From assembly GCA_903825315.1 (NCBI GenBank), contig CAIKAD010000002.1, positions 248,001 to 312,000 of the forward strand: a stretch of 64,000 nt of DNA. Direction: 5' to 3'. Within the stretch, counting starts at the first letter, position 1. Each line of letters starts with the position of its first letter. The notes below the pieces were generated by a model that was given only the letters and a program-made list of their open reading frames with translations, had not been told where the DNA came from and did no database searches. The stretch is from an uncultured Candidatus Peregrinibacteria bacterium (GTDB lineage Bacteria; Patescibacteriota; Gracilibacteria; Peribacterales; Peribacteraceae). Made by a program: the position numbers and the translations under genes. Of this stretch, positions 1-64,000 are shown in pieces.

Positions 1-945
1 ACCTTCGATGAACGGATTGGTTCCGGCGACAATCCTGGCCGAGATCTCGAAGACGTAGATCTCCAGCTTGCGGGTAATGATAGCCTCGAGGCAGAAGGGG
101 CCGAAGAGTCCTTTCCCTGCACGGGGAAGCCTCTTGCTTACCTTGACCACCTGCTGCCCCATCGTGAAGAGCTGCGGAAGAAGCGATTCGCGCACCACCA
201 CCGGAATGTTGCCCACGATCGTGTACGACGTGTGAATATTGGCAGCCAGCTGGTCTTCCGCGCGGATACGGCCAATGGAGTCGGCATTGGACTCATAGCG
301 CTTGTCCATGCTCATAATCTCCAGTTCCCTGGTGATCGGCGAGTAGAAGTAGTGGATGTAGAGCGGTGCCCCCACGATGTACTCCTGGATGACGAAGTCG
401 TTCTCGTCGGGATACTTGCGATTCTTCACCTCGTAGAACTGCTCCGCAGATTTGACCACGAAGTAGCCGAACCCCCCGCCCGCACCGTGGAATTTGATGA
501 TCACCGGGCGGTCGATGTCCTCCGGGCGTTCGAAGACCTTGGGGAGAAGGAGGCCGCTTTTGAGGAGCCACTGCCGCTCCATATCACGGTCGCTCTCCCA
601 CTCCAGAATCTCCTTGGTGCCGTAGTACATGGCTTTCATCTTCTTCACGCGCTCAGGCCCGAGATACGAAACGAACGAACCGTGCGGAATAATGATCGCC
701 TTCCGCTTCATGAGTTCCTTCTCCAGCCCTTCCCACTCGTCCCAACTGTCCACGGTGATAATCTCATCCGCTACGGGATACGTCTTATAGACCCGCTCCA
801 TCCCCTTCTTGCAGATCACGAGATTGCGCATCCCCTCGTCCCGCGCGCCCTTGAGAATCTGCAGCGCCGAGTGGCTTCCCATTGTGGCAATAACGAAATT
901 TTGAGGATCGCGGGAAGCCGACGGGCGTTTGCTCGGGCGTGGCAT
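1..945 (-). CDS. purP: Archaeal-type FAICAR synthetase PurP (3' end cut by window edge)
   Basis: Reading the minus strand from the ATG at 945 gives 315 codons with no stop before the window edge, so about 45 residues are missing. The N-terminus has the DUF1246 signature (IATMGSHSALQILKGARDEG). A central ATP-grasp region holds the glycine-rich loop IIKFHGAGGGFGYFVVK, and the end carries the DUF1297 motif FEISARIVAGTNPFIEG. PurP makes FAICAR from AICAR with formate and ATP in purine synthesis, without the folate cofactor used by the transformylase of PurH. The family is typical of archaea, so its presence among bacterial genes is notable. A TGGTAAAGT extended -10 lies 13 nt before the ATG, and no Shine-Dalgarno is visible. 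Identification is by motifs; other ATP-grasp ligases lack this paired signature. Confidence 0.88.
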   Translation of the reverse strand, partial: MPRPSKRPSASRDPQNFVIATMGSHSALQILKGARDEGMRNLVICKKGMERVYKTYPVADEIITVDSWDEWEGLEKELMKRKAIIIPHGSFVSYLGPERVKKMKAMYYGTKEILEWESDRDMERQWLLKSGLLLPKVFERPEDIDRPVIIKFHGAGGGFGYFVVKSAEQFYEVKNRKYPDENDFVIQEYIVGAPLYIHYFYSPITRELEIMSMDKRYESNADSIGRIRAEDQLAANIHTSYTIVGNIPVVVRESLLPQLFTMGQQVVKVSKRLPRAGKGLFGPFCLEAIITRKLEIYVFEISARIVAGTNPFIEG

Positions 946-1063
946 GGTATTTCCGTTAACTTTACCAGAACAGGAAGCCACGGACAACGTATTCCTTATG
1001 AGGAAATGTGACACAAAAGGGGCGCCGTTTGTTCGTGCGCCCCCAGCCAGGGAAGGAGCCGGA

Positions 1064-1618
1064 TTAGCGGCTCACAGGATCGATGTAGGGAATGCCCAGC
1101 TGCTCCATCGCCCTGCACGAGGCGTAGCGGGCGGTGTAGATGCCATACTGTTCGCAGAGATTATTGACCTTGGGACGGGCAGATGAGGAAGACGATGGAA
1201 AGAGAGAGGCGGGGCAGTAGGCATCAATGGCGTTCTGCGCCACCTTCGTGAGACCAGCGCGGACGCCGGTGTTGTAGGCATTTTCCTCTACAAACTGATT
1301 CACAGCCCGGATGAAATTGTCCGAAATTCCTTTAGCGAGTACACAGTCATGCAATGGTGTAGGCATTTCCACGGCTGCGGAACTCCGCGAGGACGAAGAA
1401 GCGGACGCTGAGGGTGCGGATGATACCCATGACGGTCGTGCGCGCCGTAGCGCTTCACCGCGCGGCATCACGTCGATGCCGGCCGCAGGTGTGGAGACGC
1501 CGCCTTCGATGATGGATGCCCGGAGATCATCCTGCGTGAGGAAGGTCGCCGCGCCCACCATGATGCCCGCCACGATGCCGCAAAGCGCAATAACCGCGTC
1601 ACGCTTTTGTGTGTTCAT
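1064..1618 (-). CDS. Membrane-anchored hypothetical protein
   Basis: The 184-residue product is not recognised. Residues about 8-28 (AVIALCGIVAGIMVGAATFL) form one N-terminal membrane segment or uncleaved signal. A low-complexity Ser/Ala stretch follows at about 66-85, then a small C-terminal domain of about 90 residues with four cysteines (HDC, AYC, LCEQYG, ASC) that could make two disulphides outside the membrane. The start ATG at 1618 is supported by a promoter 30 nt upstream (-35 TTGAAG, 17 nt, -10 TATAAT). It lies downstream of, and on the same strand as, the next small gene. Function unknown. Confidence 0.6.
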   Translation of the reverse strand: MNTQKRDAVIALCGIVAGIMVGAATFLTQDDLRASIIEGGVSTPAAGIDVMPRGEALRRARPSWVSSAPSASASSSSRSSAAVEMPTPLHDCVLAKGISDNFIRAVNQFVEENAYNTGVRAGLTKVAQNAIDAYCPASLFPSSSSSARPKVNNLCEQYGIYTARYASCRAMEQLGIPYIDPVSR

Positions 1619-1648
1619 ACGAGATGAGGGATGTGGATATTTGAAAGC

Positions 1649-1677
1649 ATTATACCTTTGAGAGGCATTTTCTTCAA
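1649..1677 (-). promoter_or_regulatory. Sigma-70-type promoter for the gene ending at 1064
   Basis: On the minus strand a TTGAAG -35 (1677-1672) is followed after 17 nt by a perfect TATAAT -10 (1654-1649). The expected start of transcription is near 1642, giving a leader of about 24 nt before the ATG at 1618. Confidence 0.7.
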
Positions 1678-1696
1678 TGTCTTCTCCAGGAAGGCA

Positions 1697-2170
1697 TCAT
1701 GCAGCGATGGATTCCTTTCGGGTTGTGCCTTGCTGCATATTCTTGACGTTCGATTGAATACGTTCTCTTGCTTCAGCACATCGGGCAAGCACATCCGGAT
1801 GGTCACGATGGGGCTGGGGAACATACTTCTCAATCGCCCAGAACATCACTCCGCGTTCCATCGCCTCTGCAACGAAAGCAGGATCCATCGTTTGCCGTGC
1901 CTGCTCCGGGACATCGGCAAGCGTATGCCCTGCCGATCCAACGGCCGCCTCCATCATAATCTCCCGGTCCGATCGAAACGCCTCCGAAAGCATCCGGTAC
2001 GCGCATCCAAAGCGCTGCTGTACAAGCCGCAGTGCCTCCTCGCGCGTCGCGGGTACACATTCCCCTTCAAAGAAAAGATCCACCGCATCCTTCTTGTCCG
2101 GCCACTTCACTTCCTGGGAAGAGGGAATGGAAGACGGATCCGCCTGCTGTTGTCCTACTGATGTTTCCAT
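1697..2170 (-). CDS. Hypothetical protein, 157 aa
   Basis: Not recognised. The frame is open to 2242, but the ATG at 2170 (METSVGQQQ) is preferred because the longer form would run through a terminator hairpin at 2189-2226. The product is soluble, acidic to neutral and predicted mainly helical. An N-terminal disordered stretch rich in Ser, Gln and Pro is followed by helices such as REEALRLVQQRF and PAFVAEAMERGVMFWAIEKY. There is no signal peptide, membrane segment or catalytic motif. The gene is on the same strand as the membrane protein at 1064-1618, 78 nt upstream of it, but that gene has its own promoter. Confidence 0.5.
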   Translation of the reverse strand: METSVGQQQADPSSIPSSQEVKWPDKKDAVDLFFEGECVPATREEALRLVQQRFGCAYRMLSEAFRSDREIMMEAAVGSAGHTLADVPEQARQTMDPAFVAEAMERGVMFWAIEKYVPQPHRDHPDVLARCAEARERIQSNVKNMQQGTTRKESIAA

Positions 2171-2188
2171 GGAATGAATGGGGAAAAG

Positions 2189-2226
2189 AAAAAAAGCCGC
2201 ACCCCTCGGGGAAGGGGCGCGTGCGG
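2189..2226 (-). terminator. Intrinsic terminator, minus strand
   Basis: CCGCAC...GTGCGG forms the outer stem with an inner CCCC/GGGG pairing, and the minus-strand RNA then runs into a run of T (positions 2195-2189 are A on the plus strand). It lies 19 nt before the ATG at 2170, so it either ends a short upstream RNA or attenuates that gene. A second hairpin with a TTCG-type loop (CCTCC/GGAGG) sits at about 2257-2275. Confidence 0.6.
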
Positions 2227-2465
2227 TACAGGAATCTCTCACGCACGGAACCCTTCCTCCCGAAGGAGGAGGAGTTGAAGTGCGAGGAGGAGACCGTTGT
2301 GTCGCATGACGAGCATGAGTCTACGGATGCAGAAGCCTGAGTCAAAATATTGGGAGTTGATGTTGTATTTTTGGCTTTTGTTCAAGGAATAGTCATCCAC
2401 AGCCTCCCGTTCTTTGACAAAAGAAGAAGCAAGAAGGAGATTAGTAATCTTTCTTCCCTACCACC

Positions 2466-2957
2466 ATGGAAACTGCCCCAAGAAATGTATCGAAACCGGA
2501 ACAACAGGAAGTGCGCGCGAAAAGCATCCTCGGCAAAATGCAGGAGGCACTCCGCTTTCGAATTTTCATGATGTTCCCATCCTTCCCTCGAGCTGATAAA
2601 ATTGTGAAAATGAAAGATTCACGAGCGGAATTAGTCTCCTCTGCTGTCAAAATGGTAATGGAGTCCGCGGAGAAGCAAAAATTCTATTTCTGGCGCGGAG
2701 AGCATCTTCTACCCACTGTATTGGAATACCTGGAACAGGGAGTTCCTTTTCATATTGAACATATTCCAGAACTATCACACAAAGGAAAGCCTTATACAAT
2801 TTACCCTGATTGCGCACACTGCAGTGCCACAGATCCGAGCTTCCGAGTGTGCGAAGGCTGGAGCTATGAAAATGCTTTCTGTGCTCCAATTGACACTCAT
2901 GAAAAAATCATTGATCGAAAAGAAGAACTTCGAGTAGTTCCCGAGAGGAAGGCATAA
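2466..2957 (+). CDS. Hypothetical protein with Cys cluster, 163 aa
   Basis: Not recognised. The ATG at 2466 opens a 163-residue soluble protein with a basic N-terminal half and, at about 112-135, a cluster CAHCSATDPSFRVC that could bind a metal. Aromatic and charged residues are frequent and there is no signal peptide. No good Shine-Dalgarno or close -10 is visible upstream; a TTTGACA-like sequence at 2413-2419 may be part of a promoter. Base composition is more A+T rich than most neighbours, as is the stretch up to 3480, which may mark an acquired region. Confidence 0.5.
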   Translation: METAPRNVSKPEQQEVRAKSILGKMQEALRFRIFMMFPSFPRADKIVKMKDSRAELVSSAVKMVMESAEKQKFYFWRGEHLLPTVLEYLEQGVPFHIEHIPELSHKGKPYTIYPDCAHCSATDPSFRVCEGWSYENAFCAPIDTHEKIIDRKEELRVVPERKA

Positions 2958-3060
2958 CATTGCCTGTCGTACTCTTCTGCGAGAGCTGAACTTTCTACAG
3001 TCCAAACATTGGTGTCGGTGGGTAACCCGTCTCCGCAGCATGCGTGTCTGATCGAAACAC

Positions 3061-3134
3061 GGTTCGAGAACAACCGAAAACAATCCCCTGCAGCCCTCTT
3101 CCCGCGAAGACGGATGGAGGTGCCGGTGGGAATT
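3061..3134. repeat. 74-bp direct repeat, copy 1 (carries the tRNA-Cys 3' end)
   Basis: These 74 bases are identical to 3517-3590. The last 20 bases (3115-3134) duplicate the 3' end of tRNA-Cys, from the encoded CCA through the acceptor into the T arm. Just beyond it the sequence forms a perfect 12-bp inverted repeat, CCGCGAAGACGG (3102-3113) with CCGTCTTCGCGG (3136-3147). The arrangement resembles the far attachment site of an element integrated at a tRNA 3' end. Confidence 0.85.
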
Positions 3135-3218
3135 CCCGTCTTCGCGGAATGAGTAAACCGAACCCGGAGGTAGTCTTCTTATTGTTGATCTGCGATACCG
3201 CTTCGACGCGACTCTTGT

Positions 3219-3458
3219 TCAGAGGTGCTTCTTTGTGAAAGCGCGGCCGGATTGGGTTTTCAGATATCGCTCAAAATCTTCCGCACGTTGCCTGTCATGA
3301 AATGCAATACAAGTCTTCAGGATCCACGGTCGGAATTTGTTTGTGTGGAAACTATCGCCTGCATTGTGTTCCGCGAGCCTTTTCTCAAGGTCACTTGTGA
3401 CACCAACATACCAATGCTTAGAGTCTTTCTCTGACTCGATAATGTATACGTAATGCAT
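3219..3458 (-). CDS. GIY-YIG domain protein, 79 aa
   Basis: A minimal single-domain GIY-YIG protein: YVYII at residues 3-7, WYVGVTSDLEKRLAEHN at 16-32, and a C-terminal helix RAEDFERYLKTQSGRAF with the conserved acidic residue. This fold cuts DNA in homing endonucleases, UvrC and SLX1; small stand-alone members are common in CPR genomes and mostly uncharacterised. The minus-strand -10 TGTTATAGT ends 8 nt before the ATG, so the mRNA is probably leaderless. The gene is the only one inside a 456-bp unit bounded by the 74-bp direct repeats at a tRNA-Cys end, which suggests, but does not prove, that it is or was mobile. Confidence 0.85.
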   Translation of the reverse strand: MHYVYIIESEKDSKHWYVGVTSDLEKRLAEHNAGDSFHTNKFRPWILKTCIAFHDRQRAEDFERYLKTQSGRAFTKKHL

Positions 3459-3466
3459 AGTTGAAT

Positions 3467-3472
3467 ACTATA
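3467..3472 (-). promoter_or_regulatory. -10 element of the GIY-YIG gene (leaderless)
   Basis: Minus-strand TGTTATAGT is an extended -10. It ends 8 nt before the ATG at 3458, which puts the transcription start at or next to the start codon. Confidence 0.5.
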
Positions 3473-3516
3473 ACACCACAACGGATCCATCGCGTCGTAG
3501 CGGTATCGCCATGCAA

Positions 3517-3590
3517 GGTTCGAGAACAACCGAAAACAATCCCCTGCAGCCCTCTTCCCGCGAAGACGGATGGAGGTGCCGGTGGGAATT
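3517..3590. repeat. 74-bp direct repeat, copy 2 (overlaps tRNA-Cys)
   Basis: Identical to 3061-3134. Twenty bases (3571-3590) are the 3' end of the intact tRNA-Cys gene; the other 54 lie immediately 3' of it. With copy 1 it bounds a unit of 456 bp that holds only the GIY-YIG gene. Confidence 0.85.
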
Positions 3591-3645
3591 GCACCCACGC
3601 ATGGGGGTTTTGCAGACCCCTGCCTTACTACTTGGCTACGGCACC
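3571..3645 (-). tRNA. tRNA-Cys (GCA)
   Basis: Seventy-five bases on the minus strand fold as a tRNA with the CCA end encoded. The acceptor pairs GGTGCCG with CGGCACC followed by T and CCA. The anticodon stem GGGGT/ACCCC encloses the loop CTGCAAA (anticodon GCA), and the T arm is GTGGG-TGCAATT-CCCAC. The T loop reads TGCAATT rather than the usual TTCRANN, a slight oddity. Confidence 0.9.
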
Positions 3646-3805
3646 AATGTGACCTTCATTATACGAATATTTCCTGGGAGAAGAACATGAAAGAGTAAGA
3701 ACCACTTCCCCCTCGGCACTTGTTCTGAGCGAAGCGAAGGATCCTCGGCTTCTTCGGATTCCTCGGCATCCTTTCACAACACTCCAACAACCACTACCAA
3801 TCCAC

Positions 3806-4393
3806 CTACTTCTTCTCCGGCTCTTCCGTGGTAAAGGAACTGGTGATGGCCACCACCTGCTTATCGAGCCCCGTAGTGGCAGCGAAGGGCGTGGATGCCG
3901 TTACGGTGTAGCCCGTGCCAGATTGCGACACGGCGCTCAACTGGTAGAAGCGCTGCTTGGGCTGGCTCGCTTCCGGCTGCGCCGTGTAGATATCGAGCGT
4001 CACTTCCTTGGCGTCCACGGTCACCGTGCGCTGGTCAATGTTCTCATAACCGGGCAGCGCGCTGATGGCCTGCACGTTCGCCTTACTGTAATCGGTGGAA
4101 CCCATCGGCTGGGCGAGAACTTCTTCCGTGACCACAACGGTGGGATACTGCCCCGATAGGGGCTTTTCGGTCTGGAACGCGGCCACCACCTCCGGGGGGA
4201 TGCCGCGCTGCTCCATCTGTTCCCGCTCCACCACTTTCCAGCCATTGGGGAGACAAACACCCACTGTTCCGTTCCAGTACTGCTGCGTGCAGAGCGTCGC
4301 CGTCGTCTCCCCTCCACAACCGGACAGGAAGACCAGGGTAAGAGCTGCAACGGAGAGATAATGGCGCGTGGTGACCGAACGGGTTTTGAGCAT
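3806..4393 (-). CDS. Putative lipoprotein, 195 aa
   Basis: The N-terminus has a basic region (KTRSVTTRHY), a hydrophobic core and the lipobox LSGC, so the mature protein should start at a lipidated Cys near residue 26 on the outer face of the membrane. A predicted beta-rich domain of about 160 residues follows, with one likely disulphide pair (TLCTQQYW...VGVCLPNGW). The start at 4393 (MLKTR) is preferred over an ATG 12 nt upstream because a TATGAT -10 (4406-4401) sits 7 nt before it and overlaps the region just after the upstream ATG. It runs divergently from the Ig-like surface gene. Function unknown; it may be a PsbP/DUF-type fold, but that is a guess. Confidence 0.7.
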   Translation of the reverse strand: MLKTRSVTTRHYLSVAALTLVFLSGCGGETTATLCTQQYWNGTVGVCLPNGWKVVEREQMEQRGIPPEVVAAFQTEKPLSGQYPTVVVTEEVLAQPMGSTDYSKANVQAISALPGYENIDQRTVTVDAKEVTLDIYTAQPEASQPKQRFYQLSAVSQSGTGYTVTASTPFAATTGLDKQVVAITSSFTTEEPEKK

Positions 4394-4524
4394 GTGAAAG
4401 ATCATACCGATGGAGCGTCAAAAGCAGGAATACTGCTGATGGTTGCGGATGGAAAAGGGATGGACAGATTGAAGAATAGATGCGGAGATATTCTCTGTGC
4501 ATTGAGGAAAAGCCCGATTTTTGG

Positions 4525-4530
4525 TAGAAT
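4525..4530 (+). promoter_or_regulatory. Extended -10 of the surface-protein gene (leaderless, TTG start)
   Basis: TGGTAGAAT ends 7 nt before the TTG at 4538, so the RNA should begin at the start codon. Confidence 0.5.
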
Positions 4531-4537
4531 AACCTGA

Positions 4538-6958
4538 TTGGTCAAAACACACATCCGCACCCTCGCCTTTCTGGCTGCCCTCCTCATGCCGCTGCCCGCA
4601 TTCAGCGCGGTCGTGACGGCTGCGGGCATCAGCCATACTGGCGTACTCACCGTACAGGATTCCATCGCCGGGCTGGGGCTGGAGGCCGACCTCAAGGGTT
4701 TCCCGGGAAGCCAGGTGGACCTGGTGGTGGTGCCGCCCTCACAGAAATTCGTCGTGTTCCCGCTTGCGCTGGATTCCGATGGAAACGCGCATATGCACGT
4801 GCCAGGGAGCAGCATCCATGAAGCGGGTACATACAGCGCCTTCGTGGGATTACAGGGCAAGCGTCTCCTCGAAGACGTGACTTTCAACGTCCTTCCGGAC
4901 AGTGTGGATCCCGCCAGTTCCACCCTCGCGGTATCCCGAAACAGCATTGCGGCGGATGGGCGCGACGCTGCAGGCGTCACCGTCACCCTACAGGACCAAT
5001 ATGGCAACGCCCTGGCAAAGCGGCCAGTTAAACTCATTGCCAGCAGCGCTCAGGTGCGGCTGGACGTGGAGACGCAGGAAACTGATGCGGACGGAGTGGC
5101 ACGCTTCTCCGTGTCTGCCTCGACACCCGGAACGTACTCTCTACGCGCCCTCGACCTCCTGAGCAACAACCTCCTCACAGCCGAAGCATCGCTCAAAGCA
5201 GGTAGCACGAAAGCCGTTGGAGGGCCGGTCTCACCCTACCGCGCACAACTGACCGACACCGCATATCCCACGCCGCAAACCCATGATGTCATCCAGGGTT
5301 TTGAAGTACGGCTCGGACAGCAGGCCCTCAAGATTGACGAAATGACCGACCTCACCATCCGCGCCGTAGATGCTCAAGGCAGAACTGTCGAAGACTACGG
5401 GGGAACGGTCCAGGTGACGGCACCCACGGACTCCACCGCAACGCTGCCGGGCCTCAGCGCCGTGGATGGCGCCGGTTCCGTGCGCTTTGAGGGAAGAAAC
5501 CGCGGTATTCGCACAATTCCCCTCTCCGTCAGCTTCCGGCGCATCGGGCGGCATACGCTCAGCGTGGATGACACGACCGATCCCACACATGTGCTCCACG
5601 GCGAAGTAACGGTGACCGTGACACAGACTGGCAATCCGGATGTTCTCAATCTCCGCATAGACTCGCCCGCCCAGAACTCCACGGTAGGAGGTGCCACCGT
5701 CCTACTCGAGGGAAGCACGCAACCCTTCACGAACATATTCGTCAGCGGCGGCGTGGACAAGAGCGCGGGAGAAAGCGATGAAGCGGGGCGCTTTTCCATC
5801 CCCGTCCAGCTCGATGAGAACCAGGGCGAGTACACGTTTCACATCACGGATGATGCCGGCGGCGACATCTCCCTCCATCTCGTCCGCGATGCGGATCCGC
5901 CAATTATCGAGGACCCGTCTGTTGCTCCCGACACTCCCGAAGAAGGTGCAAGCACCCTGCTCGTAGCGCACAGCGAGCCGGGATTGGCGAGCTTGGGTTT
6001 GCAGATTGGCGCGGAGCGGATGCAGTTGCAGGAAGACGGGACCAGGCCAGGCACCTACCAGCTGCTCTTCACGGCGCCGCGCGCTGGTTCGTACCAACCT
6101 GTTCTCACGGCGCGCGACCCTGCAGGCAACATCACCAACCTCAGCATGACCCTCACGGTCCTGGCGAAGAAACTCCCGACCGTTCAGCACCTCCGCGCTA
6201 CGCCCCAGAAGGCGGCCGTGTCGCTCTCATGGGATCCTGTCACGAACGAGCCCGTCGACCACTACAAAATCTATGTGGCGGAAGGTCCGGACATGGGCAC
6301 ATACGCCTACTCTCTCGAGACGGACGACGCCTCGCGCACCGGCGCCGTGGTGACGGGCCTCAAGACCGGCGCGCCCTATGCCTTCGCCGTAACAGCCGTT
6401 GCCGATGAACGCGAAAGTGACAAGAGCGAGCCTGTGTTGGCGCGTACGTTGGGACTTCTCCTCACCGTCGATCCCCAGCCGGAAGCGCTCGCGGCGGAGT
6501 GGTCGTTCCCCGTGGCAACATCGGTCCAATCCTTCCTCCTGGAATACGGCGCTCATGAGGAGCTCACAGAACAGCGCACCATACCCGGCGGCGACATTAA
6601 AGCGAACGAGAAGCGCTCCCTCATGCTGCGCGACCTCCTGCCGGGCGTGGAGTACTTCATCAAACTCACTCCCATCGCCACGACGGGTGAACCCCTGGAA
6701 GACCTCGTAGCCACCGGTAATGGCACGCCCCTCAACTCCGACGGGCACTTTGCCGCGCCGGATCAGCTGCCACCCCTCAGCACCATACACCCCGTTGCGC
6801 CCACCGCCACGCAGCCCGGCTCGGGCATTCCCCCACCGGCACTCTGGGGCATTATCGCCGCCGCCGTCCTCCTCATCCTGTGGCAAGCCAAGCGGATGGG
6901 ACGCAGGCAGGCAGAACGGAAATTTTTCCGCACGATGGAAGCACGCTACCATCGATAA
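4538..6958 (+). CDS. Surface protein with Ig-like and fibronectin III domains, 806 aa
   Basis: The likely start is TTG at 4538; it gives a clean signal peptide (HIRTLAFLAALLMPLPAFSA), and no in-frame ATG lies upstream. Residues about 125-225 resemble an invasin-type bacterial Ig (Big_1) domain, seen in DGRDAAGVTVTLQDQYGNAL. Several further beta-sandwich repeats follow to about 540. A fibronectin type III-like domain at about 550-635 reads AAVSLSWDPVTNEPVDHYKIY. One membrane helix at about 768-785 (LWGIIAAAVLLILW) precedes a basic tail, so the bulk should face outside. The next gene starts 3 nt after its stop. It probably acts as an adhesin or envelope structural protein; no enzyme motif is seen. 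Confidence 0.75.
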   Translation: MVKTHIRTLAFLAALLMPLPAFSAVVTAAGISHTGVLTVQDSIAGLGLEADLKGFPGSQVDLVVVPPSQKFVVFPLALDSDGNAHMHVPGSSIHEAGTYSAFVGLQGKRLLEDVTFNVLPDSVDPASSTLAVSRNSIAADGRDAAGVTVTLQDQYGNALAKRPVKLIASSAQVRLDVETQETDADGVARFSVSASTPGTYSLRALDLLSNNLLTAEASLKAGSTKAVGGPVSPYRAQLTDTAYPTPQTHDVIQGFEVRLGQQALKIDEMTDLTIRAVDAQGRTVEDYGGTVQVTAPTDSTATLPGLSAVDGAGSVRFEGRNRGIRTIPLSVSFRRIGRHTLSVDDTTDPTHVLHGEVTVTVTQTGNPDVLNLRIDSPAQNSTVGGATVLLEGSTQPFTNIFVSGGVDKSAGESDEAGRFSIPVQLDENQGEYTFHITDDAGGDISLHLVRDADPPIIEDPSVAPDTPEEGASTLLVAHSEPGLASLGLQIGAERMQLQEDGTRPGTYQLLFTAPRAGSYQPVLTARDPAGNITNLSMTLTVLAKKLPTVQHLRATPQKAAVSLSWDPVTNEPVDHYKIYVAEGPDMGTYAYSLETDDASRTGAVVTGLKTGAPYAFAVTAVADERESDKSEPVLARTLGLLLTVDPQPEALAAEWSFPVATSVQSFLLEYGAHEELTEQRTIPGGDIKANEKRSLMLRDLLPGVEYFIKLTPIATTGEPLEDLVATGNGTPLNSDGHFAAPDQLPPLSTIHPVAPTATQPGSGIPPPALWGIIAAAVLLILWQAKRMGRRQAERKFFRTMEARYHR

Positions 6959-6961
6959 GCC

Positions 6962-7966
6962 ATGGCCCGCCCCCGCACGATGTCCATCGGCGGCGCGACG
7001 TTCGACCTCTTTGTCCGCATGGACAGGAGCGCCGTGACCGAAGCGGATGGCGGACTTTCGCTGTGCTTCCCCGCCGGGGCCAAGATTAAAGTGGAACAGA
7101 TCATCGAGACATGCGGCGGCGGTGCCGCTAACACATCGGTAGGACTGGCGCGGCTGGAATGCGACACGTCATTCTGCGGCGTGGTGGGAAGTGATCAGTG
7201 GGGAGAACGGCTTCTCAAGAATTTGCAGGACGAACATGTGGATATCCTGTCTGCCACCGTGGTGGAAGGCGAAAACTCCAGCTCCTCCATCATTCTCTCC
7301 CTCGGGAGCGGTGAGCGGGTCATCCTCTACAACGCCGGTACCAACATCCACCTGCAGGACGCAACATTTGACCGCGAGGCCGCTTCCAAGTGCGACTGGC
7401 TCTATCTCACGCATCTGCAGCAGGGCAGCACCATTATCTTCGATGACATCATCACCATCCTCTCCCACCCCACAAAAACGGTAGGATTGACTTGGAATCC
7501 CGGCTCCACGCAGATCAAAGAGGGATGGGGTTCGCCCGAAAACCGTGCTCTCCTCGCCCGCACCCGTGTTCTCCTCGTGAACAAGGAAGAGGCGGCGGCG
7601 TTTACCAAGACAAAGGAAACAGAAGAGGCCCTCCGCATTCTCTCAGACGCCGGCGCGGCGGTGGTGTGCGTAACGGACGGAAAGAACGGCGCCATGGCGA
7701 CGGATGGAAAGACGCTCTACCGCTGCGCGCCCATTGCGGACGCCGCAGTAGTGGACGTTACGGGAGCAGGAGATGCCTTTGGGACAGGGGTCACATGGGC
7801 CATCCTGAACGGTTTAGACTTGCCAACGGCACTCAGAGCGGGTACGATATCTTCTACAAGCGTATTGGGTTTCTTCGGCGCACAGGCAGGACTCCTCACG
7901 AACACCGAGATGCAGAAACGGCTCTCGTCCTCCCGTCCCGATGTGCAGATGACACCGTTACGCTAA
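6962..7966 (+). CDS. PfkB-family sugar or nucleoside kinase
   Basis: The 334-residue protein has the ribokinase fold signatures. Near the N-terminus GGGAANTSVGLARLE is the substrate-side glycine motif, and DVTGAGDAFGTGVTWAILNG at about 262-281 is the PfkB signature 2 with the catalytic-base Asp and the anion hole. It would phosphorylate a sugar, sugar phosphate or nucleoside with ATP in the cytoplasm; the substrate cannot be told from sequence. It follows the surface-protein stop by 3 nt and precedes the next gene by 22 nt, so the three are probably cotranscribed. A TACCAT hexamer 9 nt upstream of the ATG could also give an internal start. Confidence 0.85.
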   Translation: MARPRTMSIGGATFDLFVRMDRSAVTEADGGLSLCFPAGAKIKVEQIIETCGGGAANTSVGLARLECDTSFCGVVGSDQWGERLLKNLQDEHVDILSATVVEGENSSSSIILSLGSGERVILYNAGTNIHLQDATFDREAASKCDWLYLTHLQQGSTIIFDDIITILSHPTKTVGLTWNPGSTQIKEGWGSPENRALLARTRVLLVNKEEAAAFTKTKETEEALRILSDAGAAVVCVTDGKNGAMATDGKTLYRCAPIADAAVVDVTGAGDAFGTGVTWAILNGLDLPTALRAGTISSTSVLGFFGAQAGLLTNTEMQKRLSSSRPDVQMTPLR

Positions 7967-7988
7967 CACGCACTCCCCTTCCCTCCCC

Positions 7989-8606
7989 ATGTCCGACGAC
8001 TCTCTTGTGCACATCCAGGAATTGGTCGACAGCGCGATGTCCTCCCTTAAAACGGCCCATGCCATGCTTCGCGAATTGACGGGAGTGTCGGATTCCACGC
8101 GAGAGCGCCACGTGATCCGCGCCAGTTCCATGGCATCCGGAGCGCCGGTAAGCGGCCGGGTCGTGGAAGGCGTCTTCGATGGTCAGAACATGGTGGACAA
8201 GAACGGGCAGACCTATCCGGTGCCCGCCAACTACGCCAGTAAGAGCAAACTCGTAGAGGAAGACGGGATGAAGTTGACGATTACGGACGAAGGGAAATTC
8301 ATCTACAAGCAGATCGCCCCCGTCCCGCGCCGCACGGTTTTGGGCGTGCTCATCCAGGAAGACGGCCAGTACAAAGTGCTCGCCGAGGGCAAGGCGTTCC
8401 GTGTTCTCCTCGCATCTGTAACGTTCTATCGAGCAGAAGTCGGTGACCAGGTATCCATCCTCCTGCCCCAGGGCGGAGACGCCAAATGGGGAGCTGTTGA
8501 AGCGGTGATCCCCAAGCACATTGCCGAAGCCGCGGCCCGCGCCAAAGTGAGCGGTGAGACGGAACAGGGGGAAGACGGGGAATTGTCTCCCGCACTAGAA
8601 AAGTAG
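7989..8606 (+). CDS. Conserved-looking hypothetical protein, 205 aa
   Basis: Not recognised. An N-terminal helix (HIQELVDSAMSSLKTAHAMLREL) is followed by a predicted beta-rich domain that may contain SH3-like or translation-protein-like strands: GRVVEGVFDGQNMVDKNG and YPVPANYASKSKLVEEDGMK. A second strand block, RRTVLGVLIQEDGQYKVLAEG, leads to an acidic disordered tail. No signal peptide or membrane segment is present. It starts 22 nt after the PfkB kinase and is likely in the same unit. The following 170 nt hold an inverted repeat and no gene. Confidence 0.6.
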   Translation: MSDDSLVHIQELVDSAMSSLKTAHAMLRELTGVSDSTRERHVIRASSMASGAPVSGRVVEGVFDGQNMVDKNGQTYPVPANYASKSKLVEEDGMKLTITDEGKFIYKQIAPVPRRTVLGVLIQEDGQYKVLAEGKAFRVLLASVTFYRAEVGDQVSILLPQGGDAKWGAVEAVIPKHIAEAAARAKVSGETEQGEDGELSPALEK

Positions 8607-8611
8607 GAGGT

Positions 8612-8750
8612 GTATGGAGTATCTGGTAGTCCGGACCAATGGATAATAGATACTGGAAAATGATGACGGTTATTCAGTATCAGAGTATTTCCATAATTAT
8701 CCGTTTTCGATATTCCATTCCCCATTCCTCAAGGGGAGGTAGCGCTTCCC
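8612..8750. repeat. Intergenic imperfect inverted repeat
   Basis: The left arm repeats words such as GGAGTATCTGG and GATACTGGAAAATG; the right arm holds their complements (CAGTATCAGAGTATTTCC, CGATATTCCATTCC). It fills the space between two plus-strand genes and has no open frame of its own. Confidence 0.5.
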
Positions 8751-8777
8751 CCCGTCCTGCGCTACGCTCAGCCACCG

Positions 8778-10070
8778 ATGAAAGGCGCGCGCTTCCTCAT
8801 TCCGGCAACACTCGCGATCCTCGTCGTCGCCCTGCTCCTGGCGCTCCTGTGGTCCAACCGCAACGCGGCCATTCGCGCCTTCCACATCCAGGCCAAGCCA
8901 GGCACCTGGGTGGCAAGTCTGCAGAACTTGGGAACAGACCTCGGGAACGAAGGGGACACCTCCATGGGACACATCCGCAAGGGTGACGTGGCGGCTCTGG
9001 CCGGCGACTGGAAGGAAGCGGAAGACGAGTATGCCGCGGCAGTGGATACGGATGGCGGTGCCGCCGCTCTCAAAAAGCTTGCACACACCCAGCTCCAGCG
9101 CGGGGAAACAGACAAAGCACGCTCCACCATTGACCGCCTGCGCAAGGAAGAGGGCCGCGCGGAGGAGGTATTACTCCTCGCCGTCACGCTCGCCCTCCAC
9201 GACAGCGACACTGCGCAGGCCACCTCTCTTTTGGATGCCGCGGGCGACTCGCCGCACAAGCGGTACGCCGCCGCCCTCCTTGCCATTGCCCAGAGTGACC
9301 AAAAGAACGCCCAGACGGAACTGACAGCGACAATAGAAGGATGGGAGCCAACCCTCAGAGCTGCTGCACGCACCCTCCAGGACGCGTATGACGAGTACGC
9401 TCTGTATCCCCAGAGCAACGAAATCCACCTCAGCGCTCTCCTCGGCCGCGCCCTCGCCCAGGTACAGGAATGCCCTATAGCTCTTCCCCTCCTCCAGCGC
9501 GTCACCGCCGCAAAGGATGATTATCGCGACGCATGGATCGTGCAGGGCTACTGCCAACTCGTGACGGAGAAGACAGACGAAGCTCTCGCGTCTCTCGAGC
9601 GGGCTTACACCATCGACCCCCGTAAACCGGAGATTCAATATTTCCTCGGCCGCACGTACGCCGCCAAGAATGACCATACCAACGCCGTCACGTACTACCA
9701 GTACGCCCTCCAGAACGGCTTTCAGCCAGAGCGCGATGTGCGTAGGGAACTCGCCAAAGAGGCGCAGGCATCTGGCGATTTGCTCCTCGCCTTCTCGCAG
9801 GAGAAGTACCTCGCCACGTCATCGGGAGCCGACCTCGCCACCATACGGGGCTTTGTGGATCTGGCCCTCAAGGCGCAGCGGCCGGAAGACGCATATGACG
9901 TAGCACTCAAAGCCACCACCCTCTGGCCGCAGGATGCCCGTGCGTACGATCTCTATGGAACCGCCGCAGCCGCAGCAGACAAGAAGAACGAAGCCCGCGC
10001 CGCCTTCCAAAAGGCGCTGGAACTTGATGGGTCACTGGATGATGTGAAAGCGAAATTGTTGAAATTGTAA
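8778..10070 (+). CDS. Membrane-anchored TPR protein, 430 aa
   Basis: A single N-terminal helix (residues about 6-25, LIPATLAILVVALLLALLW) anchors a large helical domain. At least five tetratricopeptide-type units are visible, the clearest being PEIQYFLGRTYAAKNDHTNAVTYY and ARAYDLYGTAAAAADKKNEA. TPR arrays bind partner proteins; in this setting it may organise an envelope complex, but no partner is evident. The ATG at 8778 is 9 nt after a weak TACGCT. The gene ends 117 nt before a bidirectional terminator. Confidence 0.75.
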   Translation: MKGARFLIPATLAILVVALLLALLWSNRNAAIRAFHIQAKPGTWVASLQNLGTDLGNEGDTSMGHIRKGDVAALAGDWKEAEDEYAAAVDTDGGAAALKKLAHTQLQRGETDKARSTIDRLRKEEGRAEEVLLLAVTLALHDSDTAQATSLLDAAGDSPHKRYAAALLAIAQSDQKNAQTELTATIEGWEPTLRAAARTLQDAYDEYALYPQSNEIHLSALLGRALAQVQECPIALPLLQRVTAAKDDYRDAWIVQGYCQLVTEKTDEALASLERAYTIDPRKPEIQYFLGRTYAAKNDHTNAVTYYQYALQNGFQPERDVRRELAKEAQASGDLLLAFSQEKYLATSSGADLATIRGFVDLALKAQRPEDAYDVALKATTLWPQDARAYDLYGTAAAAADKKNEARAAFQKALELDGSLDDVKAKLLKL

Positions 10071-10981
10071 ATTGTGTACACATTTGTGTGCACATTATTT
10101 TCCACAATCCCCGACACGTATCCGCCATTCCAAGTTTGTTTTTTTGATTGTTGAGAATACCTGCATCCTCCCACACGCTCACCTGTAACAAAAAGACCGG
10201 CTTTCACCGATCTTTTTGTGTTTGTCTTCTCCTCACTCTTGTTGACTATCAACGCCGAATCACATGAGTCGAGCGCTGAGCCGTTGCTGTGGAGGAGGAC
10301 GCGAGGGGAGGAGCCCTCATTCCCTGCCTTGCTGGGGTTTCTTGTTTCTCCTCGGAACCCACCGAAGTCCCCGTACCGGCCCGCCGCAAGGTGACGTGGA
10401 GTCTCCTGGGGGGCACTGGGGAGAAGCAGGATGCATGCTGCTGGAGCACCCTCACATCCGCAGCATGACATTGCAGAGCAGAGAGGGCGGTGGCCGCGGG
10501 CGGTCCGTGCATCCCCGGATGCGCGGAAGGTCCTGAATGATCCGCATTACACACCCTAGAGGGCAGAGTATTTGCGCCTGCGTAGCGATGGAAGCGGGTC
10601 AGGGGTGGCCGCATAATGCAACCACCGCTCTCTCTACTGGACGATCTGAAATGGCTCATAACGCTCAATACATGACCGTCGGAACCGGAAAATAGGTTCT
10701 GTTTCCCTATCAGCGGGGGACGCTATTTTTCGGTTATTGTGTTGATGTGAATGATCTGTGTCTGGGTGTGCGCGCGTGAGTGTGTGTATTCGCCCCGGGG
10801 CGTGTGTGTTTGTGTGGTGATTTGCTCGTGCCCCGGAAGGGGTGCAGGAACAAATCAGGGCATCGTACTCCCTATAAATTCTTCTGCAAGGTTTTGGAAT
10901 AGCCGGATGTTGTGAAGTGTGATGTGAATACATTTTTGACTCGGGAAGACAGAACCATTTTCTCCGCTACAATGACCCAAA
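10071..10981. other. 911-bp non-coding stretch with strong secondary structure
   Basis: No convincing gene is present; open frames here have no family-like features. Near the left end is a GTGTACAC-type palindromic word (10072-10095), then a terminator usable on both strands (10188-10217). From about 10240 to 10640 the sequence is G+C rich and can fold extensively. AGAGAGGGCGGTGG (10480-10493) pairs with CCACCGCTCTCTCT (10622-10635) and encloses GCATCC-CC-GGATGC (10509-10522) and GCGGA/TCCGC. A GAACC/GGTTC hairpin follows near 10683. From 10740 to 10815 comes alternating GT/GC sequence able to form Z-DNA, then a GATTTG/CAAATC hairpin with a CCCC-GGAA-GGGG core (10819-10856). It may encode a structured RNA. 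I looked for RNase P RNA, tmRNA, SRP RNA and 5S cores and found none. Confidence 0.5.
10188..10217. terminator. Bidirectional intrinsic terminator
   Basis: AAAGACCGG pairs with CCGATCTTT (8 of 9 bp), flanked by an A run on the left and a T run on the right, so it can stop RNA on either strand. On the plus strand it would end the TPR gene transcript. Confidence 0.75.
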
Positions 10982-12388
10982 ATGGACCTCAAGAAGCTCC
11001 TCCGCCATCTCCCTGCTCCACCCCCCTTTCTCCTGGCTATTGGAGGGGTAGGAATTGTCCTTTTTGCCATAGGCATGGGCCTCCTGCTGGTTCCACAAAA
11101 TCCCCCCTCCCCTGCAGATCTTCTCCCCGCCGATGCCACGGCTGCCTACTTCGCCGGTATCAACGCAAAAGACGCCGCACTCCTCAAGGAACGCTTCCCT
11201 CTCCTCACTCCTCTCTCCCTGCCTAAGACGGGACAGGATGTGGATGTAGCGATCGTGCACCTGCCGGATGGAACACTTGGCACTGTCACGTTCATCGGGG
11301 GCATGATGCTGAAGACCATGGATTCGCGGTTACCGCTGGATACGAAAACCTTTGCCGTGCGCCCATCATCCGAGGCGGTTTCGAAGATTCTCGCGCAGGA
11401 GAAGATGACTCCCCTTTCCGCCCTTTCCTCCTTTCAAGAACTTACGCAGAACACGCAGAAGCCGTGGGGCTTCATTGATTCCACGCTGATGAAACCGACA
11501 CTCGATGAAACGGACCGCACCGTTCTTCAGTCCCTCTCGACAGAACCGCACCTCCTCCTCAACTGGCACGACGCTTCCCTTTCCCTCTCGGTCCTTCGCC
11601 TGTCCCTCCTCCCCGCCCTCTCCAATCCACCGCCTCTTCTCTCGCCCCGTCCCAGCTTGTCCGCCACCTTTTCACAGGGAAAGAGCGTGACGGATATGGC
11701 CGCTCTGTTCATCCCCAAAACGAAACACACTGCCGTACAGGGAAAACTGGATCTGGCGCTGCAGGCACTCCTCGGAAAGGATGTGAGCGCTTTGTATGAT
11801 CTCCAGCCGCTGCTCCAAAAGGAGACGACCGTAGCCATGTCCCGCTCCGGTACCCTTCTGCATGTGCTCCTCCTCGGCCGGGGAAACGGAATGGACCTCC
11901 GCTCACTCACCGACCGCTTGCATACGAGTGTCCTGACAGCGCTCCCCACGCAGGTGGTGAACGAACGCCACCTCAAGGAAGGCTATGCGTCCGTGACGAT
12001 CGAGGACGATCCCTCGATCATTGAGCAAGGGAAACGTGTGGTGAACGGATGGACGGTGCGCACGAGCCGGCGGAAAGACACGGGAGAAGGCCTCGTTTCG
12101 GCTCTACGTGGCGACCGTTTTATCTTTACCAATGACCGGGAGTGGATGGATCAACTGCTTTCCTCAACGCCTGTCTCGCCAGCCCCCTTGCCTTCCCTCC
12201 AGCGCGGGACCGTGACGGCAGCAGGTATGGCCAGCCGCACCTTCTTTCGGGATCTCATGGAGGACGCCCTTCCTCTCTCGCTCCCGGACATCATCCTGTC
12301 TACCTTTCACATCAATAGTGACCAAATCCTGTGGTCCATCGCACGTGATGGTGAAGTCCTTACGCTTTCCGTCCAGGAAACGGAGTGA
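10982..12388 (+). CDS. Membrane-anchored hypothetical protein, 468 aa (DUF3352-like)
   Basis: An N-terminal anchor (about 17-38, FLLAIGGVGIVLFAIGMGLLL) is followed by the motif LLPADATAAYFAGI. That resembles the opening of DUF3352 proteins (P-A-D-T...Y), but the match is weak. The rest is a large extracytoplasmic domain without catalytic signatures, with Leu- and Ser-rich stretches. A TACAAT hexamer (10968-10973) ends 8 nt before the ATG, pointing to a leaderless mRNA. Its stop is followed by a copy of the family A palindrome. Confidence 0.6.
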   Translation: MDLKKLLRHLPAPPPFLLAIGGVGIVLFAIGMGLLLVPQNPPSPADLLPADATAAYFAGINAKDAALLKERFPLLTPLSLPKTGQDVDVAIVHLPDGTLGTVTFIGGMMLKTMDSRLPLDTKTFAVRPSSEAVSKILAQEKMTPLSALSSFQELTQNTQKPWGFIDSTLMKPTLDETDRTVLQSLSTEPHLLLNWHDASLSLSVLRLSLLPALSNPPPLLSPRPSLSATFSQGKSVTDMAALFIPKTKHTAVQGKLDLALQALLGKDVSALYDLQPLLQKETTVAMSRSGTLLHVLLLGRGNGMDLRSLTDRLHTSVLTALPTQVVNERHLKEGYASVTIEDDPSIIEQGKRVVNGWTVRTSRRKDTGEGLVSALRGDRFIFTNDREWMDQLLSSTPVSPAPLPSLQRGTVTAAGMASRTFFRDLMEDALPLSLPDIILSTFHINSDQILWSIARDGEVLTLSVQETE

Positions 12389-12392
12389 CCAT

Positions 12393-12500
12393 ATCCCAAA
12401 ATCCCAATAACCAAAACGAAAGATCAATTGTCAATTTCCAATGATCAAACGATCCGGGCGACGGAGCATCTTTGATCCTTGGACAATTGGTCATTTCTAC
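12393..12500. repeat. Family A intergenic palindrome
   Basis: The left part reads CCCAATAACCAAAACGA and the right part GGACAATTGGTCATT. It shares the CCCAATnACCAAAACG / TTTGGTCATTGGG words with seven other loci in this window. Confidence 0.6.
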
Positions 12501-12608
12501 CCATCAACAACTAGCCAAATACTCACAATCAGCTCTGGTAAACCATCACAAGTCCCGCTACTCTCTCCTCCGACTTTCCTCTTAGAGGAAGTCCATTTCC
12601 GCCTTGTT

Positions 12609-13511
12609 ATGACCTTCCACCGCATCTCCGCTTTTTTCCTCGCTCTCTCGGCGCTGGCCATCGTCGTTTGCACGGCCCTGCTCATCTATCCCGGTCCCAA
12701 GTTCAGCATCGAGTTTACGGGCGGGACACTGATGTCCGTCCAGCTTCCGGCTGGTAAGACGAAGGAAGACCTCTCCAAAGTGGTTTCGGGCTTTAAGACA
12801 ACGAGCGGCGCAGTATTGGGCAACTTCAGCATTTCCTCAGTAAGAGGCCTGGAGGGAGGGAGTTCCTTTGTGATTCGCATGCGGCCGCTCAACAACGACG
12901 AACACGTTGCCCTGCTCGCCAACGTCACCAAAACGTTCCCGGGCACGCAGGAATTGCAATTCAACACCATCGGGCCGAGCGTGAGCGCCAACCTCAAGCA
13001 GCGCACCTTCGTCGCACTGGGGGTCGCCTCGATCTGCATCATCATGTATCTCGCTTTCGCTTTCCGCAAGCTGCCGCGTAAACTCAGCCCCTGGAAATTC
13101 GGCCTCCTCGCCGTCATCGCCTTTATCCACGACGTCATCATCACAGCAGGCGTCTTCCTGGTTCTGGGATGGTATACGAGCTTTGAATTCGACACGCTCT
13201 TCGTCACGGCCCTTCTTACCATTCTCGCCTACTCCACCAACGACACCATCGTCATCTTCGACCGTGTCCGCGCCAACCTCAGCTTTGAGAACCGATCCGA
13301 GGACTTTGCCACAACGGCCATCCGCGGCCTTAAGGACAGCTTGATGCGGACGATGGGAACAGGCATCTCCACGCTCATCATGCTTACCGCCCTCTTCTTC
13401 CTGGGCGCCGAGAGTATCCGTTGGTTCATCCTCGCACTCATCTTCGGCATTGTCATCGGAACGTATTCCTCGTATTTCATTGCGTCAGCTTTGTTGATAC
13501 GTTGGAAGTGA
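12609..13511 (+). CDS. secF: Protein translocase subunit SecF
   Basis: The frame is open from 12441, but the ATG at 12609 (MTFHRISAFF) matches the start of SecF and gives the usual length of 300 residues. Six membrane segments are visible. The family motifs are FSIEFTGGTLMSV at about 35-47 in the first periplasmic domain and ILAYSTNDTIVIFDRVRANL near 210-230 in the conserved transmembrane region. SecF works with SecD in the membrane, using the ion gradient to help exported proteins leave SecYEG. No secD lies beside it here, though the two are usually adjacent or fused. No Shine-Dalgarno is evident. Confidence 0.93.
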   Translation: MTFHRISAFFLALSALAIVVCTALLIYPGPKFSIEFTGGTLMSVQLPAGKTKEDLSKVVSGFKTTSGAVLGNFSISSVRGLEGGSSFVIRMRPLNNDEHVALLANVTKTFPGTQELQFNTIGPSVSANLKQRTFVALGVASICIIMYLAFAFRKLPRKLSPWKFGLLAVIAFIHDVIITAGVFLVLGWYTSFEFDTLFVTALLTILAYSTNDTIVIFDRVRANLSFENRSEDFATTAIRGLKDSLMRTMGTGISTLIMLTALFFLGAESIRWFILALIFGIVIGTYSSYFIASALLIRWK

Positions 13512-13615
13512 TCGACTGTACAGGTTATTTGATTATCTGGTTATGTTGTACCCAGCCAAGATTCAATCACAATAACCCCACCAAGTAACCAAATATCTAG
13601 ATAACCAATCATCCC
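13512..13615. repeat. Reiterated-word inverted repeat
   Basis: The left arm repeats GGTTAT/GATTATCTGGTTAT; the right arm repeats ATAACC and AAGTAACCAAATATC. It fills the gap between secF and tig. Confidence 0.55.
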
Positions 13616-14890
13616 ATGCCTGCAACCCCTACGATCAAGAAACTCTCCGGCGGACGCACCCAAGCCACTCTCATCTTTGAAGAAAAAGAGGTGACACAGA
13701 CCGAGGAAATCGTCCTCAAGAAGCTCGGTTCTGGCGTTTCTGTCCCCGGTTTCCGCCCCGGCAACGCCCCTATGGACGTGCTACGCGGCAAGGTGAACCC
13801 CGAGCGCGTGCTGGAGGAGACGGTGCGCTCGCTCGCCTCCCCTTTTGTACGGACGATTGCCACGGAGCAAAAACTGCAGCTCATCGCGCCGCCCAAGATT
13901 CAGGTGGACGCGCTCAAGCCGCTCACGGTGAGCATCGTCTTTATGGAACGCCCCGAAGTGAAGGTGAAGGGGAAACTCAACGTGGAGAAGAAGGACGTGA
14001 AGGTAGATGCCAAAGACCTCGACCGTATGATGCAGTACCTGCGGGAGCAGGAGCGCACGTTCCGGGAAGTGGAACGCGAAGCAAGGGAAGGCGACCAGGT
14101 GACCGTAGACTTCCATGGGACGGACGCAGAGAGTAAGGAGATCGAAGGCATCCGCACGCGTAACTACAGCGTGATCCTGGGAAGCCAAACACTCATCCCG
14201 GGCTTTGAAGATGCCATCAAAGGCCTCAAGAAAGGCCAAGAAAAAAGTTTTACGCTCACGTTCCCCGAGAAGTACCACGCGGAGCACCTGCAGAAAAAGC
14301 CTGTGACCTTCCATACTGCCGTGACCAAAGTGGAAGAAGTGGAGGCACCGGAACTCACGGATACGTATGTGAAGAGCAAAGGTATGGCCGAGTCCGTGGC
14401 GGACCTCAAGAAGAAGATGGAGGACTCCATGCTGGCGCAGGAAGAGGACATGGAACGCCGCCGCCGCGAGACCGCGCTCTTCGACGCCATCGCCAAAGCT
14501 ACGCAGGTGGAGCTGGCGCCGGAACTGGTGGAACAGACCGAGCGCTCACTCCTGGAAGAACTGGAAGGCCAGCTCGAGCAGCGCGGATTGAGCGTGGAGG
14601 ACTGGCTCAAGCAACAGAACAAAAAACCGGAGGAACTCCTGAAGGACATGCACAGTCAGGCGGAAAACCGCCTCAAGCTGCGCTTTGGAGTAGAGGAGTT
14701 GATGAAGGAGAAGAAGATTGAGGTAACCGACGCAGAGATGGACCAGATTATCTCGTCGGCGCTCACCAACATGAAGGAAGAAGATCAAAAGAAGGCCAAG
14801 GAACAGTACGTGAAGGGGTCGGATAGTTTCGAAGAGCTCCGCTGGAGAAGGATGGTGGAGAAGCTCGTAGAAGAGCTGTTGAAGGCCTGA
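13616..14890 (+). CDS. tig: Trigger factor
   Basis: The 424-residue protein has the three trigger factor domains. The ribosome-binding tail carries VSVPGFRPGNAPMDVL (signature GFRxGxxP, about 41-56). A PPIase FKBP-type domain spans about 155-240 (GDQVTVDFHGT ... LIPGFEDAIKGLKKGQEKSF), and a long helical C-terminal chaperone domain follows. It binds at the ribosome exit tunnel near L23 and shields nascent chains. Length is close to the family norm of 430. It sits between secF and a convergent membrane-protein gene whose stop is 8 nt from its own. Confidence 0.95.
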   Translation: MPATPTIKKLSGGRTQATLIFEEKEVTQTEEIVLKKLGSGVSVPGFRPGNAPMDVLRGKVNPERVLEETVRSLASPFVRTIATEQKLQLIAPPKIQVDALKPLTVSIVFMERPEVKVKGKLNVEKKDVKVDAKDLDRMMQYLREQERTFREVEREAREGDQVTVDFHGTDAESKEIEGIRTRNYSVILGSQTLIPGFEDAIKGLKKGQEKSFTLTFPEKYHAEHLQKKPVTFHTAVTKVEEVEAPELTDTYVKSKGMAESVADLKKKMEDSMLAQEEDMERRRRETALFDAIAKATQVELAPELVEQTERSLLEELEGQLEQRGLSVEDWLKQQNKKPEELLKDMHSQAENRLKLRFGVEELMKEKKIEVTDAEMDQIISSALTNMKEEDQKKAKEQYVKGSDSFEELRWRRMVEKLVEELLKA

Positions 14891-14897
14891 ATTTCCA

Positions 14898-16556
14898 TCA
14901 CCGATAATTCTTCAACTCCGGAAACTTCTTTACAATCTCCCTCCGGAACACGGGATCAATATCCATCGCCTTGCGGTATGCCTGCATCCCTAAGTCATAC
15001 GCCCCCTTCTTGCCGTACGCCGCGCCGAGATTGATGTACACATGCGCCAGGCGCGGAGAGAGCTCAATGGCTTTCTTAAACTCACTGATGGCTAGATCGA
15101 GGTCGCCGCGATCCATGGCAACGGCACCGAGGTTATTGTGCGGCTGCGCGTACAGCGGATTGATCTCCAGAGCCTTGCGGTACTGAAAGAGTGCGTCGTC
15201 GATCTTCCCCTGCTTCTGCAGGACCACGCCCATATTGTAGTACGCTTGGGCAAACGTGGGTTTAAGCGTGAGCGCCTGCTGATATTCGGCAATCGCCTTG
15301 TCCGGCTCCCCGCGCGTGTCGTACACGTATCCCAGGTTATTGTGGCACTCGGCACTCTGGGGATTACGTGCCAGGGCTTTGGTAAAGAGTGTCTCGCTGT
15401 CCTTCCAGTACAGGCTCCGGACAGAAGAGGACCATGCCGCGCCGGCAAGAATGACTACGAAGAGCGCGAGCATCACATTCCGTACCATTCCCCGCTTTGC
15501 CCACTGGCGTTCCAAAAAGAGTCCCATGAGGAAGAGGAACCCGATCTGCGAGAGATAAAAGTACCGGTCGGACGTCACATAAACATTCCCTGTCTTGGCA
15601 AAATTTGCGAAGGACGGGAGGAGAAAGAGGAGGGCAAAGATAACGCCAAACGCCACCACGCGCGTCTTGCGCAGTGTCCACAGAACTGCAACCGCGGCCG
15701 CGAGGAGAAGGGACAGAGGAAGAAGGAATTCCAGCGACCGAATGGTAATGGGCGTCGCCTGAAGGAAAAGCAGCGAGAAGCGCGGATAGAAGAAAAGGAA
15801 CGACGTGAGAACGGTGCTCTTTGCAGAAAGGAGGATGGTCTGCAAAAGCGTCAGCGACTCGATATTCCGCGTCTTACCAAGCAGACCGATGATGAGAAAG
15901 AGAACAGAGAGACCGAGGAAGGGGGCGTGTTCCTTGAGGAGATTCCAGCGAAATTTGCGCATGCCCAACCATTCAAGGAGGAGATAGGCGAACGGGATCG
16001 CGATCGCCGTCGGTTTAGACAGGAGGGAAAGGAGAAGGAACGTGAACGTCCACCAGTACCACTTTTTCGATCCTTCTTCTTTCCAACGCACGAACGAGAG
16101 GAGTGACGCCAAGGCAAACACAGCCATGAGCAGATCTTTCCGTGCACTCGCCCACGCAACGGCCTCCACATTGAGCGGATGGACGGCAAAGAGCAGCGCG
16201 CAGAGGTACGCCACCGCCTCACCATTACCCATCTTCCGCAGGAACAGGAACACCAGCCAGCTGATAACAATGTGCAGGACGAGGTTGGTGAGATGGAAGA
16301 AGAACGGCTGGAAACCGAAGAGCGTATGTTCCGCCGAAAAGCTCACGATCGTGAGCGGTATGTAGAGTTCTGGATCATAGGAAGTGAAAGCCCCCCAGAT
16401 CGTGCGGGCGGAGAACTCTCCTACAAGCGGGTTCGTCGTAATGAGCGCCGTATCATCCCAGTCCACGAACTGGTTGGGGAGTGCGCGGGCGTAGACGACT
16501 ACGGCGGCCAGGACGATTCCGAGGAAGAGCAGGACGGTGCGGCGGGGAAGGCGCAT
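14898..16556 (-). CDS. TMTC-like membrane protein with C-terminal TPRs
   Basis: The protein has 552 residues. About eleven membrane segments occupy residues 1-380, beginning with the GT-C type loop NQFVDWDDTALITTNPLV, where the acidic pair is expected to bind the lipid-sugar donor and metal. At least four TPR units follow (AECHNNLGYVYDTRGEPDKAI, AQAYYNMGVVLQKQGKIDDAL, AQPHNNLGAVAMDRGDLDLAI, AHVYINLGAAYGKKGAYDLGM). This layout is that of TMTC/DUF1736 proteins, which in animals O-mannosylate cadherins; bacterial members are probably protein glycosyltransferases, by inference. The start at 16556 is preferred over an ATG 24 nt upstream, because TACCAT lies 6 nt before it and the other ATG is inside a 22-bp palindrome. 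Confidence 0.8.
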   Translation of the reverse strand: MRLPRRTVLLFLGIVLAAVVVYARALPNQFVDWDDTALITTNPLVGEFSARTIWGAFTSYDPELYIPLTIVSFSAEHTLFGFQPFFFHLTNLVLHIVISWLVFLFLRKMGNGEAVAYLCALLFAVHPLNVEAVAWASARKDLLMAVFALASLLSFVRWKEEGSKKWYWWTFTFLLLSLLSKPTAIAIPFAYLLLEWLGMRKFRWNLLKEHAPFLGLSVLFLIIGLLGKTRNIESLTLLQTILLSAKSTVLTSFLFFYPRFSLLFLQATPITIRSLEFLLPLSLLLAAAVAVLWTLRKTRVVAFGVIFALLFLLPSFANFAKTGNVYVTSDRYFYLSQIGFLFLMGLFLERQWAKRGMVRNVMLALFVVILAGAAWSSSVRSLYWKDSETLFTKALARNPQSAECHNNLGYVYDTRGEPDKAIAEYQQALTLKPTFAQAYYNMGVVLQKQGKIDDALFQYRKALEINPLYAQPHNNLGAVAMDRGDLDLAISEFKKAIELSPRLAHVYINLGAAYGKKGAYDLGMQAYRKAMDIDPVFRREIVKKFPELKNYR

Positions 16557-16568
16557 GGGGAAATGGTA

Positions 16569-16616
16569 GCGGCGATTCATGAATCGCCGCTAGGCGCGAA
16601 TGGCGATTCGCGCCTA
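16569..16616. repeat. Two adjacent perfect palindromes between relA and the TMTC gene
   Basis: GCGGCGATTC-AT-GAATCGCCGC (16569-16590) is directly followed by TAGGCGCGAAT-GGCG-ATTCGCGCCTA (16591-16616). The second includes the relA stop codon (16614-16616). Both are built on the word GCGATTC and together make a double hairpin in the minus-strand RNA. Confidence 0.8.
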
Positions 16617-18602
16617 TTTCTTCTTCCCCTTCGAAACAGAAACCTCCTCCTTCTCCTTCCTCCACCACACCCCGATTTTCCGTGCTGGATTGGCATTTTT
16701 AAGCATCCGGCACTCCTTGCGGTGGATGATCACCTCGCCCTTGCGGGCGATGGAACCCACAATCTTCCCGTGCGCCCCCTCCTCCGGTTTGCAGCACTTG
16801 GCAAAGCGCAGGGGCATAGGAACACCGCCTTCCACCTCCACCGGCATTCCCAGGGAACGGAACTGACTGACGCGCTTCTGCATGCGCGCCTTGCGTACGG
16901 TAGCTAACGCATCCACGTGGACAAACATCCCCCCCACCTTTTCCGAACCCTGGCCGATCTTCATGAGCAGGTCCTCCCGCTCGGCAAAACTCAGTTCCCT
17001 GCCGTCGTAAAGCTTAAGGAGCCCCAAATCGTTATCCAGGCCGGGAAGGCGCAACCTCCGCAATTCATCGTTGATGATCTCCCGCCCCCGAACAACGTAC
17101 TCGGCACGGTGCAACGCGTAGAGGTAGCGCTTGAGGCGCGACCGGGAGGAAGCCATCTTGAGGAGCTGCAGCCAATCCGTGGAAGGCTGCGGCATGCGCT
17201 GCGTCTGGATCTCTACCACGTCCCCGTTCTCCAACTCGTAGCTAAGCGGGACAATGGCTCCGTTGACGCGCGCCGCCTTAAACCCTATCCCCAGATCCGT
17301 ATGAATCTGAAAGGCAAAATCTAGCGGCGTTGCTCCTTCCGGGAGTTCCACAATGTCCCCCTTGGGAGTGAGGACAAAGATATGGTCCGCAAGCGACGGC
17401 GTTCCGCCCCCCTCCACCAACTCCTGCTGCTGCGTGAGTACCTGGTGAAGCTGCACGCGTTGCATGGCACGCTCCGTGCTGCCAGCCTCCTTGTAGCTCC
17501 AGTGCGCCGCAATACCGAACTCTGCTTCGCGGTGCATCTCGCGGGTGCGGATCTGCACCTCCACAAGCACTCCATCCGGAATGTTGGGTATTTTGGCTAA
17601 TGTAGTGTGGAGGCTGCGGTACCCGTTTGGCTTGGGAAAGGCGATGTAGTCCTTGAAGCGGTTAGTGATAGGTACGCCCAGGCGGTGAAACAATCCTAGC
17701 GCGCGGTAGCACTCCTCTTCCGTCTCCACGATCACGCGCAGGCCGAACAAGTCGGGAAGCGCGTCAATCTGTGAGATGGCCTTCAGGTGCATTTTGTGGA
17801 AGATGCTAAAGGCATGCTTCTCACGACCTTTGACTTCGGCAGTAATCCCCTGCGCCAGTAGTTCCTTGCGGAGCTGTTCCGCCGCATCGGGGAGGAACTG
17901 CCCATGGCGCCCCTTCACCATTTGGAGTTGCCCGGAAATTGCGTCCGCATCGGCAGGATACACTATGGGGAACGCCAGATCCTCCAGCTTTTGCTTGAGA
18001 CTGTGGATACCCAGGCGGGCGGCGACAGGCGCAAAGAGGTTAAGCACATCCTGTGCAATCTGGCGCTTATCGTCGTGAGGAAGCAGAAAAAGATGCTCCA
18101 GCGCATACTGCCGTTCGCACAAGACGATAAGGATCACGCGGACGTCATCCGAAACCGAAACGAGCATCACGCGCAGATCCTCCACCGACGTCCGCTTTCC
18201 CCGCATGGTCACGTGCGACAGGAGGTGAATGCCGGCCACGAGCCGGCGGGCGCCCTCACCGAACTGCTCCTCCACTTCTGCCAGGGTGATGCGACGCGTC
18301 TGTAATGCATGCTGCAGAAGACAGGCGATAACCGTGTCCTCGTCTGGCTCAAAGGAGGCCAGCATTTGCGCCACGCCCAGCGCATGGACAATGAGCGGCA
18401 CCTCCGTCCAGTGCTCCTGCCCCTCATAGAGCCGCTCCGCCAATTGGAACGCCGCCTTGAGGCGTGTTTCATTGAAGATCACATGCGATGGGCGCAGCTT
18501 TTTAAGTAAGGGAGCGACAGTGGATGTCCAGAGGGACATTAGGAATGGGTAAACGCCCGCAAAACTGTCCTCCAGTGTATCCAGTTCCCGGTTTCCCTCC
18601 AA
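16614..18602 (-). CDS. relA: RelA/SpoT homologue: synthetase intact, hydrolase site degenerate
   Basis: The domains in order are an HD-like region (about 45-190), the (p)ppGpp synthetase domain (about 240-390), a TGS domain (about 410-470) and a C-terminal conserved-Cys domain (AKCCKPEEGAHGKIVG). No ACT domain follows. The synthetase motifs are complete: GREKHAFSIFHKM, DLFGLRVIV, RFKDYIAFPKPNGYRSLH and EVQIRTREMHREAEFGIAAHW. The hydrolase is not: the first His remains (VPLIVHALGVA), but the usual LLHDxxED reads LLQHALQT and the later LADRLHNM reads LCERQYAL. It should make but not degrade (p)ppGpp. The start is a TTG at 18602; an ATG at 18539 is also possible. Confidence 0.9.
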   Translation of the reverse strand: MEGNRELDTLEDSFAGVYPFLMSLWTSTVAPLLKKLRPSHVIFNETRLKAAFQLAERLYEGQEHWTEVPLIVHALGVAQMLASFEPDEDTVIACLLQHALQTRRITLAEVEEQFGEGARRLVAGIHLLSHVTMRGKRTSVEDLRVMLVSVSDDVRVILIVLCERQYALEHLFLLPHDDKRQIAQDVLNLFAPVAARLGIHSLKQKLEDLAFPIVYPADADAISGQLQMVKGRHGQFLPDAAEQLRKELLAQGITAEVKGREKHAFSIFHKMHLKAISQIDALPDLFGLRVIVETEEECYRALGLFHRLGVPITNRFKDYIAFPKPNGYRSLHTTLAKIPNIPDGVLVEVQIRTREMHREAEFGIAAHWSYKEAGSTERAMQRVQLHQVLTQQQELVEGGGTPSLADHIFVLTPKGDIVELPEGATPLDFAFQIHTDLGIGFKAARVNGAIVPLSYELENGDVVEIQTQRMPQPSTDWLQLLKMASSRSRLKRYLYALHRAEYVVRGREIINDELRRLRLPGLDNDLGLLKLYDGRELSFAEREDLLMKIGQGSEKVGGMFVHVDALATVRKARMQKRVSQFRSLGMPVEVEGGVPMPLRFAKCCKPEEGAHGKIVGSIARKGEVIIHRKECRMLKNANPARKIGVWWRKEKEEVSVSKGKKK

Positions 18603-18648
18603 GGAAGAGAGTGAGTTTTAGGCTTTCAACAGACCCGGAAGCCGAAAT

Positions 18649-19098
18649 TTAGGATGCAGTATCCAGGAGGATGGTCACCGGACCGTCGTTGGTAAGGGAA
18701 ACGAACATGTGTGCCCCAAAGGACCCTCCTTCCACCTTGGAAATACCGAGTGACCGCAATGTCTGCAGGAATTGACCGTACAGTGCCTCCGCTTCTGCCG
18801 GTACGGCAGCTGCCGTGTAATCCGGCCGTCTCCCCTTCCGCACGTCCCCCGCCAGCGTGAACTGCGACACCACCAATGCCTCCCCCTTCACATCCAGCAA
18901 AGACCGATCGTTGATCTTTCCGTCGGGACCGTCGAAGAGCCGGAGACCGCACACCTTCTCCGCCAGCCAGCCCGCATCCTTCGCTGTATCCCCCTTCATC
19001 ACACAGAGGAGGATCAGGTATCCCTTATCAATCTGACCGACGATCTTCCCATCGACGGAAACGGATGCCTGGGAAACGCGCTGGAGTACGAGACGCAT
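18649..19098 (-). CDS. dtd: D-aminoacyl-tRNA deacylase
   Basis: The ATG at 19098 (MRLVLQRVSQASVSVDG) gives 149 residues, the usual length. The two family motifs are SQFTLAGDVRKGRRPDY near 78-94 and NDGPVTILLDT at the C-terminus, which together form the cross-subunit active site. The homodimeric enzyme removes D-amino acids wrongly charged on tRNA. A TACCAT hexamer 7 nt upstream suggests a leaderless mRNA, and the frame upstream of 19098 is probably untranslated. It reads toward relA with 46 nt between them. Confidence 0.93.
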   Translation of the reverse strand: MRLVLQRVSQASVSVDGKIVGQIDKGYLILLCVMKGDTAKDAGWLAEKVCGLRLFDGPDGKINDRSLLDVKGEALVVSQFTLAGDVRKGRRPDYTAAAVPAEAEALYGQFLQTLRSLGISKVEGGSFGAHMFVSLTNDGPVTILLDTAS

Positions 19099-19280
19099 GG
19101 ATAGCATGGTAGAACACCGTTTCCCAAACCCCAAGGATCAAATATTTCCTCTGTGTGCTGCGTCTACGCTACTTCCCGATTAATGGCTGGCGGCTACGAC
19201 CGTCCCGCAATTTCCCTAGGAGAGTACGGGGCTACCATGCCCGAATTTCCTCAAAAGACAGCCAAATTTTCCACAATGTA

Positions 19281-19308
19281 TTGACATTCTTACAACTGTC
19301 TATACACT
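19281..19308 (+). promoter_or_regulatory. Promoter of the rplJ-rplL operon
   Basis: TTGACA (19281-19286) is followed after 14-16 nt by overlapping -10 candidates TATACA (19301-19306) and TACACT (19303-19308). The RNA should start near 19315 and carry a leader of about 180 nt before rplJ. Confidence 0.75.
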
Positions 19309-19314
19309 GCCCCA

Positions 19315-19493
19315 GTCCGAAGACCGAGGGCACAAGGCCGCAGGCCGAAATAAGCCCCTCCGAGGAATACAGCATCGGTCACTCGGCCCCGGCTTGGTGC
19401 TTCGTGCCGTGTTCCTCGCTGGTCTCCCGGACAAAAAAGGGGAGACCCTTTTTTATAGCCTTTCAGCCCCCCCCAATCCCTCATCCCAACCCT
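19315..19493 (+). promoter_or_regulatory. rplJ leader with attenuator hairpin
   Basis: The leader is strongly structured and ends with GGTCTCC (19421-19427) paired to GGAGACC (19441-19447) followed by six T, a complete intrinsic terminator 40 nt before rplJ. By position it corresponds to the L10 leader that binds L10(L12)4 in other bacteria; binding would favour termination. The kink-turn of the known leader family could not be confirmed by eye. Confidence 0.6.
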
Positions 19494-20024
19494 ATGGCAC
19501 TCACACGTGATCAGAAGGCGGAACAGCTCACAGAGCTCAAGGATAAGATATCCCGCGCCCAGTCGGTAATCTTTACCCACTACATCGGCCTCACGGTCGC
19601 TGAGGTGAGCGATCTCCGGAAGAAATTAAAAGTTGCCGGCGCAGAGATGAAGGTAGCCAAGAAAACCCTCATGAACATCGCCGCCAAGGAACAGGGTATG
19701 CCGGAACTGCCCGACCAGATGATGGACGGCCCGGTCGCCTGCATCTTCAGCTTCAACGATCCCATTACAGGCGCCCAAGTCGCCTTTGCCTACGGCAAGG
19801 ACCATCCCCAGGTGTCCTTTGTCGGAGGCTTGTTCGAAGGAAAGCTCCTCTCCCAATCCGACGCTAAGACGCTGGCCCAGATCCCAAGCAAGCAGGTGCT
19901 CCTCGCTCAGTTCATGGGCATGATCCGTTCGCCTATCACGAAATTTGCCAGCATGTGCTCATCTCCTCTTTCCGGTTTTGCGCGCGCCTTGTCTGAAAAG
20001 GCCAAGAAAATGCCCGCGGCATAA
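19494..20024 (+). CDS. rplJ: Ribosomal protein L10
   Basis: The frame is open from 19155, but the ATG at 19494 (MALTRDQKAEQLTELKDKI) follows the attenuator and gives 176 residues, the family length. Typical parts are IFTHYIGLTVAEVSDLRKKL near 23-42, the RNA-binding segment VAKKTLMNIAAKE, and VSFVGGLFEGKLLSQ. L10 anchors the L7/L12 stalk to 23S rRNA. It is followed by rplL after 51 nt, the usual pair. Confidence 0.95.
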   Translation: MALTRDQKAEQLTELKDKISRAQSVIFTHYIGLTVAEVSDLRKKLKVAGAEMKVAKKTLMNIAAKEQGMPELPDQMMDGPVACIFSFNDPITGAQVAFAYGKDHPQVSFVGGLFEGKLLSQSDAKTLAQIPSKQVLLAQFMGMIRSPITKFASMCSSPLSGFARALSEKAKKMPAA

Positions 20025-20075
20025 TCGTTCATTTTGCAGTTTTCAATTCTCTCTCCCCTTTCCCCTCCCCCTATC

Positions 20076-20480
20076 ATGTCCGACACGATTACCCTCAATG
20101 CCGACGAGCAGGCAGTGATCTCCGCACTGGAGAAGCTCAATGTGATCCAAGTGAATAACGTCGTGAAATACATGGAACAGACGTACGGCATCTCCGCCGC
20201 CGCTCCGGTGGCCGTAGCCGCCGCCCCCGCCGCTGGCGGTGCCGCCGGTGGTGCAGCCGAGGAAGAAAAGACATCCTGGAACGTCGAATTGACCGACTCC
20301 GGCGCCCAGAAGATCGCCGTCATCAAGGTGGTCCGCGAGATCACCGGTCTCCCGCTCGGCGAAGCCAAAGCCAAAGTAGACGCTCCGCCCCAGGTTCTCA
20401 AGGAAGGCGTACCCACCGACGAGGCCAAGAAAATGAAAGAGAAGCTGGAAGCAGCAGGCGCAAAAGTCGCTTTGAAGTGA
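20076..20480 (+). CDS. rplL: Ribosomal protein L7/L12
   Basis: The ATG at 20076 gives 134 residues. The N-terminal dimerisation helices lead to an Ala/Gly hinge (AAPVAVAAAPAAGGAAGG) and the globular C-terminal domain. That domain carries KIAVIKVVREITGLPLGEAKAKVDAPP and KEKLEAAGAKVALK, the surface that recruits translation factors. It is the second gene of the rplJ operon and is closed by a strong terminator 36 nt after its stop. Confidence 0.95.
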   Translation: MSDTITLNADEQAVISALEKLNVIQVNNVVKYMEQTYGISAAAPVAVAAAPAAGGAAGGAAEEEKTSWNVELTDSGAQKIAVIKVVREITGLPLGEAKAKVDAPPQVLKEGVPTDEAKKMKEKLEAAGAKVALK

Positions 20481-20515
20481 TCCTAAGCAGACGGAAAGCC
20501 TATCTGTTGAACCAC

Positions 20516-20542
20516 AAAGACGCCCCACTGGGGCGTCTTTTT
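20516..20542 (+). terminator. rplJL operon terminator
   Basis: AAAGACGCCCC pairs perfectly with GGGGCGTCTTT around a 3-nt loop and leads into a T run. Confidence 0.9.
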
Positions 20543-20592
20543 CTGTGTCATTGTTGCCCGTTTTCCCAATTGGAGGCCCTTCTAAGCATCCA

Positions 20593-20621
20593 TTGACAAA
20601 ATGGCCAGCAATGCCTACAGT
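20593..20621 (+). promoter_or_regulatory. Promoter of the zinc-ribbon gene
   Basis: TTGACA (20593-20598), 17 nt, TACAGT (20616-20621). Transcription should start near 20628, about 70 nt before the ATG. Confidence 0.65.
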
Positions 20622-20699
20622 ATTGCTAGCAATTCCTTCACCCCGGCTACAAACCTGGAAAGAAGGAAACTGCGACCTTTATTCTTTTTTCTTCTTTCT

Positions 20700-20990
20700 A
20701 TGGCTGATCAGCAGCTGCAGTGCCGCGATTGCGGTTCCTCGTTCACCTTCACGGATGGTGAGCAGGAGTTCTATACGTCCCGTGGACTCAGCGCCCCGCA
20801 ACGCTGCAAGGACTGCCGCCAGAAGCGCAAGAACGAGCGCCTCAACAGCCGGCAGATGTACCCCGCCGTGTGTGCCAAGTGTGGCAACCAGTGCGAGGTC
20901 CCCTTCAAGCCGCGCCCGGTAGAGGAAGGCGGTAAGCCTGTCCTCTGCAAGGACTGTTTCTTCAAGGAGAAGGATGCGATGCAGGGATAA
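20700..20990 (+). CDS. Small zinc-ribbon protein, 96 aa
   Basis: The ATG at 20700 (MADQQLQCRDCGSSF) fits the family start and agrees with the upstream promoter. Two Cys4 sites are evident. The first is CRDCGSSFTFTDGEQEFY with QRCKDCRQKRK, which matches the 'probable zinc-ribbon' domain; the second is CAKCGNQCEVPFKP with LCKDCF. Such proteins are common and conserved in CPR bacteria and probably bind nucleic acid or act in translation, but their role is unknown. The gene has its own promoter and terminator. Confidence 0.85.
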   Translation: MADQQLQCRDCGSSFTFTDGEQEFYTSRGLSAPQRCKDCRQKRKNERLNSRQMYPAVCAKCGNQCEVPFKPRPVEEGGKPVLCKDCFFKEKDAMQG

Positions 20991-21010
20991 TTCGCTCTTC
21001 ATTCGCCTTC

Positions 21011-21038
21011 AAAAACCCCGTCGCAAGGCGGGGTTTTT
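21011..21038 (+). terminator. Terminator of the zinc-ribbon gene
   Basis: AACCCCG and CGGGGTT pair around an 8-nt loop, with an A run before and five T after, 20 nt past the stop. Confidence 0.85.
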
Positions 21039-21084
21039 CTTTGCTGACAAAACTGACTGCTCACACGAGCGTACAATCACGGAG

Positions 21085-21819
21085 ATGAAGACCCGCGAAC
21101 GCTTTCTCGAACTCGACCTCCTCCGCACTGCAGCCGTAGCGATGATGATCATCTTCCATACGGCGTTTGACCTCTCCGCGTTCTATAACGTTTCGATCGA
21201 TCCGTTCTCCGGGGGCTGGCTGGTTCTCCAGAGAGTAACGGCCAACCTCTTCCTACTCCTCGTGGGCATCAGTTTTGCCGTCTCATACGGGCGCATGGAA
21301 GCAAAGGGCGCATCGCGCCAAGATATGTACCGCAAATACGTAAAGCGCGGCGTCCTCGTCCTCCTCTGCGGCATGCTTGTGACACTGGTGACGCGCATCG
21401 CAATTCCGGATGACTACGTCCGGTTTGGCGTTCTCCATTTGATCGGCATGGGAATCCTTATTCTTCCCTTCGTTATGCCCCTGCGGGAAGGGAACCTGAT
21501 CCTGGCCATGCTGGTCTTCCTGATGGGATATGCCACGGGCATCGCGCCTGATGGATTGGGAATCATCCTGCTACCACTGGGCTGGATGCCTGCAGGATTT
21601 CGTTCCGCTGATTATTTCCCGCTATTCCCCTGGCTGGGTACGATTCTTCTGGGCGTGGCGATGGGGAACGCTCTCTATAACCGTGGGTGGCTGCGGTGGC
21701 ATCTGAGGGATAATCGTCTGACGAGGATCATCACGGAACCGGGGAGGTACGCATTGATGATCTATCTCGCGCATCAACCGGTGTTGTTAAGTGCGCTATG
21801 GATCCTCTTGAGGAATTGA
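21085..21819 (+). CDS. DUF1624/HGSNAT-like membrane acyltransferase
   Basis: The ATG at 21085 (MKTRERFLELDLLRTAAVAMM) begins with the family signature, in which the first helix follows R-x-x-x-x-D-x-x-R and a nearby His (IIFHTAFD) is the presumed acyl carrier. About seven membrane helices follow in 244 residues. Related proteins move acetyl groups across a membrane onto glycans (heparan-alpha-glucosaminide N-acetyltransferase catalytic domain); here it may modify cell-surface polysaccharide. TACAAT lies 7 nt before the ATG, suggesting a leaderless mRNA. A family A palindrome follows the stop, then an LCP gene also linked to surface glycopolymers. Confidence 0.75.
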   Translation: MKTRERFLELDLLRTAAVAMMIIFHTAFDLSAFYNVSIDPFSGGWLVLQRVTANLFLLLVGISFAVSYGRMEAKGASRQDMYRKYVKRGVLVLLCGMLVTLVTRIAIPDDYVRFGVLHLIGMGILILPFVMPLREGNLILAMLVFLMGYATGIAPDGLGIILLPLGWMPAGFRSADYFPLFPWLGTILLGVAMGNALYNRGWLRWHLRDNRLTRIITEPGRYALMIYLAHQPVLLSALWILLRN

Positions 21820-21822
21820 CCA

Positions 21823-21905
21823 AATCCCAAGCACCAATAACCAACAACGGTACGGGGCACGAAGCGTTTTGGTTATTGATAATTGGTCATTGATCATTAG
21901 TTTTG
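21823..21905. repeat. Family A intergenic palindrome
   Basis: CCAAATCCCAAGCACCAAT at the left is matched by GTTTTGGTTATTGATAATTG and GGTCATTGATCATT at the right, with the ACGG/GCGTTTTGG core words of the family. Confidence 0.65.
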
Positions 21906-21957
21906 CACAACCTCAACAGCTTCCGTGCGCTGAAAACTTCATCTACACTCACATCCG

Positions 21958-23520
21958 ATGTCCTTCCAGACGCGCCGGATTGGCGAGGAGAATGCCCCTC
22001 GCCGTTCCTTTCCTTGGCGGATGATCGGTTCCTTCGCCGTGATAGCGGTGTCGCCGCTTACGGCAATGGTGCACAAATGGAAGGAAAAGCGGGCAAAACA
22101 GGAACAACATGAGAAGCGCATCCTCTTTCTCAAACGCACGCTCACCGTGCTGCTCTCGGTTCTCCTGTCTCTCCTGCTTCTGGCGGGCGTCGCCAAGGCC
22201 CTCATTTCCCTCAACGTCCTCAACCTCCGCTCCGTACTCGGACTCGTTGCCGCCGACCTTCCCACGGACCAGAACGGCTTTACCAATTTCCTCCTGCTGG
22301 GCAAAGGAGACGATAACCATGAGGGAATTGACCTAACGGACACAATCATGGTGGTGAGCGTGGATCCCAAGACCAAAAGTGCCGTGATGATCAGCATTCC
22401 CCGCGACCTCTACGTGACATCGGACATCATGGGAACGGGGCGCATCAATGCACTGTACCGGGATTACAAGGCCAAGCTCCGACACAGCGGCATGACCAAG
22501 GAAGAAGCGTCGCAAGCGTCATTAAAGGAACTCCTGAAGGATGTCGGAGAAAAACTGGACCTCCCGTTGCACTACGCAGCCATGGTGAACTTCTCCGGCT
22601 TCACACAGGCCGTGGATGCCCTGGGCGGCATCGACGTGGTTGTGCCGGAAGACCTCGTGGACCGAGAGTACCCGGGGCCAAACTGGACCTACGAGACGTT
22701 CGAAATCACGGCGGGCCCGCACCTCCTCGACGGCGAGACGGCCCTCAAGTACGCCCGCAGCCGCCACTCCACCAACGACTTCAGCCGCAGTGCCCGCCAG
22801 CAGCAGATCGTCCAGGCGCTTGGAGAAAAGGCGAAGACGCTGGGCATTGCCAAAAGCCCGCGCAAGATCCTCTCCCTGCTCCAAATCCTCTCGCAAAACG
22901 TGGAAACGACCCTGAGCGGCAAGGAGCTCCTGGGCGCAGCCAAGCTGGGAGAGCAACTGGACCGCTCGCGTGTGGTCAGTGTGCAACTCAATGACCAGAG
23001 CGGCCTCTACACCAGCTTCGCCGAGGCGGGCGGCTTTCTCTATACGCCGCCCCGCGAACAGTTTGGGGGCGCCTCCGTGCTTCTGCCCATCAAACCGGCC
23101 GGTGGCGGCTCGTGGGACGAGATCCGCGCCTTTGTGCGTCTCCTCACGCAGAACCGCACCCTCTTCATCGCCCACCCGCGCATTGCCGTTCTCAATGCCG
23201 GAGGAAAGAATGGCCTCGCCAGCCTTTTGGCAACAGAACTCCTCCGCTACGGTTTTGACGTGCAGAAAGTGGAGAATGCCTCCGACGGGCAGGAAGGCCG
23301 TCTCAAGCAGGATACTTCCCTCGTCGCCTCTCTCACGGAGGAAGACAAGCCCCTCGCCTCCTTCTTCGCCACCCTCCTCCGCCTTCCCGTAGAACCCGCT
23401 CCCATGGTTGTCCCCCCGGACCAGCAGGAACAGGTGACGATCTTCCTGGGAAAGACCTTCAATTTTTCGCCCTTTCTGAAGCTGCTGAGCTCGCATGCCT
23501 CCTCATCTTCCTCGCACTGA
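21958..23520 (+). CDS. LytR-CpsA-Psr (LCP) family protein with LytR_C domain
   Basis: The protein has 520 residues. A basic cytoplasmic tail and one membrane helix (about 58-78) are followed by the LCP domain (about 100-290). Marks of the domain are NFLLLGKGDD, DTIMVVSVDPKTKSAVMISIPRDLYV, the Arg/Asp residues that hold the polyprenyl pyrophosphate head, and LLDGETALKYARSRHSTNDFSRSARQQ. A LytR_C-type domain follows at about 390-440 (IAVLNAGGKNGLASLLATELLRYGFDV). LCP enzymes move glycopolymers from a lipid carrier to the cell wall, outside the membrane. TACACT ends 8 nt before the ATG. Confidence 0.92.
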   Translation: MSFQTRRIGEENAPRRSFPWRMIGSFAVIAVSPLTAMVHKWKEKRAKQEQHEKRILFLKRTLTVLLSVLLSLLLLAGVAKALISLNVLNLRSVLGLVAADLPTDQNGFTNFLLLGKGDDNHEGIDLTDTIMVVSVDPKTKSAVMISIPRDLYVTSDIMGTGRINALYRDYKAKLRHSGMTKEEASQASLKELLKDVGEKLDLPLHYAAMVNFSGFTQAVDALGGIDVVVPEDLVDREYPGPNWTYETFEITAGPHLLDGETALKYARSRHSTNDFSRSARQQQIVQALGEKAKTLGIAKSPRKILSLLQILSQNVETTLSGKELLGAAKLGEQLDRSRVVSVQLNDQSGLYTSFAEAGGFLYTPPREQFGGASVLLPIKPAGGGSWDEIRAFVRLLTQNRTLFIAHPRIAVLNAGGKNGLASLLATELLRYGFDVQKVENASDGQEGRLKQDTSLVASLTEEDKPLASFFATLLRLPVEPAPMVVPPDQQEQVTIFLGKTFNFSPFLKLLSSHASSSSSH

Positions 23521-23665
23521 ACACGATCTGATGTTCAATTGTTCAGGTTTCAATATGTCAAATATTTGAACTGAGGAATTTCTCCCTGCTCTTTCCTCTG
23601 CCGTGCCTCATCCTTGTGTTCTGTTTGATACCTGATACTTGATACTTGTCACCTAATCCTTCAGT
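23521..23665. repeat. Intergenic imperfect inverted repeat
   Basis: The left arm has GTTCAATTGTTCAGG and TCAAATATTTGAACTGAGG; the right arm has GATACCTGATACTTGATACTTG. Short words repeat within the arms. It contains no gene. Confidence 0.45.
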
Positions 23666-23694
23666 CTACTGACCGCCCCCACACGTTTCTTTCC

Positions 23695-24600
23695 ATGACC
23701 CCACGGGAGATCATTGCCGAAGCCTGGGCCATTACCATGCGGGAGAAATCCCTGCGGCAGTGGGGCTTCGTCTCCTCTTTCCTCGAAACACTCTTCGCCA
23801 CCAAGCTCCTCCTGTACCAAGCCTGGTTCTTCGTCTCCTACCTTCAGGGCAATCCGATCGGGTTTTTCGACGATGTCATCTGGCTCAGCCACAACGTCTC
23901 CACCGGTTGGCTGATCTCCATCATCTCCGTCTTCCTCGCTCTCCTCGCCGTGGAGTGGATCTTCCCCAACTTCGCCCGTGGCGCCATCATCGGCCTAACG
24001 GCCAAGGCACACAATAAGGAAGACGTGCGGGGAGGCCTCGTGCTGGGAATCTACAACTTTTTCCCCATGCTCGGCATCCATGAGCTCTTCGTGCTCGCCG
24101 GCGTCGCCAACGCCATTACCATTATCTCGCTCTTCCTCCGCTATATCGACGGAGACGTCAAATTTTTCATGATCGGCATCGTCATCTTCTTCTGGGTTCT
24201 CAGCAGCATCCTCAAGTTCCTGGCCAGCTTCGCCGAGCCGGCTGTGGTGGTGAAACGCGTGAGTATCTTCTCGGGGCTCGGGACGAGCTTCAAGCTGATC
24301 ATCAGCTACACGAGCCACGTGATGTTCCTCTGGCTCCTTCTCTTCGTCATCTCCATCCGTATCGCCTTCAACGCCATCCTGGTACTACTCATCCCCATCA
24401 TCGCCGTGGGCATCGGCTTCCTCTTCGCCACGTTCCTCTCCTTCCAGTTGGCAGTGATCCTGGGCGTAAGCGTGGGCATCATCCTCATCCTCATTGCCAG
24501 TTACTTCTTCGCCTACCTCCACGTCTTCAAGGAAGCGGTATGGACCATCACCTACTGTGAACTCAAAAAGCAGAAGGATCTGCTGGTGATTGAGGCGTAA
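23695..24600 (+). CDS. Polytopic membrane protein, 301 aa
   Basis: Not recognised. A cytoplasmic N-terminus of about 40 residues precedes six or seven membrane segments, several very Ile/Phe-rich (AVGIGFLFATFLSFQLAVILGV, SVGIILILIASYFFAYLHVF). It has no transporter or enzyme motif. Its shape resembles the 'DUF4013/YciC-like' membrane proteins found in many bacteria, but I cannot confirm that. No promoter is clear; it lies between two intergenic repeats and may be a single unit. Confidence 0.65.
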   Translation: MTPREIIAEAWAITMREKSLRQWGFVSSFLETLFATKLLLYQAWFFVSYLQGNPIGFFDDVIWLSHNVSTGWLISIISVFLALLAVEWIFPNFARGAIIGLTAKAHNKEDVRGGLVLGIYNFFPMLGIHELFVLAGVANAITIISLFLRYIDGDVKFFMIGIVIFFWVLSSILKFLASFAEPAVVVKRVSIFSGLGTSFKLIISYTSHVMFLWLLLFVISIRIAFNAILVLLIPIIAVGIGFLFATFLSFQLAVILGVSVGIILILIASYFFAYLHVFKEAVWTITYCELKKQKDLLVIEA

Positions 24601-24721
24601 GGAATCCGAGGAAACCGAAGAAACCAAGGAAACCGATGGGCAGTCATTATGAGGGGCACGGATCTTTCTCTATTCATCCCTCGGATTCTTCGGATTCATC
24701 GGTTTCTTCGGTTTCCTCCCT
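24601..24721. repeat. Reiterated-word inverted repeat
   Basis: The left arm repeats GAGGAAACCGAAGAAACC; the right arm repeats its complement words (CTCGGATTCTTCGG, ATCGGTTTCTTCGG, TTTCCTCC). Each arm is a chain of 9-nt units. The same words recur near 3750 and, inside a coding region, near 58830-58880. Confidence 0.7.
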
Positions 24722-24771
24722 CTACTCCTCCCATAAATAAGAAATTTCACAAGACGATCTCCCGGAAGATA

Positions 24772-24800
24772 TTGACCGTGGACGTCCGTACACCTATCAT
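24772..24800 (+). promoter_or_regulatory. Promoter of lexA-dinB
   Basis: TTGACC (24772-24777), exactly 17 nt, TATCAT (24795-24800). The transcription start should lie near 24807, giving a leader of about 18 nt. Confidence 0.75.
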
Positions 24801-24813
24801 GGTGGACGACCGT
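24778..24813 (+). promoter_or_regulatory. Candidate LexA operator (tandem repeat over the promoter)
   Basis: GTGGACGTCCGT (24778-24789) and GTGGACGACCGT (24802-24813) differ at one base and start 24 bp apart. One fills the spacer between -35 and -10, the other covers the transcription start. The first contains the palindrome GGACGTCC. Position and spacing fit autoregulation by LexA. Confidence 0.5.
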
Positions 24814-24824
24814 TCCCCTTCTCT

Positions 24825-25436
24825 ATGACCAATGATCTGACCCCCCACCAGCGCACCGTCCTCAATTTCATCCGCGATTTCCAGGCCAAGCGGGGCTACA
24901 CGCCCTCACTGGCGGATCTCGCCATTGCCTTCGGCGTGCGCAGCAAGAATGCCGTGGCTAAGGTGGTCAACGCCCTCTCGCGGGCCAAACAGATTGAGAA
25001 GGATCCCAAGGGCCGCATCAAGATCCTGGAACAGGAACACACGGAATACGCGCCATTGACGCTCCCCCTCTTCGGTCCCATCGCCGCAGGCTTCGCGGCG
25101 CCTGTGGAAGAGCAGGCAGAAGAAACTGTGACGCTCGACGATTACCTCGTGCACGACAAGGCATCCACCTTCCTGCTCCGGGTAAAAGGAGACAGCATGA
25201 TCGAGGCAGGCATCAATGAAGGGGATATGGTGATTGTGGAGCGCGGTGCGGAGCCACGCGTGGGCGATATTGTGGTAGGTGTACTGGACGGCGAATTCAC
25301 CCTCAAGCGCCTGATGAAAGACAAAGGGAAGTTCTACCTGCAAGCGGAGAATTCCAAGTATCCCGATCTCTACGCATTGGATGAACTCCAGGTCGCCGGC
25401 GTCGTACGGGGATTGATCCGAAAATACGGAAGATAA
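24825..25436 (+). CDS. lexA: LexA repressor
   Basis: At 203 residues this is a standard-length LexA. The winged-helix DNA-binding domain (LTPHQRTVLNFIRDFQAKRGYTP) has a recognition helix near SKNAVAKVVNALSRA. The self-cleavage site is Ala-Gly in GPIAAGFAAP. The S24 peptidase domain has the catalytic Ser in VKGDSMIEAGI and Lys in FTLKRLMKD. It represses DNA-damage genes until RecA filaments trigger its cleavage. A strong promoter overlapped by a tandem operator-like repeat lies upstream, and dinB follows after 35 nt, so damage-inducible coexpression is expected. Confidence 0.96.
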   Translation: MTNDLTPHQRTVLNFIRDFQAKRGYTPSLADLAIAFGVRSKNAVAKVVNALSRAKQIEKDPKGRIKILEQEHTEYAPLTLPLFGPIAAGFAAPVEEQAEETVTLDDYLVHDKASTFLLRVKGDSMIEAGINEGDMVIVERGAEPRVGDIVVGVLDGEFTLKRLMKDKGKFYLQAENSKYPDLYALDELQVAGVVRGLIRKYGR

Positions 25437-25471
25437 GACGGAAGGACATCATTGCTTTTTCACACGTTCCT

Positions 25472-26869
25472 ATGATTGCCCATGTGGACGCAGACTCGTT
25501 TTTTGCGTCGGTTCTTGTCCGACAGAATCCTGCACTGAAAGGAAAACCTCTTCTGGCTTTAGGCATGGGCGGCAGCTGTGTGATCGCCGCAAGCTACGAA
25601 GCCAAGGCAAAGGGCGTAAAGACGGGGATGCGCGTGAAAGATGCGCTTCTGCTGGCTCCTGACGCCTTGCGGATCCCCTCGGATTACCGCGAGACGGGAC
25701 TGGCGTCGCAACAGATCGAATCCGTCCTTCGCGATGTCTCTCCCGTAATCGAACAGATGTCCATTGATGAATGGTTCCTGGATCTTCAGGCAGCCGTAGG
25801 TGGCCTCCCCGCCTCGCTCCCAACCTTTGCGGAACGTATCAGGAAGGACGTCCTCACGCGCGTCGGCCTCTCGGTCTCTGTGGGTATCGCCCCCAGCAAA
25901 TTATTGGCAAAGATGGCGAGTGAGTACCGGAAGCCCGGAGGGGTTACGGTTGTCGTCCTGAACCCACCCCCTCCACCCGCCCCTCCTCCCGCCCTCACCC
26001 CCAACCCCTCTCCCAAGGGGAGAGGGGAATGTTTTTGTTTGTTTCCCATGTCTAAAAACAACTACAGAACACATACATTCCCTTCCCCCTCTGGGGGAAG
26101 GGTTAGGGATGAGGGCGGAACAACACACAACAAACAAACCCACGAAGAACTAAGAGTGAGGGCGTTCCTCTCCGACCGCCCCGCCGCCGCTATACCGGGC
26201 ATCGGCCCCCGGCGCCAGGTCCACTGCGAAGTGGAAGGCTGGGCAACGGCATGGGACATTGCACAGGCGCCCCCAGACAAGCTCAAAAAGCTGTTCGGGC
26301 GGCCGGGGCTGGAAATGCAGCGGGAACTCCTCGGAGAGCGCGTTTTTGCCGTTCATGAAGATACGAACCCTCAACAATCCATCTCCCGCGCACGGAGCTT
26401 TCTGGCAGAAGGAAGAACGGACGTTCTATGGGCGCACATGCTCCGGCACCTCGAGTACATCATCCTCAAGATGCGCCGGATGCACCAAGCCGCCAAGGGC
26501 CTCTCTGTATGGCTCAGAGATGCCTCCTACGCGTACAAGAGCACCCACTGCCCTCTCCCCCGCCCCCTGGACACGGAAGAGGCCCTGCAGCCCTTCCTGC
26601 GCCGTTGCTTCCACGAGATTTACGAGAGGAACATGACGTACACGCAGACGGGACTGGCGCTCTGGAAGCTCTGTCCCGGTGGCAAGCGCCAGTTATCCCT
26701 GTTCGAAGACCCTCGGAAGGTGATCGGCGAAGAATCATTGCAAGACTCCCTGGACGCCCTGCACAAACGCTACGGGCGCAATGCCATTACCAAGGGATCG
26801 GCGCTCCACGTGAAGAGCGGGACAAAGAAGGGATTGGGTATGCCGATCTATGAATCGAAGAAGAAATGA
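25472..26869 (+). CDS. dinB: DNA polymerase IV-like (Y family) with an in-frame palindrome insertion
   Basis: Catalytic residues are present: HVDADSFFASV (first Asp) at the start and SIDEWFLDL (Asp-Glu pair) near 95. The palm motif VGIAPSKLLAKMASEYRKPGG follows, then the thumb helix-hairpin-helix PGIGPR and the little-finger domain. Between about residues 164 and 225 lies an insert of low complexity and Pro, Gly and Arg. It is encoded by a long palindrome (25991-26118) of the kind usually found between genes. The frame is kept across it, and the downstream sequence restarts at FLSDRPAAAIPGIG, as in normal DinB. The insert falls in the loop between palm and thumb, so the enzyme may still work. 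It is likely induced by DNA damage with lexA. Confidence 0.88.
   Translation: MIAHVDADSFFASVLVRQNPALKGKPLLALGMGGSCVIAASYEAKAKGVKTGMRVKDALLLAPDALRIPSDYRETGLASQQIESVLRDVSPVIEQMSIDEWFLDLQAAVGGLPASLPTFAERIRKDVLTRVGLSVSVGIAPSKLLAKMASEYRKPGGVTVVVLNPPPPPAPPPALTPNPSPKGRGECFCLFPMSKNNYRTHTFPSPSGGRVRDEGGTTHNKQTHEELRVRAFLSDRPAAAIPGIGPRRQVHCEVEGWATAWDIAQAPPDKLKKLFGRPGLEMQRELLGERVFAVHEDTNPQQSISRARSFLAEGRTDVLWAHMLRHLEYIILKMRRMHQAAKGLSVWLRDASYAYKSTHCPLPRPLDTEEALQPFLRRCFHEIYERNMTYTQTGLALWKLCPGGKRQLSLFEDPRKVIGEESLQDSLDALHKRYGRNAITKGSALHVKSGTKKGLGMPIYESKKK
25991..26118. repeat. 128-bp palindromic element inside dinB
   Basis: GCCCTCACCCCCAACCCC and CTCTCCC-AA-GGGGAGAGG at the left are mirrored by CCTTCCCCCTCTGGGGGAAGG and GTTAGGGATGAGGGC at the right, around an A+T-rich centre (TTTTTGTTTGTTT...). 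The words match hairpin repeats (CCCTCACCC/GGGTGAGGG type) that sit between genes in many bacteria. Confidence 0.8.
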
Positions 26870-27018
26870 ACCAACGCCCCAAAACCCCAAACCCCAAAAT
26901 GACCCTGTTCAGGATCGTATTTGGCCTGCCCTTCCGAAGCCCTTATCAGGTGCAAATAAAACAACGGGACGAAGGAGGATCATGGGGATGTTGGAGAATT
27001 GGCTTTTTGCCAACCAAC
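26870..27018. repeat. Family A-related palindrome between dinB and valS
   Basis: CCCCAAAATGACCCTG and TTCAGGATCGTATTTGG carry the family core. The remainder, with AGGATCATGGGGATGTTGG and AATTGGCTTTTTGCCAA, is a degenerate second half. It separates two converging genes. Confidence 0.55.
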
Positions 27019-27023
27019 ATCTC

Positions 27024-29711
27024 CTATACCCCCAATGAGTTAAACCTTTCCTCAATCTTCCCCACTTTCTCCTTCATCGTACGCACTTTCTCCTTCTCTG
27101 CTTCCACCACTGCAGCAGGCGCCCGCGTGACAAAATCCTGGTTCTGCAAACGCTGCTCGGTAGAATGAATGATCTTCTCCAAATGTTCCTTTTCCTTCGC
27201 AAGGCTCGCCCTCTCTTTCTCCACATCAATTAATCCTTCGAGTGAAAGATGAACTTCAATATCCGGCAAAAATTCCGAAACGACGTTGGGAAGCTTCTCC
27301 GGCTGCTTTTCGATGGTCAGCTCACCCACGCGCGCAAGGCGCTTAATGTGCTCAGCCTGTTTCTCCATCAATTTTGTGTACACTTTTGTGTACACTATTG
27401 TGTGCACATTCTTTCCCTGCTCGATATTCTGTTCGCTGCGCATCTTGCGAATTGCGGTGATGACGTCCACAAGGATCTGGAACTCGCGGAACGCGCCTGG
27501 ATCCTTCTGCTTTGCCTTCACTTCCGGCCAGTCCTCAGCAATGAGCAAACCTGCACCTTCCGGTTGTACCGATGCCCACACCTCCTCCGTCATAAACGGA
27601 CAGTAGGGATGAAGGAGAGTAAGGATACGACGCAAGACATGGACAAGCACGGAAAGATTCGCACCTCCCTTAGAAAGCTCCAAGTACCAATCACAGAAGT
27701 AATCCCACACAAAGCTATAAAGCCTGCTTCCCGCATCGCTGAGTTGATAATCCTCAAGTGCCTTCGTTACATCCTCAATGAGCACCTCTGTAGCGTGCAG
27801 GATGGCGCGATCGGCAAGGGAGAGTGTGTCACTATCTGGCAACTCCGTAAGAGTCCGAGGATCCGTCTTGGCCTGGTCACACTGCATCAGCACGAAACGC
27901 GACGCGTTCCAGAGTTTATTGATAAAGTTCCGGTACCCCGCGATCTTCTCTTCGTAGAGCCGCGAATCGGCTCCCGGACTCTGCCCGACGATCATCGAGA
28001 GCCTGAGGGCATCCGCGCCGTACTTTGGGATGATATCGAGCGGGTCGATCATGGTTTCGGGGTCGGATTTGCTCATCTTCTTGCCATCCCGTGTACGAAT
28101 CAGACCATGCAAATAGACTGTCTCGAAGGGAATGTCTCCTGTGGCGTACGTGGTCATTAAAATCATCCGGGCGACCCAGAAGAAGAGAATATCGTACCCG
28201 GTCTCCATCACCTGTGTGGGATGGAACTTCTGGAAATCGGGGCTCTTCTTGAACAGATCATCCAGGGAAAGGTCATAGGATTCTGCAAGGGACGGATCCA
28301 CGAGCGTGCTCCAGGTCCACAATCCTGACGAAAACCATGTATCCAATGTATCGGAGTCCTGCTCCCACCCTTCGCCTTTCGGAGGGAGGACTCCTACGTG
28401 CATATCCGCAGCCCTATCCGTCTTCTTGTACCAGACGGGAATGCGGTGCCCCCACCAGATCTGGCGGCTGATACACCAGTCTCGGAGGTTGTCGATCCAG
28501 TGGAAGTACACCTTCTCGAACCGCTCCGGGATGATGCTGATCAGCTTCGTCCGAATCACCTCCTGCATAATCTGCTTGAGACTCAACTTCTTGCGCTTCC
28601 AGGGCACCACGGGCTTATTGACGTCTATGAACCACTGCTCCTTGATCTGGGGTTCCACAATGCCTTTTCCGCGGTAACTCACGGCTACGCGGTGGACGTA
28701 GTTCTCATCCACTTTGACGAGCAGGCCCTTCTGCTTGAGTTTTTCGACCACCTGCGGCCGGGCCTTCTCAATCGACAGTCCCTCAAATTCTCCGGCGATG
28801 GGCAGCAGCTTCCCATCGAACCCGATGATCTGTTCCTTCTGGAGACCATGGCGTTCCGCCAGATCAAAGTCCACATGGTCGTGCCACGGGGTAATGGTCA
28901 TGACGCCCGTCCCGAACGAGGGATCAATGGCATCCTTGTCTTTGATGACGGTAGCTGTGACTGGACCGTTGATCCATTCCGCCACAAACGTGTCGCCGTC
29001 CTTGTACTGCTTATACCGCTCGTCATCGGGATGCATCACCACGTACTTGTCGCCGAATTTCGTCTCCGGGCGCGCCGTGGAGATCTGGAACGGGCCGTAC
29101 TGGAACGTGTAGTACGGTGCCTTCTGCTCCACATACTCTATCTCGTCATCGCTCACCGTGGTCTGCATTTTTGGATCCCAATTGACGATGCGGTGGCCGC
29201 GGTAGATCAACTCGTCCGCGTACATCTTTACGAACACCTCGTTGACGCACCGGTTTAAAATCGGATCCATCGTGTAGCGCTCGCGGGACCAGTCGCAGGA
29301 AGCGCCCATTTTGCGGATCTGCGAACGGATAGAGTTCTGGCTCTTACCAACGAATTCCGCGATCTTCGCCACCAGTTTCTCCCTCCCCAATTCTTTCCGC
29401 GGATCCCGCATCCCCTCCTTCTGCAACTGCTTGATGACCACGCTCTCCGTAGCGATGGCCGCATGGTCGGTCCCCGGCACCCACAATGCCTCCTTGCCGC
29501 GCATCCGCTGGTACCGAATGAAGATGTCCTCCAGCGCCAGCATCACCGCATGGCCCAAGTGCAGCTGCCCCGTGGCATTGGGTGGCGGCATACTGATGGT
29601 GAAGGATTCCTTCGTACTGTGGGCATCCGCTGTAAACGCCCCGGACTCCTCCCACATCGTGTAGATGGAGTCTTCAACAGCCTTTGGATCATAGGCCTTC
29701 GGCAAAGACAT
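27024..29711 (-). CDS. valS: Valyl-tRNA synthetase
   Basis: The start is placed at the ATG at 29711 (MSLPKAYDPKAVEDSIYTMWEE) rather than 27 nt upstream: TACACT (29725-29720) lies 8 nt before it, and family alignments begin here. The 895-residue class I enzyme has PPPNATGQLHLGHAVM (HIGH motif), an editing domain in the middle, DGKKMSKSDPETMIDP (KMSKS) near 560, an anticodon-binding domain and a C-terminal coiled coil ending near LGV. It charges tRNA-Val and edits Thr. An oddity is the segment VHTIVYTKVYTK near 790, encoded by three repeats of a GTGTACAC-type word that also occurs between genes. Confidence 0.96.
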   Translation of the reverse strand: MSLPKAYDPKAVEDSIYTMWEESGAFTADAHSTKESFTISMPPPNATGQLHLGHAVMLALEDIFIRYQRMRGKEALWVPGTDHAAIATESVVIKQLQKEGMRDPRKELGREKLVAKIAEFVGKSQNSIRSQIRKMGASCDWSRERYTMDPILNRCVNEVFVKMYADELIYRGHRIVNWDPKMQTTVSDDEIEYVEQKAPYYTFQYGPFQISTARPETKFGDKYVVMHPDDERYKQYKDGDTFVAEWINGPVTATVIKDKDAIDPSFGTGVMTITPWHDHVDFDLAERHGLQKEQIIGFDGKLLPIAGEFEGLSIEKARPQVVEKLKQKGLLVKVDENYVHRVAVSYRGKGIVEPQIKEQWFIDVNKPVVPWKRKKLSLKQIMQEVIRTKLISIIPERFEKVYFHWIDNLRDWCISRQIWWGHRIPVWYKKTDRAADMHVGVLPPKGEGWEQDSDTLDTWFSSGLWTWSTLVDPSLAESYDLSLDDLFKKSPDFQKFHPTQVMETGYDILFFWVARMILMTTYATGDIPFETVYLHGLIRTRDGKKMSKSDPETMIDPLDIIPKYGADALRLSMIVGQSPGADSRLYEEKIAGYRNFINKLWNASRFVLMQCDQAKTDPRTLTELPDSDTLSLADRAILHATEVLIEDVTKALEDYQLSDAGSRLYSFVWDYFCDWYLELSKGGANLSVLVHVLRRILTLLHPYCPFMTEEVWASVQPEGAGLLIAEDWPEVKAKQKDPGAFREFQILVDVITAIRKMRSEQNIEQGKNVHTIVYTKVYTKLMEKQAEHIKRLARVGELTIEKQPEKLPNVVSEFLPDIEVHLSLEGLIDVEKERASLAKEKEHLEKIIHSTEQRLQNQDFVTRAPAAVVEAEKEKVRTMKEKVGKIEERFNSLGV

Positions 29712-29719
29712 TGGCACGT

Positions 29720-29725
29720 AGTGTA
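29720..29725 (-). promoter_or_regulatory. -10 element of valS (leaderless)
   Basis: Minus-strand TACACT ends 8 nt before the ATG at 29711, which places the transcription start at or next to the start codon. Confidence 0.4.
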
Positions 29726-29772
29726 CTACCAAATCCACGAACTCGAAAATTGTTCACTGCCCCCGGATGAGA

Positions 29773-29801
29773 TTGACGGTGTGTAAAGGAGTATAGACAA
29801 T
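29773..29801 (+). promoter_or_regulatory. Promoter candidate for a non-coding RNA
   Basis: TTGACG (29773-29778), 17 nt, GACAAT (29796-29801). No protein frame of note follows, but a terminator does, 210-240 nt downstream. Confidence 0.45.
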
Positions 29802-29807
29802 GTGCGC

Positions 29808-30046
29808 ATGCACTCGCGACCCTTTATTCCAAGCGTACGCTAGGGTCAGTGCACTCAGATCTTTAGCTTGGAGGAACCGACATGTCTCGTGTGCCGACGG
29901 GTGCACACCCGCGTTGGGTGATGCACTTTGACTAGCTGTGGCGGCCTTCCGGCCGCCCTTCTCCGTCTCCTTGAGTCTGCAACGACTGATGACAATCCGT
30001 TTCCTCAGCGAGCCGCCACCCTAATAAGGTAGCGGCTCATTTTTTT
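29808..30046 (+). ncRNA. Candidate structured non-coding RNA
   Basis: Between a promoter and an intrinsic terminator lie about 240 nt without a credible protein. GCTAG pairs with CTAGC and AGTGCA with TGCACT to close a domain at 29830-29938 that holds the hairpin CGGGTG-CA-CACCCG (near 29901-29914). Next come GGCGGCC-TTCC-GGCCGCC (29940-29957) and the terminator at 30010-30046. The fold is clear but I do not recognise the family. Size would allow 6S RNA or another regulatory RNA; no diagnostic motif was seen. Confidence 0.4.
30010..30046 (+). terminator. Intrinsic terminator of the candidate ncRNA
   Basis: GAGCCGC (30010-30016) pairs with GCGGCTC (30032-30038) and is followed by a run of seven T. 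Confidence 0.8.
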
Positions 30047-30138
30047 GGCCATGGCACGACAGCAATCTTGATACGGAATCAGCCGTAGTCCTCCAAATAC
30101 ATCCATCAAGGCAATCCATGAATCCCCTACATCATGAT

Positions 30139-30167
30139 AAAAAAAACGACCGCCGTTTCGGGCGGTC
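30139..30167 (-). terminator. Intrinsic terminator, minus strand
   Basis: GACCGCC/GGCGGTC encloses a 6-nt loop, and the minus-strand RNA ends in eight T (A run 30139-30146). No gene reading into it was identified, so it may belong to an unseen minus-strand RNA from 30170-30320. Confidence 0.6.
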
Positions 30168-30322
30168 ATTTCGAATGGATGAAAGAGCGAGAACTTTCAC
30201 ACGCCTTGCGGCGTAAAAGCCGGATAGTTATACAGAAGTGCCGAAGCGTATGCAAGAGATTATTTACACAGAAACTTCTCCATTTGCTCGCAATTCCTGC
30301 AATCGTTTCTCACAATAGGACT

Positions 30323-30697
30323 ATGAACAGGGCAGAGGCCTCATGGGAACTCCTCAAGCAGGACCGCATATCCCGGCCTGGAAGCAACAATACCGTCGCG
30401 GATTATCTGGGAGATGTGGTGGTAAAGACACACGACGTACTTGCCAACGCCATTCCCAGCCTCCTCACTCCCATCGACCGGAACAGCTACGAAGTAGTTG
30501 ACCGTACGAGTCCCATCACCGCCACGGTCCAGCGTGTGCGCTCCGCTCTCCATGCCCGATGGTTCAACAAAGGAAATCCGCTGAACGTGGTGGCAAAAGC
30601 CGCTACAGCCATTATGGAAATCCCCGACGGTGTCATTAGTGATGCGCTTCACCTCTTGAGCGGGGAAAACGGGAAAGTCCTTCGTACCGCGGCATAA
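30323..30697 (+). CDS. Hypothetical protein, 124 aa
   Basis: The frame is open from 30134, but the earlier part runs through a terminator hairpin. The ATG at 30323 (MNRAEASWELLKQDR) has CACAAT 6 nt upstream and gives a coherent helical protein: VADYLGDVVVKTHDVLANAIPSLL and NVVAKAATAIMEIPDGVISDALHLL. There is no membrane segment or known motif. It is followed 111 nt later by another short gene with a similar promoter arrangement. Function unknown. Confidence 0.55.
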   Translation: MNRAEASWELLKQDRISRPGSNNTVADYLGDVVVKTHDVLANAIPSLLTPIDRNSYEVVDRTSPITATVQRVRSALHARWFNKGNPLNVVAKAATAIMEIPDGVISDALHLLSGENGKVLRTAA

Positions 30698-30796
30698 TCC
30701 TGTTCCTTCCCCTCGCCCTGCTCCATCTGGGGATTTCGAAAGCTTTCCGTTCGCATGCTACTGCGCAAAGGTATGGGCAGCAGACGGGATTTTTGC

Positions 30797-30802
30797 TATA
30801 CT
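30797..30802 (+). promoter_or_regulatory. Extended -10 (leaderless) of the 91-aa gene
   Basis: TGCTATACT ends 6 nt before the ATG at 30809. It is preceded by GGGATTTT, very like the region before the start at 4538. Confidence 0.5.
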
Positions 30803-30808
30803 ATCCCG

Positions 30809-31084
30809 ATGTCACAAAACCCCTTTCCACCGCCCGCACCTGCTGCCGCTCCGTTCGATGTTCCTCTGGAAGCACCAGCACAGGAAGCCCTACCCCCTAC
30901 ACTCAACACCGCCCTCCTTTCCCCGGAAGCGCAGAACCTCTACGAAGCCGAGAAATGGACAACGATCAATGCCACTCAAGCCTCCCTCAGCACACTCGCC
31001 ATGTCCACCCTCCCTGCAGCACGCGCCGCCGGCATAGCGATCAACGGTACGGAAAAGATGTTCCAGCCTTTGACGAGCTTGTAG
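30809..31084 (+). CDS. Hypothetical protein, 91 aa
   Basis: The ATG at 30809 (MSQNPFPPPAPAAAPFDVPLE) is fixed by the extended -10 just upstream. The N-terminal 40 residues are Pro/Ala-rich and probably disordered. The second half (EAQNLYEAEKWTTINATQASLSTLAM) is helical. No motif is recognised. The stop lies at the start of a GTAGGTAGTAGG tandem array. Confidence 0.5.
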   Translation: MSQNPFPPPAPAAAPFDVPLEAPAQEALPPTLNTALLSPEAQNLYEAEKWTTINATQASLSTLAMSTLPAARAAGIAINGTEKMFQPLTSL

Positions 31085-31200
31085 GTAGTAGGTAGTAGGT
31101 AGTAGGTAGTAGGTAGTAGGTGGTACATGAAATGGGCAATTGCTTCACTATTTCCTTTTCGATGTACTACAACCTACAAGCTACAACCTACTCTCTCCTT
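31081..31200. repeat. GTAGGTA tandem array with inverted partner
   Basis: About six tandem copies of the 7-nt word GTAGTAG/GTAGGTA (31081-31123) are followed after about 40 nt by complementary words (TACTACAACCTACAAGC, TACAACCTACT). The arms could fold into one long imperfect hairpin. Confidence 0.75.
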
Positions 31201-31239
31201 CAACAGCACAACAACATGTATAATACTCAAGACAACCCT

Positions 31240-31521
31240 ATGCCGACCTTCGATTTTCGCTGCCCGAAGTGTTCACATGTCTTTGAATTCTTGCGCCCAT
31301 TCGGGAGTAAGACGGTTCCTGCATGCCCGTCCTGCAAGAATAAGAGGACGGAAAAGCTGATGACTCCGCCCGCCATCCAGTTTAAGGGAAAAGGGTTCTA
31401 CAAGACCGATAGCCGATCCGGGACGGCCAAAACGGCCAAGACTCCAAAGAAGAAAGTCGAAGCGAAGACGGAGCCGGTGTGCGGCGGTGAGTGCAAATCG
31501 TGTCCAGTGGGGAACGAATGA
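31240..31521 (+). CDS. FmdB-family zinc-ribbon protein, 93 aa
   Basis: The ATG at 31240 (MPTFDFRCPKCSHVFE) matches the usual FmdB start; a TATAAT at 31218-31223 would give a leader of about 10 nt. The zinc ribbon is CPKCSHVFE with ACPSCKNKRTEKLMTPPAIQFKGKGFY. A basic linker leads to a second Cys cluster (VCGGECKSCPVGN). FmdB-type proteins are small putative regulators of unknown action. It converges on the Cys-rich repeat gene, with a family A palindrome between. Confidence 0.85.
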   Translation: MPTFDFRCPKCSHVFEFLRPFGSKTVPACPSCKNKRTEKLMTPPAIQFKGKGFYKTDSRSGTAKTAKTPKKKVEAKTEPVCGGECKSCPVGNE

Positions 31522-31592
31522 CCAATGAACCAATTATCCAACAACCTAAACCGACCCTGCTCTGTATCGTTTGGTGATTTGGGATTTTGATA
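31522..31592. repeat. Family A intergenic palindrome
   Basis: AATGAACCAATTATCC and AAACCGACCCTGCTC at the left face ATCGTTTGGTGATTTGGG and ATTTTGATAGTTGTTCATT at the right. Confidence 0.65.
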
Positions 31593-31603
31593 GTTGTTCA
31601 TTA

Positions 31604-32431
31604 TTACTTCCTCATCCTCCTCCCCGCCGCCGGATGGCTCGCCGGTTCCCGCTTGCAGATTGCGGAGCAACCGTCCCCACCCGCGCGGTTACCGTCGTCG
31701 CACTCCTCGCTACGCCCCTGTACGCCGTCGCCGCAGGTCACCTCACTCATGCAGCTGGCGGAGCAGCCGTCGCCGCTCACGTTGTTGCCGTCATCGCACT
31801 CCTCGCCAAGGGTAACACGAGAGTCCCCGCAACGCTGGAAGCGGCAGGTGGCGCTGCAGAGATCTGCATCGTCGGTATTGCCGTCATCACAGTCTTCACC
31901 GGACTGGCGGACACCATCGCCACAACGTTCCGTGCGGCACCCGGCGGAGCAACCGTCACCGCCATAGCGGTTACCGTCATCACACTCTTCTTTTCCCTCT
32001 TGAATGCCATTCCCGCAGGAGCTTTCCACCGTACAGGAAGCGGAACATCCGTCACCGCTTGCCCTGTTTCCGTCATCGCACTTCTCCCCAGCATCCACTG
32101 CGCCATTCCCACAGGTCTCCAATGTGCAGTAGACGGAACACCCGTCGCCCGCCGTTGCGTTCTCGTCATCGCACTCCTCCGGAGGTTCCACCACCCCATT
32201 GCCGCAGTATTCACGCTTGCAGATGTTGGAACAACCATCCCCACCCCTCCGGTTACCATCGTCGCACTGCTCCCCGCGCTGAATGATCCCGTCCCCGCAA
32301 CGGGAGACGACATTCCTATGGAGTGCGGCGCCAAGCTCCACTGCTTGAAAGTAGCTCATGCTTAACAGCCCAAGAGCTGATGTGGCAAAGAGGGCGGCAA
32401 GAATGTGAAGACGGATGTTTGTATTATGCAT
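31604..32431 (-). CDS. Cysteine-rich repeat surface protein (DUF4215 type), 275 aa
   Basis: A signal or anchor sequence ([20 protein letters not shown]) is followed by seven tandem units of about 31 residues with the pattern CGNG-xx-xxxEECDDGN-xxxGDGCSxxC. They are the 'Myxococcus cysteine-rich repeat' seen in secreted proteins, with about six cysteines per unit in disulphides and Asp/Asn residues suited to calcium. It would be stable, secreted and exposed. The protein stops soon after the seventh unit with a basic tail ([10 protein letters not shown]), so it is short for the family, whose members are often large. A perfect TATAAT lies 7 nt before the ATG at 32431, which rules out the longer 300-residue frame. 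Confidence 0.82.
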
Positions 32432-32438
32432 GTTTATT

Positions 32439-32444
32439 ATTATA
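32439..32444 (-). promoter_or_regulatory. Extended -10 (leaderless) of the Cys-rich repeat gene
   Basis: Minus-strand TGGTATAAT is a perfect extended -10 ending 7 nt before the ATG. It is the clearest leaderless promoter in the window. Confidence 0.65.
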
Positions 32445-32504
32445 CCATCATTTGTATATTTTGTTAAGTTCTGGATATTGGCTTTATCTTCGCAATAATT
32501 GACC

Positions 32505-32580
32505 ATTTACCAACGATCCATGACCAAAACGACCCTGCTCAGGATCGTCTTTGGTCATTGGGATTTTGAATACGTGGTTC
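32505..32580. repeat. Family A intergenic palindrome (best copy)
   Basis: CATGACCAAAACGACCCTG and CTCAGGATCGTCTTTGG with TCATTGGGATTTTG form a near-perfect hairpin between pnp and the Cys-rich gene. Confidence 0.75.
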
Positions 32581-32585
32581 TTTTC

Positions 32586-34832
32586 CTATCTCCTCGGCCC
32601 CCTATTGAATCCCCCACCCGGCCGTCCCCCTCTCGGAGGTCCGCTGAACGGTCGCGGAGGCGGCATACCGACAGGCGGCTCTGTCATCTGCTTGAGGGAG
32701 AGGCGCGTCTTGCCTTCCATGGCATCATATTCGATCACTTTAACCTCGGTCTCCTGGCCGAGCTTGAGCACATCTTCCACCTGCTCCGTGCGCTTCCACT
32801 GGAGCTCGCTGATGTGGACCATGCCGTCCTTACCCGGGAGGAACTCCACGATGGCACCCACGCCGGGGATAATGCGCGTGACCTTGGCCTTGTAGACCTT
32901 GCCCACCTCCGGCTTGGCGACAATGCCCGCAATCCAGTCCTTGGCCTTCTGCATAGCCTCGCCATTCGCAGATGTGACGAAGATGAGGCCGGAATCCTCA
33001 ATATCGATCTCCACACCCAGCTCTCCCGTGATCTTCTGAATCGTCTCTCCCCCCTTGCCGATCACCAGACGAATGTCGCCAGGATCCACCTGTATTGTCT
33101 CGATGCGCGGCGCGTACGGCGAGAGCTCCTTACGGGGCTCTGCGATCGCCTTGAGCATCACTGCCAGTACCTGCGCACGGCCCTTCTGGGACCGCTCCAA
33201 GGCTTCTGCGAAGACCGCATCCGGCAAACCCTTGATCTTGATGTCCATCTGGATCGCCGTGACGCCCTTCTCGGTGCCAGTGACCTTAAAGTCCATGTCG
33301 CCGCCGAAGTCCTCCTCATCCTGCAAGTCGGTCAAAATGACGTACTTGCCCTTGGATTCGTCAGAAATAAGCCCGAGCGCAATAGCAGAGACGGGCGCAC
33401 TGATCGGCACGCCTGCCGCCATGAGCGCCAGGGTAGATCCGCATGTGGCGGCCATGGAGGAAGATCCGTTGGATGACAAGATCTCCGTAACGGTGCGTAT
33501 GGTGTAGGGGAAACCCTCCTCCTGGGGGAGAACGGGCATGAGCGCACGTTGAGCGAGATTCCCGTGGCCGATTTCGCGGTTCCCGACCATGAGGCGATTG
33601 CTCGTTTCGCCCACGGAGAACGGCGGGAAGTTGTAGTGGTGGAGGTAGCGCAGTTTATGCTCCCCTTCCATGCCCTCCACAATCTGCTTGTCGCCGGGCG
33701 CGCCCAGCGTGCAGGTGGTGAGCCCCTGCGTTTCGCCGCGCTCGAACAGCGCCGAGCCATGGACCCGCTGGGGAAGGATGTCCACCATGGCCGAGAGCGG
33801 CCGGATTTCTTCCACTTTGCGCCCGCTCATGCGGACGCCTTCTTCCAGCACCAGGCGGCGCATTTCTGCTTTGACAATCTTGTCCACAAAAACCTTGCCG
33901 TTGGCATAGAGCTTCGCAAGCTCTTCGGAGGGCAATTGCCCCGCCGGCGTGGGATACTTGGCCTTGAGTTTCTCCTCCGCCTGCTTCATGAGATCGTTAA
34001 AGATCGCGCGGCGGGCGTTCTTGGCCATAGGCTCCTTGATGGCTTTGGTGATGGTGGGCAATGCCCATGCCTTCAGCTCGTTGTAGGACTCCTCGTGCAT
34101 GAAGGGCGGTTCCACCACAAACTTCTTCTTGCCGATCTCCTTCTGGATATCCGCAAAGAACTTGGCGATCTTCTGCGCCCACTTTTTGCCGAATTCGATG
34201 GCACGGAGAATTTCCGCCTCGGGAACCTGGTTGGCTCCCGCTTCGATCATCACCACGCGCTCAAGTGACGCCGTGACGAACATGTCCAGGTCTGACTTGG
34301 TGAGTGCCTCGCGTGTGGGGTTGAGGACCAGCTCCCCGCCAATGAGTCCGACTCTGACCGATCCCAGAGGACCGTCGGACGGACAATCGGAAAGGGCCAC
34401 GGCAAGGTTGGCGGCGTTGGCCGACACGATGTCGTGCTCGTTCTCAAAGTCATAGCTGAGGACCGTACAGAACACCTGGATATCCCGGTGGAGGTGTTTG
34501 GGGAACATCGGACGAAGCCCACGGTCAATGACGCGCGCAAGGAGCACATAATCATCGGAGGGACGGCCTTCGCGCTTGCGGAAGCGGCTTCCGGCAATGA
34601 AGCCTCCTGCATAATATTTCTCCTGGTACACGACCTGCAGAGGCAGGAAATCCACACCAACGCGCTCCGTTTGGGACACGGTGCAGTTGCCCATGCTCAC
34701 GGTGTCACCCACCTGGCAAAGCACGGTAGCGTTCGCCTGGTTGGCGATGGCACCCATGCGCACGGTGAGCGTCTTGTTGCCCAGTTCCAGAGAGTATTCC
34801 TTCTGGGGGGCTAGAAAGGTCTTGTCGGACAT
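32586..34832 (-). CDS. pnp: Polyribonucleotide nucleotidyltransferase (PNPase)
   Basis: The 748-residue protein has the full layout: a first RNase PH domain, a helical linker, the catalytic second RNase PH domain, then KH (IRLVIGKGGETIQKI, about 575-590) and S1 (VGKVYKAKVTRIIPGVGAIVEFLPGKDGMVHISEL, split here into KVYKAKVTRI and GKDGMVHISEL). The metal-binding Asp pair is in EDFGGDMDFKV. A Gly/Arg/Pro-rich tail ends the protein (FSGPPRGGRPGGG), as in RNA-binding ends elsewhere. It degrades RNA 3' to 5' with phosphate and works in mRNA turnover. rpsO lies 0.8 kb upstream, the common neighbour, with one small gene between. Confidence 0.97.
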   Translation of the reverse strand: MSDKTFLAPQKEYSLELGNKTLTVRMGAIANQANATVLCQVGDTVSMGNCTVSQTERVGVDFLPLQVVYQEKYYAGGFIAGSRFRKREGRPSDDYVLLARVIDRGLRPMFPKHLHRDIQVFCTVLSYDFENEHDIVSANAANLAVALSDCPSDGPLGSVRVGLIGGELVLNPTREALTKSDLDMFVTASLERVVMIEAGANQVPEAEILRAIEFGKKWAQKIAKFFADIQKEIGKKKFVVEPPFMHEESYNELKAWALPTITKAIKEPMAKNARRAIFNDLMKQAEEKLKAKYPTPAGQLPSEELAKLYANGKVFVDKIVKAEMRRLVLEEGVRMSGRKVEEIRPLSAMVDILPQRVHGSALFERGETQGLTTCTLGAPGDKQIVEGMEGEHKLRYLHHYNFPPFSVGETSNRLMVGNREIGHGNLAQRALMPVLPQEEGFPYTIRTVTEILSSNGSSSMAATCGSTLALMAAGVPISAPVSAIALGLISDESKGKYVILTDLQDEEDFGGDMDFKVTGTEKGVTAIQMDIKIKGLPDAVFAEALERSQKGRAQVLAVMLKAIAEPRKELSPYAPRIETIQVDPGDIRLVIGKGGETIQKITGELGVEIDIEDSGLIFVTSANGEAMQKAKDWIAGIVAKPEVGKVYKAKVTRIIPGVGAIVEFLPGKDGMVHISELQWKRTEQVEDVLKLGQETEVKVIEYDAMEGKTRLSLKQMTEPPVGMPPPRPFSGPPRGGRPGGGFNRGPRR

Positions 34833-35016
34833 AAGAAGAGGGGGAAAGGTACAGCATCCCGAGAGGGATACGTCTTTCCGAAAACGTTAGATCTCCCCCT
34901 TCAATTTGGATTCACACCTGAGGTTCGACACATCGGACCTCGAACGTAAACCCAACCGACCGCAATGATCGGAAAGCGGGAGAAAGCGAAGAAGGAAAGA
35001 ACGCAAGAAAATTGTA
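34833..35016 (-). promoter_or_regulatory. pnp leader and -10 candidate
   Basis: A minus-strand TACAAT (35016-35011) would give a leader of about 170 nt. Within it TTCGAGGTCCGATGTGTCGAA can form one hairpin and GAGGTCCGATGTGTCGAACCTC a competing one, so a switch or an RNase III/PNPase autoregulation site is possible. The -35 is poor. Confidence 0.35.
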
Positions 35017-35129
35017 CATCGGATTGGCGTTAAAAGGAAGTGCTTCTTTTCCCTACGATGTTTCTAAAAGGCTTTTACAAGCCGTTTTGAAAAGAAGGAA
35101 GAACGAGTTGTTCGCCCTTGATGCATCAA

Positions 35130-35585
35130 TTACGCACCTATCTGTTTCATCACCTCTTCATGCGATGTCGTCTGCGTCTCATGCACTGGTGAATGAGACA
35201 GAGCTACAGGCGCAGAACGCTGCTCTACTTCTTTCGTCCTGCGCAAAACCTCTTCCAGTACATAGAGCTGGAAGAGTTTGCCGAAACACAGTTCTTCATA
35301 GACTTTCAAAGCTGGCTCCTCGGTAAGTGTTTTTACGTCTTTTCCTGCATTGTCTCTTGCAGCCAAATAATCAACATACGCCAAAGCAGCCGACCGGTAC
35401 GCATCCTCCAGTGCTTTACCTTCTTTAGTTTGAGAAAGGTCCTCTCCTCTATGCTCTTGCGGCGCCAAACCCTGTAATTTCTGGAGAGCCAGAAGAAGCT
35501 TGCGCTGCTCCACCTCGAGTTTAACGGAGGGCGTCTGTATTTGCTGTTGTTTCTCCATCCAATACATATGAGAAAGGTTATTCAT
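35130..35585 (-). CDS. Hypothetical coiled-coil protein, 151 aa
   Basis: Not recognised. It is a soluble, almost wholly helical protein (KLEVEQRKLLLALQKLQGL, DAYRSAALAYVDYLAARDNA, GKLFQLYVLEEVLRRTKEVEQ), with no membrane segment or metal site. Its TATAAT (35598-35593) ends 7 nt before the ATG at 35585, so it has its own leaderless transcript despite lying between rpsO and pnp. It is more A+T rich than its neighbours, which may mean it was inserted into an rpsO-pnp pair. Confidence 0.6.
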   Translation of the reverse strand: MNNLSHMYWMEKQQQIQTPSVKLEVEQRKLLLALQKLQGLAPQEHRGEDLSQTKEGKALEDAYRSAALAYVDYLAARDNAGKDVKTLTEEPALKVYEELCFGKLFQLYVLEEVLRRTKEVEQRSAPVALSHSPVHETQTTSHEEVMKQIGA

Positions 35586-35592
35586 AAGCCTT

Positions 35593-35598
35593 ATTATA
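35593..35598 (-). promoter_or_regulatory. -10 element (leaderless) of the coiled-coil gene
   Basis: A perfect minus-strand TATAAT ends 7 nt before the ATG. Confidence 0.55.
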
Positions 35599-35653
35599 TA
35601 CTATTTTTAAATAATTGTCAATTTTCTGGATACTCCTCGGTAAACCACTGCGC

Positions 35654-35923
35654 TCACTTCTTCAGGCCATGCTTCTCCAAAACATCCTGATACTCCTCCG
35701 GCTTGTTCATGCGCAGGTACATAAGGAGCTTACGGCGCTGTGCCACCTTGCCCAGGAGGCCGCGGCGGGCGGAATGGTCCTTCTTATGCTCTTGCAAGTG
35801 CTTCGTAAGAAGGGCGATTTCTTTGGTCAAAATGGCGATCTGCACCTGGGGAGAACCCGTGTCCTTCGCGTGCAAACGGTTCTTGGTAATGATAGTCCTC
35901 TTCGTGGAGCGCTTGATAGCCAT
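35654..35923 (-). CDS. rpsO: Ribosomal protein S15
   Basis: The ATG at 35923 (MAIKRSTKRTIITKNRLHAKDTG) gives 89 residues, the exact family length. The 16S-contacting motif GSPQVQIAILTKEIALLTKHLQEHKKDHSARRGL is present in order (GSPQVQIAILT, HLQEHKKDHSARRGL). S15 binds the central domain of 16S rRNA early in assembly. Its leader of about 70 nt between promoter and ATG is where S15 represses its own translation in other bacteria; hairpins are visible but no specific fold could be assigned. Confidence 0.96.
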   Translation of the reverse strand: MAIKRSTKRTIITKNRLHAKDTGSPQVQIAILTKEIALLTKHLQEHKKDHSARRGLLGKVAQRRKLLMYLRMNKPEEYQDVLEKHGLKK

Positions 35924-36000
35924 ACGCAGGTACAGGGGGAATAGACCGCCGCGCCTCCAAGGGGTCGCGCAGACCTCAGAGGAAGCGTGGACGGAATGCA

Positions 36001-36028
36001 ATTCTACTCAAGGATTCCGAAAAATCAA
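36001..36028 (-). promoter_or_regulatory. rpsO promoter
   Basis: Minus-strand TTGATT (36028-36023), 16 nt, TAGAAT (36006-36001); transcription starts near 35994. Confidence 0.6.
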
Positions 36029-36147
36029 GGTAAAAACCGTTTTGGCTGCCATATAAGGAAATTCTTAGTCTGATGAGATAGAACGACATAATCCTTATTT
36101 AAGCGTAAGTGAACATCCGTGCACCACGGTTTAGGATGCACGTCCCT

Positions 36148-37311
36148 ATGGAATTTGCCACTTTCTTCATCGGTCTCATTATCGGAGGAATTGCCGGGTT
36201 CGCCGGCTGCATGTTCCTCAAGAAAACATCAGCAAAGGACGCGGAGACAATTGCCAATACGCTCTTTGCGCAACAGGCTCAGAACATCCTGCAACTCGCA
36301 AAGAATGAACTCTCCAATGCATCAAAACTGGGAAGTACCGAGCTGGAAGGAAAGAAAAGACTGATCGACCAAACACTCGGCCAGATGGAAAAAGGTCTCG
36401 ACGGGGTAAAAACACTCGTCCAGAGCTTGGAAACAGATCGAGCAAAGAAGTTCGGCGAATTAAGCCAGCAGCTTGAAACAACCGCCAAAGAAACCGAGAG
36501 ACTGCGCAACACTGCCGACGCCCTTCGCAGCGCGCTTGCGAGCACAAAATCACGCGGCCAGTGGGGAGAACGCATGGCAGAAGATATTCTGCGTCTCTGC
36601 GGTCTTGTGGAAGGCATCAATTACATCAAGCAGAAGAAGATGGAATCCGTGGGATCGAAACCGGATTTCACGTTCCTGCTTCCCCAGAACCTCAAGGTGA
36701 ACATGGATGTGAAGTTCCCCTTGAATGCATACATGCAGTACCTCGAGGCAAAAACAGAGACTGATCAAAAGGCGCACCGAGACCAGTTCCTGCGGGACGT
36801 AAAACTGAGAATCAAGGAAGTCCAGACCAGGGACTACATCAACCCGGCAGAAAATACCGTGGATTATGTCATCGTCTTTATTCCCAACGAGCAGGTCTAC
36901 GGATTCATTCAAGAACAGGACAGTTCCATTTTGGAGGAAGCAATGAAAAATAAGGTGATCCTCTGCTCCCCTCTTACGCTCTACGCAGTACTCGCAGTTA
37001 TCCGCCAGGCTATTGATAATTTCAATCTCGAGAAAACCTCGGCACAGATGCTTTCTCTCTTTGGAACGTTCAAGGAACAATGGAGCAAGTTCTACGAATC
37101 TATGGATAAGATGGGAAAGAAAATCAAAGATGCGTATGACGAATACGACACCCTGACAACAACGCGGAAACGCATGCTCGAACGCCCCCTCGATAGGATC
37201 GAGGAACTGCGCGTTCAGAAAGGTATCGCTCTCGATTCCATTGAGAACACTTTTGAAATTTCTGCACCCAATACTTCTCAAGTTTCTCGTTTACAGAAGA
37301 CGAATCCTTGA
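36148..37311 (+). CDS. rmuC: RmuC-family protein
   Basis: The ATG at 36148 (MEFATFFIGLIIGGIAGF) puts a membrane helix at the N-terminus, as is usual. The frame upstream begins with GTG at 36109 and is less likely. A coiled coil at about 35-120 is followed by the RmuC nuclease-like domain, with LASTKSRGQWGERMAEDILR, SKPDFTFLLPQNLKVNMDVKFPL, DYVIVFIPNEQVYGFI and LCSPLTLYAVLAVIRQA. RmuC limits inversion recombination at repeats in E. coli; a membrane-tethered nuclease role is inferred. At 387 residues it is near family length. Confidence 0.92.
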   Translation: MEFATFFIGLIIGGIAGFAGCMFLKKTSAKDAETIANTLFAQQAQNILQLAKNELSNASKLGSTELEGKKRLIDQTLGQMEKGLDGVKTLVQSLETDRAKKFGELSQQLETTAKETERLRNTADALRSALASTKSRGQWGERMAEDILRLCGLVEGINYIKQKKMESVGSKPDFTFLLPQNLKVNMDVKFPLNAYMQYLEAKTETDQKAHRDQFLRDVKLRIKEVQTRDYINPAENTVDYVIVFIPNEQVYGFIQEQDSSILEEAMKNKVILCSPLTLYAVLAVIRQAIDNFNLEKTSAQMLSLFGTFKEQWSKFYESMDKMGKKIKDAYDEYDTLTTTRKRMLERPLDRIEELRVQKGIALDSIENTFEISAPNTSQVSRLQKTNP

Positions 37312-37329
37312 GCGATGCAGTCCGAATAA

Positions 37330-37357
37330 TTGACAGGTAAAACGAGAGATTTACACT
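37330..37357 (+). promoter_or_regulatory. Strong promoter 3' of rmuC
   Basis: TTGACA (37330-37335), 16 nt, TACACT (37352-37357); a short uORF starts 9 nt later. Confidence 0.7.
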
Positions 37358-37366
37358 GCGTGCGTC

Positions 37367-37414
37367 ATGAGACGTTCCGTTGTCGTCAGCGTCCTCCTTA
37401 CCGTCGCCCCCTAA
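37367..37414 (+). CDS. Short Val/Leu-rich uORF (15 codons), possible leader peptide
   Basis: ATG at 37367, 9 nt after the -10, opens MRRSVVVSVLLTVAP and then stops. Five Val and two Leu in 15 residues recall leader peptides of branched-chain operons, and an intrinsic terminator lies 29 nt past the stop. However, no branched-chain gene follows, so it could be a broken signal peptide or chance. Confidence 0.3.
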   Translation: MRRSVVVSVLLTVAP

Positions 37415-37442
37415 AGGCGCGAGGACTGCTGATATTTCTCAC

Positions 37443-37470
37443 CCTCGCGCAAGCGGGGTTTTTGTTTTTT
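37443..37470 (+). terminator. Intrinsic terminator after the uORF
   Basis: CCTCGC-GCAA-GCGGGG (GNRA-type loop) followed by TTTTTGTTTTTT. It may end the rmuC transcript or attenuate the next gene. Confidence 0.75.
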
Positions 37471-37485
37471 CTCCCCTTCTCTTCC

Positions 37486-37878
37486 ATGGCCTCCTGTATC
37501 TCGGAATCCCTGAAATCCACACGTCCTCCTTTGGAGGAAATGAGAGAATGTGACGCACCCAAGTGGCAATTCGTGCCCGACAAGGAAATCCCCTGCGGGC
37601 AATCGAGGACGGTTTTTTATACGCTCTTTGGACCCAATCCAACGTCGTGCAATCCACAACAGCGCGGGATACGCGATTTTGTAACGGTCACGCAAACCCC
37701 ACAGTCACAAGATCGAACGTACGTCTTCATGAAGGCCCCCATTGCAAACGTGCAACAGTACATCTTCGTCGACTCACAGGATCCGGAGACAGTGCGGGAA
37801 GCGACACAACAGTTACTGAGCTCTGTCCTCACAAAACTGAACCCTCAGAGTACAGACGCGGACGACGATGAGAGGTAG
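37486..37878 (+). CDS. Hypothetical protein, 130 aa
   Basis: Not recognised. The frame is open upstream to 37330, and the extra part looks like a signal sequence (LLIFLTLAQAGFLFFLPFSSMAS), but it is encoded by the terminator hairpin and T run and has no ATG. The ATG at 37486 (MASCISESLKSTRPP) is therefore taken as the start, with low certainty. If the upstream hydrophobic stretch is translated, for example from a GTG, the protein is secreted. It has four cysteines and a beta-rich middle. It ends 11 nt before the helicase gene. Confidence 0.45.
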   Translation: MASCISESLKSTRPPLEEMRECDAPKWQFVPDKEIPCGQSRTVFYTLFGPNPTSCNPQQRGIRDFVTVTQTPQSQDRTYVFMKAPIANVQQYIFVDSQDPETVREATQQLLSSVLTKLNPQSTDADDDER

Positions 37879-37889
37879 ACTGTTCTCCC

Positions 37890-40154
37890 ATGTCCGAGCG
37901 CATTCCCATCCTCGACAACCTCAACGAGCCGCAGAAGCAAGCCGTCACCAATGTCAAAGGCCCTGCACTGATACTTGCAGGCGCCGGCAGCGGCAAGACC
38001 AAAGCGCTCACGCATCGTATCGCCTACATGATCAGCCAGGGTGTGCAGCCGTGGCAGATTCTTGCCGTGACCTTTACGAATAAGGCTGCAGGTGAAATGA
38101 AAGAGCGAATCAAAAACTTGCTCACGATAACGCAGGATGACTACGCCGTGGTGGGTGAAGCCGGAGCCGGCCGCATACCGGTTATGGGAACGTTCCACTC
38201 GATTTGTGCGCGGATCTTACGACGGGACATCGACAAGTTGGGACGCGACCGGTCGTTCGTCATCTACGACGCGGACGATCAGGATAAATTGATGAAGGAA
38301 GTCCTCAAAGAGATGCGTATCGATGAGAAGGATTTAAAACCGAAGGCGGCGCTGGGATACGTCGGCCGCTTTAAATGCGAGGCAATTTCTCCCAAGGACG
38401 CAATGAGCCAGGCCACCACGCCGCGCATGCAGAACGTCATTCTTGCGTACGCCAGCTATCAGACGGCATTGAAGAAAGCCAACGCCCTCGACTTCGATGA
38501 CCTGATTCTGGAAGCGGTGCGCCTCTTTACCGAAGTGCCGGAGATCCTCGACCGCTACCAGGAGACATGGCGGTTTCTCCACGTGGATGAGTACCAGGAT
38601 ACCAACCATGCGCAGTATCTCTTTATCTCGATGCTCGCGCAGAAGTACCGGAACCTGTGCGTGATAGGCGACCCAGATCAGAGCATTTATGCGTTCCGCG
38701 GCGCGGACATCCGCAACATCCTGGAATTTGAAGAAGAATATCCGGACGCACTGCGCATCAAGCTGGAACAGAACTACCGCTCCACGCAGATTGTCCTCAA
38801 TGCCGCCAACGCCGTCATCAAAGCCAATCCCAACCGCCCGGACAAGGAGATGTGGAGCGCGCGCAAGGACGGGCCGCGCATTATCGTCCACGAGGTGCGG
38901 GATGAGAAAGTGGAGGCTGAGGAAGCCGTCCTTGCCGCCGAAAACCTGAAGAAGGAAGGGATCCCCTACAACGAGCAGGTCATCATCTACCGCACCAACG
39001 CCCAGTCACGCCTGTTTGAAGAAGCCTGTATGCGCCGCGGCGTCCCCTACCGCATCATCGGCGGTGTGAAGTTCTACGCACGCAGGGAAGTGAAAGACGT
39101 GCTCGCCTACCTCCGCGTGATCCTCAACACGGCGGACACGCTGTCTCTCCTGAGAATCCTCAACGTCCCTGCCCGTAAGATCGGCCAGACGACCATCGGC
39201 CACATGCAGGCCTTTGCATCCCAAAACCGGTTGTCGTTGTGGCAAACGCTCCAACGCGTGGAAGAAATCGAAGCACTGAACGAAGGCGTTGCGGCCCGCA
39301 TCCAGTCCTTTACGGCGCTGATCGGGAAGTATCAGAAACTTGCGGAAGCCGTCCCCGTGGCGCAATGGACGCTCGGCCTCCTCGACGACATCGCCATGGA
39401 AAAGTGGCTCAAAGAAGATGGCACTGAAGAAGGCGAAGAGCGCTGGGGTAACGTGCAGGAATTGATCTCCGTGATGCACAAATATGATGCGCTGGATCCG
39501 CATTCGTCCCTCATGAGCTTCCTCGAAGAAGTAACGCTCGTCTCCGAAGTGGACAAGCTGAGCGACATAAAAGACGACGCACTCACCTTGATGACGCTCC
39601 ACCTCTGTAAAGGCCTGGAATTTGAGCATGTGATGATCGGCGGGTGCGAGGAAGGAATCTTCCCCCACTCCAACAGCCTCTACGACCGCGAGCAGCTGGA
39701 GGAGGAACGTCGCCTGATGTACGTGGGTATGACCCGCGCCAAGACGCACCTGCGGCTCCTCCTGACACGCAGCCGCATGCTCTACGGCACCGTCACGTCC
39801 AATGCCCCCAGCCGCTTTTTGAGCGACCTGCCCGATGACGTGACGGAGAAGCGCAGTGATGAGCTCCTCTCCGCCTTTGCCTGGGCCACGGAGAGCGGCG
39901 TCAAACGCGCTACGGATAAGCACATCGAGCCCTTCAGGCAGCGGGAAGTGGAAGCCGATTTCAACCAGGACATCACGTTTGATGAGATGAATCAGGACGG
40001 CCCCACACTCGACAAAGGCACGCGCGTGCGCCACAAGGTCTTTGGCGACGGAACGATCACCGCCAAACGCGGCGACGTGGTCACCATCCAGTTCGACAAT
40101 GGCAAGCGGAAGGATTTTGCCCTCAGCATCGCGCCTCTGCAGGTGATCGGATGA
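37890..40154 (+). CDS. pcrA: UvrD/PcrA-type DNA helicase
   Basis: The 754-residue SF1 helicase has all motifs: Walker A ILAGAGSGKTKALTHRI (about 29-45), Ia VTFTNKAAGEMKERI, motif II VDEYQDTNHAQY, III VIGDPDQSIYAFRGAD, IV QNYRSTQIV, V LTLMTLHLCKGLEFEHV and VI YVGMTRAKTHLRLL. A C-terminal Tudor-like domain (GTRVRHKVFGDGTITAKRGDVV) is typical of PcrA and binds RNA polymerase. It unwinds DNA 3' to 5' in excision repair and removes RecA. TAGACT 8 nt before the ATG suggests its own leaderless start beside read-through from upstream. Confidence 0.95.
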   Translation: MSERIPILDNLNEPQKQAVTNVKGPALILAGAGSGKTKALTHRIAYMISQGVQPWQILAVTFTNKAAGEMKERIKNLLTITQDDYAVVGEAGAGRIPVMGTFHSICARILRRDIDKLGRDRSFVIYDADDQDKLMKEVLKEMRIDEKDLKPKAALGYVGRFKCEAISPKDAMSQATTPRMQNVILAYASYQTALKKANALDFDDLILEAVRLFTEVPEILDRYQETWRFLHVDEYQDTNHAQYLFISMLAQKYRNLCVIGDPDQSIYAFRGADIRNILEFEEEYPDALRIKLEQNYRSTQIVLNAANAVIKANPNRPDKEMWSARKDGPRIIVHEVRDEKVEAEEAVLAAENLKKEGIPYNEQVIIYRTNAQSRLFEEACMRRGVPYRIIGGVKFYARREVKDVLAYLRVILNTADTLSLLRILNVPARKIGQTTIGHMQAFASQNRLSLWQTLQRVEEIEALNEGVAARIQSFTALIGKYQKLAEAVPVAQWTLGLLDDIAMEKWLKEDGTEEGEERWGNVQELISVMHKYDALDPHSSLMSFLEEVTLVSEVDKLSDIKDDALTLMTLHLCKGLEFEHVMIGGCEEGIFPHSNSLYDREQLEEERRLMYVGMTRAKTHLRLLLTRSRMLYGTVTSNAPSRFLSDLPDDVTEKRSDELLSAFAWATESGVKRATDKHIEPFRQREVEADFNQDITFDEMNQDGPTLDKGTRVRHKVFGDGTITAKRGDVVTIQFDNGKRKDFALSIAPLQVIG

Positions 40155-40472
40155 AGCAGCAGAAACAAAACAATAAACATGGAGCGGGCATTCTTGCCCG
40201 CGATGGGGAACAACACCAAAGAACCTGCTTTGAATGGGAGCTCAGGGTTTCCACTTTCTTTTGTCAGGGCCACAAAAGAAAGTGGAGAAAGAAAAGCGCT
40301 CCGCGCGTGATGGCCCCTCCACCCGGCCCCGTGCCTCCTCGTCGGCTCCTACAAGGATTCGGAGCCGACTTGTCGGCGGCTATTTCGAAGCGGGGCCTTC
40401 CCCTTCACCCCCCGCACGCGCGGACCCCTCCGACTCAAACACAATCGTATCGAAGTGGTCTGTAAACATTCT
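40155..40472. other. 318-bp intergenic region between converging genes
   Basis: No gene is credible here. It holds three inverted repeats. GCGGGCA-TTCT-TGCCCGC lies near 40184-40201. The 14-bp arms CCACTTTCTTTTGT (40251-40264) and ACAAAAGAAAGTGG (40272-40285) and the 9-bp arms GTCGGCTCC (40341-40349) and GGAGCCGAC (40361-40369) are perfect. They probably act as terminators or are relics of mobile repeats. Confidence 0.7.
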
Positions 40473-41633
40473 TCATCCCGCCACCTTCCGAATCTTCTCT
40501 CCCAGCTCTTCCATCCTCGCTAAGGGGATGCCGGCTACATTGATGCGTCCGTCGTCCGTGAGAAAGACCTTCTGCTCAGTTTGGAGACGATCGATCTCAG
40601 CCGGAGAAAGCGGCAGAAGGGCGAACATGCCCTGCCCGGAGACCGCTCCGCGCATCCGCTCCGGAAGGGCGGCAGAGAGCGCCTGGCGCTTGCGATGGAG
40701 CATGGAGCGGACTGCAGCCAAATCTTGGCGCCACGCATCGCTATAGGCCTCCTGCACGCGCGTCACGACGGTCTGGCCAAAGGTGGCTGCTGCAGAATGG
40801 ATACTGCGTGTGAGGAGTGCGTAGTGGCCTTCCACCTGTTTGCGGAACGCTTCGTCCGGAACAACGGCGCAGGCAAACCCCGTCCTCTCGCCGTACAAGG
40901 CATGGTTCTTGGAAGCCGACCATGCGACGAGAGTTGTAACGCCTTGCCGGGCGAAAAGACGGACCGGCTTGGCATCTTCCTCCGGTGTTCCCGCAAATCC
41001 CTGATACGCCAGGTCGAGAAGTGTGATTGCCTGCCGCTCTTTCATCGCCTGCGTCAGTTCCTCCCATTGGCCTTGGTCAAAGTCCAGCCCCACGGGATTA
41101 TGGCAACCGGCCTGCAGCAACACGACACAGGATCCTTTGGCCTGCCGCAGCGCCTGCGTAATGCCTTCGATCGTCGGCCTGCCGCCATCCAGATACGGCA
41201 CATCAACCCTCCTCATCTGCGCCCCGCCGATGAGACGCGGATAATTGGCCCACGCAGGCGTGGGCAGAATGAGCGTGATAGCGGAATCGAAAAGGAGCGC
41301 GAGGCGCAGGTTGAGCGCAACGGCCCCCGTGCCGCCCGTGGACGCGATTCCCGCTACGAGCGGGGCATCCTCTCCAAAGAGCAGTCGCGTGACCGCCGCG
41401 CGGTACGCCGGTAAGCCCGTGAGCGGCGGGTAGGAATAGGACCGAACAGCGAGCGTGGCGCCCACGTCCTGGAGTGCGCGCTGGACGCTGGGGAAGAGCG
41501 CAGGCTTTCCCTCTTCACTGAGATACACGCCCACTGTCCCATCAATTGCTTCCGGCCCTGCCGCGCGCGCCTTGGCTGCAACGGCAAAGATGGGGTCGGG
41601 CACGGCAATGGGAAGATTGGAGAAGGTGGGCAT
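40473..41633 (-). CDS. Aminotransferase class I (aspartate/aromatic type)
   Basis: The 386-residue protein is a fold-type I PLP enzyme of the AspC/TyrB subgroup. Key parts are GGTGAVALNLRLALLF, PTPAWANYPRLI, LLQAGCHNPVGLDF (the Asn-Pro-Val-Gly loop), LDLAYQGFAG (Asp and Tyr to PLP) and WSASKNHALYGERTG, with the PLP-binding Lys. It starts 19 nt after DAHP synthase and shares that gene's attenuated promoter, so it probably makes Phe and Tyr (and Asp) from their keto acids. A TAGACT 10 nt before the ATG might add an internal start. It ends before a repeat-rich region. Confidence 0.88.
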   Translation of the reverse strand: MPTFSNLPIAVPDPIFAVAAKARAAGPEAIDGTVGVYLSEEGKPALFPSVQRALQDVGATLAVRSYSYPPLTGLPAYRAAVTRLLFGEDAPLVAGIASTGGTGAVALNLRLALLFDSAITLILPTPAWANYPRLIGGAQMRRVDVPYLDGGRPTIEGITQALRQAKGSCVVLLQAGCHNPVGLDFDQGQWEELTQAMKERQAITLLDLAYQGFAGTPEEDAKPVRLFARQGVTTLVAWSASKNHALYGERTGFACAVVPDEAFRKQVEGHYALLTRSIHSAAATFGQTVVTRVQEAYSDAWRQDLAAVRSMLHRKRQALSAALPERMRGAVSGQGMFALLPLSPAEIDRLQTEQKVFLTDDGRINVAGIPLARMEELGEKIRKVAG

Positions 41634-41652
41634 GGATACAAGGAGTCTAGCA

Positions 41653-42720
41653 TCAAACTCCAGAAGCCTTCCCCATGATGCGATCGACAGCGTCAGCCGT
41701 TTCGCGCAGGAGCCGTTCGGTATCCTCCCAGCCCAAGCACGGATCGGTTATCGAAAGCCCATCCATATCCATATCCGGTCCAATATTTTGCCTTCCGTTC
41801 TTGAGGAAGCTTTCCAACATGAAGCCCTTCACTACTTCGTAGCCATCATGTCCACGTTCCATAGCGCCCAGTACCGTATGCACCACATGAGCCTGCAGAA
41901 TGGGATCTTTCCCGTTTCCGTTCTGGCAATTGTCATGACTGGCATCGATGAGAACTGCCGGATTCCGTATCTCTCTCTTGGGTGACTTCAACTGTTTTGC
42001 AGCTAACGCGAGGGAGGCAGGATCGTAATTACTGCCCCCCTTGCCCCCTCGTAAAATGAGGTGTGCATACGGGTTTCCCTGCGTTTCCACCGTGTGCCTC
42101 CGCCAGGCGAACGTGTGCGGATGCTGGGCGCATTCCACTCCATCGACACCCACTGCGATATCCCCATCAACAGGATTCTTGATGCCCACGGGACAATCGT
42201 CATCTGTCTCAAAGAGTCCCGAAGCAATGAACCGGTGCTCCTGGTCGGCGGTGCTGCGCGCGCCAATGGCGATGTAGCTCAAACCATCGACAAAGTAGCC
42301 TTCGTTGTTCGTGAAGAGCATCTCATCGGCAAGAGGATGCTGCTGTCCCACTCTCCACATCATCTCCCTGCACTGCCAAATTCCCTTTTGGATATCCGCA
42401 GGCGCCAGGGGATCGGGCTGGGTCAGCGGACCGGGCCAGCCCAATGTCGTCCGTGGCTTCTGAATGTAGAGGCGCATGACAGGTAACACGCGCGTCCGGA
42501 TCTCTTCTGCCAACCTCGCTGCACGATCCGCGTACTTGTACACGGCTTCAGACGGCCAACTGGAGCATGGGCCGACAACCGCTATGAGACGGCGGTCTTC
42601 CCCGGTGAGGATGTTGCGGATCTCTTGCCTATGCTCTTCCACACGGTGATCCGCACCGATGGGAAACCGCTCTCGCACTTCTTCGGCACTGGGCAATTCT
42701 TGGATGATTCTGTAAGCCAT
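41653..42720 (-). CDS. aroG: 3-deoxy-D-arabino-heptulosonate 7-phosphate (DAHP) synthase, type I
   Basis: The ATG at 42720 (MAYRIIQELPSAEEV) gives 355 residues, like AroF/G/H of E. coli. Conserved parts include IAVVGPCSSWP, YIQKPRTTLGWPG (phosphoenolpyruvate contacts), the catalytic ILRGGKGGSNYD, and DASHDNCQNGNGKDP with the metal-binding His. It joins PEP and erythrose 4-phosphate, the first step to aromatic amino acids. Upstream lie a strong promoter, a 25-residue leader peptide full of Phe, Tyr and Trp, and a terminator: a transcription attenuator. The aminotransferase follows in the same unit. Confidence 0.95.
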   Translation of the reverse strand: MAYRIIQELPSAEEVRERFPIGADHRVEEHRQEIRNILTGEDRRLIAVVGPCSSWPSEAVYKYADRAARLAEEIRTRVLPVMRLYIQKPRTTLGWPGPLTQPDPLAPADIQKGIWQCREMMWRVGQQHPLADEMLFTNNEGYFVDGLSYIAIGARSTADQEHRFIASGLFETDDDCPVGIKNPVDGDIAVGVDGVECAQHPHTFAWRRHTVETQGNPYAHLILRGGKGGSNYDPASLALAAKQLKSPKREIRNPAVLIDASHDNCQNGNGKDPILQAHVVHTVLGAMERGHDGYEVVKGFMLESFLKNGRQNIGPDMDMDGLSITDPCLGWEDTERLLRETADAVDRIMGKASGV

Positions 42721-42745
42721 GATGAGAAAAGGAAATGAACATAAA

Positions 42746-42778
42746 TACAAAAACACCTTCACCGCGGGGAGAAGGCTC
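42746..42778 (-). terminator. Attenuator terminator of the aro operon
   Basis: In the minus-strand RNA GCCTTC pairs with GAAGGT around TCCCCGCGGT and is followed by GTTTTTG. The 5' arm and loop (CCTTCTCCCCGCG) are also complementary to CGCGGGGAAGG inside the leader ORF (42838-42828), an 11-bp antiterminator with one bulge. Confidence 0.7.
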
Positions 42779-42807
42779 TGCTTGGGACGTCTAGGACGTT
42801 TCGATTG

Positions 42808-42885
42808 TTAGCTCAGACGCAACAGCACCTTCCCCGCGCTAAACGGATACCAATAAGCGCCGAAGAAAATACCGGAATGAGTCAT
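42808..42885 (-). CDS. Aromatic-rich leader peptide of the aro operon, 25 aa
   Basis: An ATG at 42885, 12 nt after the -10, opens 25 codons ending in TAA at 42808. Residues 6-15 read IFFGAYWYPF: two Phe, Tyr, Trp, Tyr and Phe in nine codons (7-15), all three end products of the pathway whose first enzyme follows. The codons just after them (16-20) carry the strand CGCGGGGAAGG that can pair with the terminator. A ribosome stalled at the aromatic codons would leave that strand free to form the antiterminator. No Shine-Dalgarno is seen. Confidence 0.8.
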   Translation of the reverse strand: MTHSGIFFGAYWYPFSAGKVLLRLS

Positions 42886-42897
42886 GAACGTGAGAGC

Positions 42898-42925
42898 ATT
42901 GTATTCAATGAGAAGAACCTGTCAA
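42898..42925 (-). promoter_or_regulatory. Promoter of the aro operon
   Basis: Minus-strand TTGACA (42925-42920), 16 nt, TACAAT (42903-42898); the RNA starts near 42891, a few nt before the leader peptide. Confidence 0.8.
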
Positions 42926-43058
42926 TCGAAAGGAACACTCAGCAGGAAAAGCGATGTACCGCTACCCCGTACTGAACGGGAAAAAGAAACCGAAGCGAAT
43001 AGCCTGACACAAGAAGGAACCCCTTTACCGCTTCAGAAAGCCGTGCCACTCTCTTCCC

Positions 43059-43889
43059 ATGACTCGGCAGGTTCAAGACACCCTCCGCGACGAAATCACG
43101 CGCTTCCTCAAGCACCACGGGCTGCGATTGAACACGGACCTAGGGCAGCACTTTCTGGTAGACGAGAGAGCCCTGAGCTTCATTGTGGAAGCGGCAAACA
43201 TCACGGAAGAAGACCGTATCGTGGAAATCGGACCGGGGATTGGCATCCTCACCCGGGAACTCGCGAAGCGCGCGAAGAAAGTGTCGACGGTAGAATTGGA
43301 TGATCGACTCATTCCGTTGCTCAAGGATTTTCTCTCGGGTGAAGACAAAAGTCTTCTTACTAAAGTAACTGTCACACGGGGTAATGCGCTGCACGTCCCG
43401 CTGCCCGACGAGCCCTACAAGGTCGTCGCCAACATTCCCTACCACATCACCTCTCCCCTCCTCCGACACGTGTTTTTGGAATCCAAGGTGATCCCTACGT
43501 CCATGACTCTCCTCATCCAGAAAGAAGTTGCGGAGAACATTTGCAACATCCGGAATGCCGGAATACTCACGATCCTCGTCGGCCTCTTTGGTACACCGCG
43601 TTATGTTCTCACCGTCGATAGTGACGCGTTCCTACCACCACCCAAGGTCGATTCCGCCGTCCTGCATATCGATTGTTTTGAACGGCCCCTCGCCGAGCCG
43701 AACGTGATCGAGAAGATCTTCTCCCTCACCAAAATCGGCTTCGGCCAAAAACGGAAGATGCTGAGGAATACGCTTGGGAAGCTCCCCGATGGAATGGCGT
43801 TGCTGCAAAAAGCAGATATTGATCCGGAAAGAAGGCCGCAGACACTTAGTGTTCAGGAGTGGATAACCGTTGCAAGGATCTTTCAATGA
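43059..43889 (+). CDS. rsmA: 16S rRNA (A1518/A1519) dimethyltransferase
   Basis: The 276-residue KsgA/RsmA protein carries the N-terminal LNTDLGQHFLVDERALSFI and the SAM-binding motif IVEIGPGIGILTRELA. The catalytic motif VVANIPYHITSPLL (NIPY) and the C-terminal domain LPPPKVDSAVLHI are also present. It dimethylates two adenines in the last hairpin of 16S rRNA at the end of 30S assembly. The ATG at 43059 fits the family. It is divergent from the aro operon with about 130 nt between promoters. A family A palindrome follows the stop. Confidence 0.96.
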   Translation: MTRQVQDTLRDEITRFLKHHGLRLNTDLGQHFLVDERALSFIVEAANITEEDRIVEIGPGIGILTRELAKRAKKVSTVELDDRLIPLLKDFLSGEDKSLLTKVTVTRGNALHVPLPDEPYKVVANIPYHITSPLLRHVFLESKVIPTSMTLLIQKEVAENICNIRNAGILTILVGLFGTPRYVLTVDSDAFLPPPKVDSAVLHIDCFERPLAEPNVIEKIFSLTKIGFGQKRKMLRNTLGKLPDGMALLQKADIDPERRPQTLSVQEWITVARIFQ

Positions 43890-43958
43890 CCAATTCTCCA
43901 AAATCCCAATGACCAACAGGGTCGTATTGGTCTTTGGTAATTGATCATTGGTCATTCG
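43886..43958. repeat. Family A intergenic palindrome
   Basis: AATGACCAATTCTCC and CCCAATGACCAACAGG at the left; GTCGTATTGGTCTTTGG and TGATCATTGGTCATTCG at the right. It overlaps the rsmA stop codon. Confidence 0.65.
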
Positions 43959-44084
43959 AGAGGTACGTTCTGTGACTCTTCAGAACTTCTCTCATCGCTT
44001 CAGGAACACAAAAACTACGTACCGCTCCGACAAAACAAATGAAAGTACCTTCTTGAGGAATGGATCGATTGCCATGCTTCCGAT

Positions 44085-45644
44085 ATGCGCCATTCCACGC
44101 TCTCTTTCGCCTTTCTCCTCACATTTCTCGCCACCATCTTCTTCCTGCAGTGGATGACGGATGCGACGCGGACGCCCATCTTCTGGATCGCGCTGGTAAT
44201 CGCAATCGTCTTCAATGGCATCTCACTGTACGCGCTGCCACCGCGCCCACGAAGGAGCGCCGCCTTCGTGATGGCAGGATTGCTTGGACTGACGGCCGCC
44301 TGCGCAACCGTCACGTGGTCTACATGGGAACCGCCAGCATCGCATATCTCGCATTTCCTCAACAGGATGGACGTGACGTTGATCGGAACGGTGGCATCTG
44401 AGCCGGACCGCCGCCCCAGCATGACGCAGTACACGGTGCGCCTGGAGCGGATGCAGGACACGGATGGATTCAAGCGGGACGTGACCGGAAAGATCCTTGT
44501 GCGCGACTCCAAAGGGTGGCCGCGGTACGCGTACGGGGACCGGCTGCTCCTCCACGGAAATCTTAAGGAGCCCTGGTCCATCGACGGCTTCGATTACGGC
44601 AAATATCTGGCGCTCCAGGGCATTGCCGCCATCCTCACCTCCGCGACGATCGAGAAGGCAGGAACAGGAGACGCGAACCTCTTCCCATTCGCGCTTGGGC
44701 GCTCAGGGCCTTGGATCGGCTTTGGAGCGCTCTACGCACTCAAAGAACACTTCGAAGCACAGATCGAACGTCTCCTGCCGGAACCACATGCCTCCTTCCT
44801 CGCCGGACTGCTCACGGGCGCGCGGCGCAGCATCCCCAAAGAAATCCTCAATGACTTCAACGCCACCAGCACCAGCCACATTCTCGCCATCTCCGGCTAC
44901 AACATCACCATCATCCTTACACTCATCGGAGGCATGCTGTTCTGGCTGCCGTTCCGGTGGCGGTTCATCCCTTCCGTTGCGCTCGTCGCGGCCTTTACGC
45001 TCTTCACCGGCGCCAGCGCCTCCGTGGTGCGAGCCGCCGTAATGGGAAGTCTGGGGCTCTTCGCGCTCCAGCTGGGGCGGCAGCAGAACGTTCGCCTCTC
45101 CCTTCTGTGGACAGCATTCTTCATGCTGCTCTGGAAGCCGCAATACCTCTGGAACGATGCCAGCTTCCAACTCTCATTCCTCGCCGTTGTCGGGCTCTCG
45201 GAAGCCGCGGCACTCATCAATCCCTTCACCACTTTCCTCCCCCAAACGCTCGGCATCCGCGACGCCACGCGCGCCACGCTCTCCGCTCAGCTCTTCACAT
45301 TACCGTGGATCATCCTGCTCTTCGGCCGCCTTTCGCTCATTGCGCCCGTTGCCAACCTCCTCATTGCCCCGCTCATCCCGCTCGCCATGCTCTTCGGCTT
45401 TGTGAGCGTCTGCATCAGCGTTCTCTCCTTTCCCATCGGCATACTGCTTTCCTACGCCACGTGGGGCATTCTCAGCCTCATTCTCCTCATCGCCCACTTC
45501 CTGGCACACCTGCCCTATGCCTCCGTGGAAGTGAAGATCGGAAGGAGCATGACGGCCGTGTTGTATGTATGCATTGGCCTACTGATTGTATTCGTTCAAA
45601 GGGTATCCATACCTGCGGGTCGAAGACCTGCGCTCGCGACATGA
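44085..45644 (+). CDS. comEC: ComEC/Rec2 competence-domain membrane protein
   Basis: In 519 residues there is an N-terminal region with three membrane segments and an OB-like DUF4131 domain (VTLIGTVASEPDRRPS ... YRVLLHG-type strands). The Competence domain with about eight further helices follows, marked by GLLTGARRSIPKEILNDFNATSTSHILAISG (read as LLTGARRSIP and TSHILAISGYN). ComEC forms the channel for single-stranded DNA uptake. The C-terminal metallo-beta-lactamase domain of full-length ComEC is absent, so this is the shorter form. The weak TGCCATGCT 6 nt before the ATG may be its -10. It converges on the next gene, with 7 nt between stops. Confidence 0.92.
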   Translation: MRHSTLSFAFLLTFLATIFFLQWMTDATRTPIFWIALVIAIVFNGISLYALPPRPRRSAAFVMAGLLGLTAACATVTWSTWEPPASHISHFLNRMDVTLIGTVASEPDRRPSMTQYTVRLERMQDTDGFKRDVTGKILVRDSKGWPRYAYGDRLLLHGNLKEPWSIDGFDYGKYLALQGIAAILTSATIEKAGTGDANLFPFALGRSGPWIGFGALYALKEHFEAQIERLLPEPHASFLAGLLTGARRSIPKEILNDFNATSTSHILAISGYNITIILTLIGGMLFWLPFRWRFIPSVALVAAFTLFTGASASVVRAAVMGSLGLFALQLGRQQNVRLSLLWTAFFMLLWKPQYLWNDASFQLSFLAVVGLSEAAALINPFTTFLPQTLGIRDATRATLSAQLFTLPWIILLFGRLSLIAPVANLLIAPLIPLAMLFGFVSVCISVLSFPIGILLSYATWGILSLILLIAHFLAHLPYASVEVKIGRSMTAVLYVCIGLLIVFVQRVSIPAGRRPALAT

Positions 45645-45651
45645 ATGGATG

Positions 45652-46197
45652 TTACCATCGGTACAAGTACACCTTCTTCACCTTTTTCCCCGTTGAAACT
45701 TCCTCCACCTTCACCGGCTTCCTGCCGGGAAAACGGAACGAGTGGGAAACCACGCGCGCACCTTTCTTGAGCTCCCGGTCGAATTTGGGCAGGAGGCTCC
45801 GCATCATCTCGGGACCGACGTAGAGGAATACGGCATCCGCGCGCGAAAAGTTGAACTTGCGTGCATCGCGGAGAAGAAGACGGACCTTTTGACCGGACCA
45901 CAAGATCCGCAGTTTCCCCACGAGCCACACACCCAGAGCATTCTCAAATCCCACAGCCTGTATTTTGCTGCAGGCGCGCTTTGCCGCAATGAGGAGACGG
46001 CCGTCCCCTGCACCTATATCGCACACGCGCTGACCGTCCTCGAGCCTTGCCAGATGTACCATTGCCATCCCCACGGCCTGCGGTGTGCCGCCGTACGGAG
46101 TAGCAGTGCGCAGGTGCGCCAAGATCGTAAGGAGCAGCACGACCACCATGAGGAGGACGAGTGCCAGCACGGCAATAGCCAGGAACTCCTGGAGCAT
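45652..46197 (-). CDS. Membrane-anchored SAM methyltransferase (FAM173-like)
   Basis: One N-terminal membrane helix (residues about 5-28, LAIAVLALVLLMVVVLLLTIL) precedes a class I methyltransferase domain. Motif I reads VCDIGAGDGRLLIAAKR, and ADAVFLYVGPEMM with LLPKFDRELKKGARVVSHSF fits the later strands. FAM173/ATPSC-KMT proteins have this build and methylate a lysine of ATP synthase subunit c in mitochondria; the bacterial substrate is unknown. The start at 46197 (MLQEFL) is chosen because the extended -10 TGCTACGAT ends 7 nt before it; the ATG at 46206 overlaps that -10. Confidence 0.75.
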   Translation of the reverse strand: MLQEFLAIAVLALVLLMVVVLLLTILAHLRTATPYGGTPQAVGMAMVHLARLEDGQRVCDIGAGDGRLLIAAKRACSKIQAVGFENALGVWLVGKLRILWSGQKVRLLLRDARKFNFSRADAVFLYVGPEMMRSLLPKFDRELKKGARVVSHSFRFPGRKPVKVEEVSTGKKVKKVYLYRW

Positions 46198-46535
46198 GGC
46201 ACCCATCGTAGCAGAACGATTCCAAAAATAACTTGATCTGTATTGCTTTCACTTCGGACACGCATGGAAAGAAAAAGGTTAGGTATGGTCCTGTAAGAAT
46301 GAGCACGCACCTCCGTCATCATGGCTAGCCGGGAGTATGGGCGGCCTCGCAAGGGACCGCCTGTACTGTATATGTGCAATATTCATCCGGAGGAACATGG
46401 GATTGCGGAAAAGAATCCAAGGATACCGAGAATGACAAGGCTACCCGGTTACTCAAGAATCAACGTGAAATTGTTATGCTTTGATCCATAAATGTGTACA
46501 CATTTGTGTACACTTTTTCCTACCTGCCCAACACA
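46198..46535. other. 338-bp region without a convincing gene
   Basis: It begins with the promoter of the methyltransferase gene (-10 at 46210-46205). A stable hairpin GGCGGCCT-CGCA-AGG-GA-CCGCC lies at 46340-46361, without a T run. At 46490-46513 is the GTGTACACATTTGTGTACAC palindromic word shared with 10.07 kb and with valS. No open frame stands out. Confidence 0.5.
46205..46210 (-). promoter_or_regulatory. Extended -10 (leaderless) of the methyltransferase gene
   Basis: Minus-strand TGCTACGAT ends 7 nt before the ATG at 46197. Confidence 0.5.
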
Positions 46536-46802
46536 TCAAACAACGGCAGAGTACCCGTAGATAACGAATATGGAACCCAGGAGAGCACAGGCTCCAATCG
46601 TGAAGAATATCGCCTGAAAGCCCGGAGCGCGTGTGGACAGAGGAGCGTAGTGTGCAGTGCGGCGCATGCAGAGAAAGGGAAGTGTGATTGGGTTGACGCA
46701 GGAATACGCATGCTCCTTACGGAGTACATGTTGCCCATACCACCAACGATGATGCTGCACCATTCCGTGAAGCCCGCCTGACATGTTCTGAAGAGGGATC
46801 AA
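46536..46802 (-). CDS. Possible small membrane protein, 88 aa
   Basis: Weak call. The frame starts with TTG at 46802, overlapping the stop of the preceding small gene by 4 nt, which suggests coupled translation. The product is His/Tyr/Cys-rich with a C-terminal hydrophobic segment (AIFFTIGACALLGSIFVIYG) that could be a tail anchor. No family is recognised and the overlapping plus-strand frame is about as long. Confidence 0.3.
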   Translation of the reverse strand: MIPLQNMSGGLHGMVQHHRWWYGQHVLRKEHAYSCVNPITLPFLCMRRTAHYAPLSTRAPGFQAIFFTIGACALLGSIFVIYGYSAVV

Positions 46803-47023
46803 TACTCTTCATCGTTTCGATAGGCCTTATGTTCGATGATGCACGTACCGGAAACGACCCACTCATCGTCCCGTTTCTCCCACTTCAAGGAAGGCGGCTC
46901 AAGGGATCCTCGCCCCTGACGAATAAGAAAGATTTCGAGAATATCGATCAACGAAAATCCACTCTGACCATCAGAGAGGGAATCAAACGGGTTGTCGGGA
47001 ATGCTGGAAGGAAAGCGGTCCAT
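46799..47023 (-). CDS. Possible small soluble protein, 74 aa
   Basis: Weak to moderate call. The ATG at 47023 opens MDRFPSSIPDNPFDSLSDGQ, then LIDILEIFLIRQGRG and the beta-like SLKWEKRDDEWVVSGTCIIEHK. Residue use looks like a real protein, and its stop overlaps the start of the next small frame. No family is recognised and no promoter is clear. Confidence 0.4.
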   Translation of the reverse strand: MDRFPSSIPDNPFDSLSDGQSGFSLIDILEIFLIRQGRGSLEPPSLKWEKRDDEWVVSGTCIIEHKAYRNDEEY

Positions 47024-47097
47024 CGAAGAAAGGGTAATGCGTCCGCCATGGACACTGACTATGACGGAGGAATGTGGAGGTACTTACGAAGTTTGTA

Positions 47098-47235
47098 TTT
47101 TCTGAGGATGCAGAAGAATCAGAAGATGCAGAGGATGCAGAAGATTCAGAGGAATAGCTTTCGTCTCATTCCGGAAACGGAAGAATCTGCATTCTTCTGC
47201 TTCCTTTGATACCCCTGCATCCTCTGCATCCTCCC
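47098..47235. repeat. Reiterated-word inverted repeat
   Basis: The left arm chains GAGGATGCAGAAGAATCAG-type 9-nt units; the right arm chains CTGCATTCTTCTGCTTCC and CTGCATCCTCTGCATCC. It lies 3' of htrA. Confidence 0.7.
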
Positions 47236-47237
47236 TA

Positions 47238-48470
47238 TTACTTCTTCTCCTCCACAACCACTTTCACATCCATCACTTTGCCGTCGCGCGCGATCTTGAG
47301 GAGGAGTGTATCGCCCGGTTGCTTTGTTTGGACGATGTGCGCCAGCGAAGTATCCGGCGTGAGCGTAATGCCATCCGCCTCCAGGATAATGTCGCCCTCC
47401 TTGAGACCAGCCTTCTCCGCGGGAGAGCCCGGAAGCACTGCCACATCCGATACCGCGTCGCCGTGCACCACAAGGACACCGGTACCAAAGGCAAGTTTGT
47501 TTGTAGACTGGAGAGCCGGCGTAATGGGCGCGTAGCGGACGCCGAGGTACGGCCGCACGATGTGGCCGTTCTTGGTAAAGCTCTCCAGCGCCCGGCGCAG
47601 TTCCGGCGCAGGGATGGCAAACCCGATGTTCTGAGCGTCCGACGCCACCGCCGTGTTCATCCCGATCACCTCGCCGCGGGAGTTGAGGAGCGGTCCGCCG
47701 GAATTGCCGCGGTTGATGGCTGCGTCCGTCTGGATGATTTGTTCGAGCTGTTCCACGCCACCCCCGTTGCCCGCGCCGGCCGTGATGGACCGACTGAGGC
47801 CGGAGATCACACCCACGCTCACCGTATTCCGAAACTCCCCGAGCGCGTTGCCGATGGCAATAGCCGTCTGGCCCAGTTTAAGGTTATCCGTAGACGCCAC
47901 AGTGAGAGGCGTAAAGCCGCTGCCCTCCACCTTAATGAGGGCAATGTCGCTGCTGGGATCACGCGCAACGACAGTCGCGGGCACCTTACGCCCATCATTG
48001 AGGAGGACGGTGTACTGCGCATTGGTGTCGCTCACGACGTGCTTGTTGGTGAGGAGGAGCCCATCGCTGCTCACGAAGAAAGCTGTGCCGCCTCCCACTT
48101 CCTGGAGCTGTGTCCCCTTTTGCACCATGCGCGGAACCTGGAAATTGAACTGGTCACCGAACGGCGATGGAATCGTCTGCATCTCCTGCTGGAGGACCGG
48201 TAGCTCTTCGGAAATGATCACGCTAACCACAGCGGGCTCAGCCTGCTGCACGACACGGACGGTCTGCTCTTCGGTAGAGCCGAACGAGGCGGAATCCATG
48301 CCCGTGGACGACGGAATGGATAATGATGACGATGAGGAAGAAGAACTGGATGCTTTCCCATCAAACGGCCAGAGCGTCCATTGGGCGCTCCCGATACTCA
48401 CGATGAAGAAGGATGTGATGAGGGAGACGAGACCGATGGTAAAGAGGGCATGGGATAATGTGGGCTTCAT
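47238..48470 (-). CDS. htrA: HtrA/DegP-type serine protease with one PDZ domain
   Basis: The ATG at 48470 (MKPTLSHALFTIGLV) follows a promoter and gives 410 residues; the frame upstream to 48665 is not expected to be translated. One membrane anchor (about 8-28) and a poly-Ser linker (KASSSSSSSSSLS) precede the trypsin-like domain. The catalytic triad is His in LLTNKHVV, Asp in DPSSDIALIKV and Ser in INRGNSGGPLL. A single PDZ domain follows (LPGSPAEKAGLKEGDIILEADG). It degrades or refolds damaged proteins outside the membrane. Having one PDZ and an anchor is like HtrA of Gram-positive bacteria. Confidence 0.94.
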   Translation of the reverse strand: MKPTLSHALFTIGLVSLITSFFIVSIGSAQWTLWPFDGKASSSSSSSSSLSIPSSTGMDSASFGSTEEQTVRVVQQAEPAVVSVIISEELPVLQQEMQTIPSPFGDQFNFQVPRMVQKGTQLQEVGGGTAFFVSSDGLLLTNKHVVSDTNAQYTVLLNDGRKVPATVVARDPSSDIALIKVEGSGFTPLTVASTDNLKLGQTAIAIGNALGEFRNTVSVGVISGLSRSITAGAGNGGGVEQLEQIIQTDAAINRGNSGGPLLNSRGEVIGMNTAVASDAQNIGFAIPAPELRRALESFTKNGHIVRPYLGVRYAPITPALQSTNKLAFGTGVLVVHGDAVSDVAVLPGSPAEKAGLKEGDIILEADGITLTPDTSLAHIVQTKQPGDTLLLKIARDGKVMDVKVVVEEKK

Positions 48471-48541
48471 GGCAAAGGAAGAAAAGGATGGGGAAAATGG
48501 CGGTTTTCTATGGAGCGGCACCGGAACAATCTCACTGGCAA

Positions 48542-48569
48542 ATTGTAGAAACACAGGGGAGCCGGTCAA
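48542..48569 (-). promoter_or_regulatory. htrA promoter
   Basis: Minus-strand TTGACC (48569-48564), 16 nt, TACAAT (48547-48542); the leader is about 65 nt. Confidence 0.7.
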
Positions 48570-48661
48570 CAATTCTGCCAAAAGAACAATGAGGACACGA
48601 TCGTACAATACGCAGATTAAGAGCGGATTAATGCTCCGTATGCGCAACCATTTCCCACGTC

Positions 48662-49126
48662 TCACTTGCCCATCATGGCTTGAACAAGCTTATCTCCCCA
48701 CACACGAACTTTGTCCTCTTGACCATAAGGTTCATTGACGATGACGAGAGGGGGAAGGAGCTGGGCTGCTTTGGAAGCCGCACGATACTGCTGAAGGCCC
48801 TCGAGGCACCGCGCCGTGTAGTAGTACCGCGTATCCCCAAGGCCGATGAGCGCCATCTTCTTGCCGGACAAATCGACTCCTGCAGACTTCTCCAGGAACT
48901 CGACCATGTGCAGATTCGGCTGCCCCTCCACGCCGCCGGTATTCCACGTCCCCGATGCGAGGAGAATCACGTCACCCCTCGCCAAGTCCTCCTTGGTCGC
49001 CTGCTCGGCACGCTGGATATCCACCGTTACCTGCGGTGCCTTCTCCTTGAGAAAAGCAGCAAGCGTCTGGATGACGAATTCCGTGTGACCGGAGGTGGAG
49101 GCGTAGATGATGTGTAAAGCTGGCAT
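48662..49126 (-). CDS. Flavodoxin-like protein
   Basis: The ATG at 49126 (MPALHIIYASTSGHTEFVIQTL) gives 154 residues. The FMN phosphate loop is YASTSGHTEF. LASGTWNTGGVEGQPNL carries the aromatic residue expected at the isoalloxazine, and KMALIGLGDTRYYYTARCLEGL follows as in short-chain flavodoxins. It would carry electrons, perhaps between ferredoxin-type donors and reductases. TACAAT lies 6 nt before the ATG, so the mRNA should be leaderless. It is upstream of htrA on the same strand. Confidence 0.88.
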   Translation of the reverse strand: MPALHIIYASTSGHTEFVIQTLAAFLKEKAPQVTVDIQRAEQATKEDLARGDVILLASGTWNTGGVEGQPNLHMVEFLEKSAGVDLSGKKMALIGLGDTRYYYTARCLEGLQQYRAASKAAQLLPPLVIVNEPYGQEDKVRVWGDKLVQAMMGK

Positions 49127-49132
49127 ACGATT

Positions 49133-49138
49133 ATTGTA
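49133..49138 (-). promoter_or_regulatory. -10 element (leaderless) of the flavodoxin gene
   Basis: Minus-strand TACAAT ends 6 nt before the ATG at 49126. Confidence 0.5.
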
Positions 49139-49149
49139 GGAGCACCTCA

Positions 49150-49240
49150 GCAAATGACCAATGATCAATTATCAATGACCAAAACGCCCCTGCTGAGTTC
49201 GTATTTGGTCATTGGGATGTTGGAACATTAGTTCATGTCT
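49150..49240. repeat. Family A intergenic palindrome
   Basis: AAATGACCAATGATC and AATGACCAAAACGCCCCTG at the left; AGTTCGTATTTGGTCATTGG and AACATTAGTTCATG at the right. The right end runs into the last codons of the dehydrogenase gene. Confidence 0.7.
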
Positions 49241-50207
49241 TCGGAACATCACACACCACCTGCACCGGATGCACCACGTGTTCCGGAACTTCCCCCTTCT
49301 GCCACTGCTCAATGGACTGAAAGGTTTCCGTATACATGTTGTGGATGCTCTCGTCGGCATAGAACGCAACGTGCGGGGTGGTCACTACGCCGGGATGCCG
49401 CACGAGCCTCTTGTTCTCCTCAAAGTTCTGCTCATGCTCCATAACGTCTAGAAGCGCGTACCGTACTGTCTTGTTGTCCAGAGCGGCCAGGAGGGCATTG
49501 GAATCGATGAGGGACCCGCGGGCCGTGTTGACGAGGACTACGCCCTGCTTCATGAGTGAGAACGCGTGCTCGTTGATCATGTGCTCCGACTCCTTCGTTG
49601 CCGGCGCGTGCAGTGTGATGATGTCGCTGCGGCGGAAAAGCTCGTCCAGCGGAACATACTCAACACCCAGCAGATCGACCAGCTCCACTGTCCTGTATAC
49701 GTCGTAGGCGACGATCTTCATGCCAAATCCATGCGCAATCTGCGCAACCCGCCGTCCGATTTTACCCGTTCCCACGATGCCGATGGTCCGGCCGCGCAGC
49801 GACATCCCACGAAGACCGTGATAGTCGAACGTGCCGCTCTGCACGCGCGCATCGCCTTCTGGAATGTGCCGAAACGTGCTGAGGAGCAGCGCAAAGACGT
49901 GCTCCGCGATCACATGGGAACCGTAGTCCGGTACATTGCACACGGTTATACCCCGCTCCCGGCACGCCTCGAGATCGACATGGTCAAACCCTACGGACCG
50001 CGTAGCGAGCAGCTTGAGCTTGGGAAGCTTTTCGATGAGCGGCCGCTTGAATGGCGTCTGAATGAAGAACGACACGGCTTCCGCGTCCTTACACATCTCG
50101 GCAATCGTATCCTGAGGAAGGTGCGGGAATGTTTGTGCCAAGGGGAACCGCTCAAGAACGAGCGCTTTATCGAGGTCGTCGACATCGAGGAAAACAATGG
50201 AAGCCAT
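49233..50207 (-). CDS. D-isomer specific 2-hydroxyacid dehydrogenase
   Basis: The 324-residue protein has the NAD-binding motif TIGIVGTGKIGRRVAQIAHGFG (GxGxxG, about 148-169). The active-site Arg is in LVNTARGSLID. The expected Glu is in the LDVMEHEQNF region and the His is in TTPHVAFYADES. The pattern fits D-lactate dehydrogenase (LdhA type) best, so it may reduce pyruvate to D-lactate with NADH; other 2-oxo acids are possible. It is divergent from the acetyl-CoA synthetase gene, consistent with a fermentation cluster. CATGAT 8 nt before the ATG is a weak -10. Confidence 0.9.
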   Translation of the reverse strand: MASIVFLDVDDLDKALVLERFPLAQTFPHLPQDTIAEMCKDAEAVSFFIQTPFKRPLIEKLPKLKLLATRSVGFDHVDLEACRERGITVCNVPDYGSHVIAEHVFALLLSTFRHIPEGDARVQSGTFDYHGLRGMSLRGRTIGIVGTGKIGRRVAQIAHGFGMKIVAYDVYRTVELVDLLGVEYVPLDELFRRSDIITLHAPATKESEHMINEHAFSLMKQGVVLVNTARGSLIDSNALLAALDNKTVRYALLDVMEHEQNFEENKRLVRHPGVVTTPHVAFYADESIHNMYTETFQSIEQWQKGEVPEHVVHPVQVVCDVPKT

Positions 50208-50403
50208 AGGCGCGCATCATGACCGAAGAAACTCGTATGGTGAAGAGCAGGATTAGTACATCATTACATTGCCCCACAGTTTGCAAGCCATGAACAAGGC
50301 ACTCTCCGCGCTATGTAATATTTCATGTATCGCCTTGGTTCATGGCAAGCGATCATCTGACCTTCATCTCATCTCTGCTATAACTTTACTGCATACTTTG
50401 TGC

Positions 50404-52503
50404 ATGTCATTCCTCAATCCCCAATCGATCGCCGTCATCGGAGCATCTACGGATGAACACAAGGTCGGGCATCTGGTTTTGAAAAACCTTCTGACACAGG
50501 GCTACACAGGGGAGGTGTTCCCCGTAAACCCGAAAGGCGGTGATATTCTGGGCAAGAAAGCCTATACGTCGATCGGAGATATCAGCGGATTTGTCGATCT
50601 CGGCATCATCGTGACACCGGCGGAAACCGTGCTGGAACTTGCGGAAGCCTGCGGTAAAAAGGGCATACCCTCCCTCATCGTCATTAGCGCGGGATTTGCG
50701 GAGAGCGGGGAAGAAGGGAAGAAGCGTGAGATGCAGCTCAAGGACATCATGAAGAAATACAAGATGACGCTCGTGGGGCCCAACTGCCTGGGCGTGATGC
50801 GGCCGAGCGGAAAGATGAACGCGTCATTCGGGAATATCCTGCCCCCTGCCGGCAATGTGGCGCTCCTCAGCCAGTCCGGCGCGCTCGGGGAGGCATTCAT
50901 CGATAGCGCAGCGTCCATCGGCCTCGGCCTGTCACTCTTCGTGAGCATGGGGAACAAGGCTTCCATGGATGAATGTGATTTTCTCCAGATCTGCGCCGAT
51001 GATCCGGAAACGAAGGTGATCGGCTTGTATCTCGAAAGCATCAATGACGGCCAGAGATTTCTGGAACTGGCACGGAACATTGGAACGGGCTGCGGCGCTC
51101 AAGGGAGTAAAACACCTGGAAAACCGATTGTACTTCTCAAGGCAGGAACGACGGAGAAAGGCAGGAGGGCCGTATCCTCGCACACGGGCGCACTGGCCGG
51201 CTCCAACGCGGCGGTGGATGCCCTCTGCATCCAGGGCGGCGTGCGCCGGGCGAAGACTGCTGAACATTTTCTCGATCTCCTCCGGACACTCTCGCATCAA
51301 CCCGCGCTTCCCTCACGGAACATTGCCATTATCACCAATGCGGGCGGGCCGGGCGTGCTCGCCACGGATGCGGCGGAGAAGGCAGGGTTGGTTCTCGCTG
51401 CGCTCTCACCTGACCACGAAGCGGCGCTCGCAAAAGTCCTTCCCCCTACCGCAAGCACCAAAAACCCCATCGATGTCCTCGGTGACGCGCTCGCAGACCG
51501 CTTTGAGGCAGCACTGAGCGCGGTAGCGAAAGATGCAGCGATTGACGGCGCCGTGGTGATCGTGACGCCGCAGGTAATGACGCCATCCAAAGAGATCGCC
51601 ACAAAGGTCATCCAGACCCGCAAATCCAATCCCCTCTTCCCCATTGTCACATCCTTCATGGGAGGCGAAGGCGTGCGGGAAGCCAGAGATTTCCTGCACA
51701 AGAACGGCGTACCGAATTTCGAGAGCCCCGAGACGGCCGTCGAAATGCTCGCAGAACTACGCACGGACGAACCGAACGGAAACGGGGCAAAGAAACGGCA
51801 GATTCCCACATCTACGATCCGCGCCAAAAAAGCCGCAGCAGTGCTCCAGAACGCATCGGGCCTCCTCAACGAAGAGACGACGGAACAACTCCTGTCGCTC
51901 TACGATTTGCCCTTGCCGCAAGGGCGCGTGGCGACCACCAAGGACCAAGCGAAGGCTATCGCCAAGGAGATCGGCTTCCCTGTGACCGCCAAAATCAGCT
52001 CTAAAGACATCCTCCACAAGACGGATATGGGCGGCGTGCGCATCAGCCTGATGACAGCGGAAGCGGTTGGCAAAGCGTTTGATGAGATCCTCAAGAATGC
52101 CAAGAAGAACGCGCCTAAAGCCGACGTCGCCGGTGTCTTCATCCAGCAATGCTTCCAGCCGGGCAGCGAGTTTATTGTGGGCGCGCTCAAGGATCCGGGC
52201 GCCGGCCATCTCGTAATGGTGGGTCTCGGCGGCGTCTACACGGAATTGTTCAAAGACACGTCCTTCCGCGTCGCGCCCGTTACCATAGAAGAAACCTACC
52301 CGATGCTCAGCAGCCTCAAGAGCTGGAAATTGCTCATGGGCATGCGCGGCAAAGCGCCGCTCAACGTCGACGCACTCGCAACGCTGATTTCCCAGGTGTC
52401 ACTTCTCGTTACCGAATGCCCGCAGATCCGGGAAATTGACCTCAACCCGGTACTCGTTACGGAAAACGCGTTGTCAGTTTTGGATGCGAAGGTGGTCTGC
52501 TAA
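50404..52503 (+). CDS. acd: ADP-forming acetyl-CoA synthetase (alpha-beta fusion)
   Basis: The ATG at 50404 (MSFLNPQSIAVIGASTDEHKVG) gives 699 residues. The order is a CoA-binding Rossmann domain (AVIGAS ... VFPVNPKGG) and a succinyl-CoA ligase-like domain, with LLSQSGALGEAFIDSAA and the phospho-His loop SSHTGALAGSNAAVDAL. An ATP-grasp domain ends the protein (GFPVTAKISSKDILHKTDMGGVRI ... EIDLNPVLV). The enzyme turns acetyl-CoA, ADP and Pi into acetate, ATP and CoA, making ATP by substrate-level phosphorylation as in archaea and many CPR bacteria. It heads a cluster with the hydrogenase genes. Confidence 0.94.
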   Translation: MSFLNPQSIAVIGASTDEHKVGHLVLKNLLTQGYTGEVFPVNPKGGDILGKKAYTSIGDISGFVDLGIIVTPAETVLELAEACGKKGIPSLIVISAGFAESGEEGKKREMQLKDIMKKYKMTLVGPNCLGVMRPSGKMNASFGNILPPAGNVALLSQSGALGEAFIDSAASIGLGLSLFVSMGNKASMDECDFLQICADDPETKVIGLYLESINDGQRFLELARNIGTGCGAQGSKTPGKPIVLLKAGTTEKGRRAVSSHTGALAGSNAAVDALCIQGGVRRAKTAEHFLDLLRTLSHQPALPSRNIAIITNAGGPGVLATDAAEKAGLVLAALSPDHEAALAKVLPPTASTKNPIDVLGDALADRFEAALSAVAKDAAIDGAVVIVTPQVMTPSKEIATKVIQTRKSNPLFPIVTSFMGGEGVREARDFLHKNGVPNFESPETAVEMLAELRTDEPNGNGAKKRQIPTSTIRAKKAAAVLQNASGLLNEETTEQLLSLYDLPLPQGRVATTKDQAKAIAKEIGFPVTAKISSKDILHKTDMGGVRISLMTAEAVGKAFDEILKNAKKNAPKADVAGVFIQQCFQPGSEFIVGALKDPGAGHLVMVGLGGVYTELFKDTSFRVAPVTIEETYPMLSSLKSWKLLMGMRGKAPLNVDALATLISQVSLLVTECPQIREIDLNPVLVTENALSVLDAKVVC

Positions 52504-52513
52504 GCTGACAGCC

Positions 52514-53071
52514 ATGCAAGAAGCCACCCGCGCGATGCCCATCGCGTCCCAGAAGACGAAGATCTTTCTCTTCGTGTTCTTGAGCGTCATAACCCTCGCG
52601 CCTCTCACGCTGGTCCACTCACAATTCATTACGGGACCGCTCGTGAATGCCATGCTCATCCTCACGTGCGCGCTCGTGGGTCCCGTCGAGGCCTTGGTCC
52701 TCAGCCTCTTCCCCAGCCCCGTCGCACTCATGAGCGGGCTTTTACCGCTGCCGCTTGCGCCGATGATCCCCTTCATCATGATTGGCAACGCACTCTACGT
52801 GCTGGCGTTTTATTACATCTGTGGATCGAACCCTTCCACGTTGCTCAAGTTCGGAAACCGCTCCGTGATGGATATTGTTGGTGTTCTTGCCGGCTCCGTC
52901 CTCAAGTTCGCCTTCCTCACTCTCACCGTCCAGTTCGTGATGGGGCGCATGCTCGCCGCCCCACTCGTGGCCAACCTCGCCGTGATGATGAGTTGGCCGC
53001 AGCTGATTACCGCAGTACTCGGAGGCTTTGTTGCCATCGGCCTTCTCTCCTACCAACCGCAACGTGGCTGA
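52514..53071 (+). CDS. Polytopic membrane protein of the hydrogenase cluster, 185 aa
   Basis: The ATG at 52514 (MQEATRAMPIASQKTKIF) follows the synthetase stop by 10 nt. Five or six membrane helices fill the protein, with short loops such as GPVEALVLSLFPSPVALMSGLLPLPLAPMIPF. The fold pattern resembles the S components of ECF transporters, but no substrate motif is visible. The next gene overlaps its stop by 8 nt, so it is cotranscribed and perhaps coupled in function with the NuoF-like and hydrogenase subunits. It could anchor the complex at the membrane or import a vitamin; neither is shown. Confidence 0.75.
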   Translation: MQEATRAMPIASQKTKIFLFVFLSVITLAPLTLVHSQFITGPLVNAMLILTCALVGPVEALVLSLFPSPVALMSGLLPLPLAPMIPFIMIGNALYVLAFYYICGSNPSTLLKFGNRSVMDIVGVLAGSVLKFAFLTLTVQFVMGRMLAAPLVANLAVMMSWPQLITAVLGGFVAIGLLSYQPQRG

Positions 53072-54077
53072 TCTGATTCTCAAGCTGCAGAAAGCCAATA
53101 TCATCGGCCGGGGAGGCGCGGAATATCCTGCGCATAAGAAGTGGGAAGCCGTGCGCAACGCCCTGAACCAATCATCGAAGGGCCCCGGCTTAGGGTATGT
53201 GATCTGTAATGCATCGGAGCATGAACCAGCCGTTTCCAAAGATCACTTCATCCTGGAACATCATGCTGACAAACTGTTTGAAGGCATGAAACTTGCCATC
53301 AAGGAGACGGGAGCCCGCGAGGGCATCTTCAGCTTGAACGCCAAATACTACGCAACAATGAAAACTGACCTGGATGCCCGCATCGCTGCAGCGAAGAAAG
53401 ATGGCTTCAGCATGCGTATTGTTGAAGCCACGTCCTATATTGGCGGCGAAGAGACTGCCCTGCTCAATGCCATCGAAGGCCGGCGCTGCGAGCCGCGTCT
53501 CAAGCCGCCCTTCCCCACGCAGCAGGGACTGCACGGCGCCCCCACACTCATCCACAACGTGGAGACGCTCTACGATATCGCGCTCGTCGCCGAGGGCACC
53601 TATGACGACAAACGCTTCTACACCGTCTCCGGCGCCATCCCCCATCCGGGCATCTACCGCCTCCCGGTCACACTGACCGCACTGCAAATACTCGAGCAGA
53701 CGGAAAATGTGCCGCAACAGGAGTTCTTCGCGCAGCTCGGTGGCGGGGCAAGCGGAACTGTGTTCGATCAGCAGCAGCTAGCGCACGAAACGGTGCATGG
53801 TGCGGGATCGGTAGTCGTCCACCTGCTCAAGGAAAACCCGCGGGAGCTCCTCCTCGCCTGGCTCAATTTTTTCCACAAGGAAAGCTGTGGCAAGTGCACG
53901 CCGTGCCGCGAAGGGACATATCAGTTGGTCCGGCTGCTGGAAGATCACAAGCGGATCCCGTGGAAGAAGATGCAACCGATATTGGAGGTGCTGGAGAAGA
54001 CGTCTTTTTGTGCGCTCGGAAGGTCCGTCCCGATTCCGGTCCTCAGCTATTACCGCAATGTTCTGAAGAAATCATGA
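53064..54077 (+). CDS. NuoF/HndC-like flavoprotein subunit, shortened
   Basis: The GTG at 53064 is preferred, as homology starts right after it and the frame before it lies within the membrane-protein gene. The 337 residues contain the FMN/NADH region (IIGRGGAEYPAHKKW, NASEHEPAVSKD, SYIGGEETALLNAIEGRRCEPRLKPPFP) and the [4Fe-4S] motif ESCGKCTPCREG. Compared with usual NuoF, GRGGAGFPTGLKW and NADExEPG are altered. The N-terminal thioredoxin-like and C-terminal ferredoxin domains of HndC/HydB are missing. It probably passes electrons between NAD(P)H and the hydrogenase, but the changed loops leave the donor open. Confidence 0.83.
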   Translation: MADLILKLQKANIIGRGGAEYPAHKKWEAVRNALNQSSKGPGLGYVICNASEHEPAVSKDHFILEHHADKLFEGMKLAIKETGAREGIFSLNAKYYATMKTDLDARIAAAKKDGFSMRIVEATSYIGGEETALLNAIEGRRCEPRLKPPFPTQQGLHGAPTLIHNVETLYDIALVAEGTYDDKRFYTVSGAIPHPGIYRLPVTLTALQILEQTENVPQQEFFAQLGGGASGTVFDQQQLAHETVHGAGSVVVHLLKENPRELLLAWLNFFHKESCGKCTPCREGTYQLVRLLEDHKRIPWKKMQPILEVLEKTSFCALGRSVPIPVLSYYRNVLKKS

Positions 54078-54095
54078 TTGTCATCCCTTTCTTCA

Positions 54096-54200
54096 TTGGC
54101 CAAACAAGCCAACGTTCCAACATCCCAATTTCCCAAAAACGAGGGAAAACAGAGTCGTTTTGGTCATTGTATTTTGGGACATTGGTTCATTGCATCCCTA
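54096..54200. repeat. Family A intergenic palindrome
   Basis: ATTGGCCAAACAAGCC, CATCCCAATTTCCC and AAAAACGAGGG at the left; AGAGTCGTTTTGGTCATTG and GGGACATTGGTTCATTG at the right. It lies between the two hydrogenase-subunit genes. Confidence 0.65.
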
Positions 54201-54204
54201 CCCC

Positions 54205-55959
54205 ATGAATAAAATTCCACTCGATACCGGCTCCGGGAAGAAAGTGACCGTCTACCTCAACGGACAAGCTTGTGATGCACAGGAAGGCGAAACAATACTC
54301 ACGGTCGCCCTCCGGAACGGTTTCGACATCCCCCACTACTGCACGCACCCGGATCTGCCCATCGATGCCAACTGCCGCACCTGCCTCGTCGAAATTGAAG
54401 GAAAAGAGGACACGGTAACGTCCTGCACGCTCCGCGCATCGGAAGGCCTCAGAGTGCTCCTGGACACGCCACAAGTGGTCAAACTGCGCCGGGAGAATAT
54501 GGAGCTCCTCTTCGGGGATTACCGCGCCAATTCGCCGCGTATCCGGCACGGCTACTGGAGCCGGACGCTGGAGGAAATCGGGCATTACCGCGTGTCCGGT
54601 ACGCGCTACAAACGTGACGACCCGCAGAGAGAGATCCACAAGATGGGAACAGCTGCCGAGTTTGACCCCGCCCTCTGCATCGCCTGCAACAAGTGTGTGG
54701 AAATTTGCCAGTACATCGGTATCTGCCACCTGGGTCTGGAAGGCCGCGGCTCCAAGACACGCGTAGGCTTTAATCCGGACCCCGCAAACGACTGTATCTA
54801 CTGCGGACAATGCACGGCACACTGCCCCGTGGAAGCCATTCGCGAACAGAGCCATCTGGAGGAAGTGGCAGCCGCGCTACGCGATCCCGACAAGATCGTC
54901 ATTGTGCAGTCGGCCCCCTCGATCCGCACAAGCATCGGAGAAGGTTGGGACGTACCCGCAGGGACAGACCTCACCGGACAGCTCTTTACGGCATACCGGA
55001 TGCTGGGATTCGACAAAGTGTTTGACGTCAACATGGGCGCGGACATCACCACGATGGTGGAGGCACAGGAACTGGTGGAACGGCTGCGGAAAAAGTGGGA
55101 TGGAGGCCTCGTTTCCGGCCCCATGTTCACCTCCTGCTGCCCGGGCTGGGTAAAGTTTGCAGAGTTCTACCGGCCCGATCTGCTCTCAAACTTGACCCGG
55201 GCACGCTCCCCGCACATCCATTCCGCTTGCGCGTACAAGTCCTGGTGGGCGGAGAAAGCAGGCGTGGACCCCAAGAAGATCGTCGTCGTTTCCATCATGC
55301 CCTGCACGTCGAAAAAATATGAATCGACGTTCGAGCACCTCATGTTCGACAACATGAAACCCGTGGACTACGTCCTCACAACGCGCGAACTCATCTCGCT
55401 TCTCAAGACCCGCGATATCGATCTGCCGCATCTCGACACGAGTGAGGTGGATCGCGAAGGGACGTACTCCGGTGCAGGGCTGATTTACGGCGCATCCGGC
55501 GGCGTCATGGAATCGGCGCTACGGACAGCCTATTTTATGCTCACAGGACAGAACATGCCCCGTCTGGAATTTGAGCCCGTGCGCGGGTTTGAAGGCAGTA
55601 AGCGGGCATCGGTGAAGATCGGTGACAGGACAGTGAACGTCGGCGTGGTCGCGATGCCGAAGAACATATGGCCGCTGCTCCGGGAGATCAAAAAAGATCC
55701 CAACGTGCTCGACTACGTGGAGGTAATGGCCTGTCCCGGCGGCTGCATCGGCGGCGGCGGACAGCCTATCCCCAACACCTTCGCCACAGTGAAGAAGCGC
55801 ATCGCGGGCCTCTACAAAATCGACAGCTCCATGACGCTCCGCACTGCCCACGAGAACCCCGCAGTGAAAGAATATTTTGAATGGATAAAGACGCAGCCGG
55901 AAGCCAAAAAGAATGCATTGCTCTACCGGACCTTCAGCCAGAAAAAGAAGGGGGAATGA
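54205..55959 (+). CDS. hydA: [FeFe]-hydrogenase catalytic subunit (HydA/HndD type)
   Basis: The ATG at 54205 (MNKIPLDTGSGKKVTVYLNG) gives 584 residues. The N-terminal [2Fe-2S] domain has YCTHPDLPIDANCRTCLVE. A His/Cys cluster region follows, then two [4Fe-4S] motifs, CIACNKCVEICQYIGIC and CIYCGQCTAHCPVEAI. All three H-cluster signatures are intact: TSCCPGW, MPCTSKKYE and EVMACPGGCIGGGGQP. It should therefore bind the diiron cofactor and make or use H2 in the cytoplasm, given the HydE, HydF and HydG maturases, which are not in this window. A family A palindrome separates it from the NuoF-like gene. No HydC/NuoE-type subunit is nearby. Confidence 0.95.
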   Translation: MNKIPLDTGSGKKVTVYLNGQACDAQEGETILTVALRNGFDIPHYCTHPDLPIDANCRTCLVEIEGKEDTVTSCTLRASEGLRVLLDTPQVVKLRRENMELLFGDYRANSPRIRHGYWSRTLEEIGHYRVSGTRYKRDDPQREIHKMGTAAEFDPALCIACNKCVEICQYIGICHLGLEGRGSKTRVGFNPDPANDCIYCGQCTAHCPVEAIREQSHLEEVAAALRDPDKIVIVQSAPSIRTSIGEGWDVPAGTDLTGQLFTAYRMLGFDKVFDVNMGADITTMVEAQELVERLRKKWDGGLVSGPMFTSCCPGWVKFAEFYRPDLLSNLTRARSPHIHSACAYKSWWAEKAGVDPKKIVVVSIMPCTSKKYESTFEHLMFDNMKPVDYVLTTRELISLLKTRDIDLPHLDTSEVDREGTYSGAGLIYGASGGVMESALRTAYFMLTGQNMPRLEFEPVRGFEGSKRASVKIGDRTVNVGVVAMPKNIWPLLREIKKDPNVLDYVEVMACPGGCIGGGGQPIPNTFATVKKRIAGLYKIDSSMTLRTAHENPAVKEYFEWIKTQPEAKKNALLYRTFSQKKKGE

Positions 55960-56040
55960 AATTTGAAAAATTGAAGATTGTAAATTGAAAATGGAAAATT
56001 GATACTTTCCGTCATTTTCCATTTCCAATTTTCAATTTGT
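55960..56040. repeat. Reiterated-word inverted repeat
   Basis: AAATTTGAAAAATTG and GTAAATTGAAAATGGAAAATTG at the left face TTTTCCATTTCC and AATTTTCAATTTG at the right. It starts right after the hydrogenase stop. Confidence 0.7.
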
Positions 56041-56810
56041 TTATTTCCATCCTAACCAGCCTCACTTCGGTCCGTCCGTCTTCGGTCTCCATCACGCGAC
56101 CCGTCATCCGACACCCTTGCATGGATATGGATAACTCCACTTCGACGGCGATCTCCGAAAACATATGTCCGCACATGTCGACGTTGGAGAAAAAACCTGC
56201 GCCGCGAGAGAGCGTCTGCAGGTCGTGAGTCTGAACGTGCATGTGCGATACTGTGACGAGATATTTTTGCCGTCTAACACTAACGCGATCGCGCGTATTT
56301 CCCACGTCGTCTCTGCGTGGATGTCCAAAACTCTGTAGTCGTTGTTTTCCGCATACTGATGCGGTTTTTTATTCTTCTCCCGAAACGGGTCGGAGGGAAT
56401 GATTCCACCCATGAAGAGACGCCCGAACACACGCATGAGCAGAAGACATTTTCCGCTCATTTCGATGACCCCGCTCCCCCGTCACGGCGTTGCATCGGAA
56501 CAGGAGTTGTCACGGATAAACGGGAGTGACGGAACGTCGTAGAGTTGCTCCATGTCGCGCACGTCAAACGCGTGGTTGCCGGACGCAAATGCATCGATGC
56601 CGAGCGCCATCAACTCTTCGACTTTTTCGCACATGATTCCAACACTGCCCGCGAATTTTTCTGCGTTGCGAGAATGAGATCGTGCAAAAATTTTTTCGCG
56701 CAATCGTGTCTACACGTGCCTCACTGCTTCCCGTCCCGACTACCCTCGATGTCGCCCAAAAAAATACTGCGGCACATATTTCCATCATCACCTCTCAAAC
56801 AGTGATGTAT
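56012..56810 (-). pseudogene. Frameshifted YmdB-family phosphodiesterase
   Basis: Pieces in different minus-strand frames line up in order with the TIGR00282/YmdB metallophosphoesterase family. LGDIEGSRDGK lies near 56760. EKVEELMALGIDAFASGNHAFDVRDMEQLYD spans about 56550-56640 and LPFIRDNSCSDATP follows. VLDIHAETTWEIRAIALVLDG lies near 56280-56350. VSHMHVQTHDLQTLSRGAGFFSNVDMCGHMFSE spans about 56150-56245, and the tail GRVMETEDGRTEVRLVRMEIN ends near 56040. These keep the GNH and HxH metal ligands, but at least three frame changes and a stop separate them. It is a decayed gene unless the assembly is faulty. Base composition is closer to A+T than the flanks. Confidence 0.75.
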
Positions 56811-56963
56811 GCTATTCTTGTCAGGAATTTTGGAGATATGGGTTGTTTCGCCTTATAGATGCCATTAAACCCATCTCCTGCCTTCATCAGAAAGCACTTG
56901 CCGTCAAGGACGCTTTGAATTCATATGGTTTACATGCCCCCTGCGTTTGCCTATTGGAATTGA

Positions 56964-56969
56964 TATAAT
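56964..56969 (+). promoter_or_regulatory. Extended -10 (leaderless, TTG start) of the giant gene
   Basis: TGATATAAT ends 8 nt before the TTG at 56978. Confidence 0.5.
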
Positions 56970-56977
56970 AATACGAT

Positions 56978-59900
56978 TTGAACAAACAAAGCAGTCTGCT
57001 CCCTGGCCAGAGCGCTGCAACTTCAGATCGAAACACCAACAGAAATATCTTCCAGAAGTTGCGCGATTCACTTCCCTCCGAGACGCTCCCCGCGTTGCTC
57101 GGCGCGGCAGTGATTGTTGCATTCGTAGTAGCAGGTGAGCGCGGAGTGTTCCGCGCACAAGTAGTGACGCCGACTCAGACGGGATCGGTACTTACCGGAA
57201 CGGGCACGGTGTCGATGGTCACCGAAACCGGCTCCATCGTGGAACCGGTCACCCAGACTGGAGCAGAGGCCCAGGCTTCTGCTTCCAGCGCTTCCAGTTC
57301 GGCTGAGCTCTCCAGCTCGTCGGAGGCATCTTCCGCGTCTTCCAGCAATGCATCGGACGTATCGTCTACCTCCAGCAGCTCGGAAGGTGAAAGTGCGTCG
57401 TCCGTGGAATCTTCCGAGGCAGCCTCCAGCAGCGAGAGTTCCTCCGCGTCTGCAGTTGCGCCGACAACGAAGACGGGCGCAGTGACTTCGTCGGAACCTG
57501 CCCTGAGCAGCAGCGAAGGGTCCTCGGCATCTTCAGAGTCGTCCTCCACCCTGCCCGCACCCGTCATTCTCGAAACGCCCACCGCCTCGCTCGCGGAGAA
57601 CACGAACACGGATCTCTGGGTCCGCATCAGCAAGAGCAAGGGCCTCCGTGACGCGACGGAGCTGAGTAGCCGCCTCACCGTGGCGTTGCGTTCGTCGGAG
57701 GGTTACGACATCCCCTCGGCCTGGGAAGCGCAGGAAGACGAGCGGGGCTATATGCTCCGGATCCCCATGCCGCGTTCGTTCACCCCGGGAAACTACAACC
57801 TGCAGGTGATGATGGACACCACGCCGGGCGAGACGCGCGCGGTGCAGCGCATGTTCCGGACCATCAACGGCACGGCGGAATCGCAGACCGTGCTGTTCGA
57901 CCAGGTGATCCCCATGGGCTTGAGCGCCGCGAACGTGGAAAATGCTGCGGTACGGCCGGGGGAGACCATAACGGCGCAGTTCGCGGTAAGCGACGGCTCC
58001 GTTCCGCTCTGCGGCGTCGAGGTCCCCGTGCTCCTCACGGACCCCGCCGGCAACAGCAGGACATTCGCTGCGGCAGATGGAACTCTGCAAGTCCAAAAGT
58101 CCTGCGCAGCGCGCAAGTTCACGGTACTTCCGGACTATGCCCTTTCCACACCCGTTTCCGCAGCGGGTTCCTACGCGCTGAGCATCGGTCCCGCGACGGG
58201 CATGTCCCAGAACCTCACGGTGCGCGCCGTGGCGGAGGAAGGAAGGCTCCTGGACATCAAGCGCGCTTCCGTGACCCGCACATTCCCGGGCTCCACGGAA
58301 GACATGACCATTGTCGTAACACCCACCGCAACGTTCGTAGGGACGGTGACGGAAACCGTTCCGGCCGGCTTTACCGTGGTAACGGTTGAGCCACTCGCCG
58401 AGACCGCCGCACAGGAGGACGGGTCCACCCTCATCGGCTGGAACCGCCGCTGGGAGGCAAACGTCCCCATGACACTGCGCTACACGTTCAACGCTCCTTC
58501 GTTGGCCCCTCTCTTCGCCTCCTTCGGGCCTGTGACGGCCAAGGGGACGAAAGAAGTAACAGGGCTGGAAGAGAGTTCTTCGTCTGCCATGAGCGAGAGC
58601 TCCACGGCGAGCGGCGCGCTCTCCGCCTCCAGTGAACAGTCCTCTGCCCTATCCGCTTCCGGATCGGCAATGAGCGCCACGGAGGGCACGGCATCCGGTG
58701 CCACATTCTCTTCCGAGGTTTCCCTGTCCAGCACATCCGGCGCCACGGTCTCTTCCGAGGTATCCCTGTCCTCCGTAGCTCCCGTTGGAGCGGAGGAAGC
58801 TTCTTCCAGTGTCACAAGCGAGATCTCTTCGGCTTCTTCGGATTCCTCGGTTTCCTCGGATTCTTCAGTGTCATCGGTTGCCTCCGACATAGAACCCATT
58901 ACCCAAAACCCTCTCACAACCACGCTCGGGGCAAGCATTCTGGAGCCAGAGTGGGCGCAGACGGCAGCCGGTGGGGCCTCCTCCACATTCTTCGCATCGC
59001 TCTACCAAGGTATGCGCGCGGTGGTGCTGCAGATCATCCGCGTCCTCTCCTTCTTTACGCCGCAGTCGTTCATCGGCGCCATTACGGGTGAGGCACAGTA
59101 CACGTTCCAGGCAGAGGAAGGCCGCCCCTGGCAGATGCTTTCTTTGGTCATTCCGGAGAGCACCATCTCCCCGCTTGGCCTCACTCTCACGCCCAAAGGC
59201 AACGGCGCCTTTGACGCCAACAACCCTCCCTCCTTTACAGTCATCAGCTCCGCCGTGGAAGGGAGTGGCAGCACCATCCTTAATACACAGGGACATCTGA
59301 GGGAGGACAAAGCCCTGGAGAAGATCGTGGGGGCGATCGTGGATGAAGAGTCTTTAAGGAAGAGTATTGCGGCTGCCCTCGTCGCACAGAGGAACTGGGA
59401 AATCGCGGCTGCAGTGACGACCGATTCCGTAGCCGTAAACACCGTGATACAGGCGGCTCAGCTGGAGGATAACCGCACTACGGTGATGCACGCGACGGCA
59501 GCGGTCGCTACGACGCTCCAGGAGAACCAGGATGCCACGGCACAAGTGGCGGACGTGCTCCTGCAGCAGAAGGAACTGCAGCAGCTCTTTAACGGCGTGG
59601 TGACGCCGGATATGCAGAAAGCCGTGGTACGCAGCGTCATGGCCAATGCGCTCTCCGGATCGGCGCTCACCGCGCAGCAAGTGATAAACGATCTTGTGCA
59701 GGAGACGAGCCCCGTCCTTACGGACCTCGCATCCCAGGCCGTGATGGATGCAGTGGAGAACAGTGGAAAACTCAAGCAGGAGGTAGCCAATGCCGTGGCG
59801 GAAGCCGTGGCAAGTGAAGAATCCAGCTCCACTGCCGTTGGTTCTTCCGCTTCCTCCGTTGCACCGGCCTCCTCGCCCAACCAGCTCACGCCCGAAGAAG

Positions 59901-62900
59901 GCGGGACTGCTCAAAATTCTTCCTCCTTCATTAAGCTGAAGCTGGTCTCCAGTTCCGGAAAGACCTTTACGCCCCATTACCACTTCGAGACCGGCTCTGT
60001 GGTGCTCGTTCTGGAACCCGGACGCAACTTTGCCCCGGGTTTGTACAAGCTCGAAATGACCGTCAAGAACCCCCTGACGGGAGAGGAGCAGACGCTCACG
60101 CAGGATTTTGCCTGGGGCGTGCTGGCCATGAATCCGGACCAGGACCGCTACCTCACAGGAGAGAAAGCAACTATCAGCATCGGCGTGCTGGACGACAAAG
60201 GCGCCATTGTCTGCAACGCCGACGCGACCCTCACGGTAACGGCACCGAGTGGCGCTACCTTTACTCTTTCCACCCAGGACAAGACGATTGAAGTGACCGG
60301 CACATGCGGACAAAAGATAACAGGACTCATTTCGCCGGACTACCGGACCAGCCTCACGTTGGCCGAAGCGGGCACGTACAAGCTTGCGCTGGAAGCCACG
60401 ACGGGGAACGGCCCGCGGACCATGGAAACGACGATAATGGCTGCAAACGGCGGAGGGTACGCAACACCCAAAAAGGAAGTACAGAACGCGAAGGGTGCCG
60501 GACAGAAGAACGCGTCTCTCCCCAGCCATCAACAGGGCACCGCCCCCTGGCCCTTCCTTATTATGAGGACCGCCGCCACCCGCTTGTGGCCAGTGGGCCC
60601 ATCGCCGATGACCGTTTCTGTACAGTTCTTTGAGGACTTCTCGGGAACGGTAACCGATGTCGTTCCCAGCGGCTTCCGGATAACCACGTCCAGTCCCCAA
60701 GCCCAAACGGGAGCCATTACCCTCGCCGATGACACTGCCGGGAGCGGAACCACCATTGCCTGGGAAGGCTCCTGGAAGGCCGGCGAAACCGCCACTTTTA
60801 CGTACGTGTACGAAGCCCCGAGGATCAGCCCGCAGTTCTATCTCATCGGTCCGCTCACCCTCACTCCCCTGCCCTCCAGGAACAATACAGAGAAGGCCGT
60901 ACAAACCCAGGACATGCAGGAGTTGCGCTCATGGCAAATTGCCAACGACGACTCCGGTAACTTCATTACAGGCAAGCTCTCCTCGGATGAGGGTACCACG
61001 GGCCTTGCCTCCAAAAAGATAAGCCTGAGCCTCAACGGCGGTACGGCGACGATGAGTGGAACAACGGACGCCGGCGGTATGTTCACGATCCAGAACATCC
61101 CGCTCGCCTCCCTCACCGGCGGCACCATCATCACGCTCTTCGTGGACGGCCAGACGGAGAAGGCCGTAACGGTAACGCAGGGCTCGGGCGGAAGCATGAC
61201 AGGGATGGCTCTCTACCAGAACCGGTTGATTCTGCGGACAGACTCCGGTGCCACGGTGGCCATGACCAATGCCAAGCTGAACGTGGCAGACAACAGCGGC
61301 GACAGTGACATTTCCGCCATCTACTCCGTAACGAGCGGGAATCTCACGGTTGCTTCGGGGAAGGAACTCTTCGTGTGGACAGGCGAGACATTCGCTCCGG
61401 GCGGGCAAGTGACTGCGGACAACTACGATATCGACGGGGCCTTCTCCATGGGCGCCAATGCAGTGACGGTAAACGGATCCTGGGATGCGCTTGGGGGCAC
61501 AATGACGGGATCCAACACGGTCACCTTTACGGCAACGAGCGGCACCAAGACCATCGCTTCCAACGGGAACCGGTTCACGCACCTCACCCTCAATGGGAAT
61601 GGCGGCATATTCTCCATTGCAGACAACCTCTCCCTCAACGGGGATCTTACGGTCACGGCCGGGACGCTCACGGGTGAATTTGATGTGACGGTGCGGGGAG
61701 GTGACGTGACGGGCAACGGCACGATCTACATGACAAACGGAACGTTCCAGGTGTTGGGAACGGGGAACTTTGGCGGAACCACGGACTGGACCTTTGCCCA
61801 TCTCGCCTTTGGCAACGGCACCACCTCCGGCACCACCTCCAAGAGCGGCAGCAATATGGTTACGGCCACAAACCAACTGGAAATCGCCACCAGCCATACG
61901 CTCGCCATGGGAACGGGAGTATGGAACCTGGCATGGGGCACAAACCAGCTCACGGATATCAAGCAGATCGTCTCAAACACCATGGGAAACAGCACCTTCG
62001 CTCTCAAGAGCGACGGTTCCCGGGTGTACGCGTGGGGTCAAAATGCCGGTGGCCAGCTCGGGGACAATACGACGAAGCAGCGGAACACGCCCGTGGCGGT
62101 GCTGGGTCTCAATGGCACGGGCTACTTGGGCGACGGAGTTAATGGAGGGCCCATCAGCAAGCTCGCGGTAGGTGACTACCATGCCCTCGCCCTCAAGAGC
62201 GACGGCTCCCGGGTGTACGCATGGGGAAGTAACGCCTATGGCCAGCTCGGACAGAATACGAGCGATTACAGCAATCATCCGCTCCCGCTCCTAGTAAAGG
62301 GCATGGGAGGAACGGGTTACCTGGGCGACGGGACGAACGGCGGGCCCATTAGCCAGATCGCGGCAGGGCAATACCATTCCCTCGCTCTCAAGAGCGACGG
62401 TTCCCGGGTGTACGCGTGGGGAGACAACTACTATAGCGAGATCGGGGACAATACGGGAACGCAGCGCAACGCGCCCGTGCAGGTGCTGGGAGTCGGCGGA
62501 ACAGGCTACCTGGGCGACGGGACGAATGGCGGGCCCATTAGCCAAATCGTTGTAGGGGCAATCCATTCCCTCGCCCTTAAGAGCGACGGCTCCCGGGTGT
62601 ACGGATGGGGGTATAACTGGAGTGGCCAGCTCGGGGACAATTCGACGACGAATCGAGGCGTGCCCGTTCAGGTAAAGGGCATAGGAGGAACAGGCTACCT
62701 GGGCGACGGGACGAACGGCGGGCCCATTAGCCAGATCGCGGCAGGGGGAAACCATACCCTCGCCCTTAAGAGCGACGGCTCCCGGGTGTACGCGTGGGGG
62801 TATAACAACAAAGGCGAGCTCGGACAGAATACGAGCGATACCAGCGCCCATCCGCTCCCGCTACAGGTACTGGGTCTCGGCGGAACGGGCTACCTGGGCG

Positions 62901-64000
62901 ACGGGACGAACGGCGGGCCCATTAGCCAGATCGCGGCTGGGCTAGATGATTCCCTCGCCCTCAAGAGCGACGGCTCGCGGGTATACGCTTGGGGGAATAA
63001 CAGCAATGGCCAGCTCGGACAGAATACGAGCGATGCCAGCGCCCATCCGCTCCCGCTGCCTGTGCTGGGTCTCGGCGGAACGGGCTACCTGGGAGACGGC
63101 ACAAACGGCGGGCCTATTAGCCAGATTGCGGGAGGGCACTACCATACCATCGCCATCAAGAGCGACGGATCCAGGGTGTACACGTGGGGGGATAACAACA
63201 AAGGCCAGCTCGGGGACAAAACGACGGCGGAGCGCCACGTGCCGATACAGACAAGAAGCCCGAACCGAGACACGAAAGGACAAGTGTTCCTCTCGGACAT
63301 CAAGCAAATCGTATCCGGCCAACACTTTTCTCTCGCGCTTAAGAGCGACGGCTCCCAAGTGTACGCGTGGGGATTGAACAACAGAGGCCAGCTCGGAGAC
63401 AATACGACGACGGAGCGGTACACGCCCGAACCGGTGTTGGGCCTCAATGGAACGGGCTACCTGGGCGATGGAACGAACGGCGGGCCCATCAGCAAGATCG
63501 CGGCAGGGGCATCCCATACTCTCGCCCTCAAGAGCGATGGCTCCCGGGTGTACGCGTGGGGATATAACGACAAGGGCCAGCTCGGGGACAATACGACGAC
63601 GGAGCGTCACGTGCCCGTGCAGGTGCTAGGCCTCAATGGAACAGGTTACCTGGGCGACGGGACGAACGGCGGGCCCATTAGCGAGATCATGGGAGGGGCA
63701 TCCCATACTCTCGCCCTCAAGAGCGACGGTTCCCGGGTGTACGCGTGGGGGTATAACAACTATGGCCAGCTCGGACAGAATACGAGCGATACCAACAGTC
63801 ATCCTCTCCCGCTACAGGTATTGGGCCTCAATGGAACAGGCTACCTGGGCGACGGCACCAACGGCGGGCCCATTAGCAAGATCGCGACAGGGCAATACCA
63901 TTCCCTCGCTCTCAAGAGCGACAGCTCCCGGGTGTACGCGTGGGGGCAAAACTACTATGGCCAGCTCGGACAGAATACGAATGATAGCAGCGCCCATCCG
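56978..64000 (+). CDS. Giant surface protein with Ser-rich linkers and RCC1 beta-propellers (3' end outside window)
   Basis: One frame stays open for 2,341 codons to the window edge. The start is placed at TTG 56978, right after a TATAAT. One membrane segment lies at about 37-55 (ALLGAAVIVAFVVAG). Ser-rich linkers at about 100-190, 530-635 and 945-970 separate beta-sandwich modules. Two modules are related copies (GTVTETVPAGFTVVT near 450 and GTVTDVVPSGFRITT near 1225). A helical stretch occupies about 780-950. From about 1,658 come at least eleven RCC1-type repeats of about 63 residues (LALKSDGSRVYAWG, GQLGDNTT or GQLGQNTSD, GTGYLGDGTNGGPIS). The head sequence DIKQIVS recurs before repeat 8, so repeats 1-7 look like one closed propeller and a second begins there. 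Probably an adhesin or surface binding protein. Confidence 0.85.
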   Translation, partial: MNKQSSLLPGQSAATSDRNTNRNIFQKLRDSLPSETLPALLGAAVIVAFVVAGERGVFRAQVVTPTQTGSVLTGTGTVSMVTETGSIVEPVTQTGAEAQASASSASSSAELSSSSEASSASSSNASDVSSTSSSSEGESASSVESSEAASSSESSSASAVAPTTKTGAVTSSEPALSSSEGSSASSESSSTLPAPVILETPTASLAENTNTDLWVRISKSKGLRDATELSSRLTVALRSSEGYDIPSAWEAQEDERGYMLRIPMPRSFTPGNYNLQVMMDTTPGETRAVQRMFRTINGTAESQTVLFDQVIPMGLSAANVENAAVRPGETITAQFAVSDGSVPLCGVEVPVLLTDPAGNSRTFAAADGTLQVQKSCAARKFTVLPDYALSTPVSAAGSYALSIGPATGMSQNLTVRAVAEEGRLLDIKRASVTRTFPGSTEDMTIVVTPTATFVGTVTETVPAGFTVVTVEPLAETAAQEDGSTLIGWNRRWEANVPMTLRYTFNAPSLAPLFASFGPVTAKGTKEVTGLEESSSSAMSESSTASGALSASSEQSSALSASGSAMSATEGTASGATFSSEVSLSSTSGATVSSEVSLSSVAPVGAEEASSSVTSEISSASSDSSVSSDSSVSSVASDIEPITQNPLTTTLGASILEPEWAQTAAGGASSTFFASLYQGMRAVVLQIIRVLSFFTPQSFIGAITGEAQYTFQAEEGRPWQMLSLVIPESTISPLGLTLTPKGNGAFDANNPPSFTVISSAVEGSGSTILNTQGHLREDKALEKIVGAIVDEESLRKSIAAALVAQRNWEIAAAVTTDSVAVNTVIQAAQLEDNRTTVMHATAAVATTLQENQDATAQVADVLLQQKELQQLFNGVVTPDMQKAVVRSVMANALSGSALTAQQVINDLVQETSPVLTDLASQAVMDAVENSGKLKQEVANAVAEAVASEESSSTAVGSSASSVAPASSPNQLTPEEGGTAQNSSSFIKLKLVSSSGKTFTPHYHFETGSVVLVLEPGRNFAPGLYKLEMTVKNPLTGEEQTLTQDFAWGVLAMNPDQDRYLTGEKATISIGVLDDKGAIVCNADATLTVTAPSGATFTLSTQDKTIEVTGTCGQKITGLISPDYRTSLTLAEAGTYKLALEATTGNGPRTMETTIMAANGGGYATPKKEVQNAKGAGQKNASLPSHQQGTAPWPFLIMRTAATRLWPVGPSPMTVSVQFFEDFSGTVTDVVPSGFRITTSSPQAQTGAITLADDTAGSGTTIAWEGSWKAGETATFTYVYEAPRISPQFYLIGPLTLTPLPSRNNTEKAVQTQDMQELRSWQIANDDSGNFITGKLSSDEGTTGLASKKISLSLNGGTATMSGTTDAGGMFTIQNIPLASLTGGTIITLFVDGQTEKAVTVTQGSGGSMTGMALYQNRLILRTDSGATVAMTNAKLNVADNSGDSDISAIYSVTSGNLTVASGKELFVWTGETFAPGGQVTADNYDIDGAFSMGANAVTVNGSWDALGGTMTGSNTVTFTATSGTKTIASNGNRFTHLTLNGNGGIFSIADNLSLNGDLTVTAGTLTGEFDVTVRGGDVTGNGTIYMTNGTFQVLGTGNFGGTTDWTFAHLAFGNGTTSGTTSKSGSNMVTATNQLEIATSHTLAMGTGVWNLAWGTNQLTDIKQIVSNTMGNSTFALKSDGSRVYAWGQNAGGQLGDNTTKQRNTPVAVLGLNGTGYLGDGVNGGPISKLAVGDYHALALKSDGSRVYAWGSNAYGQLGQNTSDYSNHPLPLLVKGMGGTGYLGDGTNGGPISQIAAGQYHSLALKSDGSRVYAWGDNYYSEIGDNTGTQRNAPVQVLGVGGTGYLGDGTNGGPISQIVVGAIHSLALKSDGSRVYGWGYNWSGQLGDNSTTNRGVPVQVKGIGGTGYLGDGTNGGPISQIAAGGNHTLALKSDGSRVYAWGYNNKGELGQNTSDTSAHPLPLQVLGLGGTGYLGDGTNGGPISQIAAGLDDSLALKSDGSRVYAWGNNSNGQLGQNTSDASAHPLPLPVLGLGGTGYLGDGTNGGPISQIAGGHYHTIAIKSDGSRVYTWGDNNKGQLGDKTTAERHVPIQTRSPNRDTKGQVFLSDIKQIVSGQHFSLALKSDGSQVYAWGLNNRGQLGDNTTTERYTPEPVLGLNGTGYLGDGTNGGPISKIAAGASHTLALKSDGSRVYAWGYNDKGQLGDNTTTERHVPVQVLGLNGTGYLGDGTNGGPISEIMGGASHTLALKSDGSRVYAWGYNNYGQLGQNTSDTNSHPLPLQVLGLNGTGYLGDGTNGGPISKIATGQYHSLALKSDSSRVYAWGQNYYGQLGQNTNDSSAHP

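Follow-up and report, generated by a model that had tools for sequence, protein, structure and literature searches.

The window (the whole 64,000-nucleotide stretch of DNA analysed here) carries on its minus strand a gene for DAHP synthase followed by an aminotransferase gene. A short open reading frame rich in aromatic codons lies in front of both, between a promoter and a terminator hairpin. The features of the locus are:

42898..42925, minus strand: promoter TTGACA-16-TACAAT, formed by the -35 box TTGACA (42925-42920), a 16-nt spacer and the -10 box TACAAT (42903-42898).
42808..42885, minus strand: leader peptide ORF MTHSGIFFGAYWYPFSAGKVLLRLS, 25 codons plus TAA; aromatic-rich leaders lie at the equivalent place in 30 genomes.
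42856..42874, minus strand: segment 1, within the aromatic codons, where it forms a protector hairpin with segment 2 in the minimum-free-energy fold of the ribosome-free leader (z -2.5).
42822..42840, minus strand: segment 2 (AGCGCGGGGAAGGTGCTGT), the antiterminator 5' strand, beginning directly after codon F15.
42764..42780, minus strand: segment 3 (CAGAGCCTTCTCCCCGC), common to the antiterminator and the terminator, from folding and pairing tests.
42749..42776, minus strand: intrinsic terminator, hairpin GCCTTCTCCCCGCGGTGAAGGT (42776-42755) followed by GTTTTTG, with the T run at 42753-42749.
41653..42720, minus strand: DAHP synthase, class I alpha, 355 aa (PF00793; TIGR00034 above cut-off), start at 42720.
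40473..41633, minus strand: class I/II aminotransferase, nearest to the aromatic amino acid transaminase PRK09257, below its cut-off.
43059..43889, plus strand: RsmA-type rRNA adenine dimethyltransferase, divergent neighbour.

The promoter agrees with the consensus at 11 of 12 positions, a score equalled in none of 500 shuffles, and 12 nt separate the end of its -10 box from the leader ATG. Six aromatic residues (F7, F8, Y11, W12, Y13 and F15) fall within codons 7-15; six aromatics in 10 codons arose in only 0.5% of dinucleotide shuffles of the upstream region. This promoter and 25-codon ORF are as a sequence-only reading of the stretch had described them, and so is the hairpin with its T run between leader and DAHP synthase, to which RNAfold assigns -9.6 kcal/mol with an internal T-T mismatch. 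A generic terminator scan reported no terminator at the window leader; the hairpin is given by RNAfold. The RsmA-type neighbour is divergent and the leader has no gene before it on its own strand, so the hairpin does not belong to an upstream gene as its terminator. The aminotransferase is likely to share an operon with DAHP synthase. In relatives it is not adjacent and the synthase has no conserved neighbour, so that this link is specific to the window genome.

The same reading had proposed an 11-bp antiterminator pairing with the 5' arm and loop of the terminator. The pairing is present, joining CGCGGGGAAGG (42838-42828) to CCTTCTCCCCGCG in the terminator arm and loop, but as a core of about 11-12 bp with a small bulge and not as a perfect 11-mer. 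Taken over their full length, segments 2 and 3 (42840-42822 with 42780-42764) pair with -23.3 kcal/mol (p=0.003 against shuffles, which for the 2:3 pairing kept mononucleotide content only; those of the detector, promoter and aromatic-cluster tests preserved dinucleotides). We then folded the RNA downstream of a ribosome placed at each codon. In this model the window terminator has a probability of 0.00 when the ribosome stands at F7, F8, Y11, W12 or Y13, 0.98 at F15 and 0.96 at the stop codon, and 0.38 for the ribosome-free leader at equilibrium. From this dependence on ribosome position, the controlling stretch would hold Phe, Tyr and Trp codons alike, with F15 outside it. Of the six aromatic codons taken as sensors at the outset, five thus keep that role in the model and F15 loses it, being too close to the antiterminator strand.

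A structured 5' region with a terminator could also belong to a T-box, a riboswitch or another known structured RNA. This explanation is barely credible, as no Rfam family reached the gathering threshold in 20 loci and at E<=10 the window gave no more than a chance match; the Rfam Phe_leader and Trp_leader covariance models matched neither the window leader nor the 20 loci.

Sequence searches found a class I alpha DAHP synthase in 76 of 353 genomes of the class, which are assemblies of varying completeness; all results are computed from their DNA. Upstream DNA was taken for nearly all 76, and 70 upstream regions were scanned with a detector requiring an ATG ORF of 10-45 codons with five or more aromatics in a stretch of ten, then a hairpin and T run. 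It was positive in 28 of the 70 and in none of 29 trpE upstream regions used as control, which marks the arrangement as gene-specific. Two leaders were added by hand, one (L006) with a looser aromatic cluster and one (L037) where a chorismate mutase-like ORF stands between leader and DAHP synthase, giving 30 leaders in families f1, f6, f14, f15, f19 and f32. The other 40 upstream regions showed no leader by detector or by hand. In a phylum-wide search this type of synthase was rare outside the class, and neither of the two outside loci had a leader. Examples come from the genus of the window genome (MVSRSYAFGFWFFAFMAGKGRA), its family (MTSNMFFNGYWSFAFCARTVL) and genomes reading TGA as Gly (MRNLRQNYFFFFFGNKFFFKGCFFSI); further examples are MQNLFFYFWNFYFAPSRVRVRS and MYNTFFFWFFPYFYTK. 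All 30 have the terminator hairpin and T run, itself a detector criterion, and up to 9 aromatics occur per 10 codons.

Several of these leaders lie in AT-rich genomes where TTT, TTC and TAT are common, and one might suppose a constitutive or generally translation-coupled terminator beside which the aromatic codons are incidental to T-rich sequence. We regard this as most unlikely: dinucleotide shuffles of the same composition yield a mean of 0.5 detector matches per 70 regions, GC-balanced leaders of family f1 (48-52% GC) carry the cluster as well, TGG stands inside it in 14 of the 30 leaders, and trpE leaders carry Trp clusters instead.

Those trpE leaders form an observation of their own. 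Three of the 29 trpE upstream regions, all in family f28 (L093 in G275, L099 in G270, L112 in G259), contain Trp-only leaders (MNTYIVKNWWQLSTFRRRKS, MIRTNTTWWNWNQKSRF and MMMNIASKMWWWNEDLM, respectively) with terminators, none of which passes the aromatic detector.

In 29 of the 30 DAHP synthase leaders, a strand after the aromatic cluster pairs with the terminator 5' arm better than shuffles do (p<=0.04; L043 has no significant antiterminator), starting in nearly all of them about 0-11 nt past the last clustered aromatic codon (extremes -7 to 11). The stem sequences of different lineages are unrelated. When partners were swapped among 23 non-redundant lineages, the leaders' own partners totalled -365.5 kcal/mol and the best of 100,000 permutations -283.2 kcal/mol; since no permutation reaches the true total, antiterminator and terminator strands evolve together. 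Most relatives' leaders behave like that of the window when folded by ribosome position. For L031, L046, L066 and L070 the equilibrium fold favours the terminator at every, or nearly every, position, and these would therefore need co-transcriptional kinetics. With leader and terminator conserved in relatives and both stems co-varying, the attenuator interpretation put forward from the window sequence is strongly supported, by the very check that it had set for itself.

The same anatomy of leader peptide and terminator would be compatible with a nascent-peptide arrest sensor of the TnaC kind, in which a free aromatic metabolite stalls the ribosome and tRNA charging is not read. Across genomes, however, the leader peptides have only their aromatic content in common, and their sequence and the order and number of aromatics vary, which fits the reading of codons and not an arrest sequence. 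Moreover, the antiterminator strand sits just past the cluster, as attenuators that sense tRNA need, and we judge peptide arrest very unlikely. In our assessment it is highly probable that the locus is a ribosome-mediated transcription attenuator responding to the charging of tRNA-Phe, tRNA-Tyr and tRNA-Trp.

Mechanistically, the parts and their positions, their conservation, the co-varying stems and the predicted fold at each ribosome position, as they stand in the DNA, lead to the following proposal. Transcription would start a few nucleotides upstream of the leader ATG. A ribosome would load on the near-leaderless 5' end and translate the leader. With ample aromatic aminoacyl-tRNAs, the ribosome would reach the stop codon and cover segment 2, leaving segment 3 to pair with segment 4, and transcription would end before DAHP synthase. 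Under scarcity of Phe, Tyr or Trp, the ribosome would pause at codons 7-13 and segment 2 would pair with segment 3; in turn, DAHP synthase, and probably the aminotransferase too, would be transcribed.

The start assumed in this proposal follows from promoter spacing. In most leaders of families f1, f6 and f32, 8-12 nt separate the end of a TTGAC(A/T)/TAnnnT promoter from the leader ATG. The start is accordingly predicted to lie only a few nucleotides ahead of that codon, and the leader mRNA in Peregrinibacteria-type loci is thus probably leaderless or nearly so. A clear promoter was not seen in leaders of the code-25 (TGA-recoded) families nor in G183 and G184 of f15. Leaderless leader peptides have been reported for Sinorhizobium trpL (PMC7298713), and leaderless leaders in Streptomyces and Corynebacterium (PMC8079986, PMC5784534). 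There, likewise, the ORF begins at or near the transcription start; those leaders serve other amino acids and genes, and their start was measured, whereas ours is deduced from the promoter.

Elsewhere in the window organism, ORFs resembling ribosomal proteins L15, S20 and L11 and a TrxB-like ORF (L124, L127, L128 and L129) have a -10 match about 8-13 nt before the ATG, a spacing that suggests that leaderless mRNAs are common in it. In the pattern used to look for promoters across the genome, the spacer was one base longer than that of the leader, which left the leader itself unmatched; several putatively leaderless genes were among the matches.

Two genomes of a genus that reads TGA as Gly (g103) separate the switch from the gene behind it. 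Their attenuators (L066 in G154, L076 in G155), whose leader ORFs contain TGA codons, are 95% identical over 183 nt. The DAHP synthases behind them share 40% identity and fall into different motif groups. The gene seems to have been exchanged and the switch retained, an argument for the attenuator as a functional unit.

DAHP synthase had been taken for the regulated first enzyme of the aromatic pathway, and here the earlier interpretation needs correcting. The window genome, 99.64% complete, was searched for DHQ synthase, chorismate synthase, prephenate dehydratase and anthranilate synthase component I, and none was found; the search for EPSP synthase returned only a weak MurA-like match (90 bits against a cut-off of 287). 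With none of these downstream enzymes found, the switch is unlikely to govern the opening step of a functioning aromatic pathway in this organism. Both DHQ synthase and chorismate synthase are likewise missing from 16 of the 30 leader-bearing genomes. Single absences are soft in those of the 16 that are only about 80-90% complete, but several near-complete genomes show the pathway-less pattern firmly. The leader genomes of f6 have chorismate synthase and nearly all have DHQ synthase, and the rest of the pathway is present in f6 and most of f15.

These absences are what one would expect if attenuator and DAHP synthase were a vestige of a lost shikimate pathway, no longer of importance. This is an unlikely account: in pathway-less genomes the synthase is under purifying selection (dN about 0.27, dS saturated), its catalytic motifs are kept, and the stems of the attenuator co-vary. 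Within the tRNA-charging attenuator reading, we tentatively raise the possibility, short of an even chance, that aromatic starvation switches on a lone DAHP synthase in shikimate-less Peregrinibacteria and their TGA-recoded relatives, and that its product serves a purpose other than aromatic synthesis of their own, such as another C7 sugar route or an exchange with the partner cell on which they depend.

The E. coli leaders trpL and pheL each serve one amino acid, stand before terminal-branch enzymes and have a normal 5' UTR with a Shine-Dalgarno sequence. The class leaders resemble them in their alternative 1:2, 2:3 and 3:4 hairpins and in control codons placed before segment 2. For DAHP synthase itself, the aroR-aroF attenuator of Corynebacterium glutamicum is established (Neshat et al. 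2014, via PMC11802643 and PMC4046766). As described there, it too has an aromatic-rich leader peptide before DAHP synthase and ribosome-mediated transcription attenuation; its Phe-Tyr-Phe leader responds to Phe and not to Tyr. Compared with aroR as described in those papers, the class leaders hold up to 9 aromatics per 10 codons, with Trp in about half, they come from an unrelated lineage and seem unrelated in sequence, and many of their hosts are without the pathway.

A second case, uORFC-13-1, has been proposed from 24 sequences of Acholeplasma and environmental origin, not CPR, as a short ORF before aroF for which only Phe was noted (PMC8632094). It shares the Phe codon or codons, the -35 and -10 boxes, the terminator and the place upstream of aroF, and differs in the ribosome-binding site of the Acholeplasma motif (PMC8632094). 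The resemblance of aroR and uORFC-13-1 to the class leaders seems to be one of function only. According to a 2010 survey, leader peptide systems had until then been demonstrated in Proteobacteria and Actinobacteria alone, to which the survey added Firmicutes (PMC2965389); our literature search turned up no previous account of amino-acid attenuation in CPR/Patescibacteria. The novelty first claimed for a DAHP synthase attenuator accordingly narrows: the kind is already known from C. glutamicum and proposed in Acholeplasma, and what is new against the searched literature is the CPR lineage, the inclusion of Trp codons, the breadth and the pathway-less context.

If the proposal is true, the reduced genomes of the CPR, TGA=Gly lineages included, would possess a codon-based nutrient sensor that is class-wide and diverges rapidly. 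It would also provide a handle on the puzzle of shikimate-less genomes that retain the first enzyme under the control of aromatic amino-acid supply.

The combination of promoter, short ATG ORF and terminator occurs three times in the 64-kb window against 0.05 per dinucleotide shuffle, and its detector gave one weak match in 400 kb of stretches sampled from the same genome (L135-L154). The second module, also near-leaderless, consists of the ORF MRRSVVVSVLLTVAP with five Val (37367-37414, plus strand), a TTGACA-16-TACACT promoter, an antiterminator-like pairing of GCGCGAGG with CCTCGCGC, and a hairpin with T run (terminator about 37440-37465). It precedes an uncharacterised 130-aa ORF and then a UvrD/PcrA helicase, and is absent before UvrD in G002. 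The third has a Leu-rich ORF, MRHNGLLLALQLLLLREEGFRA (2307-2239, minus strand), a TTGACT-16-TAGACT promoter and a very stable terminator at about 2221-2185 (fold z -4.75). The ORF behind it is no leucine gene; it encodes an uncharacterised product of 157 aa that matches DUF4116 marginally.
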